Assembly: GCA_038501195.1 (NCBI GenBank)
Contig: JBBPUQ010000011.1
Location: 1,922,001-1,986,000, forward strand
Reading direction: 5' to 3'
Length of the DNA stretch: 64,000 bases
Source: Nemania diffusa
Taxonomy: Eukaryota > Ascomycota > Sordariomycetes > Xylariales > Xylariaceae
Shown here: positions 1-64,000 of the stretch, in pieces
Layout of the letters: the number at the start of each line of letters is the position of its first letter
Numbering within the stretch: the first letter of the stretch is position 1
The notes under the pieces: generated by a model
Database searches by the model: none
Seen by the model: the letters and a program-made list of their open reading frames with translations, nothing else
What the model was told of the DNA's origin: nothing
Made by a program: the position numbers and the translations under genes

Positions 1-865
1 TAAGTTTTTAAATTAAATTTATAATTATATTAATTAATAAAAACTATATGAAAAATATTTTTATAATTAATAATAATATTATTTATTAAAATTTAATTAA
101 ATATAAATAAATTATATATAATATATTAATAAATAAATTATATAATATAATTAATAAATTTAATTATATTATTATATTTAATATAACTTTTTAAAAAATT
201 ATTTATATAATAAAATTATTAATTATATTATTAATTATATATATTAATTTTAAATTTTTATATAAATATTTAATTAAATTAAAAATTATATAAAAAAAAC
301 GATTTATAATTAATATTATATTATTTTAAAAAATATATAAAAATTATAAAATTATAAAAATATATTAAATTAATAATAAAAATAATTTAATAAATATTTA
401 TATAAAAAAAATATTTAATTAAATTTTAAAAAAACTAATTAATATAAATAAATTAATTATATAAATAAAAATATATATAAATTAATTAAATAATAATAAT
501 AAAAAAAAACATTAATTAATATTAAAACTAAAATTACTATATAAAAAAAAAAAGCTTTAATATTAAATTAATAATTTAATAAAATTTATATATATATTTT
601 AAATATATATAATTAAAATTTAAATTAAAACTTTTATTAAATAATTAAATAAATAAAAAATATAAAAATTTATTGAAATTTATAAAATTTATAAATTTTA
701 TATATATATATATATAAATAATTTATATATAACTTTTTTAGTTATATTTTTTTTTATAAAATATATATATAAATTAATATAAAACTTTAAAATTTAAAAA
801 TAAATTTTAAACTTTATAAATTATTTTAAAATTATATATATATATATATATAAAAAGTTTTATTA
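1..865 (+). repeat. Direct repeat copy A of a ~850-bp RIPed repeat
   Basis: This stretch matches 23406-24235 in the same orientation almost line for line, with small indels. Differences are mostly C/T or G/A; for example, ACCGATTT near 23650 corresponds to ATTAATTT near 245. The part from about 541 to 865, including a TATATATA run and a GTTATATTTTTT motif, occurs a third time at about 18375-18705. It could be a terminal repeat of a retroelement or one end of a larger family. Confidence 0.7.
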
Positions 866-1014
866 ATAAAAACAAAATATAAAAAATTATATAATTTATT
901 AATTTTATTAAAAAAAGTTTAAAATATATTTAAAATTATATAATTAAACAAATTAATTAAATATAATATAATTTTAATTTTAATATAAATAATTAAATTA
1001 TAATTTATAAATAA

Positions 1015-1125
1015 TTATAATTATATAAATTTATATAAATTATTAAATTATAACTTTAATAATTTAATATTTTTTTTAAAAAAGTTAATTTTATAATATA
1101 AATTATAAATATATTAACTATTATA
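1015..1125 (+). repeat. Local duplication, partner at 1441-1552
   Basis: A segment with the core TTTAATATTTTTTTTAAAAAAG is repeated about 425 bp downstream. The downstream copy keeps G and C (AAGTCGCTAAAC, TTTAGTGATTT) where this copy has A and T, so this copy has lost more by transition. Confidence 0.6.
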
Positions 1126-1440
1126 ATTATTAAAGTTTAATTAATAAATTTAAGCTTTATTAATAATAAAAGTTAATTAAAACTTTTTTAAATATTTTAT
1201 ATATATATATAGCTATATAGGTTAATATAATTAAATATATAACAATATATTAATATATTTACTACTGTTAAATAAAAGGTTTAAGTTATATTTTCAATAA
1301 TTTCTATTAATAAAACTTTGTTTAAATTAAAAACAGCTAATAAAAACTTTGCTAAAACTAGAAATAGCTAGCAAAAAAAGAGTTAAGTTTAAAAATAAAC
1401 TTTTGTTAATTTAGTAAAAATAGTTACAATTTACAAACAA

Positions 1441-1552
1441 CTATAGCTATATAGATTTATATAAGTCGCTAAACTATAACTTTAGTGATTTAATATTTTT
1501 TTTAAAAAAGTTAGCTTTATAATATAAGTTACAAATATATTAACTGTTATAA
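1441..1552 (+). repeat. Less mutated partner of the 1015-1125 repeat
   Basis: Direct copy of 1015-1125 that retains more G/C. The two copies show the C-to-T and G-to-A direction of decay directly. Confidence 0.6.
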
Positions 1553-2569
1553 ATTATATATTTATATTAAAAAAACAATAGTTTTTAATTATTAATAAAC
1601 TTTTAAATAAGTTTAATTATTTAATAATTTAATAAATATATAAAATATTATAAAATAATAATAATATATTTATATTATAAGTTTTATTATTATAATAATT
1701 AATAAATTAATATTATATTAATTGTTTATAAAAATATTTTAATAATTTATTAATAAGTTAAAATATTAATAATTTTAAAAATAAAATATTTAAATTTAAA
1801 CATAAAAAAAATTTAAAATAAAAAAAATATATATAATATAATTATATTATTAAAAGTTATAATATTAAATTAATTAAAAAAAATAAAATGTTAATAATAA
1901 ATAATATTATATTAAAAATTTTAAAAATAATGTTATATTATTAAAAAACTTTTATAATAATAATTTAAATATAATAAAACTTTTTTTAAAATTAAATTAA
2001 TAATTATAAATAATATAAAATAATATTATTAAAAACTTTTATATTAATAATAATTTATTAATTATATAAAAATAAAAAAAAATATATATAAAACATATAT
2101 TTAAAATATATTATTATTAAAAATTAATAATATTAATTATAAAAAAGCTATATTATAACTTAATAAAAAAAAAGCGTAGTAATTAAATAAATAATAAATA
2201 TTTAAAACGATTTATTTTTATTAAAAAATATTTAATTAAAACTTATATATTTAAATTTTATAACTTATAAATAAACTATTTTTTTTAATAAAAAAATAGT
2301 TATAAATTAATTAATATTAAAACTATTAATTACTTAAATAAATAAATAACTTTATTATATAATTAAATAAATAATTTATTTATTATTGCTTTAAATTATT
2401 TTATATATATATATAAATAATTTTTATATAAAAAAATCTTTAGTTTTTTTTTTTTTTTTTTATTTATAAATTTTTTATATAATATAGCTTTATTTATTTA
2501 AAGTTTTATTTTTTTTATAAACTTTATATAAAAGTTATATTATAAAATTAAAAAATATTATTTTTAGTT

Positions 2570-2722
2570 ATAGCTAAATAGCTAAACTAAATAGCATTTA
2601 AAATAACACTTATAGTTAAAATAAAGCTTTTAGCTCGCATATATAATTTATTATATATTTATAAATATATACTTATATAAATTAAACTTAAAATAGTTTT
2701 TTTTTTTTTTTTTTTTACAATT
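2570..2722 (+). repeat. RIPed direct repeat, partner at 17640-17787
   Basis: The two copies align through a shared TATATAATTTATTATATATT core and a following poly-T run. Here TTTTAGCTCGCATATA is preserved; the partner reads TTTTAATTTATATATA, with all differences being C/T or G/A. Confidence 0.65.
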
Positions 2723-5700
2723 AATATATAAATAATATTTTATTTATAAACTTTATTTTATTTAAATATATTAATTATAACAATTATAAAATTTTTAATA
2801 TATTATAGCTATAAAGTTTTATATTTAATTCATTTAATTTAATTAATTAAATTGTTTATATAATAAATATATTAATTATTTTTGTTAATTTATTATATTA
2901 TATAAATATTTTAAATAATAAAAAATCAATTATTTTTTTAAACAACTTTTTAATTATTAGATTTGATTTATTTAATTTTATAAAATATTATATTTGATTT
3001 AATAAAGCTTTTAAAACTAACTTTTGTTATTAATTTTTTTATATAACTTTAATAATTAATTCGATATTTTTTTATATAAAAAAATATAATAAAAATAACA
3101 ATTTTACAAAAAAAAAAAAAAGCTATAGTTTATAAAAAGTTTTAATAAAATATTAAAACTTTATAATAAATAAAGCTTATAAAAATATCGTTGCTTATAT
3201 ATATAAATTTATTAAAAAATATTAAACAAAAACTTAAAGTTTAAGATTTATTTTTATAACAACTATTAATATAAACAAAATAGTTTATTTTAACTTTTAT
3301 AATTTTATAAATATTTCTATTTTTTATAAAGCTATAAAAATTAATTAAGCTGTTATATTTAAAGAAATTACTATTTAAAACTTAAATTATAAAATATATA
3401 ATTTAATAAATATTAATATATATATATAAAAATAAAAACTAAATTAAACTATTGTTTTTATAATTAAATATATTATATAAATTTAATATATAGTTATATT
3501 AAAAACTAAATTAGTTATAGTAAAATTAAATTAAATTAAATAAGTTTTTTAAAAAAAAAAAGCTAAATTAAATAAAATTAATTAATTAATTAATAATTTA
3601 GTTATTTAAAATTAAATTATATTAATAATTATAAATTAAACTATTATAATAAATATTATTAATTAAATTATTATATTTTATATTATTATTAATATAATAA
3701 ATTTTAATAATTTAAAATATAAAACATTTATTAAAATAAAAGTTATTATTTTTTATAATAACTTTAAAAAAAACAATATAAATTTTAAAATATAGTTTTA
3801 ATATTAATTTAATTATTTATTAATTAATATAAATTAGTTTATAAATAATATTATAAAAATAAAAAACATTAAATTTTATTTAAATAATATTACTGCTAAT
3901 AATTTATAACTTTATTTAAAAAATATTTATTTAAAGCAAATTATTATATTTATAAAATTATTAAAACTTTTAATTAAATAATATAGCAATTTAAATAATA
4001 AAAAAAAAACTTAAATAAAATAAAAAAGCTATAAATTAAAAAAATTAAAAATTTTTTAAACTTTTAAAAATTAGTTTATATATTTAACTAATAAATAACT
4101 TTTTTTTAAATTTTAATAAAAAAAAAAGTTTAATGTTTATTTTATAAAATAAATTAAAAATTAAATAATATTTTAATATTTAAATAAAAAAATAATATAT
4201 AAAAAGTTTATATTTTAATATAAATATTTAGTTTATATTTTAAATAAAAATAATATATTAAATAAATAATATAAAAAAAAATAAAAAAATAATTTAAAAT
4301 TATTTTAAATAATAAAAATATTAAAATAACTAATATAATTTTAAAACAAATATATTTAAAGTTTATAAAAAAAAAATTAATTAATTTATAAAAAAAAAAA
4401 AAGTTTTATTTATTAAAAAAAAAAACATTGAATTTAAAAATATTTTTTAATAAATAAATTTATAATAATTATTGTTAAAAATTAAAAAGTTAAATTATTA
4501 ATTATATATTTAAAATATAAAAATATTAAATAAATTAAAAATTAAAAATAAAAAAAAGTTTAATTTTAAAATTATTAAATTTTTTTTTAAAAATATTATT
4601 AAATAAACTAATTGTAAATAATATAAAAGATTTTTTAATATTATTTTTAAATAAAAATTTATTTTTAATAACTATTATAATAAAAATAAATAAATAAACT
4701 TTTATTATTAAAACTTTAATTAATATAAAAATAAATAAATATATTTTTATAAATATAATATTTATTAAAAAAATTATAATAAAAATAAATATTATAATTT
4801 ATAACAATTTTATTAAATAAACTATAGCTAAATATAATATTAATTTATATTAAAAAATAAATTAAACTTTAATAATAAATTTTTATTTATAAAAATATAT
4901 TTTTAAAAATATATTTTTTATAATAATTAATATAAAATATAACTTTTTAATTAAAAAAATATTTTATAAACAATATAATATTTTAATAAATTATAAATAA
5001 TATTGTTATATTTTTTTATTTTTAAATAAAAAACTTATAATAAATAAAAAAATAAATATAACTATAAAAATATTTAAAAAAACTATATTATAAAAAATAT
5101 AATAAAAAAAGTTTTTTAAATTTTATAAAAACTTTTAATATAATAATATATAAAAAATAAATTATTAATTATAAATAGTTAAAATAAAAAAGGTTTTTTT
5201 ACTACTGTTAAATTTATTTAAAAAAATAAATTAAAAATATAACAAATAAAAATTATATAAACTATAAAAAAATATAATAAAATAATATAAATATAAGCTA
5301 TTAATAAATATTATTATTATTAAAACTATTTTTTTTATAAAGTTTAATTATTATAAATAAAGTAAGCTATATATTATTAATATTAATAAAATCGATATAA
5401 TAATTTAAAATAAAAAATAAAAAAAAAAAGCATAAAAATAAGTTTTTAAAAAATACTGCTTTTTATTTTATATATTTAATAAAATAAATTTAAATCAATT
5501 ATTATTAAATTTATTTATAAACTATTAAATTAAATTTATTTTTAATAAAACTATTAATAATTTAATTAATTACTTTTTATATAAATTATTAAAAAATATA
5601 TAGTAAAAAACTTATATAAAAGATTTATTGTTTTATAAAATGCTTTATTTGTTATATTAATATTATTTGTTTTAAAATTAAATAAAAAGTTAAGATTTTA

Positions 5701-7699
5701 TATTAATTATTAAAAAATTAATGTTATTATAAAAAAAAGCTATTATTTTTTATTTTTAATAAATAAAACTTTAGCTTAAATTACTAAAGCTAATATTTTT
5801 ATAAAAATTAATATATAATAAATGTTTTATTAAATTTATATATATTTAAATTATAAAAATTTAATTATTTTTAAAACAAAATATAATTTTTTTAAATATA
5901 AAGTATTATTTTTTAAATTAATTAATAAATTAATTATTTTTTAATAATATATAAATAATATTTTAAAAAAATATTTAAATAATTTTTATAATATTTATAT
6001 TAACAATATATTTATTTATTTAAATAATTTTAAAAAATATAAACAATATATAAAAAAAGTATTAAAAAAGCTATAAAATATAAATTTATAAATTAATTTA
6101 AAAAAGTGAAACTTTTATATTATTAAAACTAAATATTTAAAATTTATTATAAAAAAAAACAAAATAAAAATAAATTTTTAAAAAGTTTTAATAATATAAA
6201 ACTAAAAATAACTAATAAATATAAAAACAGTTTAATTGTTTTTAATATTTTATAATTTTTATTATAAATTTATTTTAAAATATAATTATAAAATAAAACT
6301 TTTATTTAAATTAACTAAAAAAAATATAATATTTTAATAAAATAAAAACTATAAAATAATTTTTTTAAAGTTTAAAAAATAATTAATTTTAATATTAATA
6401 TTAAAATTTAAATAAAAACTAATATTTTTAATAAAATAATAATAAAAGTTTTATTATAAAAAAAAAAAATAATTTTTAATATTTTTTTATATATTATTTA
6501 AACATTTTATATAAAAAAAAACTAAACTATAATATTTTAAATAAAAAAATATTAGCAGTAATTAAAAAACTTAAACATTAACAACTTAAATTAATAAATA
6601 TATAAAGAAAATAATTATTTTTAATTATAATTAATTATTAAAATTTTAAATTTTTTAACATTAAATAATAATTAAATTTTTAATAAATTAATTAAATAAA
6701 TTTAATAATTTAATATTATTTTATTATTATATATTAATTAAAATTAAAAAATATAATAGTTAATTTATTATTAAAAAAATAAAAAAATTTATAAATTTAA
6801 AAAAGTAAAATAAAACATTAATAATATATAATTTTATTTAAATTAATAAATAAAAAAAAAAAAACTTATAAATATAAATTTAATAATTAAACTATTTTAT
6901 TTAAACTAAAATATAAAAATTAATATATTATTATTTATAGTATTATTAATTAATAAAGTTTTAAAATATAATCGAAAATTTTTTAATTTAAAAATATATT
7001 AAATTAAAATATAATTAAATTAATTTAAAAATTAAATTTTTAAAAAAAGTTTAATAATTTATAAAAAATAATTTATAGTTTTATAAATAAATTATTTTTT
7101 TATAAAGTTTTTTAAAAACATTTATAATAAAATAATAATAGTTTATTTTAAATATAATAAAACAAAAAAACTAATATTATTATAATATTAATAACTTAAA
7201 TTAATAATAAATTATAATAAATATATTATTAATTATTTTAAATATTAATTAATAAAAATATTAAAAAATATAACTTTAAAATTATTATAATTTATTTTTA
7301 TACTTTTATAATTATTTTAATATATAATTATTAATTTTAAAAAAATAACAATAAATAAAAAAAAAAGCAAATTTATATTTATAATAATAAATCGATTTAA
7401 TAAATTGTTATAATTAATATTTTATAATAAATTAATAATTATATAAAAAATAATATAATTATATTATAAAAGTTTATTTAAAATTTTTAAATTATTAAAA
7501 CAAATTAATTTAAATTAAAAATTTTAATTTTTTTTTTTTTAATTAATAAATTAATAAAAATATTAAATATTAAATAAACTTTATTATTAATAAAATATTA
7601 TAAATTTATAAAATAACTTAAAATTGCTATTAAATATTTAAACTAATAACTATGTTTTTTTTATAATTATTATTAAAATAATTAAATAAATATATTATT

Positions 7700-8003
7700 A
7701 ACAATAGTTATAACTAAACTATATTTACTATATAAAAAAACAATATATAAAAAATATATTAAAATATTTATTATATTTTATAACAAATATTTATTTTATT
7801 ATATTAAAAGCAAATAATAAAAATATAATAAATAATATTAAAACAATAGAAAAAATATTTATTATAAAAAAAAAAACTTATATATAATTAAACTTGCTAT
7901 TATAAACTTAATCTTTTTTTTTTTTTTTTTTTAACTTAATATTTTTTTTTAAATATATAATATTTTTATATATATTATATTAGCTATTTTTTTTTAACTT
8001 TTA
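7700..8003 (+). repeat. RIPed ~300-bp direct repeat, partner at 16303-16606
   Basis: About 300 bp match 16303-16606 in the same orientation, including an internal ~20-bp poly-T run and the flanking AAATATATAATATTTT. The two copies are highly similar and differ mostly by transitions. This is the best preserved repeat pair in the block. Confidence 0.7.
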
Positions 8004-8058
8004 CAATATTAAATTTATTTTATTAATTTTATTATAAATTAATATTAAAAAGTTTAAC

Positions 8059-8160
8059 TTAATATTAATTTAATATTAATTTAATATTAAATATATTTAA
8101 TATTAATATTAAAATATTAATTATTATTAAATATTAAATTTTTTATTTAATATTAAATTT
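8059..8160. repeat. Low-complexity TTAATATTAA tandem array
   Basis: The palindromic decamer-like unit TTAATATTAA recurs in imperfect tandem. It is probably a by-product of extreme A/T mutation followed by slippage. Confidence 0.5.
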
Positions 8161-10418
8161 TTTTTAATTTTTTATATTAATTTTATATTTTAAAAAAATA
8201 TTAAGCTATAATATTATAAGTTTTTTTAATATTTAAAAAAAAAAAAAAAAAAAATGCTTATATTAAATAATTTCTATTTTTATTTTAAAAATAAAAATAG
8301 TTATTTTAATATAAAAAAAACAGTTTTAGATTTTTTAATTAAAAAGTTTATAATTTATAATACTATTTTATAAAAAACTATATTAAAGTTTATTAAAAAA
8401 TACTTTAATAGTTTTAAAAAAAATATTTACTAATAATATTAAAACTATATAAAAAATAAAATAATATAAAACTTTTATATATTTTATTTAATTATTAATA
8501 AAATTTAATAAAATATTTTTTTTTAAATAAAAAATAAATGTAAATTAATTTATTAATAAAAATAATATTATATATATAAAGTATTTTTTTTATTTAATAT
8601 AATAAAATATAAATTTAAAAATAAAAAGTTTATTATTAATTATAATATTTAAAAAAAATTAAATAAAACTAAATTTAAATTTATTTTTAATAAAATATAT
8701 ATTTATATTATTATAATTTAAATATTTTATAAAATAATAAACTAGCTATATATTATAGCTTTTAACAATAGTTAAAATTAAAATTATTTATATATTATTT
8801 ATTATATTATAGAAAATTTTATATAAAGAAATAAACAATTTTTATAAAAAGCTAAAATAAAACTAATTAAAAACAAATAAGTTTTAAAAATATATTAAAG
8901 AAAAATTAAAAAATTATAAAACTATAATAAAACTTTTTAAAAAGTTTTAATTAAAATATATAAAAAAATATTTACTATATAAATTATTATTAAATAAAAA
9001 TTTATTTAATAAATATTTACTTAATAACTTTTTATTTAAAAGAATTATATTTATATAAATAATATTAATAATAAAACTATTTTTAGTTAATTTATTTTAA
9101 TAAAAAATATTTTATTTATTGTTATATTTAAAAAAACTATTTAAAATTAAATTATTTAAAATAATTTAAACTTTAAAACAAATATTTAAAAGTTTATTAG
9201 TTTATATATATTTATTTTAAAAAACTTTATTTATAATATATTTATTTTAAAAAATATTATTTAAAAAAGTAATTATAAAAAAAATATAACATTAAATTTA
9301 ATATTTTTAAATAATAAAAAATAAAATATAAAAATAATAAATTTTTTTATTTTTATTAATAATATTTTTTTAAATAATAAATTTATAATTAAATTTTATT
9401 ATTAATATTTATTTATAAAAAATAAATTATAAATAAATATAAATTATTTTATAAATAAATAAAACTAAATATATTATATTTTAAAATATATAAATAAATT
9501 AGCTGTTTTAAAAATTATTTTATTTATAAAACAAGTTTTAAAATAAAATAGTTTTATATATATAATTATTATAAAAGTTTTAAAATATTTATTAAAATTA
9601 TATAACAACTTTTATAAATATAAAAAAACTAAAATTAAATATAAAAAGCTTAAAATAAAAAAACTTAAAACATTTTTAAATTTTTAACTTAAATTTATTA
9701 AATTAATTAATTAAATTTATATATTTTAAATTAATTATAAATAAAATTTATATAATAAATAATTAAAACAATTAAAACAATTAAATAAAATTATAATATT
9801 TAATATAAATAACTTTAAAGTTACTTTTAATATTTATTATTTTTATATTTAAATTATTAATTATTAATAGTATAAAAACTTTATTAATAATTTTATTTTA
9901 TAAAAAATTAATTTATAACTATTAAAATATAATATAGTTAATATTTTAAAAAATTTATTTATAAAACTATTATTTAATAAAGTTATATTTTTAATTATTA
10001 AACAATATTTTTTTATTTTAATATTTAAAAAATCAAAAAATAAAAATAAGCTTTATATAAAACTATAATATAAAAAAGAAATAATTTTAATATAAAAAAG
10101 TTTTTATTTTATTTATTATAAAATTAGCTATTAAAATATTAATTATTTATATTATAAAAAATATAAACATTTAAATATTATTTAAGTTATAATAATTATA
10201 AAAAAAAAAATAAATTATTTTAAAAATAATTAAAAAGTTAATATAAAAAAAAAAAGTTTAAAAAATAAAAAAGTTTAAAATAATTAGTTTTTTTTTTAAA
10301 TTTATTATATTATTAATTTTAAATTTAAATTAATATAAAAAAGTTTTATTTAATTTTTTAAAAAAAATCTTTAAAAAAAAGCTTTTATTAATAGTTTATT
10401 TAATAATATTTATAATAC

Positions 10419-10669
10419 AGGACCCAAGGGGGTCTGTTGGTTGCCTGACCTGTAGGTCAGTCACCTGGTCAGTAGACCTATAGACCTGTTGGTCACCCAA
10501 CAGGTCACCTGACCTGCAGTCACCTGCAGTCACCTGACTAGCCTGTACACCTAGCCCACCAACCTATATAGCCAAGGACCCTGGCTTCGCCAGGTCCCCC
10601 ACCTACTTTCCTAATATATACGATTCTAGACCTCAATTTACAGCCCTGTGCCTTGGCAATCCTAATAAA
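10419..10669 (+). repeat. Left 251-bp terminal inverted repeat
   Basis: It is dense in ACCTG/CAGGT motifs (GACCTGTAGGTCAG, CAGGTCACCTGACCTGCAG) and contains a hairpin CCTGGC-TTC-GCCAGG around 10580-10594. It ends in CCTAATAAA, immediately followed by TGGTGCCTCCCGCAG. That join resembles an LTR/primer-binding-site junction even though the partner copy is inverted. Confidence 0.85.
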
Positions 10670-10968
10670 TGGTGCCTCCCGCAGTGTTTAGCTGGAACCA
10701 AGCCATACCACCCTATGTCGCAGCGACTTCGCGCGAGTAGAAGATTTGCACCCGCAGCGTGTACGCGCGACGCGAATACGCAGCGATACGCGCGACCATA
10801 ACTTTAACTCCGGCCCGTTTACGTTTACGCAGCTGTACTTGACCAGTACGCGCGACCCGGACCCGTTTACGCTGCGTACGGCAGCGTATACGCATACATT
10901 GACAATTTCGAGCTGAACACACTTCGGACCATTTCGAGGTCGAAATTACTTCATTTTGTCCCGGCATA

Positions 10969-11748
10969 ATGGGTTTTTTGTCCGACGAGATTTCGGCCGA
11001 CTGTCGGGCTATGGTACAGTCAGTTGATAGAATGGAACAAGTACATCATACGTACTTAGCCGACTCGAAGCAATATATCAAACGGTTAGCCGAATTTCAA
11101 GAAAAGCTTGACCAAGAAGTAGCTGAGCACCAGGCTTTTCTCGACCGACAAGAATTCGACCGAAAATTTCAACTACATGTACAAAATTACCGTCGGCTCA
11201 AGTTACTGCAGACGCGGCACATAGCTTACCCAAGTACCTGCGTACGCGGACCAGACGGAAACTGGTATAAGGCCGAGCCAAGGCAACGCGGCTGCCGTGG
11301 CTCCCGCGGCAAAAGGACTACTGCCGAAACGTTGGATCAGTCAAATCTAATCAGCCCTACAGACCTACCAGTCCTTTCTAGCCCTACAAACCTACCAGTC
11401 CTTCCTAGCCCTCCAGACCTACCTACAGACCTTCCTAGTCGTACAGACCTACCTGCAGACCTTCCTAGTCGTACAGACCTACCTGCAGACCTTCCTAGTC
11501 GTACAGACTTACCTGCAGACCTTCCTAGCCCACCAGACCTACCTGCAGTCCTTCCTAGCCCTCCAGACCTACCTGCAGTCCTTCCTAGCCTTACAGACCT
11601 ACCCGCGGACCTTCCTAGCCTCACAGACCTATTTGGAGACCTAGCCAGCCAATCAGACTATTCTACACCTACCAACCTGGTTACTTCGACAGCCTTGGTA
11701 GCCCTCCGACCAGGCCTACTAGCTAGACCAAACCTTTGGCCAGACTAA
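10969..11748 (+). CDS. Element-encoded coiled-coil protein with decapeptide repeats
   Basis: A 259-residue ORF of unknown function is the only gene of the inverted-repeat element. The ATG is the first one after an in-frame TGA near 10899. Residues about 15-85 are charged and predicted helical or coiled-coil (runs such as AEFQEKLDQEVAEHQ), followed by a basic segment near 100-115. Residues about 129-225 are roughly ten copies of a 9-10 residue unit like LPADLPSRTD, encoded by a 30-bp DNA repeat. The tail is hydrophobic and Pro-rich. A helical, basic, low-complexity layout is reminiscent of a Gag-like protein, but no zinc knuckle, protease or polymerase is present. I do not recognise the family. 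The minus strand is also open across the repeats, as expected for a repeat of this phase. Confidence 0.6.
   Translation: MGFLSDEISADCRAMVQSVDRMEQVHHTYLADSKQYIKRLAEFQEKLDQEVAEHQAFLDRQEFDRKFQLHVQNYRRLKLLQTRHIAYPSTCVRGPDGNWYKAEPRQRGCRGSRGKRTTAETLDQSNLISPTDLPVLSSPTNLPVLPSPPDLPTDLPSRTDLPADLPSRTDLPADLPSRTDLPADLPSPPDLPAVLPSPPDLPAVLPSLTDLPADLPSLTDLFGDLASQSDYSTPTNLVTSTALVALRPGLLARPNLWPD
11353..11649 (+). repeat. 30-bp tandem repeat inside the element ORF
   Basis: About ten units of AGNCNTACAGACCTACCTGC-like sequence are present. The first two are 27 bp and the rest 30 bp, so the protein frame is preserved. Some neighbouring units are identical, which suggests recent expansion. Confidence 0.8.
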
Positions 11749-11783
11749 GGAATATTGAGACAGAAACGTCGGGACGGTAACAT

Positions 11784-11822
11784 TGGGACGCTGGCGTTGG
11801 GACGCTGGCGTTGGGACGTTAG
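11784..11822 (+). repeat. 14-bp triplicate (TTGGGACGCTGGCG)
   Basis: Two exact copies and one diverged copy of TTGGGACGCTGGCG lie between the ORF stop and the right inverted repeat. The function is unknown. Confidence 0.6.
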
Positions 11823-11882
11823 GCATGTTAGATTAATTATAGTTGGTGAGGTCACCAAGGTTTTATTTGTTGCCCGGCATTT

Positions 11883-12133
11883 TTTATTAGGATTGCCAAG
11901 GCACAGGGCTGTAAATTGAGGTCTAGAATCGTATATATTAGGAAAGTAGGTGGGGGACCTGGCGAAGCCAGGGTCCTTGGCTATATAGGTTGGTGGGCTA
12001 GGTGTACAGGCTAGTCAGGTGACTGCAGGTGACTGCAGGTCAGGTGACCTGTTGGGTGACCAACAGGTCTATAGGTCTACTGACCAGGTGACTGACCTAC
12101 AGGTCAGGCAACCAACAGACCCCCTTGGGTCCT
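11883..12133 (-). repeat. Right 251-bp terminal inverted repeat
   Basis: This is the inverse complement of 10419-10669 with no mismatch seen by eye, including the GCCAGG-type hairpin. Such identity next to heavily mutated DNA points to recent mobility or gene conversion between the two ends. Confidence 0.85.
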
Positions 12134-15100
12134 ATATCAATTTAATAAATTAAAACTTTTTATTTTTATTTTAATTAATATAAAAATTAAAATATATTTA
12201 TATATAAATATTTGATTTATTAAAAAAATAATATAATTTTTAAATCTTTTTAAATTATTTAATTTTAAATTTATTTTTATTATAAAATATAATAGTAATA
12301 ATAATTAAAAAATTACTAAAATATTAAATGTTTATTTTTATATTAATATATATATTATTTAAAATATTTTTATAATAATATTAAATATAAAATATAATAT
12401 AATTATTAAATAAAAATTTTTTATATATTATAATATATTAATTAACTATTAAAAATAAAAACTAATATTTTTTATTAAAAAAAAAAAAAAGTTTATTAAA
12501 AATATATTATTAAATAAAATAAAAAAACTAAAAAGTTTAAATTATTAAATCGATATTATATAATAAAATAAATTATTTAAAACTAAAATAACTTAAAAAA
12601 TATAAAATATTATTTAATTATAAAACTTATTTATTATAAAAAAACAAATTTTTTAATTAAAAGTTATATATAAAAAATTAAATAAAAAAACAAAAAAATA
12701 TTTTTTTATAATTAATATTATTTATATTATATTTAAACTTTTTTAATATATTATTAATTTATTTAAAAAAAATTAAATAAAGCATAAATTATAAAAAATA
12801 AAACTATTTTAAAAAAACTTATTTAAAAAAGTTTTATTAAAAAAAAAACTTAAGTTAAAAAATTATTATAACAAATATAAACTATAAAAAAATGTTATAA
12901 AATAATATAAATATTAATTTATTAATATTTTTATATTTAATATTATAACTTTTATAATAATAATATATTAAAAAAATATTAAGTTATATAAAATGATTTT
13001 TTTATATAAAATAAACTTAATAATTACTTAAAAAAAATTTAAATTAAAAAGTTTAAAAAAAAACTTTTAAAAAATAACTAAATAAATAATATTTATAAAA
13101 TATTATAAATATTTTAATATATTTAATAAAAAAACTTTTGATTAAATGTTATTTTAAAAATATAAAGTTAATTATTAAATTAAACTTATAAAAAATTTAA
13201 AAAATTTAAAATATAATATTTTATATAAAATATTTTTAAAAAAAATTAAAATTTATAAATAATATATATATAAAGATTTAATAAAAAGTTTTATTAAATT
13301 TATTATAACACTTTAAATAATACTAGTTTTATTTATATAAAAAAGTAATAAATTTTTAAAGCTATATATAAATTATTAAAAATTAAACTTTTTAATATAA
13401 AAAAACTGATATTTTTTATTTTTAATTAATAAAATATTTATTTATTTTATAAAAGCAAAAGTTTATATTAAATTAAATATAAAATAAATATTTTACTATA
13501 TATATATAATAAAAAAATATAAATTTTTAACTATATTTTATATATAATATAAACTATATTAATTTAATGTTTTATTTTTTAATTTAATAAATAAACTAGT
13601 TATATTTTAATAGTTTATTAATAATATTTTAATTAAATATTTTAATATATTTTATATAATATATATTAATAATATATTAATATATTTAAACAATAAAATT
13701 AAATATAAATATTATATAAAAAAAGTTTTAAATAAATTATAAATTATAAAATTATAAATAAATTTAAAAAAATATAAATTTTATATAATTAAAATTAAAT
13801 TTTTAAAATTTATTATTAATATTAATAAAATTAAAATAAATTTAACAAAAACTAAAATAATTTATAAATAAAAACTATTTAAAAAATATAATATAGTTTA
13901 AATTTAAAAAATGCGGTTTTTTTTAAAGTTTTATAATTTTTACAAATAATTTATTAAAAAGTTTAACTATATTATAAAACTATTGATTTAATTAATAACT
14001 ATTATAGTTTATTTTAATTAATTTAAAATATATTAAAAAATATTTAATTAGCTAAAGCAAACTTTATTATTAGCGTTAATATTTCGTTATTTTTTGTTTA
14101 ATATAAAAATATATATAAAAACAAATATATTAAATAAAATAATTATAAATTGTTTTTTATAAAAAAACAATTTAAAAAATAACTAATATTTTATAATATT
14201 TTATTTTAAAATATTTTATAAAACTAAATTTAATTATAATATTTATAATAAAAAAATATTAATAATAATAAAAAAATTTATTTATTAAAAAATAAAATTA
14301 ATAAATTTATAATAAATTAAATTTTTTATAATAATTATTAACTATATAATATTAAAATATTTTATTGTTAAATATATATTAAATTTTTAATAAATTAAAT
14401 AAATTAAGCTAATATTATATTATAATTTTATAATTATTTATTAATTAAAAATTTAAAATATTATTTTAAATATTATATTAAAACTAAAAAATAAATTAAA
14501 AAGTTAAAAATAAAAAAAAAACAAATAATATATAATAATATTTTTTTAATTAATTATAACTTTAAAATAGCTAATTTTAAAAAACTTTATTTTAAAATGT
14601 TTTATTTTATAAATAATTAAAATTTATAAACTAGTTATTAACAAGTTATTATTAATATTAAATATATTTTTAATTAATATTTTATTATAAATTAATTATA
14701 AAAATTTTTTATTAAAAAAATATAAAAAGTTAATATTTAATATATTATAAATAAATTATTAAATATTTAAAAATTTAATAATATATAAAAAATATTTAAT
14801 TATAGCTAATATAAATAATTTAAAAAGTATATAATTAAATTTTAATAATTTATTTTAAAAAAAATAAAACTAAAAAACTAATAATAAATAAATATTAATC
14901 GTTAAAAATATTTAAAAATATTAATATATATATAGCTAATTATTTTTATAAAGCTATTAAAATATTTTAAAATAAAATACTAAATAAATTTTCTTTATTT
15001 AAAGTTTTAAATTATTTTTAATAATATATTGTTATTAACTTTAAAAGTTTTTTTAAAAACAAATTAAATAATAATATAATTTTTATTATAATAAATTATT

Positions 15101-16302
15101 TATTTAAACTTTATTAAATTATATTTTATATTTTATTAATTATAGTAAAAAATATAACTTAAATATATTATAAAAGTTTTTATTAGCTATTTAAATAATT
15201 TAAATTTATTATAAATAATTAAAGTTTTTAATTTATTAAAAATTTTATAAATAAATTATTATAAATTTATAAAATAAAATTAAATTTTTTATTTATAAAA
15301 TATTATAAAATAATAAAATAAATAAAAAATATATATTAATAAATTAATTAATAGTTATATTTTTATATTAATTATTTTTAAAATAACTAGTTAAAAATAT
15401 TATTAGTTTTAAATAATATTTAAGCTATATTATTATATAATTTATTAAAAAGTTTTTTTTTTTTAAAAATTATTATAAAGTAGTTTATATATATAACTTT
15501 TAATTAAAAAAATAAAACAAAAATAACTATTAAATTTTTTATTTAAAAAAAGCTTATTTAAAAAAAAATATAAATGTTTAAAAAATAAATTTATAAATAT
15601 TTATTTATAATTAAATATAAAAAGTATAAAATAAAATAATTAAATAAATTAATAAATATAAATAAAAACTAAATTTTAATATAAATAACTTTGTTTATAT
15701 TTTAAAAAAAAAATAAATAAATTAATTATTTAAACAATAAATTCGATTATTTTTTTATATAAATATTATATAAAGTTTTAAAATATAAAACTTATATTTA
15801 TTTATTAAAGCTATTAAATTAATAAAAAGAAATATATTAGTTTTATATAAATTAACTATAAAAATATACAAATAATTTACTATTTAAATAAAAATATAAA
15901 TATTTAAATAAAAAAATTGTAAATTTAAATATTAATAATAAAAAATAAAAAATTAAAAAAATTTTATTTTTATAAATTTAATATAAAAAATTATTTTATA
16001 AAATAAATTAAAAAAACTAAAACTTAAACAATATATAATATTTTATTATTAATTTTTATAACTTTTTTATTTTGTTATAATAATATTATAATAATTATTT
16101 TAATAAAATAAAACTATTTAAATAGTTAAAATATTAATTAAAAACTTTTAAAAAAAATTAAATTAAATTAAACTATAAAAATAACAATTATATTAAATTT
16201 AATTAAATATAACTTTATAAAGTTAAATTTTAAAAAATTTAAACTATTTATTAATTTTATAATTATTATAAATTTAAAATAAACTTTAAATAAATAAAAA
16301 AA

Positions 16303-16606
16303 TACTTATAACTAAACTATATTTATTATTTAAAAAAATAATATATAAAAAATATATTAAAATATTTATTATATTTTATAACAAATATTTATTTTATTAT
16401 ATTAAAAGTAAATAATAAAAATATAATAAATAATATTAAAATAATAAAAGAAATATTTATTATAAAAAAAAAAACTTATATATAATTAAGCTTACTATTA
16501 TAAATTTAATTTTTTTCTTTTTTTTTTTTTTAATTTAATATTTTCTTTTAAATATATAATATTTTTATATATATTATATTAACTGTTTTTTTTTAGCTTT
16601 TATAAC
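16303..16606 (+). repeat. Partner of the 7700-8003 repeat
   Basis: Direct copy of 7700-8003 that shares the poly-T run. It keeps C at a few sites (TTTTTCTTTT, AATTAAGC) where the other copy has T or A, and the reverse elsewhere. Both copies were therefore mutated independently. Confidence 0.7.
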
Positions 16607-17639
16607 AATAAATTTTATTATTATATTATTATTATATAATTTAATAAAATTACAACTATATAAAATATTATTTAAATTTTTAATATTTAATTATTATAAT
16701 TAAAAAAATAAAATATAAAAATTTACAAATATATTTTTAACTAAATAATTAAATCAAACAAAAATTTAATAAAAAGTTAATATTATTAAATAATATATAA
16801 AAATAATATAAATAATATTTAAATAAACTTAAAAAAAAATAATATATTAAAAAAATCAATATAAATAAAAACTTAATTTTAAAATAAATAATTATATATT
16901 TATTATAAAAAAGTATTAATTTTAAATTATTAATAAACTTTTTAATAAATTAAATTATTTTTTTATTTAATAATATTTTGAAATTTTTAAATAAATAAAC
17001 TTTATTATTTTTTAATTAAAATTTTTAAATAATTAAAAATTAATAAATTTATATTATATTAATTAATTATAAAAGTTTTTAAATAATTTATTACTAAAAT
17101 AATAAATAAATAAATTTAAAAATAAAATAATTTTTTTTATAAAAAATAAACAAAAATAAAAAATAAAATAAATATATATTTTATAATTTTATTATAAAAA
17201 AACTTTATAATATTTAATTAATTAAAAAAAATAAAATTTTAATAATTAATAATATTTTATAAATAATTTTAAAGATTTAATTAAAATATTATTAATATTT
17301 TATAAAATAAACTTTAAAACAATAAAATTTTTAAAACAATTAAAAAAATAGCTATAAATAATAAAAAATTTTTTTTTTTAAAAATATAAAAATAATAATA
17401 TATTAAAAGAAAATTTTATAAAAATAATTAAAAAATTATAAAAAAAAAATATAAATATAAATATTATTATAAATAAAGTTATTATAATTTTATAATAATT
17501 ATTTATAAAATAAAAACTTATAATATAATAATATTAAAATAAATATTTAAAATAATTTTTTTTTTATTAAAACATAAATAGCAAATTTAAATCTTGAAAA
17601 TATTAATTTTAAAATAAAATTTTTTTAACAAAAAAAATA

Positions 17640-17787
17640 ATTATAATTAAATAGCTAAATTAAATAATATTTAAAATAATATTTATAACTAAAATAAAAC
17701 TTTTAATTTATATATATAATTTATTATATATTTATAAATATATATTTATATAAATTAAATTTAAAATAGTTTTTTTTTTTTTTTTAT
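17640..17787 (+). repeat. Partner of the 2570-2722 repeat
   Basis: More heavily mutated copy of 2570-2722 in the same orientation, ending in the same poly-T run. Confidence 0.65.
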
Positions 17788-18374
17788 TTTATTTAAATAT
17801 ATTAATTATAACATTTTTATATTTATATTTAAAAAATATAACTAAATTAAATTATTTTTATAATATAATTATTTATTAATAAAAAAAATTAATTTAAATT
17901 TTTTATATAATAATTATATTTTATTTAATAATAAGTTTTTTTTTTATTTAAAATTATAATTAATATTTTAATTTATTATTTTAATTTATTAATATAAAAT
18001 TAATTTATAAAATTTATTTTTATTATTAATAAGTTTTATAAATAATAAAATAATAAATAAAATAATAATTAAAGTTATAATTAATTATTTAATTAAATTT
18101 AATTAGTTTTAAAACTTAATTTTAAATTTTTAAATAATAACGTTTTTTTTAAAAATATAAATAATATATTATATTAATAATTTTATTTTAAATATATAAT
18201 TAAAATAGTTTATTTATTATATATAAATTATATAAAATAAATAATAGTTATATATTTAAATTAAAGATTTATTAATAAATAAAAAACAATTTTAAAATAA
18301 TATTATAATTATAAAAAATATAAAAACTAATTAAATAATTTTATTAATTAAAAACTTTTTAAAAAAAAAAAAAA

Positions 18375-18705
18375 AAAAGCTAAATTATATATATATTGTT
18401 AAATTAATAATTTAATAAAACTTGTATATATATATTAAGTATATATAACTAAAACTTAAATTAAAACTTTTATTAAATAACTAAATAAATAAAAAATGTA
18501 AAACTTATTAAAATTTACAAAATTTATAAATTTTATATATATATATATATAAATAATTTATATATAACTTTTTTAGTTATATTTTTTTTTATAAAATATA
18601 TATATAAATTAATATAAAATTTTAAAACTTAAAAATAAATTTAAAACTTTATAAATTATTTTAAATTTTTATATATATATATATATATAAAGTTATATTA
18701 ATATT
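18375..18705 (+). repeat. Third copy of the 541-865 repeat segment
   Basis: Matches 541-865 and 23925-24235. It keeps slightly more C and G (ACTTGTATATATATATT, AAAATGTAAAACTT) than the other two copies. Confidence 0.65.
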
Positions 18706-21700
18706 AATTAATAATTATAAAATATAATTATAAATTAATAAAATAAAAAAATAAAGTTTAATTATAAAATAACTTTTATATTAAATTTTTTATTTTTTAT
18801 ATAAAAAATAAACTATTATTTATATTAATTAATAAAAAAAAAGTTAAATTAATTATTAAATAAAAAAACTTAATTATTATAAAATTAAAAACTTTTTTTA
18901 TATAATATTTAATTAATTTTATATAAAAATTAATAAAATTATAAACTATTTTATATATTTAATTTTTTAATTATTTTATTTAATTATTTTTTTTTTATTT
19001 TTATATTTAATTTTTTTTTTATAATTATATTAAAATTTGTAATAAAATTAATTATAGCAGTTATAATTATAAAAGTTAAAAATAACTACTTTGAATTTTT
19101 AAATAAAAAATTATATTTATTTTTATATAAAAATATAATTAAAAAAAACAATATTAATATTTTTAAATAAAAAAATAAAACTAATTTTAAATATTAAAAT
19201 ATTATTATTAATTTAAATAATTTAATTATTTTAATATAAATGTTTATATATTTTATATAATATTTAAAAATATATATATAATTAAAAATCAAAAATAAAT
19301 AATTTATATAAATATTTATAATAAATTTTAAAAATTAAATAAAATTTAAATTTATAAATATTAATTATATATTTAAATATATATTTATTATAAAAGCTAC
19401 AAATATAAAAAAAATCAAAATATATAAAAATATATATAATAATAAATTTATATATATATTTAAAAAATTTAATAATAATAATAATAATAAAAAATTAAAT
19501 AATAATATATTTATATAAATAGCTTTAATATTTATATTAATAAATATATTAAAATCTTTAATTATATAAATAAATTTTTTAATATTATAATTAGTTATAT
19601 TAAAATTAATAATATTAATATATAATATAATATTTAATATAAATAATTAAATATTTAGTTTTTTTATATAAATAAAAATTTAAAAACTTATATTTATTTT
19701 TAAAATTTATATTATATATTTTATATTTTTATTTATATATAAAAATTAATTATATAAATCTTTTTTTATTTAAATTATTTATAATAATTTAATTAAAATA
19801 ATTTAATTTATTATATTTATTAAAATATAATAATTTAATTAAAATTATAGCAATAAATTATATAATATATTATATAACAAAGTTTAAACTTTTATTTTAA
19901 TATATTGTTAATTTAAAATTATTAAAAAATAATATTATATAATATTTTTTTTTATATTAAAAAAAAAAGCTAAATAATATTATTTTAATTATATTAATTT
20001 AATATATAAATAAAATAAAATTTATATAATATTTAATAATTATTTTAATATAATAATTAATTATAGTTAATATTAAATCGATTAAATTATTATTATTTTT
20101 ATATAAATAAAATAAAATAATTTAATAAAAATAATATTTAAAATATTAAAAACTATAATTAATAAATTTTAATTTATATAATATATTTTAAAATTTAATT
20201 ATTATAAAAAAATATTATTTTATATAATAATTATATAAATATATTTTAATATATTTAAATTTAAATTTATTTTAATTAATTAAAAATTTATATATAAAGT
20301 TTTATTTTTTAATTTATAAATAATATTATAAGTTTTTTTTAATTAAAAAATAAATTATTATTATATAATAAATATTTATTTTATTAATAAATAATATAAT
20401 ATTAAATATTTAAAACAATTATATAATTATAATTTTAAAAAGAATTTTTATTAAAAATTATAATAATTATATAATAAAAATAATAAAAATAATAAAAAAT
20501 ATTTTATTTAAAAAAAATTTAATTATTAAATTATTAATTATAATTAATAAAAAAAATCGAAAATAAAAAAACAATATTTTATTATATATAATATTTTAAA
20601 ATAAAAAATTTTATTATATAAAAAATATAGTATATTTATATTAAAATATAAAAATAATAAAAATTTTTTATATAATAATAAATTTAATAATAATTTAAAT
20701 TTTAAAACTAAAAATAAAATAGTTTAATTTTTAATAAATTTAATATATTTTTATTATATAATAAAAAAAAATATATATATTTAAAACTAAATATTAATAT
20801 TAAATAATTTTTATTTAAATAGTTAATATAATATAAAATATTAAAATATTTTATAAAATATTAATATAGTAAAAGTTTTAACTATTAAAAAAGTTTAAAC
20901 TAAAATTTTTATATAAAAAAACTTTTTTATATAAATAAATTAAATTTTAAATAATATAATAATTTAATTTAATAATATTAAAAGTTTTAAAATTATAAAT
21001 ATTATAATAGTTTTAATATTAATTAAATTGATTAAATTTTATATTTTAAATATATTAATTTTATTTTTATTATTATTATAAAATATAAATTAATTATATA
21101 TTTATTTTAATAATATATAAAATATAATTATATAATAAAATAATATAATAATATTAATTATATAAAAATAAAAATATTTATTTTTTAATATTAATTAATT
21201 AAAAATTATAAATTATTTTATAAAATAAAAATTTTAAAAGTTATATTATTAATTTAAATATTTTTATATAATAAAATTTATAAAATTATTATAAAAAGTT
21301 AAATATAATAATATTAATATTTTAATATTTTAAAAAATTAAAAAGTTTTATTATTATTATTAATTATATAATTAAGTTTTAAAAAAATTTAAATTTTTAT
21401 TAAAAAATAAATATAATTTTAATTATAAAATTATTATAAATATTATACAAATTAATAAATAATTAACTTTATATATAATTAATATAAATATTTCTTTTTA
21501 AATAATTTAATGTTTAAAATTATTAAATATATATAATATTTAAAATATATTATATTAATATTAAATTTTAATATATTAAAAACTATTTAATTATATTATA
21601 TATAATTTTAATATAAATTTTTTGTTTAAAAAATTTTATAATAATATATAATTAATTAAAACTTTATATAAACAAATATTTATTAAAATATATTAAATTA

Positions 21701-23405
21701 TTAAAAAAGTTAAATAAATATATATATTATTTTATTATATATTTAATATTTTATATAAAAAAATTAATTATTATATAAATAAAAAAATAATATTATAAAT
21801 AATTATAAAAGTTTTAAATAATATAATTAAATTAAATAATTTTATATTTATTTTATTAATATTTAAAATTTATTTTAAAATTAATAATAATTTATTTTTT
21901 TTATTAAAGATTATTTAAAAAATAAAAATTATATAAAAAATTATAAAAATATTAAAAAATATTTATATAAAAATTAATATTAATTAAATTATATAAATTA
22001 AAAATAAATTAATATTATTATATAAAGTATTTTTTTTATTTTTTTAAAATAAAATTATAATATAAAAAAAATAAAAAAGTTAAATAAAATTATATAAAAT
22101 TTTTATAATTAAAAATTATAATATTATAATTAATATAATAAATAAATTAATTAAATTTTATTATATATAAATTAAATTATATTATTAATAAAAAATTATA
22201 TTTAATTTATAATATAAAAAAAATAATTTTTTATATAATTTTTATTAAATTATTAAATAATTATAATTTTAATATAAAAATAAATTAAAAAAAGTATTTA
22301 TATTTATTAATAATTAATATTTTATATTAAAAAAAATTAATAATTATATTTTAATTATATAATTAAAATAAAAAAATATAATTATTATATTTAATATATT
22401 TTTTAAATAATTAATTATAGTTAAAATAAATATATTAATAATTTAAAATATATTTTAATTTATATAATATAATTTAAATTAATATAATTAAATAAAAATT
22501 TTTAAAATTAAATTATATAAAAAGTTTAAATTAATTATATAAAGTTATAAAAATAATAATAAAATTTAAATTTTTATATAAATATTAATAATTTAATATA
22601 TAAATTAATAATTTATTATAATTTTAAAATTATTGTTAATTTAAAACTATAATATATATATATAAAATTATAAAATATTTTTTAAATATATATATAATTA
22701 TATAATAAATTAAATTAAAAAATTTATATTTATTTATTAAAAAAATTAAAAAAATAAATATTTTATAAATATTATATTTTAAATTATATAATTATTATAT
22801 AAATTAATTAAATTATAATTATATTAACATAAAATTTATTATAAATATTATTATTAAAAATTAAATAAAAAAATATTTATATATAATTTATATTTATTAT
22901 ATATTAAAAAAAAATTTAATAAATTTATAATTATAAAATTTTAAATAAATAATATTTTTAATATTATATTTAAAAAATTTTTATATAAAAAAAAAACTAA
23001 GTTATTATTTTATATAAAATTAAAAATAAAATTAATATTTAAATATTTTATTAAATTTAATAAAAATAAAATTTAAATAAATAAATAAAAAAATTTTTTT
23101 ATTTAATAAAAATAAATTAAACAATTATATATTATTAACTTTTATATAAAAATTATTTTTAATAATATATTATTTAATAAATTTAAAATATATATATTAT
23201 ATTAATATATTAATTAAAAATATTATATAATTTATTAATAATTATATAAATTTAAAAATTATTAAAAAATAATATTAAAATATTAAATATATAAATATAA
23301 TAATAAATTAATAATATATAGCAAAAATTATATTATATATTTTTAAATTTTAATTATATAAAAGTTTTTATTTTTATTAATAAAATGTTTATAAATAATA
23401 AAAAT

Positions 23406-24235
23406 TTAAATTTTTAAATTAAATTTATAATTATATTAATTAATAAAAGTTATATAAAAAATATTTTTATAATTAAAAATAATATTATTTATTAAAATTT
23501 AATTAAATATAAATAAATTATATATAATATATTAATAAATAAATTATATAAAATAATTAATAAATTTAATTATATTATTATATTTAATATAATTTTTTAA
23601 AAAATTATTTATATAATAAAATTATTAATTATATTATTAGTTATATATACCGATTTTAAATTTTTATATAAATATTTAATTTAATTAAAAACTATTTAAA
23701 AAAAACGATTTATAATTAATATTATATTATTTTAAAAAATATATAAAATTAATAATAAAAACAACTTAATAAATATTTATATAAAAAAAATATTTAATCA
23801 AATATTAAAAAAATTAATTAATATAAATAAACTAATTATATAAATAAAAATATATATAAATTAATTAAATAATAAAAGAAATAATAAAAAATTAATTTAT
23901 ATTAAAACTAAAATTATTATATAAAAGAAAAAATCTTTAATATTAAATTAATAATTTAATAAAATTTATATATATATATTAAATATATATAACTAAAACT
24001 TAAACTAGAATCTTTATTAAATAATTAAATAAATAAAAAATATAAAAATTTATTAAAATTTATAAAATTTATAAATTTTATATATATATATATAAATAAC
24101 TTATATATAATTTTTTTAATTATATTTTCATTTATAAAATATATATATAAATTAATATAAAACTTTAAAATTTAAAAATAAATTTAAAATTTTATAAATT
24201 ATTTTAAATCTTTTTATATATATATATATAAAAAA
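23406..24235 (+). repeat. Direct repeat copy of 1-865
   Basis: Near full-length second copy of the repeat at the window's left edge, same orientation, about 23.4 kb apart. Confidence 0.7.
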
Positions 24236-26251
24236 TTCTATTAATATATATATTATATAATATATATAAATATATAAAACTATAAATAAAGTTATAAATA
24301 AAATTATAAAATTTAATTAAAGTTTTTTCAAAATAAATTTTATAAAATAAATTTTTTAAAATAAATTATTTTAAAAATTATAATGTTTATAAATTAATAA
24401 AAATTATAAAATTATATTATAATAAAATATATAAATTTTAATTTATAATTAATGAAATAAATATAAAAATTAATAATTTATATAAATTATTACAATTATA
24501 TTTAAAAGTTTAATAAAACTTTTAAAAAATTTATAAATAAATAAAATAATTTTTTATTAAAAGCTTTTTAAATTAAATTTAATATAAATATCGATTTTAT
24601 AAATTAATATATTATATAATATTAAATTAATTATTAAAAATATAAATAATTTAATAAAAATAAAATATAACAATTAAAAAAAAATAATTTAAACATTTTT
24701 TAAAAAAAATATTAATAAATAAATTTAATAATATAAATTAATATTTAAATATTAATAAATTTATTTAAAGTTTTTATTTAAAATAACTAAAATATATAAT
24801 TTAATTAATTAAATATATAAATGAATTAAAAAATATAAATTAATGAAAAAATATAACTTAATTTAAAAATATAAATTATATAAAATATATAAATTAATAA
24901 AAATAATTAAAAAATATAAAATAAAATAATTAAATTATAAAAATATATTTAAAATTAATAATAATTTATATTAAATATTATATAATAATTAAATAAAATT
25001 AAAACTTTATTAAAAAAACTATTATTATATAATATTATTTCTATATTTTAATTATTTAAAACTTGAAATAATTTATTAAATTTTATTAAATTTTATTAAA
25101 TTTATATTTAATTATATAATTTATATTTATTTTATAAATATAATAATTAAATAATTTTAAATTTATTAATATATATTAAATATTTATTATTTAAATTATT
25201 TATTTTTTTATATAATTTATTTTATAATATATATTATTTTTTATTAATTATTAAAAATTTATTATTTTTTTATATTTTTAAATTAAATTTATTATAATTA
25301 ATTATTATTAATTAATTATTATAATAGCTATTTTTAATATTAATAATAAAATTAATTTTAAATTTTATAATTATTAACTTTTTTTTAAAAAATAAATTTT
25401 TTATTTTGTTTAATTTTATTAATAAAATATAATATATTTTAAAAAAACTTTATATATGTTTTTTTTTTAACAATATCTTTTTTATTATTTAATAAAAAAT
25501 AAATTTAATTTCATTTTTTTTAAAATAAAATATTTAAAATATATTTAAAATTTTTAAAAAAAATTTAATATTTATATTATTAATATTATTTTAAAAATTA
25601 TTAATTATAAATTTAATATTAAAAACTTATATATTAAATTTTATATTTTATTATTTAATTTTAAAAATAATAAATAATAATTAATATATATTTTATTTAT
25701 AATAAATATAAATAGCTTTTTTTTGTTAATATATTGTTTTAATTTATATTATATTATAAAAATATAATTTTTAACTTAAATATTAAAAGTTATAAAATTT
25801 TAAATTATAAACTTAAGTTATATATTTTATTTTATAGCTTTTTATTAGATTTACTTTTTAGTTTAATATATTATTTAAATAAGTCTTTATATTAGAATTT
25901 AGCTTTTGTGCACCAATTGAGTGTTTTTATATTTATGAGTGCTTTGCTGAGTAAGGTGAGAGTTATTATAATGATAGTGGAGATGGTGATAATGGAGGTA
26001 ATCAGAATCAGTGTTGTTGAGATAGTTCTCCCATACAGCAAAATCGACAAGAGGTTAGAAACAGTCGACGCCGACATGCGATTCTAAGTGAACTCTCAAT
26101 TTTCTTCAATAGAAGAGTCGCAAATTTAAGGAACTTGAGGAACAAACCTGCAGGTCATACATCTATATCACCAACCCTCTAACCCTGCCATAGACACAGC
26201 ATGGTTACAAAGGTGCCCTGTAACCTACTCGAGCCGGGGCAGACGCACTGA

Positions 26252-26509
26252 GGACTACTGCACGAGCTCGGCAGCGAGTTTCCTCCAAAGACCGCCATTT
26301 ACTGTATCATAGACGGTATCCAGCTCTTCTACCGCGACAGGTACTTTTCGGATTTAGCGCTCGTCATACGCCACCTAAAAGCGGTTGTCAGAGACGATTA
26401 TTTAAAGCCCAAGTTCAAAGTGTTAATGACAGTGCTTTTCTGGAGTCCCGGACTACTGAAGAGGGAAGTTGGGAAGACGTGCTACATACGCTTGACAGCG
26501 AGACATTGA
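26252..26509 (+). pseudogene. Relic of a fungal STAND-type NTPase domain
   Basis: This is an open frame of about 85 codons without a start, bounded by TGA at 26249 and TGA at 26507. It reads through AIYCIIDGIQLFY, then FSDLALVIRHLKAVV and KPKFKVLMT. That order (hydrophobic beta strand ending in an Asp, helix, then a second strand) is the Walker B to sensor-like region of a P-loop NTPase domain common in fungal ankyrin/STAND-like proteins. No Walker A or flanking domain is recoverable, and the sequence decays at both ends. It is therefore a remnant next to the A/T block. The assignment rests on recalled family resemblance. Confidence 0.5.
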
Positions 26510-27541
26510 AGTGCCGGTCCACTGACTGGGAGGGAGTTCGAGACCAGCTATGGGTTTTGTTTTAGCGGGAAGGAGTTCCGAGTGCTTGTCGGCGAGGAAA
26601 TGATTATTCCCCAGTTAGCTACCTACCTAAGCTACAACTGTTAACATATCAAACAATCGATGCGAAGATTTACCACTCCACTTGCTATACTTTTAGATAA
26701 TCTAGCCGCGCGGACTTCGCTATCTTTAATAACAATGACGTTAGCAATGTTAGATTTCAGCTTAGAGTCGCGACGATATACACATAGGTAACGATTGAAA
26801 AAGGGACAGCACGCAAAATACTAATAACAGTGCCCATAAGAAGTGTGTAAATTTTAGAAGCAGCAGTAGTCGTCTAGGCTAATACTGCCTCTGAACGAAG
26901 CAGGATCGGTGCTGGAACTCAGCTTGGCTCCAAACAACAGCTACAGTGTAATACTAGGTACTGGTATTTGGTGGCACATCTACTGCATCAACTCTGGGTG
27001 CTTTAACGGAATGCAAGAGTGACTTAAGTTTCCTCAAGTACGTCATGAAGCTATAATCCAGGCGATTTAGGTGCAGTATCCTCTCCGAGAGGCAAATTCT
27101 ATACAGAAGATTTGATCTTCAAATACCAAAGCCTCTAACCCTAGATAAAGGCCCCTATACCTACCAGCCCCCTATTTAGCATTTCGAGGGAAAACTGAGG
27201 CATAAGATCTCTTAATCTTAACTCTTTAGAGAAACAATGGCAACAGGCGGTACTACTGATGGTCAGACGCTCTAAAGATACGTGTGCGTTGCCATACCGA
27301 ATAGTTCAAATATACTTTACGCATCGTCAGATGAAAATCTTATCACGGCAAAGAAGGTAAAGGTTCGTCTTAACTTAGTCCGCAACAGGCGACATTCCGC
27401 CACTTTGGAATTCTCTATAAGTATGAAGCGCCCTCCCACAAGTTTCCCCAGACAAAAAAGGTCGCCCGATTATCCTCCATCAAGTCCTCAACATACCACC
27501 CACACCCCCACAACAGCACTAGGAGAGAAAAGCCAGCCACC
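26510..27541. other. Intergenic, no gene seen
   Basis: Balanced composition with frequent stops in all frames. It probably holds further decay of the NTPase relic (to about 26640) and then the promoter of the secreted-protein gene. A short frame from 27282 runs into that gene's start and is not credible. Confidence 0.5.
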
Positions 27542-28116
27542 ATGAAGATCCTCAGCGTCCTCCTCCCCCTCGGCGCCCTGCTTTCGCGCACCGCCACCGC
27601 AGCCGACTACCCCGACACCGGCAATTTCTCCCGGGGCTTCCCAGACATCCCCGGCCCGATCCCCGTCAGCGAGGTGTACTGCACCGGGAAGCGGCTCGAC
27701 GCCGGCGACCTTCAACACGCGCACGCGAAGCAGGCCGACTACTGCGACCACGGCCGGGTCGGCAAGGGCATGATAAAGGCCTTCCCGTACCGCGGCGCCA
27801 TGTGGGCCGTGTGCAACTGCCTGAAGCTGCAGAAGGTGCCGTGTCCCATAGCCGAGATCGACCACGCCAACGCGCTGATCGACGGGCAGTGCGGCGAGGG
27901 CTATTCCGGCAGGGTGGTGAGTTTCTAATTCTTTTACCCGCTCGTCTGCGTTTTTTGCGCTCTCCTACTAGTATCCGCTTTCGAAGACTAACGGGGGCAA
28001 TGGTGTAGCATAGCAATAAGTGGCAGAAGATAATTATGCGCGAGAGCACGGAGCTCCTCTGGGGCGTTCCCCAGCCGTGTCATGTTTGTGGCGCCACTTG
28101 CTGTATAGTTGATTAA
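27542..28116 (+). CDS. Small secreted cysteine-rich protein (two exons)
   Basis: Exon 1 is 27542-27916. A 92-bp intron (27917-28008, GTGAGT donor, GACTAAC branch-like site, TAG acceptor) is followed by exon 2, 28009-28116, giving 160 residues. The first ~20 residues are a clear signal peptide (MKILSVLLPLGALLSRTATA). The mature part is small with ten cysteines, six in exon 1 and four clustered at the C-terminus (PCHVCGATCC), suggesting an extracellular, disulfide-stabilised protein. The start has a good context (CCACCATGA). Without splicing the frame ends three codons past the donor. It resembles uncharacterised small secreted proteins of filamentous ascomycetes; no enzymatic motif is visible. 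Its position about 1.7 kb from a RIPed block is typical of effector-like genes, but function is not shown. Confidence 0.7.
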
Positions 28117-28790
28117 TAGGTAACATTGGGTTTTCTGGTATTGTGGACCTATGGTAAGAGCTTGGAACGCTGCTCATGTTATTAATAATGATGCATTGCA
28201 ATGATGTAGTGAAGGCGGTCGAGATACCACAATCCTTTAGGATCCTCTCCTTCTAGTCACTAGTCTTCACAGACTTCAGTTCATAATTAAATAATTATAT
28301 CCCATTTGCTTCAAGTCTCCAGAGAGTGAGCCGTGTGAGTGCACGCCTCGTTTCAGCATCAAGTGCTTGTACGCTCATCGGATTAAGAAGGTTTAAGGTC
28401 TGGAGAAACGCATAAAGAGCATGTATATTCCACCTAAATGGCCGTTCTTAGAGGACTCGGCGAAGCGTTCTAGTCATCGGCCTAACTTAACCCGGCAACT
28501 CAAAATCTTTACCTAGCATCAATAGGCACCCGGGTTGAACCCCGTTGGTGGCCAATCTCAGTTTTCCTTTTCTTTCTCTACAATCAACTACTGTGTCACG
28601 ACTAGCTAGGGTAATAAGCTCAGGGTTCCATCGTGTGGAATCTCACGTAAACTCATATAACTAACTTCCATTAGGAACATACAAGGGTAATAAATAGGGT
28701 TAGGGATTCGCGTTCTATCCATTCGCTATGCCAGTATCTCAACCTTAGACGCCAAGCCAAGCCAAACACTACAACACTTTCTGCACGCCC
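28117..28790. other. Intergenic, no gene seen
   Basis: This is the shared 3' region of the convergent secreted-protein and heme-oxygenase-like genes. Only short, stop-rich frames are seen. A two-unit TAGGGTTAGGG at about 28697 is too short to be telomeric. Confidence 0.5.
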
Positions 28791-29849
28791 TCATCCAAAC
28801 TTCACATGCCCTTCTCCGACCTCCTTCAAGCTCTGTTCCGCTTCCGCCTTGGCGGGAGCCTTCAGGGCAATCTCAGCAGAGTGTAGTCTGCGCTCGTTCT
28901 CGACGACAACACTATCCCTGCTGCGCAAGCTCAACAACCTAGCCTCAGCACCATCCTTATCCTTTGCACAGATCTCGTCCAGCTCGCCTACGATGCGAAT
29001 CATGTACTCGAAAATGCAGCGCGCTTCCTGCACGATGTCCTGGCGCTCGGGCTCCGTGAGCGCGCCTTCCGCGTCGTGGAGGCGTTTCTTAAACTCCAGC
29101 TTCAGGTCCTCGCCATCCTCGAACGTGTCGAACCGGAAGAAGCTGAGTGGCTGCGTCTCGGCGGACGTGGCGTTGGCGAGGGTCGCGGGCGTGGGTCGCT
29201 GGGCAGAGGCGGGGACCCAGAATGCTGGGTAGATGTCCTCGAGCGAGGCCCGGATGAAGCGCCCTCCGGAAAACAGGGCCATGTAGAAGACCCATGCGTA
29301 CGCGAGTAGAGTATGGGGAGATTTCCCCACAGAGTCTCTGGTGTGTGCTAGAAATTCACTAAGGACTGGTGATTCCGAAGCATCATTAAGCTGCTCTGCG
29401 AGTGTGCGACTAGACCAGTGTGTCAAGGAAATCAAATCATTCTTTAGTGCTTGGGAGCGTTGCAGTCCTTCGAAGTATAAGTTGGCGAGGAGTGGCTGTA
29501 TCCGTGCGTTAACCGGTAGTTGACGGCGAGCACCCGAATCGTCGTCTAGCCGTGCCTCTACTAGATCACATGTAGTACCATTCGAGTCGCCTTCGTCGGA
29601 ATTATGTGCCCCTGAGGGCTCTAGAGATTCGGGTTCCAGGGCTGCCCGCCATAGTGACTCGAAGGCGATGTATATAGGCGCAACGTGGAGGAGACCAGAT
29701 ACGTACTGAGAGGCGTCATCTGCTTCTGGAGGCAGCGCCAGCTGTAGTCGGGAAATCACCAGCTTATTAAGCTTTGTGTGGACAGAACGGGTAGCGATGT
29801 TAATAGAGACTGACAAGGGACGAATATCATCCCCAGTCTTTGAAGGCAT
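28791..29849 (-). CDS. Heme-oxygenase-like protein
   Basis: A single-exon 352-residue protein. Near the N-terminus, RSVHTKLNKL places His24 where heme oxygenases have the proximal heme ligand. At about residues 188-200, FYMALFSGGRFIR matches the distal-helix region around SGG. These two marks and the all-helical character support the heme-oxygenase fold. The Gly-Asp pair before SGG in canonical enzymes is Ala191-Leu192 here, so the catalytic Asp is missing and ring-opening activity is doubtful. A polar insertion (about 72-112) and an acidic/charged C-terminal region (about 225-352) make it longer than classical enzymes. There is no C-terminal membrane anchor. The ATG at 29849 is the first Met in frame. 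Confidence 0.65.
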   Translation of the reverse strand: MPSKTGDDIRPLSVSINIATRSVHTKLNKLVISRLQLALPPEADDASQYVSGLLHVAPIYIAFESLWRAALEPESLEPSGAHNSDEGDSNGTTCDLVEARLDDDSGARRQLPVNARIQPLLANLYFEGLQRSQALKNDLISLTHWSSRTLAEQLNDASESPVLSEFLAHTRDSVGKSPHTLLAYAWVFYMALFSGGRFIRASLEDIYPAFWVPASAQRPTPATLANATSAETQPLSFFRFDTFEDGEDLKLEFKKRLHDAEGALTEPERQDIVQEARCIFEYMIRIVGELDEICAKDKDGAEARLLSLRSRDSVVVENERRLHSAEIALKAPAKAEAEQSLKEVGEGHVKFG

Positions 29850-31135
29850 GGTAATAGGTATAAGGAGATGATAGCGGGAGGGATGGCGCTGAGATGAAAC
29901 TGAGAAGGCAGAAAGCCTACAGACACAGTTGAGACAAAACGAGCCAGAGCTCTAAAGGTTCACTCCATTAATATGATAATCTCTGCTAGTTTAGAGGGGC
30001 AACAACGCGACTACCGTCTCACAACCGGGAATGTACAGGGCGAGGCGGCAGGCGGAACTGAGTGTCCAACCAAGTCGCCTTGAACTCAAATATAACCAAT
30101 ATAACCAGGTGCGCTGTCTTACAAGGAAGCCACGAGGTCTTCAGCTCGCCAGTAAGACAGACCTCCAACAACGCGAGGCTTGAAGTACAGAGAAATGAGG
30201 AGATGTGATAGGCTGCACGAGGAGCCAAGAGAGTTCAACCGGAAGTCCAAGGAAGAAAGAGGAAGAGTCGAGATAAGGTTAGGTTGACAAGAAGAGAGGG
30301 GTGTGACCATAGAGCCTTTTTCCACTGTAATAATCATCTACGGAACCCGCAGAACCCCTACCCAAGTACCTACCTACATAAGGTAGGTAGGTAGGTAGCT
30401 ACTACTATATGTAGAACAAGACCCAACGAGAACAGTATAGTCTACCTGGGCAGGGTTCGGGTAGTTAGGCGGCAGGCCCATGTGCCCGGAGTAACGGGTC
30501 ATGCCCGTAATCGAGTCAGATCTTGAATCTCGTCGTGCTCCTCAATGTTCTCATGACCCGCCCTATTAATAATCCACTTGAGAAAGACGCTCAGATCGGG
30601 TAACGATACACAGCATCCAGCTAATAAGCATATAATCCGGTTCCCAGTCCATCGAGCTCAGGATCTTGGTCGGATAACAGCCACGGAAACCATCGTCGCT
30701 GTGTTGCTTCTAGACTAGTGTACCATTTGACACGCGCGGATCCTTGCATGGAATGACACAGTAGCTTTTGGTGCCTGTCTACAGAGTACTGGGCAGTCAA
30801 GTACCTAAGGTACCTACATAGTTAGATACTGGGGCCTCTCACACGCGGAATATGGCTTGGGGAGATGTCTCCGTTAGAACCCCCCAGCTAACCAGGTTTT
30901 TTTTTCTCTTCCCCATCGCACTTTTCGATGTTAGAAAATGGCGAATTTAGAATTGTCGATCGTGACTAAGGTGGGAAACTAAGGTGGGATGGGATGCAGG
31001 GGTGGAGAAAATACTCCGGTCTGCTCCGGTGTCTTGGTTGCTTGCCTGATGAGGGGGGTTATGTAATTAACTACCTATATGTAGCTAGCATGAGTCAGCC
31101 ATGCTGCCCTGAGACCATCGATCTAGACTAGGTTA
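29850..31135. other. Intergenic, no gene seen
   Basis: Balanced composition without a credible coding frame. It contains a short GTAG microsatellite around 30378-30400. The part next to 29849 should hold the promoter of the heme-oxygenase-like gene. Confidence 0.5.
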
Positions 31136-31567
31136 CGGTGGCCCACAGCTGTTACTGGGTCAAAACCCATACACTTAACACCTTGAACCTATTTCCGGTC
31201 CACTATATTCGCTTAATCTAGCTTAGACTGGCAGTACATTACCGAACAAGGCTTAGTACATAGCTCGATTAGGCTTAGACCATGCAGCGGAGCTACAGTC
31301 TTTTATATGCAAATAAGCATTTAAATACATAGTACTTAACTAAGAGGCTATATGCTTTTACTAAAATATATGCTTATATTTAAGATTTCTATCTGCACGT
31401 AGGCTTGTTAGATGCGCAATTGAGCGGGCTATTTTATGGTATTTTATTTAATTGTTTGAGTGTTGTTGTTGGTGAGTAATTCGCTCTGAAAGCTAGAGAT
31501 TTGGTCGAATCAAGAGATATGATGTTAAGTGTATAGGTTCTGACCCAGTAACAGCTGTGGGCCACCG
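31136..31567. mobile_element. MITE-like element with TA flanks
   Basis: The left end CGGTGGCCCACAGCTGTTAC and about 50 bp in total recur inverted at the right end (about 31523-31567) with a few transitions, for example AAAACCCATAC versus AGAACCTATAC. Each end is directly flanked by TA, as for Tc1/mariner-type insertion. The ~330-bp interior is A/T-rich and non-coding, so it is a non-autonomous element. Assignment to a superfamily is an inference from the TA duplication only. Confidence 0.7.
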
Positions 31568-31741
31568 TATAGGTAAGATAAAGTCCCCTGTCGATCTCCT
31601 ACCAAGTTAAGTCACCCAGCTGTTGTTATCAGGAACTATCCAAGATTTCGGTGGTGTTCGAGTCTCAGCCATCATGCATGCTATATTTCCCTAGGACTAG
31701 ACCCCTCACCTACTTCCTACTACTCACTAACCTCAGTTCAC

Positions 31742-32434
31742 CTATGTTGTCTTCCCTTTCTCCGCCTCGACCCTCTCCCACTCCTCCCACATCACGCCGC
31801 CAGCAACGTCCTTCCCCTCTCTAATCTTAACTAGACACGGCATTCTGGAATTAGCAACCCTTCATATTCTCTGGGGCGAGGTGTCAAAGCGTGGTAGAGC
31901 CATGGCAGGTAGGGCTCTAGATAGCGTAGGTAGGTAGAATCACTCACCATGTTCCACCCCGCCCATTTTCAGCGCCATCTCCCTCCACACATCCACATGC
32001 AGGTCCGGCACGTCGTAGACGGGCGGGTCTCCCCTGACGGCGCCGGCCCCGGACTCGTCGTGCAGGAACCGCCTCTCGTCCACGAGGACCACGTCCTTGA
32101 AATACACCGACCCGGCCTCCGTGGGCACGTCGTAGCGGCGCATGATGGCCATGCCATCGGCCTGCTGGAGGACGCGTTTAGCTTTAGACTCGATGGTCTC
32201 GTCGCTCGCTTCTGGTGCCGCGATAGATCCTGCTGCTGCTGCTTCAGGAGAGGGGGGGGAGGGAGGGGGCATGTGGATCTGGATGTATTCCCAGACGCCA
32301 GACTTCAGGCACCATGGCGAGCAAAGCCGTCCGTGCCGGTGCCATGCCGCCGAGAATTCCTCGTGAGAGAGGTCCGGTCTGCGGAAGAGGGGGCCGCCGG
32401 CTGAGTTGAGTTCCGGGGTTTCTGTTGCTGACAT
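31742..32434 (-). CDS. EthD-domain protein (two exons)
   Basis: Exon 1 is 31948-32434. A 117-bp intron (31831-31947, GTGAGT to CTAG) leads to exon 2, 31742-31830, giving 191 residues. Exon 1 alone stops two codons past the donor; splicing adds a C-terminus containing REGKDVAGGVMWEEWERVEA. The region PDLSHEEFSAAWHRHG (about 19-34), then WEYIQIH and a region with DVVLVDERRFLHDE, has the order of fungal EthD proteins, small dimeric alpha/beta-barrel proteins related to ethyl-tert-butyl-ether degradation EthD and polyketide-associated monooxygenases or cyclases. A Pro/Ala-rich loop (about 56-76) is inserted. The substrate is unknown, and no biosynthetic cluster is visible nearby. Confidence 0.65.
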
Positions 32435-32627
32435 TTTATATACCTCTCCAATACTGGGTAGTCAACATTTAAATTAAACTGTTTCGTATCGTAACTTTGG
32501 GGTCATTGAATTGCGAAAGTGTCCTTATCATGCTTTGAATTTTAGTGCGGATATGGTCGTCTGATAATTCTCTCGATGGATTTGTAAGCCGGAGAAGCTG
32601 TAGCAGGGGCTGAGTTTTAACCCATGA

Positions 32628-32825
32628 CAGTATCCCTTTGAGTGCCGTTTCCGCACCGCGACTTAAAAAGTGGAATAACGGGGCCGCTCGCAGGCATGTT
32701 TACACCCAATAAAACGATTATCCGAGCATTATTTATACTCTTATTGGGTGTATGCATCTGTACGAGCGGCCCCACTATTCCACTTTTTAAGTCGCGGTGC
32801 GGAAACGGCACTCAAAGGGATACTG
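32628..32825. mobile_element. 198-bp MITE, near-palindromic, TGA duplication
   Basis: Ends CAGTATCCC...GGGATACTG are part of about 85-bp imperfect inverted repeats; the outer 50 bp match without mismatch. The whole element can fold into one hairpin. Both sides are flanked by TGA, a 3-bp target duplication such as PIF/Harbinger-type elements make. It lies about 190 bp upstream of the EthD gene start, so it may affect its promoter. Frames crossing it on both strands are by-products of the palindrome. Confidence 0.8.
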
Positions 32826-33135
32826 TGATCTCTTGCTTATCTGTCATCAACAGACATGACGATAGTGTTAAGGACACCTATCACCGAATGATTGAGAGAA
32901 GCGGTGTAATAGCTTTGTACGTCGATCCGGCAACCGTGTGTATGCATTTCTCATCTACGTTCTATACCAGCGTAGTCCTATTGATCCAACCCCGAGCGCA
33001 AACTACCGACCTAATATCCTAAGAGAAGCCACAGAGCGCCGTATCCATGCAACCCTGTGATCATGCGTATACCTTATGCCATCATATGTCTACCTTGTAT
33101 TTGTGTCCAATAACAATGTCCGAATCATCGCATTA
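32826..33135. other. Intergenic, no gene seen
   Basis: The gap between the MITE and the 3' end of the transporter gene. Nothing specific was recognised. Confidence 0.5.
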
Positions 33136-34598
33136 TCATAACTCAGTGTCGGAGTCTACATTCTTAATTGGCTCGCCATCATCATGGCTTTCATGGTTGA
33201 TGAATAAGAACGATATCACTACTATCACCGCACCAACCCAATACACAAAACTCGAGTATTGTTGGTACTGAATCATCTCTCCAATGAGCGACACCGGTAT
33301 GTTCAACGACAACCCTACAGTGACAACGAGCGGAGTCGTGAGGAGCATAGCATATGCCCATGATATATCGGAAATGAAGGACGAGACTGAGTTAAGCTAC
33401 CGATTTGTCAATTTACAGCACTCAGACGTTGTCACGGGGAACGTACGAGAATGATCGTCCAAATTTTACCATTGGGAGGGAGTTCGAACTGCAACGAGTC
33501 AATCTCTCATCATGTTTACGCATGCAACAGGATCGACTCACAGGTTCAATCCCCGTGTAATGTAGAATGGGGAACAGTGGCCAAAGCAACAAAACATTGA
33601 ATATACCAACGAGGCCAAAGAATAAAGGCATGTTGACACGATCTTCGTTTCCTATCCTTACTTTCATCACGACCACGTAAATGCCGTAGACGATAGCACT
33701 GAAAAGCGCCATTGCATCGCCAATCGCGATTTGGGCTTGCGTCTTATGCGGGAAGTTGCCTCGGTCGTCGTCATTCCCGTCGCCCGTAAGGTCAACCAAC
33801 GATATGAGAATGACACCTGACAGCGAGGCCAGCACGCCGATTAGCTTGCGAACCGAGAAAGCCTCGATTTTCATCATTGCGCAGAATATGAGTGTCCAGA
33901 CGCTACTTGTCGACGTCAGGATCGTGACGCTTCCCACACTCGTGTACTCCAGGCCGGCAGACGCAAAATAGTTGCCGAAGAACCAGATCATAGCAAACTC
34001 CAAACTGAATTTCGCCGTCTCAAGGAACGTTAGCTTTCCTGTGGGTTCTGCAAGATCACATGCTTCGGGATGTTCTTCCTCGCTGACTAGCAACCGTTCT
34101 CCTAGCATGGAGTCTTCATTTTCCGCACTACTCTTAAATCTATCCGGTCCATGAGCACGTCCCCTCCAGGCCTGTAATGCTTGGTTCTTAACATGCCTAA
34201 ACCCGCCATTCTGTATTATGTATTTGATGGAGATCGGTATCATCGAAATCGCAAAAATGGATGTGTTCATATACACGACGAAGAAGGGTTTATTGTAGGT
34301 ACGATCGGAGAAGATGTACTAGGTTACGTCAGCTACCTAATAATCACCCTGGCGGAAGAAGTTCACCCAAGGGCGGGCTACTCACGCTAGCGAGAAAGTT
34401 CGATGTCGTCCAAAGCAAAACAGTGACGAGAAGTAAACTGATCCCAAGCGTCCTACGCGCCAGATGCCAAGCCCCGAATGTCCGGCGCCCCCCACCGATC
34501 GAATTCCCACGAGGCCCGGCGGGGGTTGATGGGCGGTCAGCGACCGACAGCCTGATAGATGGCGGTCTTCTCGCCATATCGTCGCCTTCTCGTGGCAT
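33136..34598 (-). CDS. SLC35F-type drug/metabolite transporter (four exons)
   Basis: Exons are 34386-34598, 33542-34318, 33447-33488 and 33136-33396. All three introns (67, 53 and 50 bp) are GT-AG and phase 0, giving 430 residues. The protein is a multi-pass membrane transporter of the drug/metabolite superfamily resembling SLC35F1/F2 (DUF914). Exon 1 ends in a membrane segment (LGISLLLVTVLLWTTSNFLAS). Exon 2 carries MIWFFGNYFASAGLEYTSVG and FSAIVYGIYVVVMK. The splice joins restore family-like text, for example GIEP|FELPPNGKIW and IIL|LNSVSSFISD, followed by AMLLTTPLVVTVGLS. About ten membrane helices are expected, in an endomembrane or vacuolar membrane. The substrate is unknown. A second Met at residue 8 could also start. 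No damage is seen. Confidence 0.85.
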
Positions 34599-35234
34599 AT
34601 CGTCCGCTGTCGTCTGCTACCCGTCCTCTGTCGCCGGCGATCCCGAGGTTAGGAGCCTCAGGTCGGATGAGTACACGATCGGTAGGTAATGTCGAAGGCA
34701 CTAGATGGAGTCATTGACCTCAGGACGATGCTCAATTCTCGAATATGAAGTATTAAAGCTCTTGGGCAAGTAGGAGGAGTGGTGGGCAAGGTTGAATGAA
34801 TGAATGTCACTCAACGCCAAATCTCTGAATAGCTTGAAACAAACAGAGCTGTAACAGGTTGCCGCTCGGTACTACTACGTACGTATACTTACCTGGTTCT
34901 GCGACGTACCACTTTTATCTAGATGCGTGCATGTACTCTGTATCTACTAGTAAGTACTTACCTAAGGTACCTACCTAGGAAAGTTAGGCCCTAGACGCTT
35001 TAGTGGGGTAGCTACCCGAAATGGTTTAGAGTGCTCTACAGATAGTGAAAGGTGCGCGCTACAAATAACTGAGGCAGGTAAGTACATTCTTTCGTGGCAG
35101 GAGCCCATGTTGTCGCTTTGTCGCAGTTCAGACTGTTGTTGAAACTGTTAGTATTGCACGAGGAGAAAAGTCATATTCGTCATGTGCTAACGATGTCTAC
35201 TTTGCTAGTTTATACAGCCCTATGCTAAAGGGAG
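34599..35234. other. Promoter/intergenic region, no gene seen
   Basis: Upstream of the transporter start and downstream of the damaged Zn-cluster gene. Short frames only. A TACCTAAGGTACCTACCTAGG palindromic cluster around 34957-34978 is the only notable pattern. Confidence 0.5.
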
Positions 35235-36429
35235 TTATAACTTATAGATAAAAACTTCAGCGGTGCTGACATCTGATTTGACTTGAATGGTGCGTATCTC
35301 AGGCGAAGCCCATTGCGTTATATCTTTAAGCTTCACCGTCGGCCAGCAGAACGTGAACTCCAAGCCTGAAGCTTTACCAGTCCTATACAGGATGCATTCT
35401 GTCATGCGATATCGGAAACGTGGCAGGTGGTGTATAGTTCGATTCGACTGTTGCAAAACAGCTTCGCAAGTCTTGCATACGCCGTTTAGATCGTTGGTAC
35501 CTTCTAGGTTGCACTAAAAGCTCATGAGCATCGGGACCAGAACTCGAACACAGCACGTGTATCACTATACCCTAACTTTTCGCATGCAGCATCTTACACA
35601 AACCTTTAACTTCCGTGTGTTCCTGGTCTCTTCTCGCATCTTTTGGTCCGAGAATGGCCGGCGGCCCTGTCGGGTTTCGGTCGATTTGCCTGGCTCCCAA
35701 TGCACCAACTCGAGACCCTGATTACCTCTATCCTCTAGGACTGGCTTTCTCGCATCTTAATGCTTTATGACAGCTCAGCCACCCTCTACAGCGGGGTAAT
35801 TGGAAGGGCTACGATGCCGTCGCAAAGGGGCCTTGGTCGAGTGCGGGCAGTTGAAGACGCGCGTTCATAGAGCTCGCAGCTGCGGGTTCGCATACATTAC
35901 CTGACATTCGATTTCAAGCTGTGGGCGAGAAGGGATGAGAAAGATAGAAGTAACACAACAGGAAATCGGCATATAGACCTGTATCATGGCCCGGTGTTGA
36001 CTAGAGCAAGCTGGACTCGTCACTGGCGATAGTTGTTGGGCATTGGGTTGCTAGTGTGGACGTTGGTAGCGGAGCAACTACCAATTGAGACGTTAGAGAT
36101 GTCCCGTCGAAAGCCCAAGAGCCGGAAAACTCGAGGGCTGCCAGGTTTTCATCAAAATCATGATCGAAATCAGAGGCACTCGTCTGCCAATCAACCGAGC
36201 CCGGGTTGTCCACATGGAAGTGGTCATCGTACTCGTCAGGTACGATCAAGAGTGCTTCTAGCTACAATGGCGCTATGGCATTTGTCGTTTGTGACCCTAG
36301 AAGCTGGGAGAGCGGTAAGTTGAGGAGACTAGCAGCACGCTCAAGCGTAGCCCGGTCGCTCTGCGTCATGCTGGACAAGAGATCACGCGGATTCTCCGGT
36401 CTGTGTCGCACGTTTCGAGGGCCTGCCAT
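35235..36429 (-). pseudogene. Damaged Zn-cluster (C6-like) fungal regulator gene
   Basis: Three coding pieces lie in order on the minus strand. The N-terminal part (36429-36001) starts MAGPRNVRHRPENPRDLLSS, is interrupted by one in-frame TAG around 36262-36264, and continues with an acidic region. The middle part (about 35753-35571) reads through GRRPFSDQKMREETRN and KVCVRCCMRKVR. A 57-bp GT-AG intron (35514-35570) joins it to CNLEGTNDLNGVCKTC (35513-35235), completing a Cys-x2-Cys-x6-Cys ... Cys-x2-Cys cluster. The following region (QQSNRTIHHLPRFRYRMTE, KDITQWASPEIRTIQV) matches what I recall of an uncharacterised fungal Zn-finger family. The protein then ends early at 35235 without the family's C-terminus. 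The linker between 36001 and 35753 is not resolved. It is likely a pseudogene, or a truncated gene if the TAG is spliced out. Confidence 0.55.
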
Positions 36430-38569
36430 TTTCACCGCACGCTCTAGCTACGGCGGGCTATAGTTTGGTGATTGGGTCCGAAGGTATTCAGCGGGTATTT
36501 TACATGGGGGACGAGGCAAGGAAACTGTAAAACCGGACAGCGGAGACCACCGGAGACACGGGAACCTATACAGTGATACATACTGTCATTTCTCACTCGG
36601 CACAGCAGCAACGGCGGTGAGCACGCTGGGTTATATTGGTGCACAGTAATGGACTCAGGCGACATTGAAAGTTGGGATGGAAAACGCGTCTTAACCGTTA
36701 CGCAGCTCGTCCCTACATAATTTCCCTAGTTACGCATAAGCTTTTAAGATATTGGCCAGGCACTTCGACCGGTCCTGGAAATGGAAACAGCCCGCCAAAC
36801 CACTCGCCCCGACCGTCCCGACCGTCCCGACCAATATACCACCGGCCCTAACAATGTTAGCCAATCCGCTCCCGCCTGCTTGCCGTTTCGGGAACCGGTC
36901 AACCTCTTCCCCTGTTTCTAGGCCGGCGCTAACTACATTTGGTCACGTATAACCGTGAGGCTAGTTCAGAGGCTCAACAGAGCATTTTATAAAGTACCTA
37001 TAAGAGTATGTACTACCTCCCGTGCGTGCCACCATCAAGTACTATGGACTAGGTGGTTTCTTTCGTGGGCTGTCCCATTCTATGCATGTTTCAGTAACAA
37101 GATGTAAGATGCCACTAATAGCTAGCTGGTCAAGTATGTTAAGCCAATATCACTACATACATCTAGGTGGCCGTGAGTCATAAGTGTCGACCTGAGCAGC
37201 GAAACAACTGGCAGCATCATATACATGTATCTAAGGTAAGTACTATCTTCCATCTCCAAGCCCACCGATTACGGAGGCCAATTTATAATCAAAGGCTTTT
37301 AAGTCATAATGTATATACTTTTATACCTTTTTAAACTTATTTGGTTTATTATATAGTCTAGTGAGTTTGTGTGACCTGTTTCCCTTAATAAGCAGGTTAA
37401 GTCTTGAGTTATTAAACGCGTATATATATAACTATAGCCAACAGACCTTTGGCAGAGTGATTGGTATACACTGCAACAATAATACACTATTGCACAACAC
37501 GCGAATCGATTCTGAGGGCAATGCAACACTAAATTGAATAAAATGGAACTTAGAAAACTGTCTCTGTTACATCTTCGCTGTCAAACCTCATGCCCATCAC
37601 TTCTTTCTATCCTTTTCTAAATTGCCTCGGCAGAAATGGTAGCCTTTCAATACAGTTCTGAATCGGAGGATAAGGTTGGTGCAGCACAAGCGGGCAAAAG
37701 GGCGGTTTATTCGCTACCTATCTTATGAACAAGTCCAGTAATTATTTGGCCTAGCTATCCCGGGGATCAGACGCAACCCAACGTTCTCTAAATTCCATGA
37801 TCGTACGTGGTAATGTATGACTTGGTTAATTACACCGTACAATTGAGACTCAATCAATAACAGGGCGCTGGTTTTTGGATCCGTGCGGGAAAAAGGGACG
37901 TGATATAGAATTGAGTTGTGCAGGTCAAGCTGGGGCCAAGACCGGGTAGCTTAGGCGAGACTCTCAATCAGATAAGCCAAATATTATGCTCGGACGAAGT
38001 ATATCGTTGATTGTTGACGCTACAGACTTCAAGTATTCTCACATCCATAAGGTGGTCAGGTACCTAATATATTAGCAATTGTACAGACCCTTGGTGCACT
38101 TTTCAGCTGAGATGCTTTTGATTGGGTTCACGCGGCGCGTCGATTGAAGAATAATGAGACAAAGGTACACTAAAAAGAAATTAAGTTGCTACCCCATAAT
38201 ATATCAAAACAGCGTCTAATTGCAATTGGAGTTTTGAGCCATATTTAGGCATGCTCCCGAGGTTTGATAGAAGAGACAACTTCTAGTCGATGAAACATAT
38301 CACTCGTGAAACCTCACATCGTCTATACACATTCTCTTTGAAGTGATGCCAAGCCCCCAAGATGTTGTTCTCTAATGCTGGCTAACCCCTTTGACGGTCG
38401 AGATCTCCAGTAGGATCTGATGCCAGTGGGGAGCACTAGATAACTGTAATATGATGAATGAATAGAGAGGCACACCGAACAAGAATGTGTTACTCCTTCT
38501 TGGTGGGCCATATATTAGTTGGTACATGATATCGTGAAGGAGCTGGCTAATCGTGGGTGTCTGCCTCAT
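36430..38569. other. Intergenic ~2.1 kb, no gene seen
   Basis: Stop-rich in all frames. It contains a short CGACCGTCCC tandem near 36809-36834 and an A/T-richer stretch at 37290-37560 with TATATATA. On the minus strand that stretch begins TGTTGCATTG and vaguely resembles an LTR, but no pairing ends or target duplication were found. Confidence 0.45.
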
Positions 38570-39591
38570 TTAGCAAGCGCAGCCATCACGGTCGTTCTCA
38601 ATATGGATGTTGATAGGGTCCTGGAAGTCTCCACTAAACTCTTCCGATTCTTCCTGAGCAAGGGCATTTCGCGCAATAACTGTGTGGCCCATGTTAGATT
38701 ACGCCAGAGTAGTGGCATTTATAGAGACGACTTAGCCTCACCTTCAAATGCTTGTTCGACGTTGATGGCCTCTTTGGCACTTGTCTCGAAGTATGGGATA
38801 TCACCCTTGGAGTGGCAGAAAGTAGCCGCTCTCTTGCTTGAAATCTACATGACAGCTATCAGCATGAAAGTCCGCGATCAGCGGAAAGAGGAGCGACTTA
38901 CTACTCGTTTGCTCTCCTCCACGTCGATCTTGTTGCCGAGAACCACCTTGGAGGATCAATGTCAGCACACATGTTCAAAAGGTTAGAGCCGCCTGTCTAT
39001 CGTTTACTTACGAAAGGGAAATTCTCAGGATCCCGCGGGGAGGCCTGGATCAGGAATTCATCCCTCCAGCTATCAAGCGCATCGAAGCTCTTGGAATTGT
39101 TGACGTCAAACACTAACACGCAGCAGTCGGCACCGCGGTAGAAGGCGACACCCAAAGACTGGAAACGTTCCTGGCCGGCCGTGTCCCAAAGCTATCACCC
39201 ATCAGCTGCTGCATTCTATGCCGTATCTGTGGTATTGTCTTGTCGTACCTGCATCGTGACTTGCCTATCGTCCACGAGAACCTCTCGGGTTAAGAAATCG
39301 GCACCAATTGTAGCCTTGTAACTTGCACTGAACTTCTTGTTGACCTATTACGCAAGAGCACATCAGTCCCTAACCGCTCGTAACTTCGGAGGCATCGTCC
39401 TCGGAGGCCGTGCTCGTGATTGTCGGTAACGTACATATTGGTTCATCAAACTTGTCTTACCGACGCCGCTGTCGCCGAGGATAATAACCTATTTGAAGAG
39501 AAATCAGTTAGATTTGCATCTCAAAACAGAGGCCAGCCAAGAGAGGAGCAGTAGTATTTACCTTCAGCAGCACCTTCTTCCTCGAAGACAT
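38570..39591 (-). CDS. ypt7: Rab7-family GTPase Ypt7 (seven exons)
   Basis: Exons: 39562-39591, 39435-39488, 39249-39344, 39012-39191, 38902-38946, 38742-38844 and 38570-38679. All introns are GT-AG and the spliced protein is exactly 205 residues, the usual Rab7 size. Motifs: P-loop GDSGVGKT (15-22), WDTAGQER (62-69), GNKID (124-128), ETSAK (155-159) and C-terminal Cys-Ala-Cys (203-205) for double geranylgeranylation. The start [10 protein letters not shown] and the tail [16 protein letters not shown] are diagnostic of fungal Rab7. The protein controls late endosome/vacuole fusion through the HOPS tether and retromer on the vacuolar membrane. No damage is seen. It is divergent from the mitochondrial-protein gene at 40549. 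Confidence 0.95.
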
Positions 39592-40548
39592 ATTGAAGTT
39601 GGTCACGCTCGGGAGCTCGACTGTCTTATCGTGCGTATTTACTTGGTCGTATGGAGGCTGACGACGCCGTATGTGGGATAAAAGCGATTACTATCGCTTG
39701 GCTAGGTTCGGGGTTCACAGAAATAGAGTTGCGAAAGTTGCAGGTAACGGATGGCCGCCGGTTATGGGTTATTGCTGTCTCCGGTGTCTAGGCAAGCAAC
39801 AGCAACCGGACTGTCGAGATAGCTGGAGCTGAGACACAGGGTCACCCTATTACTTAAAACAGCTCTGGTTCCAGCGCTTGTGGCGTGGCGGCACAGGACC
39901 AGATATTAGGTGGCTGGGTCCGCCAGGTGACCTAACAATCCCACAACAAAGCCACAAGCTCCCCGCACCCCCGTTTCGATAAAGCATTATCTAGCAGCCC
40001 AATAATGGCACTAACCTACCTAGGTAATAAAGTCTCTCTTATCTTATTCCGCCAGTACGATAACGATAACGCTATCTAGGTAGCCTCGGTCTATGTAGGC
40101 CCGCCACCCGGGACAAACAACATCAACAGGTTGACGCATCATCAAACTATCAGAAGCTATTAGATAGGTGTTTTATATTTATCTTAAGGTCAAGTCCCGA
40201 CCTAAGTTCTTGGGAAAGCGCATCAGCGCAGATCAGCGCATCAAATTCCCTATATGCCTAACCAATAGGTACACATGGTAATATGGGGAAATCCCGAGCT
40301 CGAATATCAGTCGCGTCATTATGATGACATCATGTCCCGGATCACGATTTGGTGTCTCGATAGTGTAGGCTAAGTAATCACATTGTCGATTCAACTCAAC
40401 AACACTTCTTTTAATTTGTCATAAATGTACTGGAAGAAACCGCGATAATTGGACTAGCAAATGAAACAAAGCTACATTGTCAATTTGTCTTGTGTTTTAA
40501 TCTCCTAGGAAAACCACAGTGTCGAGGCATCAATCCTCTTCTGTAATC
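39592..40548. promoter_or_regulatory. Divergent intergenic promoter region
   Basis: About 960 bp separate the starts of ypt7 (minus) and the mitochondrial-protein gene (plus), so both promoters lie here. There is a TACCTAGGTA-type palindrome near 40016-40025 and a GCGCATCAGCGCAGATCAGCGCATC direct repeat around 40218-40242. No specific factor site can be named. Confidence 0.45.
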
Positions 40549-41181
40549 ATGGTGGCAACTCGCATTGATGGCACCATTAGTGTCCTCCGAGCTATTACAC
40601 GCACAGGGGCCGTACAAGGCCAACGACGAGCGTTCACAGCAGCCTACCCGCGTCGTGCACATCAAGGCTACGGCGACGGCAAGGGAGACCCAGTAGCAGA
40701 GCATCCCGAGCGGCAGCCAGCTACAAGCAAAGCCCAGGAGTCCGCCGAGCACCCGGGGCCCGCGCCCCCGGACGTCGGCAAGGGCACGGCGAACGCCTCG
40801 ACCAAGCGCGCGTTCTCCGACGGCATGAAGAAGGCGGCGGCGGCGTCCGGCGGGGACTCATCCGAGAAAGCTAGTGCGCGCTCGGGTGGTTCGCGGTCGA
40901 AGGAGGCGGTCGAGACGGGCAGCAGTCCGACCGCAGGCGAGATCCCCAGCGGCAAGAACGGGACCGCGAAGGGTGGCGAGGCGCTAAAGGGCCCTCAGGG
41001 CAAGCACGCGCCGCCGCAGCCCAAGATATTGAACCAGTCGGCCAATGGCGTCAAGTTCGGGTTGACGGAGGAACAGAAGCGCGAGGTCGAAGCACATAAC
41101 CAGGATTTCGAACGGAAGCATGACAGGGCCGAGCAGGCCCCACGGGACAAGGTTGACAAGAAGTTTTGGTCGGGAGTGTGA
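40549..41181 (+). CDS. Predicted mitochondrial protein, uncharacterised
   Basis: An ATG at 40549 gives 210 residues; the frame is open a little further upstream but with no ATG. The first ~40 residues (MVATRIDGTISVLRAITRTG, then RRAFTAAYPRRAH) are basic, hydroxylated and free of acidic residues except Asp7, a good mitochondrial targeting sequence with a likely RRAF-type cleavage region. The middle is low-complexity and disordered (Gly, Ser, Ala, Pro, Lys). The C-terminus is charged and helical (TEEQKREVEAHNQDFERKHD), ending DKVDKKFWSGV. It resembles uncharacterised ascomycete mitochondrial proteins with an HPGP..PPDVG-type segment (here EHPGPAPPDVGKG). No enzymatic motif is seen. Codon use is GC-rich compared with its surroundings. 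Confidence 0.7.
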   Translation: MVATRIDGTISVLRAITRTGAVQGQRRAFTAAYPRRAHQGYGDGKGDPVAEHPERQPATSKAQESAEHPGPAPPDVGKGTANASTKRAFSDGMKKAAAASGGDSSEKASARSGGSRSKEAVETGSSPTAGEIPSGKNGTAKGGEALKGPQGKHAPPQPKILNQSANGVKFGLTEEQKREVEAHNQDFERKHDRAEQAPRDKVDKKFWSGV

Positions 41182-41606
41182 GCTGCGCCCCGTAAATCTA
41201 CTTCATCTCGAAACTCTACTGACTAAGGGTGTATAGCGGCGGCCGGCAAGCTGGCGAAAATGATTGGAATGCTTGAACATGATTAATAGGGTTGGGGGGG
41301 TCCGCGTACTGTAGTTTATTACTTATATGCCCACTACCCGAGGGCACTGTATGAAGTATAAGAAGTGCTAACATAGAAACTTTTAGAAGTTACATCATCC
41401 CAAAAACCCTAGACTTATTTCAAATGCCTTAAAGTAATATCCTGACGAGGAGTTACACTCGCTGAAGATTTGAGCTTCTCCGTCGAAGAGTCCAAAAATA
41501 CTTAAAATCGTGCAGGTTTCATGAAAGTGAGAGGATGATGTCGAGGGGGGGTTACCTACGCAAGACCATTCCGACCCGAGGCACTTGCGATAACAAAAGC
41601 CACTGT
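41182..41606. other. Convergent 3' intergenic region
   Basis: No gene seen between the two convergent stop codons. Short frames here are shadows. Confidence 0.5.
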
Positions 41607-42503
41607 CTAAGTACTGAAGCGATCGAACCTCCCACATTTGTCGCAAAGTTGATGGCCGCACTCGTGACAGTGCCCGTCTATTGCGCTGCTCCAGGGCCCA
41701 CTGCCGCAATTGCACTTATCTCTGTAAGCCCAGCTTATCGGTTTGTATAAGAGATGAATGCGACTTACGCAACGGATAACTACGACTTTTCTCGGTTTTT
41801 TATTTGAGCGAAACGGCCCACCGAGATTCTGCCAATCTAACGCGCGACGTTGGAGGAGCGAGATTAATGCTAGGTCTTTCATGTGGTCTGCCATATGGTC
41901 AAACAGATCTTTCGTGGTCATGGCCTCCTGGCAAAACGGACTCTTATCAACGTGAACTTCGTCTATTGGCCATTCGCACATCTCCCGCAGAGTCGTAAGA
42001 TCGCTATCCTTTTTAGAAGCGGGCCGCGCTCCCAAATCCTTATCATCGACGTTATAATAGCTCAGGAGAGCCAGGGTTTCTACTAAATACCCTTGTGACG
42101 ATGAACCGACTAGAATATTAGTCTCAACTCGAAGCATGCTAATATTGGTAAACTCACGCTGATCAAAGCAATCTATTATCTGTTCATATATCTCTAGGAG
42201 TATGCTTTGGATATCTTGATGGTCCTGCAACGTAGCCGCTAAAGAACCAGAAACTGACTATTTAGTCGTGACCTTGTTCTGGTGACCCCAGATGTGCAGC
42301 TTACTATATTCTTCATAGCATTTTTTGAGCCCCTGGCCTGATTGTAGCCCAGCATCCTGATTAAATCGAGCTAGAAACCATTGAAATGATTCAAAGCACT
42401 TCGAATACACTGTACCATGTGATCGCTCACCCACCGTGCTCCCTAAATCGATGCCCGAGGTTCGGACAACCGCGTTGTTTTCGGCTACGTCTTCTTTGGG
42501 CAT
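41607..42503 (-). pseudogene. Fungal zinc-ribbon protein gene broken by one TAG
   Basis: One continuous frame of about 298 codons starts at ATG 42503 (MPKEDVAENNAVVRTSGIDL) and is interrupted only by TAG at 42258-42260. Before it is HIWGHQNKVTTK; after it is SVSGSLAATLQDHQDIQSIL, still in frame. The N-terminal half resembles helical N-terminal domains of fungal STAND/ankyrin proteins (CFESFQWFLARF). The C-terminus has a Cys-rich metal-binding motif, CNCGSGPWSSAIDGHCHECG and then CDKC. A 48-bp in-frame intron (AAG|GTCACG...TTGCAG) could remove the stop, but its donor is poor. A second intron-like stretch (GTAAGT...TTACAG, 47 bp near 41718-41764) would shift the frame if removed. I favour recent inactivation. 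Function unknown. Confidence 0.55.
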
Positions 42504-43519
42504 TTCGCTTGGTGGCTAGCTCCTAGTTGTTTCGATTACAATACCGCTTCAGAATTTGGATGGGGTATCGCGAGTGATGAAAAAAGGATTTTTAGTCTTC
42601 GTAAGCATGCATTGACCGGTTGAGTCGATAACGCTTGACAGCCAAACAAAATAAGCCCACCGGCAAATTTATCGGGGGTTATCTAGGCCAGCCTGGTATG
42701 TGATACATTTAATCTAGATCTTTCTATAATCTATAAAGCTACGAGCAGGGTTGTTGGGGGCTATCGAAGCCGCTTGTATATCATACCATATGGCCCGACC
42801 TGATAGGTGAAGCATAGCACCTCGAACTTTTATAAAAAGTAGGAGTAAAAGTACCAGACCTCGTTGATTATTGGCTGTGTTGATGAGTTCATCGACATTT
42901 TAGAACATATGGACAATATTATGTCACGTCTAATGGACAAGCTTAATATTGACTACAACGGAAAAGTACCGCACTAGTCACACGACAGTAGACTTCCTAT
43001 AGAAATGGTTTTATACTGACATCGGTATTCACAGCCAAGATGAACTGATGAGGCTACTGAAAGAGTCTCATGGGTGTGGAGAAAAATCAAGCGCAATTTC
43101 GGAAACGGAGGGTAAAGGATTGGATAATGGAAATCCTAGATGCATATAATTAACTATTAAATAACAAAATTAATTAGGCTATTTTTAACGATCAAAAAGC
43201 GTAAGCCAACAGCTTGTCTGCCTGGTAGCTGAATAAGTGTTAATTACATAACAAACATGCAACTACCGCAAAGCAGCGAGATAAGTCTTGATCATACTTA
43301 ATAGGCTACTCCATTCTGCGCCAACCCTGATTAGTACGGATAAAAAAAAATGCACTTTGCCCAACACTATCAAAGATCTCATATATAGGACCTGCCGATA
43401 GCAGAAGATTGTTGACCTCACCTTCCCTTCTATTTATTGTCCGTGCGTTTAAAACTGTTAGTACACAAGCGGGTGCTGCACCAAAAATATTAACAACATT
43501 TTTCTTTAGCATAATTTGC
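42504..43519. other. Transition zone to the second A/T block, no gene assigned
   Basis: A/T content rises gradually toward 43520. A 68-codon minus-strand frame at 43306-43512 reads plausibly (FGAAPACVLTVLNARTINRR) but matches nothing I recognise and may be a relic. Confidence 0.4.
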
Positions 43520-46500
43520 TTAAAATACTAAAAACCTGCTTTTGCAAGCTTTATTTGCAAATAGCAAAGCTTTTTATACTGTAACGCTAGCTTGTTGCAC
43601 TAAACTTTTAATTTATTAAATAAACAAAACTTTTTACTTTGTTTAAAAATAATTTATAATATAAAAAAGTTAAAATTAATAGTATATTTGTTTTTTTAAA
43701 AATAGCTACAAAAAAAAACGTTGTTAAACTTAAGCTTTTTTTGTAAAAATTAGTTATAAACTATTTTGTAAAAATAAAATGTAATATTAAAATATAAAAA
43801 AAAGTTTTTATAAGTTTTGCTATTATATTAAATAGATTTATTAAATTTTTTAACAAAATAAATTAAAGCTTATAATAAAAGTTTGTTAAAAAATTAGCTA
43901 ATAAAGTTAATTAATATTTTAATACTGTTGTTTTTGTTAAATTAAAAAAAGCTGTTTTGGTTTATTTATAACTATAATTTATTTATTTTTTTAGTAGCAA
44001 AGTTGTTGCTAGCAAAAAAGCTGCATTTAATTAACTTATTTAAAAATATATAGCAAATAAATTTAATACTACTAATATTTATGCTGCAGTAGCTTATAAA
44101 GCTAGCTATTTGTTTGCTTTAAATTTTAAAAATAAAACTTTTAAAAATAGTATGTTTATTTCGTTTAAAGTTTGTTTAATAGTTATAAATATTAAAAATT
44201 TATAAATTTTTATAAAAGTTAATAAAAACAAATTAATTTATTATTTTATATTTTTTGTAATAAAAGTTGCTTTTTTAAAAAAACTAAAACTAAATATTAA
44301 TAAAATTTTAAATGTTTAAACTATTAATACAAAATAGTTGATTAAAACAACAAAACTTATAATTAAAAATAAATTAATATTTTTAAAAATAAAAGTAATA
44401 ATTTTTTAAATATTAAACGCTAATAAAATCAAGCTTTTTAAAATTTAAGTTATATATATTGTTATTAATGTATTAATGTTATTTTTTAATTATATAAACA
44501 TAAAAAAATACAACAATATTTTTTTAAATTAAATAATAAAAAAAACAAAAGTTTAAACTAAATATTAGTTAGTTAATATATATTAGTTATAACATAGTAT
44601 TAATATTATTATAAGTTTAATTATTTAAGTTGTTTTATTTAAATATTTTATTAAAACGTTTTGTTTTTTTTTATAAGCTTTTTAATTAAAAAAGCAAACA
44701 AAAAACTAATTATTGTTAAATATAAGTTATAAAACTTTAGTTATTAAAGCTATTATATAACTAAATATTATAACTAATACTTTTAGTACAAAAATTATAA
44801 TAATTGTACTATAAATTATAAAGTAAATATTTATATAAAGCTATTTAAATATATAAACTATTATAGCTTGTTTTTAATAAATTATAATAAATGTTTAATT
44901 AAGTTATATAAAGTTAATAAAAAATTAATTATGTTTATAAAAGTAAAACTTTAAATAATTAAATATATAAAAAGCTAAAAATATATAAAAAAAAACCGAT
45001 TTATAATAGTAACAAAAAATATTTTTTTTATAAATTTAAAAAAAAATTTAATAATTTAAAATAAAACTAAAGCTTTAAAAAAAATAAAAATATTTTAGCT
45101 AATTAAAAAACATAAAAAATTTGCTATAGTAAAATCTTTTTTTTTATTAATGTTTAAAGCTTTAGAAAAATTTAGTATGTTTAAATCAATTTTAAGCAAA
45201 AATAGCAGTATTAATAATAATATAAAAAGCATAAAAAAAGTAATCGTATTAAAAAATATAAAAGTAAATTTTTTATAAAATAGCTTTTAGAATATTTTAA
45301 TATTTACTGCAAAAAACAGTTTAATAGTTTTTTATATAAGCGTTTTTTATTGTAGCAAAGTTAGCAATATTTAAACTATATAAAAAATTATAAAAATATA
45401 TTTAAACTTTTTTTTAAATTAAAATAATAAAATATAATAATAAAAAATAGTAGTAATAAAGCTACTAAATTAAACTATTAAAAGTTTTATATATAATTAT
45501 TTATAATATATAAAAAGTTCAGCTTATATATATTATTTTTTTGTAACATTATTAAAAAAAAAACATTAATATAATACTAATACAAAAACTTTAAGTAGTT
45601 ATAACAAAAAATATTTATATTTAAAATTACTTTAAATATATTTTTTATATTTTATTAAATTATTAAAACTATAAAATAAACAAGCTATAAATAATAATAT
45701 ATATTAAAAAAAAAACAAGTTTAAAAATAATTTTTAAAAAACTAATTTAATTAAAAAATTTGCTATAGTTTAATATTAATAGTTATTTAATATTTAATTA
45801 TTATAAAACTTTAAATAATATAAATATATTAAAATATATTTATTTGCTAAAGCTTTTAATTAACTGTTTAATTATTAGTAATATTAATATAAAGTATTTA
45901 AACTAAAAGTTAAAAATTATTTTTAAAAACAAAAAGCATTTATTTTTTTTTTAGTTTTTTAAAACAAATATAAATTATATTAATAAACCAAATATATTTA
46001 TTTATAAAAATAGCTATATTATAAACTTACTTTTTTTAAACGTATTTTTTATAAAAGTATATATTAACAAAAATTATATTTTAAAATTAAATTATTATTT
46101 TATTAAAATAAAGTTTTTAAATTATAAATATAAGCTTATTTTAAAACAAATAAAGTAAAAAGTAAAAAAAAACTAGTTAAATAAGCTTGTTAACTTAGTA
46201 AAAATTTTAATGCTATTAATATTAAACTTTATTTAAAATGTTTAATTTTAAAAAATTAAAACAGTAGTTATAGTACTAGCTATAGTATTAATTAATATAA
46301 TATAAATAGTAAAAACTAATTGCTATAAAAAAAGCAAGTCAGCTTTATAATAAATAAAAAAGTACAAAAAAGCTTATTGCAATTAAAAATAGTTTTAAAA
46401 AGTTGCTTTAATAAAAAACTAAGCTTAAAATAAACTTATAGCTAAAAAAAAAAAATTTTTAATAATAGTTAAATAAGCTAAACAAAAATATTAAAAGTTT

Positions 46501-49500
46501 AAAATAAACAAAATTAAAATTAACAAAAATTTTTATAGCTTAATTAAATAGTATAAATTATATTTATAACAAAAAGTATTTTTATTAAAAAATTTAATAA
46601 TAAAGCAAAAAGTAAACAATAGTTTAAAAAAAGTTTAATTATTATATAATAATATTTTAAAATGTTTTAATATAAACAATAACTTATTAAATAAAAACTT
46701 TAAAACTATAAAACATTTTTTTTAAAACATTAAAATTATATAAAAAAAAATCTACTGTTTTATATATAGCGTTGCTTTAACTTTTTTAAATAAAAATAAT
46801 ATTATAGCTTATATAATTAAAATATATTAAAGCTATATAAGCAAGTATTATAAACAATTAAATAAAAAAATCTTTTAAATAAAATATTTTTTTATAATTT
46901 AAAAAATAGCTCAAGTTATAATAATTTTTAAAATAAAAAAAACTAACTTTTTTTTGTTTAAATTGTTTAAATTGATTATTTTATTGTTTTATATAAGTAA
47001 AAATTACAAAAAACTAATAATATAATATATAGTATAAATAAGTTTAAAAAAAAAGATTTTTAAACTATAATATATAAAAGTTTTATTTATTTATTTAATA
47101 ATAAATTTAATAGCTAGTTTTATTTATAAAGCAAAACTAATAATTGTAGCTAAAAAAAAAGCGACTTTAATAACTTTAAATATATAAAGAGTATTTAATA
47201 TTTTATTATAAAACAAGTTATTAAAATATATAGCTAAGTAGAAATAGTTAAATATAATTTTCTAGCTAATAAATAGCTTTTTTATAAAATAAAATATTTA
47301 AACTAAACTAAAAAACAATTTTATTAAAGCTTAAATATAAAAATGTAAAACTTTTTAAAAGTTTTTTTAGTTTTTTATATTGTATATATTATATATAACA
47401 AAACTAATAAATAATAACAATAGTTGCTAAAGCTATATAAATAATATTGCAGTTTTAAAAATTGCTAATATGTTAAAAAAAAATATTAAGCTAGCTTAAA
47501 AAAAAATCAAAAAGATTTTAAGCTATAAATGCAAAAATAAAATATTTTTTGTTTTAAAAAAAATAAAAACGATTTACTTTTTAAAAAAGTGCAAAAATAT
47601 TAATTTAAAAATTGTTATTATAGTAAAAATAATTACTTTTATTTTATTTTTTAATGTAGCTATAAATAACTTTTAAATAAAACAAATATTGTATAAATTT
47701 TAGCTAGTATTTTAATAGCTTAAAATTTAATTTAATAAAAAGCTTTGTTTTAAATAATATATAAAAAAGCAAGCTACTATTACAATAAAAATTTTTAATT
47801 ATATTAAAGTATTTTTAGCTATAAAAAAAAACTTTTTTGTAGCTACTTTATAAAAAGCTATTAAAATAATAATGCTTTTAATACTGTTATATAAATATAA
47901 AGTATAATATAAAAAAAAAACTAAGCTAGCTATATATAAAATTTTTAGTTAACTAGTTAATACTAATATTTAATTAAACAAACATATTAAATTTATATAA
48001 AAAGCTTTAATTAAAACTGCTAAAAAAATACTGCTAATATAAAAAATATAGTTTAATGCAACTTTTTTTATAAATAATAAGCTTTTAATAGTTTAATTTA
48101 TACTAAATAAAACTAAACTAAAGTTTATATATTAAATTAATACAGTAATAAAAAGTTATTTTTTAATTACTAAAATAAACTTAAAAATTATTAGCTGAAA
48201 TAAAAGCGCTAGTTGCTAATAAAAGCAAAAATTAAATATATAGTTAATAAAACAACTGTTTTTAAAAATAAAAAAACTAGTGTTTTATTTTTTACGTTAT
48301 TTTTTAAGCTTGTTATAAAAACTTATAAGCAAAATAAACAAAAAAACCGTTTTTATATAGTTTAAAAAATAGTTTAAAAATTTATTAGTTTTTAATATAA
48401 CTATATTTTTAAATAGTTTTAAAGTAAAAAATAACAAGTTTAAATATAAGTTTGTTGTTTATAAAAAGTTAATTAAAGTAACTAAAAAATATAAAAGTAT
48501 AAACTTAGTTAGAAATATATTCGATATTAAAAAAACTAAAACTTTTAAAAACTTTTAAAAAGTAGCAAAAATATATTTAACAAATAATATTATAATTTAT
48601 ATTAATAATATAGCTATAATTTAGTTTTTTTAAAAAAATGCTTTAACTATTTTATAAAAAACGTTTATTTAAGTTTACAAATTAATAAAAAAGTACAACG
48701 TCGAGTTTAAATAGTACTTAAAGCATATAAATATATAAAGTAATAAAAAAACAAATATATTTATAAAAAATATAGCTAAAAAAAAAAAACTTAATTTTAA
48801 ATTTATATAGCTTATAGCATTAAATATTAAATTTATATTAAAACAAATTATTAAAAATATAATAAAAGTTTAATAAAATAACAATTTGCTAGTATTAAAC
48901 AAAAAAAGTAAAAATATAAAAATTATTTAATTTTATAACTATAAAACAATTAAAGCTAAATATATTTTAAGTTGTTACTTAAAAGCTTTTTAGCTTTTTT
49001 AAAATATATTAAATAAATATTTTAAATATTTAATAAGCTATAAAAACTACAACTAATATTATAGCAAATTTTATTATTATAAAATTAAAAAATACTGTTT
49101 ATATAAAAAAATTAACAAATAATAAAATTTCTATTTTAAAACTTATAACTATTTAATATATTATATAAGTTTGTAGTGCTAACAATAGTATTAGTTAAAA
49201 TTGCTGTAATTTAAGTTTAAACAAAATAATTAAAAATAAAAAAAAAACAGCTAGTTTATAAAATTTTACAAGTTAAATTTATAAAATTTATATAAATATA
49301 ACAGTTATTTTATATAACTATTATAAAACTTTAAAAAGTTTTAAAAGTTTTATATAGTTATAAAATATTTTATTAAAATATGTTTTTTGTTTATAGTATA
49401 AAAAATATATTATAAAAACTGCTTAAAACTTTTTGAAAAAAATTTAAACTTTAAAAACTTAAAACTGAAAATAGTTACTTTAGTTCTGTTTGTAATATAA

Positions 49501-50995
49501 CAAATATACTTTAAATAGCAGCAACTTTAAAAAAACTTACTTTAAAAAAAACTGCTTTTAATTATATATTAAAAACTTTTTTTATTTATAAAAACTTTTT
49601 TTTATTTTTATTTATTACAACTAAGTTTTTATATAATTTATTTTAAAGCAGAAATTTTTAATTTACTGTTTTTTTTTTTAAGTTTAAATAAGTTTTAGTT
49701 TAACTGTTTAAAAAAAAGCATATAAACTTTAAACTATTATTAAAACTAGTTTAGTAATATTAATAATAAATAAACTATTAAATTTTTTTGCAGTAAAATA
49801 AACAGTTGCTACAAAAAATATTATAGTTTAATATATAGTACTAAAAATATAAACTATATCAACTTTTTAAACAAAATGTTAAATTTTAAACAAAGCTAAA
49901 ACTTTTAGTTATAAATATTTTTATAAAAAAAATTAAACAAATATATTACTTTGTATATTTTGTTTTAAATAAAAAAACCTGTTTAAAATTGCTTTAAATA
50001 AAAAAACTTATTTAAAACAAATATTTATTAGTTTTAAATTAGCTTTAAAATTATAAATTTTAAATTTGCTTTTTAATTTTTAAAAAAAGTTTCAAAAGTT
50101 TATAACTTTAATATATTATTACTAAAAAAAAAAAAAAAATTCTTTTTAAACTTTTAAACTTTTTTAGTTAATTAGCAATAACATTTGTTTTTATTATTAC
50201 TTATAAAAGTTGCTAGTTTTTTACTTTTATATTTACAATAAAAAAGTTGCTATTTTTTTTATTACTAAAAAAATAAATAGTTTTTTAATTTTTGCTTTTT
50301 TTTTTTTTGCTACTAAAAGTTGCTATTTTTTTACTTCAAGTTTGCTATATATTTTTAATACTTTTACTACTTTTTCTTTTTTTTTTTTTGTTTACAGTTT
50401 ATTATTTTAGTTTTTTTATTTGCTTTTTTATTTAAATCTTTTTTCTGTTTACTTGTTTTTTCTTTTAAAAGTAAACTTTTTATTATTTATACTTTAATTT
50501 TTTTTTTTGTTTTTATACTTTTTGTTTTTTATACTTTCTGTTTTATATATTATATTTTATATTTTTAAATATTTTTAAATGTTTTTATTGCTTTTTATTG
50601 TTTTAGCAATACTATAAAATTTAATTTTTATTATTTAAATTATATTTAATAAAGTTATTTAATACTATTTTTTAATTTTTTAAGTATAACATTTTTTTTA
50701 GTTTTATAAATATAAAAAAGTTAAATATAATATACAAAAAAGTCTATTTTTTTATATATTATTAATTTATTTAAACTATATTATATTATTAAATAAATTG
50801 CATCATATTTTTTTAAACAAACTAAATATATAAAATATAAAAGTTTTAATTAAAATAAATATAAAGTTATAATTTAACTGTTTATAAAATAAAAATATAA
50901 CTACTAAAGCTACTATATATATAAAGTAAAATAATAAATAGCTAGCTACGTTTATAGTGCTTTTACAAAAACTAAAACTAACTGCTATACAGTTT
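43520..50995. repeat. Second A/T block, milder RIP
   Basis: About 7.5 kb of A/T-rich DNA without genes. It retains clearly more G and C than the first block, including GCA/TGC triplets (AAAGCAA, TTGCTT), so it is either younger or less often mutated. Stops are frequent in all frames. No internal repeat was securely paired by eye. Confidence 0.8.
50195..50530 (+). repeat. Pyrimidine-rich segment with recurring AAAAGTTGCTA motif
   Basis: The plus strand is strongly T-rich, with runs of 8 to 14 T. AAAAGTTGCTA/T followed by a T run recurs three times (about 50206, 50242 and 50316). A 66-codon Phe-rich frame here is an artefact of the T runs. Confidence 0.5.
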
Positions 50996-51018
50996 TAAAC
51001 CCTAAACGTTAAAAACAA

Positions 51019-51038
51019 TCCATCCATCCATCCATCCA
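51019..51038 (+). repeat. CATC microsatellite at the A/T-block edge
   Basis: Five consecutive CATC-type units (ATCCATCCATCCATCCATCC) sit right where composition returns to normal. Confidence 0.8.
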
Positions 51039-51310
51039 AAATTGTTGACCTTAATCACAATGCTATACATAGACTGAAAATAACCTCTTGAACAATATTT
51101 TACGCAGTGCTATTGCAATAAAAAACGAGTTACTTAAAGATGTAAAGTTCAGCTTTGCCCCAGATTTTTCTGTAAGCCCGTTTTAACCACGCTTTCTTAT
51201 TTATTCTTGATCGCCCTCTCCGAGGGCTACTCGATGGCTAACCAAGCAGGTTATCTACACTAATCCCACTTATAGTTTGGAGTTTGAGATTATTTTTGAA
51301 GCCCCGGAAA

Positions 51311-51531
51311 TGTTTGGAAGTGCTATTGTGATGTCACGGACAAATGATGCCGTTAATCCATGATTGAATTAACGGTATATAAGGGCTCTACGCGACATGT
51401 GACCATTTGTCAAGTCTCCAAAGTGCGGTGTGTGTTATCCACACGTTCCGTCTTAGCAGGACAGCTTTTATAACTTTATAAAAGCTTTCAAGTTTAACCT
51501 CTATTAAAGTAAATTAAACGCTTTACGAACA
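51311..51531 (+). mobile_element. Candidate solo LTR
   Basis: A 221-bp stretch starts TGTTTGGAAG and ends TACGAACA (TG...CA), with a TATATAA box at about 51377 and a GTGTGTGTTATCCACAC motif. It is followed by ACTGGTGCTTC, which could be a primer-binding-site remnant. No matching 5-bp target duplication was found (GGAAA versus ACTGG), and there is no partner LTR in the window. It ends about 20 bp from the CysRS stop codon. Confidence 0.45.
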
Positions 51532-51550
51532 ACTGGTGCTTCTATGCTGC

Positions 51551-54052
51551 CTACTGTGTCGCCAGCCATTCCTCGTGCCTCTTCTTCTGTGTCTCCCACT
51601 GCTTGACCAGCTTCTTGCGCCTATTCTTGGACAACGCATTCCCCGCTGCATCCACGGTCGGGATGCCGCTTTCGTCCCATTCCAAGTACTCATCCGAGGT
51701 CCTAAACATCAGCAGGGGGTCGACGTTGGCGCACTCGCGCAGCTCCTTCTCTCTCTCGGCCTTCCTGACCTCCTGTTCTAGCTTGGCCTTCGCCTTCGCA
51801 GCGCTAGCTGATTTCTGCTCCGCACGCGCCTCTATAAGTGATTTGTCGAGGGGTCGTACCAAAGTAGGCTGAGAGTCGTTGCGGTCCTCGAGATAGATGC
51901 CCAGATTCCAGAGATGTACGTCGCGGAGCTGGTCGCATAGGGCAAGCAGGTCTTTTGCCGGCGCTTGCTGGGCCGCGAGGGCCTTGATGTCGGTGCGGAA
52001 TTGCTGCAGTACTTGACCGTATGGTTTGGAGGATTCAACCACTGGCGTGGACTCCCCCATCGTAATTCCGTCAGCGAGCTTCGCTATAGCCGTATGATCT
52101 ACCGAGCCGGAACGGGCCAAGGTTCGAACCTTGTCGCGCAATTGAGATGCAGGGTAGACATAGGGCTTTGCTGGCGCGGGAATATCGAGGCCCGACCACC
52201 CTATACGTTCTAAGTTGCTGAGATCTCCCTCAGGGTCCAGACCAAAAATGGTGACAATGCGTGTTACCCACCGGGCGAGCAAGATAACTGTCTGATCAGA
52301 AACTGCAAGTGCGTCTGCTGAGTTAAACTCGGTAATAAGATTAGAGAGGATTCTCATGACAGCTGATGTGTTAAACGAATCGCAAAGAGCTGTATCGACG
52401 TCAGCTTTCGCCTTCTCCAGGGCGCTTAATAATTGCTGGTCCGTGATGCTAAGCTCTCGCAATGGTGTAGCCTTGGAATTGGAATGTTTCCAAAGGTCTA
52501 AGCTATTTAGAAAGAAGTTATTAAGCTTGCCTTCCCAGCCCACCACAGCCTTCATAAGCTCGTCTGTTACCTCAATACCATCCTGCCATGGCATAAGGAG
52601 GAAGCAAATTCGGAGTGAACGTGCACTCCACTCCTTTTCGGAGAGAACAGTTCTAATAGTCGTATAGTTCTTGAGGCTCTTGCTCATCTTCAAGCCTCGA
52701 ATCCTACGACTTGTCAGCGCCTTTGTACGAAAATCAGCAGTTGAAAATTTTTACCTTAGTTGCCCCATATGAATGAAGTAATTTGTCCACTGTACTTGGC
52801 AACCTGGAGTCGACCAGTAAGCCTCCGATTGTGCGAGTTCGTTATCATGATGAGGGAACCGAAGGTCGATGCCTCCGGAATGGATATCTATCGTCTTCCC
52901 GATCACTTCGGAAGCCATTGCAGAGCATTCAATATGCCACCCTGGCCGCCCAAGACCCCATGGACTCGGCCATGCTGGCTCGCCTGGCTTGCTAGCTTTC
53001 CACAACGCAAAATGATTATCGCTCCGCTTCATTGACTTTCCCTTAGACAATGAACCTTCACCATCGGCTTGAAGGGCACGGTCGTTCTTATTCCACGGTT
53101 CCAGCCGGGAGTAGCTATGCCCGGCCTTCTCAAACGAGTCGATATCGAAATATACGGACCCGTCAGGGGTAGCGTAACCGAAACCATTCGCCACAATCCT
53201 CTCAACGAAGCGGATAATCTGGGGAACATAGTCGGTCACACGTGTTAGTTGGTCGGGAGCCAGGACATTAAGCGCATTCATGTCTTCAAAGAAGCGGTTT
53301 TCGAATCTCTGGCTTAACTCCAGGTATATCATGTGGTTATTGGAGTCCATCTCTGTACCATGCAAGGCATCCAGATATGGGAGCAAAATATCGTCTGTCT
53401 TGGTGTAAAATTCGGGGAGCTTTCCTGGGGCTCGCAGGGCCTCGACAGCCGACCGTGCTGTTCCAATGTATGCTCTCAACAGCAAATCGGCGATGGTATC
53501 AGCTTGGCCCTGTTTAACTGTTGCGGCGTCGGCCCGAGGTGGAGGCTCGGCTATTTCCCTATATGTCTTCTCAACTGCCTCAAAAAAAGTCTCTGCGCTC
53601 GTATCCGAAGGCAGAGATGGAAGGTTCTTGCTAATGTAGTGCGGCAGTGCGGCATTGGCCTCTACCAAAACCGAATCGCTCACCGAATCGTCCTCATTAG
53701 TATGCTCCTGCTTGAAGCGCGCGAGTAGGTACTGCTGGCGGCTTCGGATGATGATTTTGTCGTCAATATCGGTGGTATTCATAACGAACTTAACACGGAA
53801 GCCGAAGTAGTCCTTCATGATGCGACGGATAATATCGGTCGAGACGTAATTCTTGGCATGACCCAGATGGGCGTCTTCGTACACTGTCGGGCCACATGCG
53901 TACCACGTTACCGTCTTTCCTGTCGGATCGACTGGGACAAAGTCATCCTTGCTCCTCGTCAGGCTGTTGTAGATCTTCAGTCGGGGCAGCTGGGCGTCAG
54001 GTCGGGGTTGGGGTGGGATCCATGGCGGCTGTTTGCGACCGTCGGAAGCCAT
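51551..54052 (-). CDS. Cysteinyl-tRNA synthetase (two exons)
   Basis: Exon 1 is 52755-54052. A 51-bp intron (52704-52754, phase 2) is followed by exon 2, 51551-52703, giving 816 residues, in the range of eukaryotic CysRS. It charges tRNA-Cys. Visible class I marks: YACGPTVYEDAHLGHA (51-66) with zinc-ligand Cys53 and HLGH (62-65); GWHIECSAMASEVIG with the second zinc-site Cys; the HHDNELAQSEA zinc/substrate helix; and KMSKS (438-442), created just after the splice join HMGQLR|IRGLKMSKS. A C-terminal extension has a Lys/Glu-rich coiled coil and a basic tail, typical of eukaryotic enzymes. It appears intact. The stop lies about 20 bp from a candidate LTR, so its 3' UTR may lie in that element. 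Confidence 0.95.
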
Positions 54053-55460
54053 GCTACGCGTGTTTAACTATTTGAGGTTTATATAGTCGGCGTTAAAAAG
54101 TATTTTGTTTGCCTGAGAAATAATGAAGGAAGAAGGGTCGTACTTTTAATAGGAGAAAAGAGACAGCTCGACTAAGCGGTATGATAGTATTTACAATTTA
54201 CGTTACTGGTTCCAGTCTACATGTGCTTCGGCTGTCAGGAATGACTCCAGGAATGACTCACCCGAGCAATTTCACTCCCTCGTTCGGAGTAGTCGATGTT
54301 AGCCAATTATTGAACACTTTCTGCACGCCCGTCCTAACGAAATCAACTAAAGTGGGGCCGGGCACGAGCAGCTGTTTTTTTTATGATACGTACCGTAATC
54401 TCGGGCAACACACTTGCGGGCGTTCTTCCACGATCGTCACGCAGGAAGAAACCAAGCCAGGCCTGGAGTAGGCATCTACAACGAGCAAGGGACCGGTTGG
54501 CGAGCGAACGCCCTCTACTTACAGCCCATCCTAGTTAGAACATGATCAGTCTAGATGTCGATCGCAGACTCGCCATCATAGGGAGGATTGATTTACCTCG
54601 TCCATCTTGAGGTTTCTAGACTCGCGGGCCGCGACACTCTTAGTCCTCTCAAGCCAATTGGCGTGGTGATTACTGTGTATACCTGCGAACAGCAGATATT
54701 AGGGATAGCTAGCCGATTGCATACCTTGTGGGATATAATTCAGTGCCGTGACATAGTCAGAATATGAAGGCTTTTTTTGACAAACACACCTTTCGACAAC
54801 TAGTAAACATAGGCGGGTATGCAACTCGACTTACCTCTCAGCGCTTTTCCGTGAGCGCCTCTTCCTCCCTTTCCCCATAACTATTAATTATCTTAAGATG
54901 ACAGAGGAGGGCTAATCAAGTTCATTTTCCTAATCTGAACATACCGACTGTACTACGGAGAAAAGGTGAGCATAGGAACTACCTTCCCATAACCGCTAAC
55001 AATGTGGAAGAAATCTCACCTCCTCGGTACTATCTCGTTAATGTTGATATCCTACGTCTGGCCAATGCGATGGACGATCCACTGCCTGAGCCTCCGCCAT
55101 TGGATCCCGGTGCGGTTTAATAATATGTGTCTCAAAGGTAACGCTTAGGTTGATAGACGCTTGTTATTAGTTATCTCTCTCCTTCAATTTGTTATTTTCA
55201 TAAATTTACTTACTTAAATCTTTTTAATTTTTATTTTTAACTTCTAAAAATACCATTTCAAACTAAATAATAATTAAGATAAAACCATTTATATAGGATT
55301 TTAATAAAGGAATTATATTAAACGTTATATTATATAAACTTAGAACTATACTTTCCGGGTCTGTCAACGTGTCATTACTCAACTGTATTCAGTTCATTTT
55401 GATCGCAGTCGGCAACTCTCTTCTATTTACTATGAACGGTCCGCACTTTACACTTTAGAT
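54053..55460. other. Intergenic ~1.4 kb, no gene seen
   Basis: Promoter of the CysRS gene next to 54053; the rest has only short frames. 55190-55340 is an A/T-rich patch, a small RIP-like stretch just upstream of the RIB7 pseudogene. Confidence 0.5.
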
Positions 55461-56118
55461 ATGTCATCGTCAATCCCCCAGGATGCAATGGGGTTCCCAT
55501 AGGCGGATACGCAGTTCCTGGAGCCTAATCTCCCACCCAAGGATGGCAGCTCTCCTCGGCCGGATTGCCTCTTTGTTACGTTGACCTTCACAACATCCCT
55601 CGATTCCTTCCAACCCTATCTCCAGGCGTATCAACCGCAATTTCTGGCACGCATTCAAAGGCAGTGACTCACTGTATTCGTTCTCGACACGGCGGTATCT
55701 TGATCGGCGTCGGCACCGACGTTGCAGATGACCGCAGCTTGAATTGCCGTATTACAAGCGTTAGAGGATAACCCCAGCATATCATCCTCGATCCTACCGC
55801 CCAGTGGAACTTCACCTCAAACTCAAAGTTATTCAAGTTGTATCGCGAGGACCGAGGCCTTCCGCCGTGTATTATTACGTCCGTTGAAACCCCCCCTCCG
55901 GAGAAGATATCTCTGCTAAAGGGGTATGGCGGACTGTACATAAAGATGTAATTCGTGGGGCTAAATGCCGGGAATCATCGGTTTTGTTGGCATGACTTTT
56001 AATCATCCTGAAGAAACACGGCCTGAATCGAGTCATGGTTGAGGGTGCAAGACTGACGAGGGCAAAATGGTATCCGTTTGACGAAGATACAGCCCTATGC
56101 GATCAAATTAAACTGTAA
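55461..56118 (+). pseudogene. RIB7-type pyrimidinone-phosphate reductase pseudogene
   Basis: The frame pieces follow the order of fungal Rib7, the NADPH-dependent 2,5-diamino-6-ribosylamino-pyrimidinone 5'-phosphate reductase of riboflavin synthesis. Piece 1 starts at ATG 55461, hits TAG after about 13 codons, then continues in the same frame with ADTQFLEPNLPP and LFVTLTFTTSLDS. A frameshift leads to piece 2, AISGTHSKAVTHCIRSRHGG and ILIGVGTDVADDRSLNCRI, ending in TAA. Another shift gives piece 3, IILDPTAQWNFTSNSKLFKL and PPCIITSVETPPPEKISLL, ending in TAA. Piece 4 is ILKKHGLNRVMVEGARL. At least one stop and three frame changes make it non-functional. Riboflavin synthesis is essential, so a working copy should exist elsewhere; this is probably a decayed duplicate. 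Confidence 0.8.
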
Positions 56119-56334
56119 GTCGCTGTTCAATGAGTCTTGAATTATTGAATTAGGGAGACGGCACAAACAATAGTAAGACGGCAAAGGGGAACAAGAAGAT
56201 GAGGAGGAGGGGAGGAAGACGAAGAAAGTTAACCCAGTATTAAAAGGGACAGAAATACTATTCACAACGAAGTTATGTAAAGCCAGCTAGCAAGCACGTT
56301 AATATATTTTTAATATTCGATTGTGGAAACACTA

Positions 56335-59036
56335 TTACCAACCCGGGTATATAACCTTGGTTTGCAAGATACGGAGCCCAACCCTACTGTCCCCGGTGGC
56401 GCTCACCGTTTCACTCAGCTCGTACAATAGGGCCATGTTTGTAACCGCGCGGTCTCTCTCCTTTTTACTCAATGTGCTAAGGCCCTCGAACATATCGACC
56501 GCGGAGGTATTGCATACGTAGTACATAGCACCGGCGATAGTACCCGGCTCAACCGGCATATCCGGCCACTTGACGAAAAAGGAGGCGAGTAAAATGAGAA
56601 ACATGGAGGACATTATCCCGACAGATGCCCAAGTACTTAGCTGGTAGACAAGAAACGTCTGCACAACCTGATAAGGGACATTACTTAAAAAAAGACCGAG
56701 GGATTGGGAAAGAATGGAGGCTAGTGATACTACGCCAAGAAAAAGTCGACGCGTCCGAACTGCGTGCCACAGCCCGGAAAAGGCATTTGTTGGCGGTGCC
56801 AACAGTATCGATTGACTGGCTTCTCGGGGTCTTTCCGAGAGCATTTGATATGGAACCATGACGGCCACGGCTGTATCATATTAGTACCAAGTGAGAACAA
56901 ATATTGCTCGGGGTCCTTACCGCTATAAAATGAAGACCATAACAGACTGATGATCACACCTAGGCTTGAAAAAAGAAACTGCACCCCGAATGAGTCGCTG
57001 TCGATGAATCGTTCGAACGCCGTATCGCCACTCGTCAGGGCATAGTATAAGACGAATACCAGCACGCCGCCGAGTATGAAGAGCGAACATAGCCTGCCGA
57101 TGATACCGAGCATGAAAAAGGGGTTGCCTTGTTTCCTTCTCTGACCTTCGTTATTGTGGTGCGTGCTGGTGAGCGGGGCGTTTTCACTCTCAGGGGTATA
57201 CGCCAACCCCGTGCTTCCTAAACGGTCGAGGGCCACAATCCCGTACTCCATCTGCCCCCTAGCGCTAGAGTAATAGTCGAGCTTGAGGTCCTGGTACTTG
57301 AGCTCATTCGCCCCTGCAGCTGCGTCAAGCACCAGCCGTCGAACATCCGGATTCGCGGACAGCGACGCAAGCGTACACATACTCCAGGGGTTTGTGTAGA
57401 CTCCCAGGCGCCACCTCCCCACCATGAGGACCAGGAGAATAGTTGCGAGACTCATGACAGCTAGGATACCGATCGCGGCCCTGGCCACCGTAGGCGAGAC
57501 GCTGAGGACATAGGCGCAGTTGCTAGCCGAGCTGCCCCCAATCTTACAGCCGTCTCCTCGGAGATCTAGGGTAATAGCACCGGCCGAGACAGGAATGAGC
57601 ACGGACGAAGCCAGCGACAGAAACCCGGAGAGAAAGACAACCGCGTGTCCGCCTGCCAGCGAACGCAAGCCCATGGCCAGGGATCTCCATCCGCCCGTCT
57701 CGAGACAGAGCGAGTCGCGCCCCAAGGCTCCTTGTTCGTGGGTGAGGGCGTGCCATGGCTGGAAAGTCTTGACATTCATATCGAGTATTTGCACTGCGAT
57801 GGCCAGAATACTGGCCACGAGCGTGGGGAGAAATGTGCCCATGAAGTAATGCCCGGCGCTGATGACATAAACTTCGGTGTGTACTGTTGGCGCAGTCGGG
57901 TAAATCACGACTGTCGCTATTGGCTTCCCGGAGCTGTCGGTCTGCACGGATGTCGATGGGGTCACGGTCACGGTTGCTATCTGTGTTTCTGTGACCCGAC
58001 CCTCGGAGTTCATGAGTAAGCTGGTTTGCAGTGATGGTATTAGGGTTGGAGTCCTCGTAGACGTAGTACTTGGTGATCCATCTATGCCAGTTATAGTTGT
58101 GACCCCGATGGTTACAACTGTTACTGTCTCGATTTGCATCATCGAACTAGTGGGCTGGCCGTTGCTTGTTGTGCTTCCAATTTTGTTAATCTCGTTCTCA
58201 GACGTAGTGGAATCGGTAGTCTTGGCTGGTGTCGTGATTGTTATGAACTCGGGAAAAGCTTCTGTGATGGTTTTAGTTCCGATTTTGCCAAAGTCGCTCT
58301 GAGGTTTACTCCCATCAGCTGTAGCCGTCATACTAATGGTTGTATTTGGAAGGGCCTCTGTGACAGTTTGAGTTCCGATTTTGCCAAAGTTGCTCTCAGG
58401 TTGAAGCGGGCTAGATGCTGGGCTCAAAGTTGTATATGGAAGAGTCTCTGTGCCAGTTTCGGTGCTAATGTGGCCACTAGTGCCCGAAGTTGTACCTACG
58501 AACATGGATGTTCTGGTACTACCACTAGGGTTTTCGGATACTTCTACTTGAGTAGTTGTAGTAGTAGAAGAAGTATCTAAGGCTCTGTTGTTTCTCGTCT
58601 TGATGTCACCAAAGTTGGTAGAAGAAGTTAGTGACACACTATTATGAGTCGCGACCTCGGCCCCCTGAGCCTCATACTCAGTAGTAGAAATGTGAACTGG
58701 AAAAATAGCCGGTAGGCCTCTTGCCTCCACTTGTTCTGGTGCATCTCTAGATCTAATTACAGGAAGAGACACTACAGCATAAATGAGGAAGGCCAATGTA
58801 GTTAGTAGAGCCAACAAAAGAGTTAACAAAAATGGGTATCTCAAAGCCGTAGGCTTGTACTGTCGTTTGTAACTCTTAAGAGCCGTTTTATTCCCATGGT
58901 CGTGTCGAAAGTCCCGTGGACTAACCGCGAGGTGATACTGTGAATGATACCCGAAGCCTTCTTCCTCGTAACGTCCCTCGTGAGTATCCAAACTTTGATC
59001 CTGTACCTCGCTGTATCTCCCTCGAAGGCGACTCAT
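56335..59036 (-). CDS. DUF3433-domain membrane protein (two exons)
   Basis: Exon 1 is 56921-59036. A 50-bp intron (56871-56920, phase 1) is followed by exon 2, 56335-56870, giving 883 residues. Unspliced, the frame would end in unrelated text. A cytosolic N-terminus (1-65) precedes a strong membrane segment (about 68-93). Residues about 115-400 are Ser/Thr-rich and likely O-glycosylated, with a recurring SNFGKIGTxTxTEA-type motif. A second membrane region follows (GHYFMGTFLPTLVASILAIAVQIL, then FQPWHALTHEQGALGRDSL), characteristic of fungal DUF3433 proteins, with several further helices to the end. It is probably a plasma-membrane or wall-associated protein; molecular role unknown. The ATG at 59036 is the first Met. 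Confidence 0.85.
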
Positions 59037-59776
59037 GGTGAATGCACTAGCCTCTAGGCGATATGAAAAGCTATCTATGACCCTTCAAATAGCATAGGAT
59101 GTAGCCTAGAAGCTACATGTATAGCGCTCGGAGTCGAACGAAACGTAGGATGGAATAAGTAGAACAAAAGCGATCGATCAGTTCCAAATTCCAGACGCCA
59201 CTCGCTAAAAAAGAAAAGAACTCGAGCAAAACAAACCAAAGCAAGGCTGTAATGTTTACTGAAGAAGCCGGACTCAGCTAACATATACCTATGCTGGCAC
59301 GGAGTGCCAATATGAGTTAGGCTAGTCGCCCGGACGACTAACGATATCTACTGGGCTTAGCAAAAGCGGCCTGGGCGAGAACCAAGCTGATACAAATGTG
59401 GTTTTGGAGATTTGAGAGCCGCAGCCTGTGTCTATTGCTGACCTCCATGACAGGGTTCTGTACGCGCGAAGGAGCTAAACCCCAGATTATTTTCTTCAGG
59501 GATTCATCAATAGAAGGTCGATGATTAGCAATGGCGACTTACCTAATTATGTGCATAGATAGCTTTTTAGTGAAGCTGATACTACCTTGAGAGTTTATTG
59601 GGCACTAATTCCGAAATGAATATTATTGTATTGGTTACATTCAACGTTAGACTCTTTTCACTCTACCAGACCATACCTCATGCCGAAGATATCTCATTCA
59701 TATATATAATGAAGTCTTCTTCTTCGCTCACACAGTAAGTCTAAGTCAACTTAGGGCCCATATACCTATCATTTTA
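59037..59776. other. Promoter/intergenic region, no gene seen
   Basis: Upstream of the DUF3433 gene and downstream of the orphan gene. No coding frame is supported. Confidence 0.5.
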
Positions 59777-60365
59777 CTAAGCCTCGCATAGAAGAAATAT
59801 AGGCTTGGTTGGGTACTTATCTAGCTGGCAGTTTGAGTCTCGCTCGACACGCATTTCCTCTTTAAGTAATTCGTTTGCTCGCTGGCGGTGTAGCATCGAG
59901 AAAAGATATTCGTCGTGACGGTCTGCAGGAGCTATCCTTTTAAGCGCCCGCTGGGCTAGGTGACTAAAAAAGTGCAATAAGGGGTCTTCTTGCATATGCA
60001 AGATATACCAATGAAATGCTTCCTCGAGCCTGGCATTATTGTCTTATTGGATGTATCTGTCATGTAAGAACCCTCGTTGTTCCTAGCCGGGTGGGCGCTT
60101 ACAGGCCCAGCCCCGTTTGATTTTCCGCGGCGGAGGGGAAAGGATTGCCGCCTACTACCGGCCCGGGACCGAGCCTTATGAATCCCGGCAAGAGTCCTCT
60201 GAGAGAAGCGTCGAGGAACGAGATTAGTGTGCAAAGATAAAGCCACTCTTCTTCACGCAACGCGGGCAATCTCGGCATTTGAGACGCAGTTTGCCAGCTT
60301 CCTCCTAGAATAAGGGGGCAATGCAGATGATGAAATAGGTAAGAACTCCCGACAGGAAAATTCAT
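59777..60365 (-). CDS. Orphan two-exon protein, function unknown
   Basis: Proposed exons are 60103-60365 and 59777-60029, joined across a 73-bp GT-AG intron (donor GTAAGC, acceptor GCCAG) with phase 2 preserved, giving 171 residues. Without splicing exon 1 ends at the donor itself, and exon 2 has an open frame rich in ordinary residues (EEAFHWYILHMQEDPLLHFF, DRHDEYLFSMLHRQRANELL). Exon 1 includes LREEEWLYLCTLISFLDASL. The text looks like real coding sequence, predicted mostly helical, but I recognise no family. It may be a remnant of a longer gene. Confidence 0.4.
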
Positions 60366-60820
60366 GCAGTAATGGCCGAGTGAACGATGAGAAGAGTTGG
60401 TAGAGAGAAGCGTCCGGCGAGATTCGAGAAGCTACGTCTAGACTCTAGAAGGTCAACAACAGCAAGTAGAAGACATTAAAAATAAGAGCAAGAAGAGAAG
60501 ATTTGAAAAAGACTAATATAAAACGTCACATGTTAGTGATAATATTTTTAAAATAAAAACGACATAGATTAAGTAGACAAAAGGAAAAGAGGTGATAGGT
60601 ATTAATTACCAAATAGGAAAGGGATTAATTAGGTAGAATAGGTAGTCTAACTAGTAAAGGACTAGACTGTCTAATTATAGGTACCCCTCTAAACTGTAGG
60701 TGCAGGGGGGGTTATACGTAAGGGTTGCAGCAACTATTTCAGCGTCTCGTAATGCTTTCAGCTGAAGACAGTTGCATAGCATTTACTGGGACCTAATTGC
60801 CACGAGACAGAAAACATATC
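60366..60820. other. Intergenic, no gene seen
   Basis: Purine-rich with several short GAAGA tracts around 60470-60510. No coding frame or RNA gene recognised. Confidence 0.45.
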
Positions 60821-60905
60821 GAAATAAAACAAGCATTTCGAAATAGAAAGCATGTCGAAATAGAAAGCACGTTGAAATAGAAAGCATGTCGAAATAAAAA
60901 GCATT
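60821..60905 (+). repeat. 17-bp minisatellite next to the rRNA fragment
   Basis: Five imperfect units of GAAATAGAAAGCATGTC, 15 to 19 bp each, end about 14 bp before sequence recognisable as LSU rRNA. It occupies the place where upstream rRNA sequence would be expected. Confidence 0.85.
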
Positions 60906-60918
60906 ACATATCTACAGT

Positions 60919-61751
60919 AGGGGTTCTGACGTGCAAATCGATCGTCAAATCTGCGCATAGGGGGCGAAAGACTTATTGAACCATCTAGTAGCTGATTACC
61001 GCCAAAGTTTCCCTCAGGATAGCAGTGTTGTTCTTTAGTTATATGAAGTAAAGCGAATGATTAGAGACTCGAGAGCCCTTTTTAGCCTTTATCCATTTTT
61101 AAACTGTAGATATGTCAGAAGCCCTTGTTAGTTAATTGAACGTGGGCATTTAAATGTACCAACACTAGTAGGCCATTTTTGGTGGCGATGTGGAATGAAC
61201 TGAACGCGGGGTTAAGGTGCCGGAGTGGACGCTTATCAGACACTACAAAATGTGTTAGCACATTTAGACAATAGGTAAGGACTGTGTAACAACTCACCTA
61301 TAGAATGTGCTAGCCCTGAAAATGGATGGCGCTCAAGCGTCCCACCCATACCTCGCCCTCAGGGTAGAAACGATGCCCTGAGGAGTAGGCGGCCGTGGGG
61401 GTCAGTGACGAAGCCTAGGGCGTGAGCCCGGGTCGAACGGCCTCTAGTGCAGATCTTGGTGGTAAGTTTTACTGCCTCTCTCTTTCATATTCATTATTAT
61501 GCGAACAAGGTGCTAATATTATTTTCTTTACAGGTAGTAGCAAATATTTCAATGAGAACTTGAAAGACCGAAGTGGAGAAAGGTTCCATGTGAACAGCGG
61601 TTGGACGTGGGTTAGCCGATCCTAAGCTATAGAGAAGTTCCGTTTCAAAGTGGGCACTCGTGCCCCGTGTGGCGAAAGGGAAGCCGGTCAATATTCCGGC
61701 GCCTGGATTTGGGGTTTGCGCGGCAACAGCGGAGACGACTAGGGGGTCCTA
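60919..61751 (+). rRNA. Displaced, degenerate LSU (28S) rRNA fragment
   Basis: Long stretches match the conserved core of fungal LSU rRNA in order: GGTTCTGACGTGCAAATCGA (about 60924), AAGTTTCCCTCAGGATAGCA, GAACGTGGGCATTT, AACGCGGGGTTAAGGTGCCG, TGTGTAACAACTCACCT, GCCCTGAAAATGGATGGCGC, GTCAGTGACGAAGCCTAGGG, GTCGAACGGCCTCTAGTGCA, AAAGGTTCCATGTGAACAGC and AGGGAAGCCGGTCAATATTC. Relative to the usual sequence there is an internal deletion before TGTGTAAC (about 61240), a smaller one near 61180, and many substitutions. It has no 5' or 3' end of the gene and no SSU, 5.8S or ITS nearby. It is therefore a transposed, non-functional fragment of the middle of the gene, except that it carries an intron (61462-61533). 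Confidence 0.85.
61462..61533 (+). other. Spliceosomal-type GT-AG intron inside the LSU rRNA fragment
   Basis: The rRNA reads ...GATCTTGGTG, is broken by 72 bp, and resumes GTAGTAGCAAATATTTC; joining the two restores the universal rRNA text exactly. The insert starts GTAAGT, has a pyrimidine-rich interior, a GCTAAT branch-like site about 20 bp from the end, and TTTACAG at its 3' end. These are canonical spliceosomal signals. It has no group I core or homing-endonuclease ORF. Spliceosomal introns in rDNA are known in some ascomycetes, particularly lichen-forming ones. Confidence 0.85.
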
Positions 61752-62249
61752 CCACCTACCACCTACTACCAGAAAAACCAGTGCAATTCGCTATACAGTT
61801 TAGGACTTTAGCGGAAGGTTTTATACCTGTTGCAAACCGTTGATAAACTGTTGCAAATTACAACTTGGACATAAATTACAACCTGGACATGGTTACAACT
61901 AAGACATAGTTTCCGTTTCGACATACAGTATAGTCGGATTAAAAAGGTACACTAAAATAATAAACAATATATATATATATAAACCTTGTGGCAATAATAT
62001 CTGGCCGTAATTGCCTGTCAGCACCTGTCATACTTGCTACAAGACTTACCACCTTACCTAGTACGTAAACCCCCCTGCCCGCCCGGGGGCGCTATGGTGT
62101 AAGAATACCATACCTGAGGTACCACCTGAGGTACCACCTCGTAGCTGGAAGCTCCTGAACAAACCTCCCTCCAAGCACCGGTTTACACTCGACCTCGGAC
62201 TCCTGATGATGTGACCTAATGGACACTTCAATACCCACAAACCGACGAG
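61752..62249. promoter_or_regulatory. Upstream region of the Mg-chelatase-like gene
   Basis: Contains a TA microsatellite (about 61968-61982), then GC-rich DNA with two tandem copies of CCTGAGGTACCA (62113-62138), each built around a GGTACC palindrome about 120 bp before the start codon. The repeat could be a factor site, but this is unproven. Confidence 0.4.
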
Positions 62250-63725
62250 ATGGCGGATGAGGATCTCGTACACAAAGTGCGGGAGCTGGGGGACATCGAC
62301 CTCGCAGCGCTACTCTGCCTCATCAGCCGCGAGCACTGCATCATCAGCACCGACGCCGAGTATCTCGACGACCTGACCGTCGAGCTCCAGCTCGTCGCCT
62401 CGCACACCTTCGGCCTGAGCTCTGTCGTCGTCGACTGCACTCCCGACACCACTCTCGACGACCTCGTCACCGCAATACAATTTCCGTCGCCACAAGTCCG
62501 GGCACAGCCGCAGCCGCGCCCAACCTCAATCCCTCACACCCCTTCGCCTCTACACTCTCGCGGACCCGAGTCGTATTTCAGCACGCATCACGGCGGCGGT
62601 AATGGGGCAACACATCCACAGCACCAGTACCAGCATCAGCATCAACACGGTACTCTGCGGCCGCCCTCTTCTCTCTCCCCGAACGCGAATGTCACCCCGG
62701 CCTCGCCATCCAGGACCTCTCTCCCATCGAGCGCCGCCGCCACACCGCAGCACCACATCGCGAACGTAATCCTAGCCCGGAACCTAAACACCGCGCCAAA
62801 AGCCGTGCAGATCCAATGTCTAGAGCTGATGCGCACGCGGCGGATCTTCACCCGCACGGCCGTCCAGGCATGTCCGAAGCAATTCTTGCTCGTTGCCGTC
62901 CTGGGATCCGAGAGCGCCGGCACAGCCCGCCTGACGAAGCATCTGAATGATCATTTCTACATCTCGCACTGGCAGGATCCTGAGGATGGGTTCGCACACT
63001 TAGACGAGGAAGAGGACAGAAAGGAGCGTGAGGCCCCGAATGCCGACGACAAGATGGACGGAAACAGGGACGACGACGACGACGAAGACACAGCCAGCCA
63101 AGCGAGCTCGGCAAGCGTCGTCCGCCGAACACGGAGTTCCAAGACTCCATCAACATCAATACCAACGCCGACCCTCGTCCCCGGGCCCGGGCAACAGCAG
63201 ACCTCAGCCACAGACTGGGCGCTGCCGAACCTCGGACAACCCCCGCCGCCCGACAGCACCAACCCCAACTCCAAGAACCACAACAACACCGGCACCAGCA
63301 GCACCGGCGGCAGCGCGGCCCGCCCCACCCCGCTCCTCGCCGAGACGGACATATCAACCCTCTCGACCCTCAGCCTGCAGACGCACGTCGACATCGAGGT
63401 GCAGCGCTACGAGATGAACGTCGTCGCCTTCCTGCGCCTGCACCGCGCCGTGGCGCCCGGCAGCGTGGCGCCCGCCGCGACGACGCACCTGCGCGCCCTC
63501 GTGCGCGCCCTCGCGGCCCTGCACGGCCTCGCCTTCGCCACCCCCGAGCTCGTCCAGCTCGCCGCCCGCAAGGTCTACGCCCACCGCCTCGTCGTCGTCC
63601 CCCCCGAGCGCGAGCGCAGCATGCAGTGGGGCAGCGACCTCGCCGCCGTCCGCGCGCTGCTCGAGGACGTCCAGCCCGAGGACATCGTCGAGGAGGTCTT
63701 GGGCATGGTAGACGTACCGCTTTAG
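62250..63725 (+). CDS. Fungal Mg-chelatase-like protein
   Basis: A single-exon 491-residue protein starts at ATG 62250. The N-terminal ~75 residues (DIDLAALLCLISREHCIIST, then VASHTFGLSSVVVDCTPDTT) and residues about 170-250 (NVILARNLNTAPKAVQIQCL, RTRRIFTRTAVQACPKQFLL, LTKHLNDHFYISHWQDPEDG) match ascomycete proteins usually annotated as magnesium-chelatase-like/AAA-related. Clear Walker A and B motifs are not visible, so ATPase activity is not supported. Inserted low-complexity regions include a Gln/His run (HPQHQYQHQHQH, near 125-135), an acidic stretch (EEEDRKERE and DDDDDEDTA) and an Asn/Pro/Thr-rich linker. The C-terminal ~130 residues are helical and Arg/Ala-rich. Codon use is very GC-rich at third positions. 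The biological role is unknown. Confidence 0.75.
   Translation: MADEDLVHKVRELGDIDLAALLCLISREHCIISTDAEYLDDLTVELQLVASHTFGLSSVVVDCTPDTTLDDLVTAIQFPSPQVRAQPQPRPTSIPHTPSPLHSRGPESYFSTHHGGGNGATHPQHQYQHQHQHGTLRPPSSLSPNANVTPASPSRTSLPSSAAATPQHHIANVILARNLNTAPKAVQIQCLELMRTRRIFTRTAVQACPKQFLLVAVLGSESAGTARLTKHLNDHFYISHWQDPEDGFAHLDEEEDRKEREAPNADDKMDGNRDDDDDEDTASQASSASVVRRTRSSKTPSTSIPTPTLVPGPGQQQTSATDWALPNLGQPPPPDSTNPNSKNHNNTGTSSTGGSAARPTPLLAETDISTLSTLSLQTHVDIEVQRYEMNVVAFLRLHRAVAPGSVAPAATTHLRALVRALAALHGLAFATPELVQLAARKVYAHRLVVVPPERERSMQWGSDLAAVRALLEDVQPEDIVEEVLGMVDVPL
62617..62648 (+). repeat. CAG/CAT-type triplet repeat in coding sequence
   Basis: An imperfect CAGCATCAG triplet array encodes the alternating Gln/His run of the Mg-chelatase-like protein. 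It is likely to vary in length between strains. Confidence 0.7.
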
Positions 63726-64000
63726 TCTCGATATTCAATCAGGAGGTGGCACTGCGGTCATAGGGATATCAGAAAGTGAGGTGCATGCGAGCCTCGGTCA
63801 GCATAGCTGTTGTTATTGCAGTATTAGTAGATATAATATAGAGTAGATACCCCGTTGGTTAGGACAGTTAGTCGGGTGAATTTTTACAAGAGCAAGAATA
63901 TAGCATCGATCTATATCGCAGTTCAATTCCAAATTTACAATAATTAAGACAAAAATATACCTCATATACATCAATAATGACAGCAACGGCATTTATCAAC
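63726..64000. other. 3' flank, no gene seen
   Basis: Downstream of the last stop codon; the window ends without another recognisable feature. Confidence 0.5.

What the first reader, a model, noticed from the sequence alone, without database searches (positions are those of the whole stretch)
10419..12133. Un-RIPed 1.7-kb element with long identical inverted repeats in a RIP graveyard
A sharply bounded, GC-balanced island with 251-bp inverted repeats that look identical sits inside 25 kb of A/T wreckage. It encodes one novel protein and no transposase. This combination does not match a textbook class that I recognise. Perfect ends suggest recent activity, and escape from RIP suggests few copies or an inactive sexual cycle.
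Basis: seen in the sequence. Interest (0 to 1): 0.75.

Follow-up and report, generated by a model that had tools for sequence, protein, structure and literature searches.

The report
LTR retrotransposon with one flipped end
The island is a small "passenger" retrotransposon of a fungus, of an ordinary kind, and it looks puzzling only because one of its two end repeats was put in backwards, apparently by a copying mistake before it inserted.

Summary
A GC-balanced island with 251-bp identical inverted ends sits in about 26 kb of nearly pure A/T DNA. The reading "no known class" does not hold.

The window's own genome holds at least 11 places with this terminal repeat. Solo copies carry 5-bp target duplications. 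Four of the five two-ended copies have the repeat in DIRECT orientation; only the window copy is inverted. The repeat is a 255-bp LTR. After a 2-nt spacer AA it is followed by 10 nt complementary to the 3' end of the genome's tRNA-Tyr. The element is a non-autonomous LTR retrotransposon, 1727 bp, TSD ATTTA. It encodes one 259-aa protein for which no relative was found and whose first half shows purifying selection between two copies.

The oddity is the flipped right LTR. The junction equals body + reverse complement of [LTR+AA], which fits an LTR joined backwards at the cDNA stage and then inserted by integrase through two U3 ends. That step is inferred from one copy. By inference this copy is a replication dead end. 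It is a new variant of a known kind, of moderate interest.

The parts
10408..10412 (.). left target-site duplication ATTTA
   Evidence: equal to 12140-12144; chance of equal 5-mers in these flanks 0.022
10413..10667 (+). left LTR (255 bp, TAATACAGG...CCTAATA; several relatives begin TGATACAGG)
10564..10571 (+). TATA-like core CTATATAG inside the LTR; TATATAG is kept in the 14 LTRs aligned
   Evidence: calling it a TATA box is inference
10668..10669 (+). 2-nt spacer AA between LTR and primer site
10670..10679 (+). primer binding site TGGTGCCTCC, 10 nt complementary to the tRNA-Tyr(GTA) 3' end plus CCA
10969..11748 (+). ORF, 259 aa, stop included; no known domain
   Evidence: selection test
11353..11642 (+). 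30-bp in-frame tandem repeat (9.9 copies), Pro/Leu/Asp-rich C-terminal part of the ORF
11769..11882 (+). 3' end of the body (ends GGCATTT), conserved even in the divergent C8 copy (87%); no purine tract next to the LTR
11883..11884 (-). TT = reverse complement of the AA spacer, flipped together with the LTR
11885..12139 (-). right LTR in inverted orientation, identical to the left one except two bases in the outermost 6
12140..12144 (.). right target-site duplication ATTTA

Best explanation
10413-12139 is one recent copy of a low-copy, non-autonomous LTR retrotransposon family. SHOWN: the 255-bp terminal repeat behaves as an LTR elsewhere in the genome (solo copies with 5-bp TSDs; direct repeats around the same body), a tRNA-Tyr primer site follows it, and the body encodes a protein under selection but no recognisable polymerase or integrase. 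INFERRED: an unseen autonomous element supplies reverse transcriptase and integrase in trans. SHOWN: in the window copy the right LTR plus the 2-nt spacer is inverted exactly at its natural borders, inside one pair of TSDs, and is identical to the left LTR except at two outermost bases. INFERRED: the flip arose on the cDNA, by a reverse-transcriptase jump from the body/U3 border onto the 3' end of the plus-strand U3-R-U5-AA segment, or by end-joining of that segment backwards; integrase then inserted a molecule with a U3 end on each side. INFERRED consequence: a transcript from the left LTR lacks a sense-strand R at its 3' end and so cannot make the normal first strand transfer, which makes the copy a replication dead end. 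Its two LTR promoters face each other, which could yield double-stranded RNA.
For: At least 11 genomic places with the repeat. 4 of 5 two-ended copies have direct LTRs: C5, C2, C8, C6; the window is the exception. TSDs are exact in 8 of the 9 copies with both ends readable, and the ninth (C6) differs by one A/G; chance per copy 0.004-0.029. The 2 of 11 places not counted (C7, C10) are truncated or have an end that I could not place. PBS: 10 nt match to tRNA-Tyr, 2 nt from the LTR; the same site is intact in C5 and differs only by C-to-T or G-to-A in C2 (2 changes), C8 (4) and C6 (5). Junction equals GGCATTT + reverse complement of CCTAATA+AA, while the version without AA is absent from the window. 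Own LTR pair: 0 differences in the inner 249 positions, whereas each of the 12 other LTRs aligned differs from it at 6 or more positions and by indels, so the right LTR most likely came from the same cDNA. ORF: 14 synonymous against 8 non-synonymous differences over 76.7 and 274.3 sites in 117 of the 259 codons, Fisher p = 1.5e-5.
Against: No recognisable polypurine tract precedes the 3' LTR in window, C5, C2 or C8. LTRs of the window type end ...TA, not ...CA (C8, C2 solo, C10 and the C6 3' LTR end ...CA). In C10 the primer site matches only in part (6 of 10 positions differ, two of them not C-to-T type, and the spacer is AG). No autonomous partner with these LTRs was found, though only part of the candidates could be read. 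The flip is a single case. The AA argument rests on a run of T whose length can change by slippage, and AA also stands beside the left LTR of integrated copies. LTR borders were set by eye with the TSDs in view, so the TSD chances are optimistic. No reads were available to exclude an assembly error.
Confidence: 0.8

Rival explanations
1. The right LTR was flipped or replaced in place after a normal insertion, by a local inversion or by an inverted gene conversion from the left LTR.
For: The family was inserted normally elsewhere. LTRs hold many small palindromes that could form hairpins (by eye). An inverted copy of left LTR + AA would also supply the AA.
Against: Flipping the integrated right LTR alone predicts GGCATTTTATTAGG, which is absent; the observed string has two more T, and ATTTA outside is intact. 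A conversion tract would have to stop exactly before the primer site on one side and exactly at the TSD on the other.
Confidence: 0.17
2. A true terminal-inverted-repeat DNA transposon or MITE-like element.
For: 251-bp perfect inverted ends, low copy number, sharp borders.
Against: 4 of 5 two-ended copies have direct repeats. Solo ends with their own 5-bp TSDs (C11, two on C1, C2) are normal for LTRs and unexpected for TIRs. A tRNA primer site is present. No transposase domain.
Confidence: 0.02
3. Assembly error: a misplaced or reversed repeat copy.
For: No reads could be inspected.
Against: The flipped arm is identical to the left LTR in its inner 249 positions and differs from the 12 other LTRs aligned. 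The junction is base-exact at natural cDNA borders and the outer TSD is intact. The assembly has 16 contigs for 55.6 Mb.
Confidence: 0.04
4. Composite-transposon model: the 250-bp unit is an independent mobile element that carries the body between two copies in either orientation.
For: The unit occurs alone and in both orientations around the body.
Against: Body borders are the same in the direct copies with no TSD between unit and body, and the primer site with its 2-nt spacer fits reverse transcription.
Confidence: 0.03

Closest known systems
Non-autonomous LTR retrotransposons: TRIM and TR-GAG types
   Same: Short LTRs, PBS right after the LTR, 5-bp TSD, no pol, solo LTRs, mobilised in trans (the last inferred). 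TR-GAG, as recalled, keeps one gag-like ORF.
   Different: Longer than a classical TRIM (under 1 kb, recalled); the ORF has no detectable Gag similarity; no purine tract; the window copy has an inverted LTR.
Template-switch complex LTR insertions in Triticeae (PMC1950507; abstract, passages and section 4 read)
   Same: Aberrant structure inside a single pair of TSDs with matching outer LTRs, explained there by faulty reverse transcription. The C6 copy here (LTR-body-LTR-body-LTR; flanks TATAA/TATAG) has that layout.
   Different: The cases there are tandem complexes. The word stem 'invert' does not occur in the paper's main text.
DIRS-type retrotransposons
   Same: Retroelement with inverted LTRs (PMC5633606, passages seen, for DIRS-1).
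   Different: DIRS-1 encodes a tyrosine recombinase (same passages) and makes no TSD (recalled). Here 5-bp TSDs and direct LTRs are the rule.

Membership tests
LTR retrotransposon (non-autonomous) | long terminal repeats in direct orientation | tested here: met
   4 of 5 two-ended copies direct; not met by the window copy itself
LTR retrotransposon (non-autonomous) | 4-6 bp target-site duplication | tested here: met
   8 of 9 copies exact 5 bp, ninth off by one A/G; 2 of 11 places not readable
LTR retrotransposon (non-autonomous) | tRNA primer binding site next to the 5' LTR | tested here: met
   10 nt to tRNA-Tyr, 2-nt spacer. Of 7 pattern hits only 2 were tested for a tRNA and both are tRNA-Tyr; the reversed-pattern control gave 10 hits
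LTR retrotransposon (non-autonomous) | polypurine tract before the 3' LTR | tested here: not met
   body ends ...TTTATTTGTTGCCCGGCATTT in window and C5; the end is conserved but not purine-rich
LTR retrotransposon (non-autonomous) | TG...CA LTR ends | tested here: inconclusive
   C8 3', C2 solo, C10 are TG...CA and the C6 3' LTR too; window-type LTRs end ...TA
TRIM | no coding capacity, total under about 1 kb (recalled) | tested here: not met
   single copies of 1.4-1.7 kb with an ORF under selection
TR-GAG | single gag ORF | tested here: inconclusive
   ORF present; no Pfam match above cut-off, no homologue, structure tool switched off
TIR DNA transposon or MITE | inverted ends in all copies, superfamily TSD | tested here: not met
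   direct orientation in 4 of 5; solo ends with TSD
DIRS | tyrosine recombinase, no TSD | tested here: not met
   TSDs present; no recombinase domain in the ORF; an autonomous DIRS partner was not searched for

The most novel reading that the evidence does not exclude
This family lacks a normal polypurine tract, and its plus-strand synthesis is loose at the body/U3 border, so that its reverse transcription now and then yields U3-U3 molecules that integrase accepts as readily as normal U3-U5 ones. The window would then be a natural record of U3/U3 integration, and a locus whose facing promoters make double-stranded RNA against the family.
Probability: 0.15. Interest if true: 0.65.

Novelty: new variant of a known kind. 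Interest (0 to 1): 0.38.

Why it matters
It shows how a single misoriented LTR can make a retrotransposon pass for an unknown inverted-repeat class, a trap for repeat annotation that relies on one copy. If the pre-integration reading holds, it documents in a natural genome that integrase can use two U3 ends, and it ties the error to exact cDNA borders. The inverted copy is also a candidate natural trigger of RNA silencing against its own family. The family adds a selected protein without known relatives, carried without pol.

Tried and rejected
Rejected: MITE or TIR transposon, composite transposon, DIRS (see rivals and membership test). Two adjacent independent insertions: the two window LTRs agree in their inner 249 positions while the 12 other LTRs aligned all differ, and the TTTTT before the inverted LTR does not match the outer ATTTA as a TSD of its own (sequence).

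Autonomous partner: RVT_1 gave 50 matches, rve 1 below cut-off, RVT_2 23. Only 21 of these 74 places came as loci, with about 1.5 kb on each side; they were compared with the LTRs and the body (with 13 further loci, L055-L067). Among the 21 only L049 gave a weak 45-nt hit (E 0.003), taken as chance. LTRs further away would have been missed. The one open copia-like frame (C10:3771284, L069) shows no such LTR in its locus, and its product finds nothing at E<=0.001 in the ten family loci or the window. One RVT_2 match (C2:1079295-1079741, E 1.4e-10, 9 stops) lies 376 bp beyond the end of the C2 copy and was not studied further. No partner found is not proof of none.

Homologues of the protein: none at E<=0.001 among 740 candidates from about 5.8 billion proteins; none in viral contigs (17 pattern matches, none confirmed). 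In the own genome 6 matches at E<=1: window, two on the C5 copy, two on the C2 copy (the second at E 0.009), and one weak at C5:3371257 (E 0.19).

Literature: 2,041 papers, 20 listed; 105, 20 listed; 0; 38, 12 listed; 9; 10, 8 listed; 8; 918, 10 listed. I saw no described integrated LTR element with one LTR inverted. Of the 8 papers I looked at passages in four (PMC8786324, PMC2151762, PMC5633606, PMC3536649): an inverted LTR in a locust lncRNA, a primer scheme, DIRS-1, and separate LTRs near yeast Ty elements. The other four were seen in the listing only. Only part of PubMed Central is held, so this is weak evidence of absence.

Full report
WHAT IS THERE. In 100-bp steps the island at 10401-12150 is the only stretch of 30% GC or more in the first 25.9 kb of the window, inside DNA of 1-8% GC. 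Its arms are identical over 251 nt (10419-10669 and 11883-12133). The homology extends 6 nt further out on both sides with two differences, at the 2nd and the 6th LTR position. Both fit a C-to-T or G-to-A change, and the inner 249 positions of the LTR show none. The full unit is 10413-12139, flanked by ATTTA on both sides.

RELATIVES DECIDE THE CLASS. The window lies in a 55.6-Mb genome of 16 contigs. Searches with the whole element (38 matches) and with the terminal repeat alone (18 matches) point to 11 places with this repeat, a lower bound by the tool's own statement. I read all 11. Two-ended copies: C5 (1419 bp), C2 (1566 bp, hypermutated), C8 (1650 bp, 5' half hypermutated), C6 (2999 bp, three repeats and two bodies in tandem, hypermutated), and the window (1727 bp). 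In C5, C2, C8 and C6 the repeats are direct; only in the window are they inverted. Solo repeats with TSDs: C11, two on C1, one on C2. C7 is truncated, and C10 has one repeat followed by unrelated sequence; these two are left out of the TSD count. TSDs of 5 bp are exact in 8 of the 9 remaining copies; the ninth (C6) reads TATAA/TATAG. The chance that two 5-mers from the same flanks agree is 0.004-0.029 per copy. It is somewhat optimistic, since I placed the borders by eye with the flanks in view, but the same two border motifs serve all copies of a subfamily.

WHY AN LTR. The repeat begins TG in the less mutated copies and ends TA (window type) or CA (C8, C2 solo, C10 and C6 3' LTR). The 14 LTRs aligned share TATATAG in their core (the C8 5', C6 middle and C7 repeats were not in that alignment). 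AA and then TGGTGCCTCC follow the left repeat. These ten bases are complementary to the 3' end GGAGGCA plus CCA of tRNA-Tyr(GTA), whose genes lie at C6:4481513 and C10:2747047. The pattern used to find it gave 7 hits against 10 for the reversed control, so the hit list alone means nothing. The evidence is that the two hits tested are real tRNA genes and that the match lies exactly where a primer site should. The site is intact in C5 and altered by C-to-T or G-to-A only in C2, C8 and C6; in C10 it is only partly like it. Against: no purine tract precedes the 3' repeat. The last 115 bp or so of the body are nevertheless conserved to the divergent C8 copy (87%), which suggests a required signal of some other form.

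THE PROTEIN. The ORF of 259 aa has a charged N-terminal part and a repeated Pro-Leu-Asp tail coded by a 30-bp tandem repeat. Between window and C5, 117 codons of the N-terminal half show 14 synonymous and 8 non-synonymous differences over about 77 and 274 sites (Fisher p = 1.5e-5; a crude uncorrected count that leaves out the first codons and all after the stop in C5). It is therefore most likely a real, selected protein although no relative was found. The C5 frame holds one in-frame stop. A Gag-like role is the natural guess but is untested, because structure prediction was off.

THE FLIPPED LTR. In C5 and C8 the body ends GGCATTT and the LTR follows. In the window the body ends GGCATTT and is followed by TT and then the reverse complement of the LTR. 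This is exactly what inverting [LTR + AA] gives; inverting the LTR alone would give two T fewer. At the U5 end AA belongs to unintegrated cDNA only, because integrase removes such bases (established for retroviruses and LTR elements, recalled); beside the left LTR it also stands in integrated copies. Both borders of the inverted block are natural borders of cDNA synthesis: the start of the plus strand at U3 and the end of U5. Together with the outer TSD and the identity of the two LTRs, this favours a flip before integration. A template jump or backward end-joining would do it, and the data do not separate the two. PMC1950507 (abstract, passages and section 4 read) used the same logic, TSD plus matching outer LTRs, to assign tandem complexes to faulty reverse transcription. 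The C6 copy here has that tandem layout.

AGE AND HYPERMUTATION. The window LTR pair has no inner difference in 249; the C5 pair has 1 in 202. Both are young. Yet window and C5 differ at 67 of 1191 aligned bases, so neither is the direct parent of the other. The search with the body found no closer copy (4 candidates: window, C5, C2, C8), and the closest LTR is the C11 solo with 6 differences in 243. C2, C6, one C1 solo and half of C8 carry many C-to-T changes. In C2, 225 of the 563 C:G sites that window and C5 share are changed to T:A, at 46% of CA, 48% of CT, 32% of CC and 35% of CG, so the process is RIP-like but not confined to CpA. The old A/T blocks are depleted in CpA and CpC.

VERDICT. 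An ordinary kind of element (non-autonomous LTR retrotransposon; no description of this family was met in the searches made) in an unusual state (right LTR inverted, most likely before insertion). The element type is well supported; the route of the flip is a single-case inference.

Noticed in passing
L018 (C6:485500-494000), reverse strand: Tandem LTR-body-LTR-body-LTR array of the same family between flanks TATAA/TATAG, all hypermutated; fits template-switch complexes described in cereals.
   Followed up: partly
L015 (C8:1740000-1747000): One element copy with a strongly hypermutated 5' half and an almost untouched 3' half including the 3' LTR.
   Followed up: no
L016 (C10:1782500-1788500), about 2857-3052: LTR whose core is 99% identical to the window LTR over 98 nt but whose 5' end and U5 are of the C8 type, followed by a degraded, unrelated body: a possible trace of an autonomous partner or of a recombinant.
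   Followed up: no
L010 (C2:1074000-1082000); match at C2:1079295-1079741: Degraded RVT_2 match (E 1.4e-10, 9 stops) 376 bp beyond the end of the C2 copy; could be unrelated wreckage or a remnant of a partner.
   Followed up: no
window 10413-10418 and 12134-12139: The only two differences between the LTRs lie in the outermost 6 bp and are C-to-T type (chance about 5e-4 if random), as if hypermutation of the flank had just reached the edge.
   Followed up: no
L069 (C10:3769784-3773506): Open copia-like RVT_2 frame (tool reports 2041 aa without stop); by eye the DNA after its stop looks like coding sequence of a host peptidase-like gene (untested).
   Followed up: no
C14-C16 (L051-L054): Small contigs with repeated RVT_1 matches of equal score; L051 and L052 differ only where L051 is masked N. 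The huge open frames that the tool reports there are probably caused by masked stretches.
   Followed up: partly
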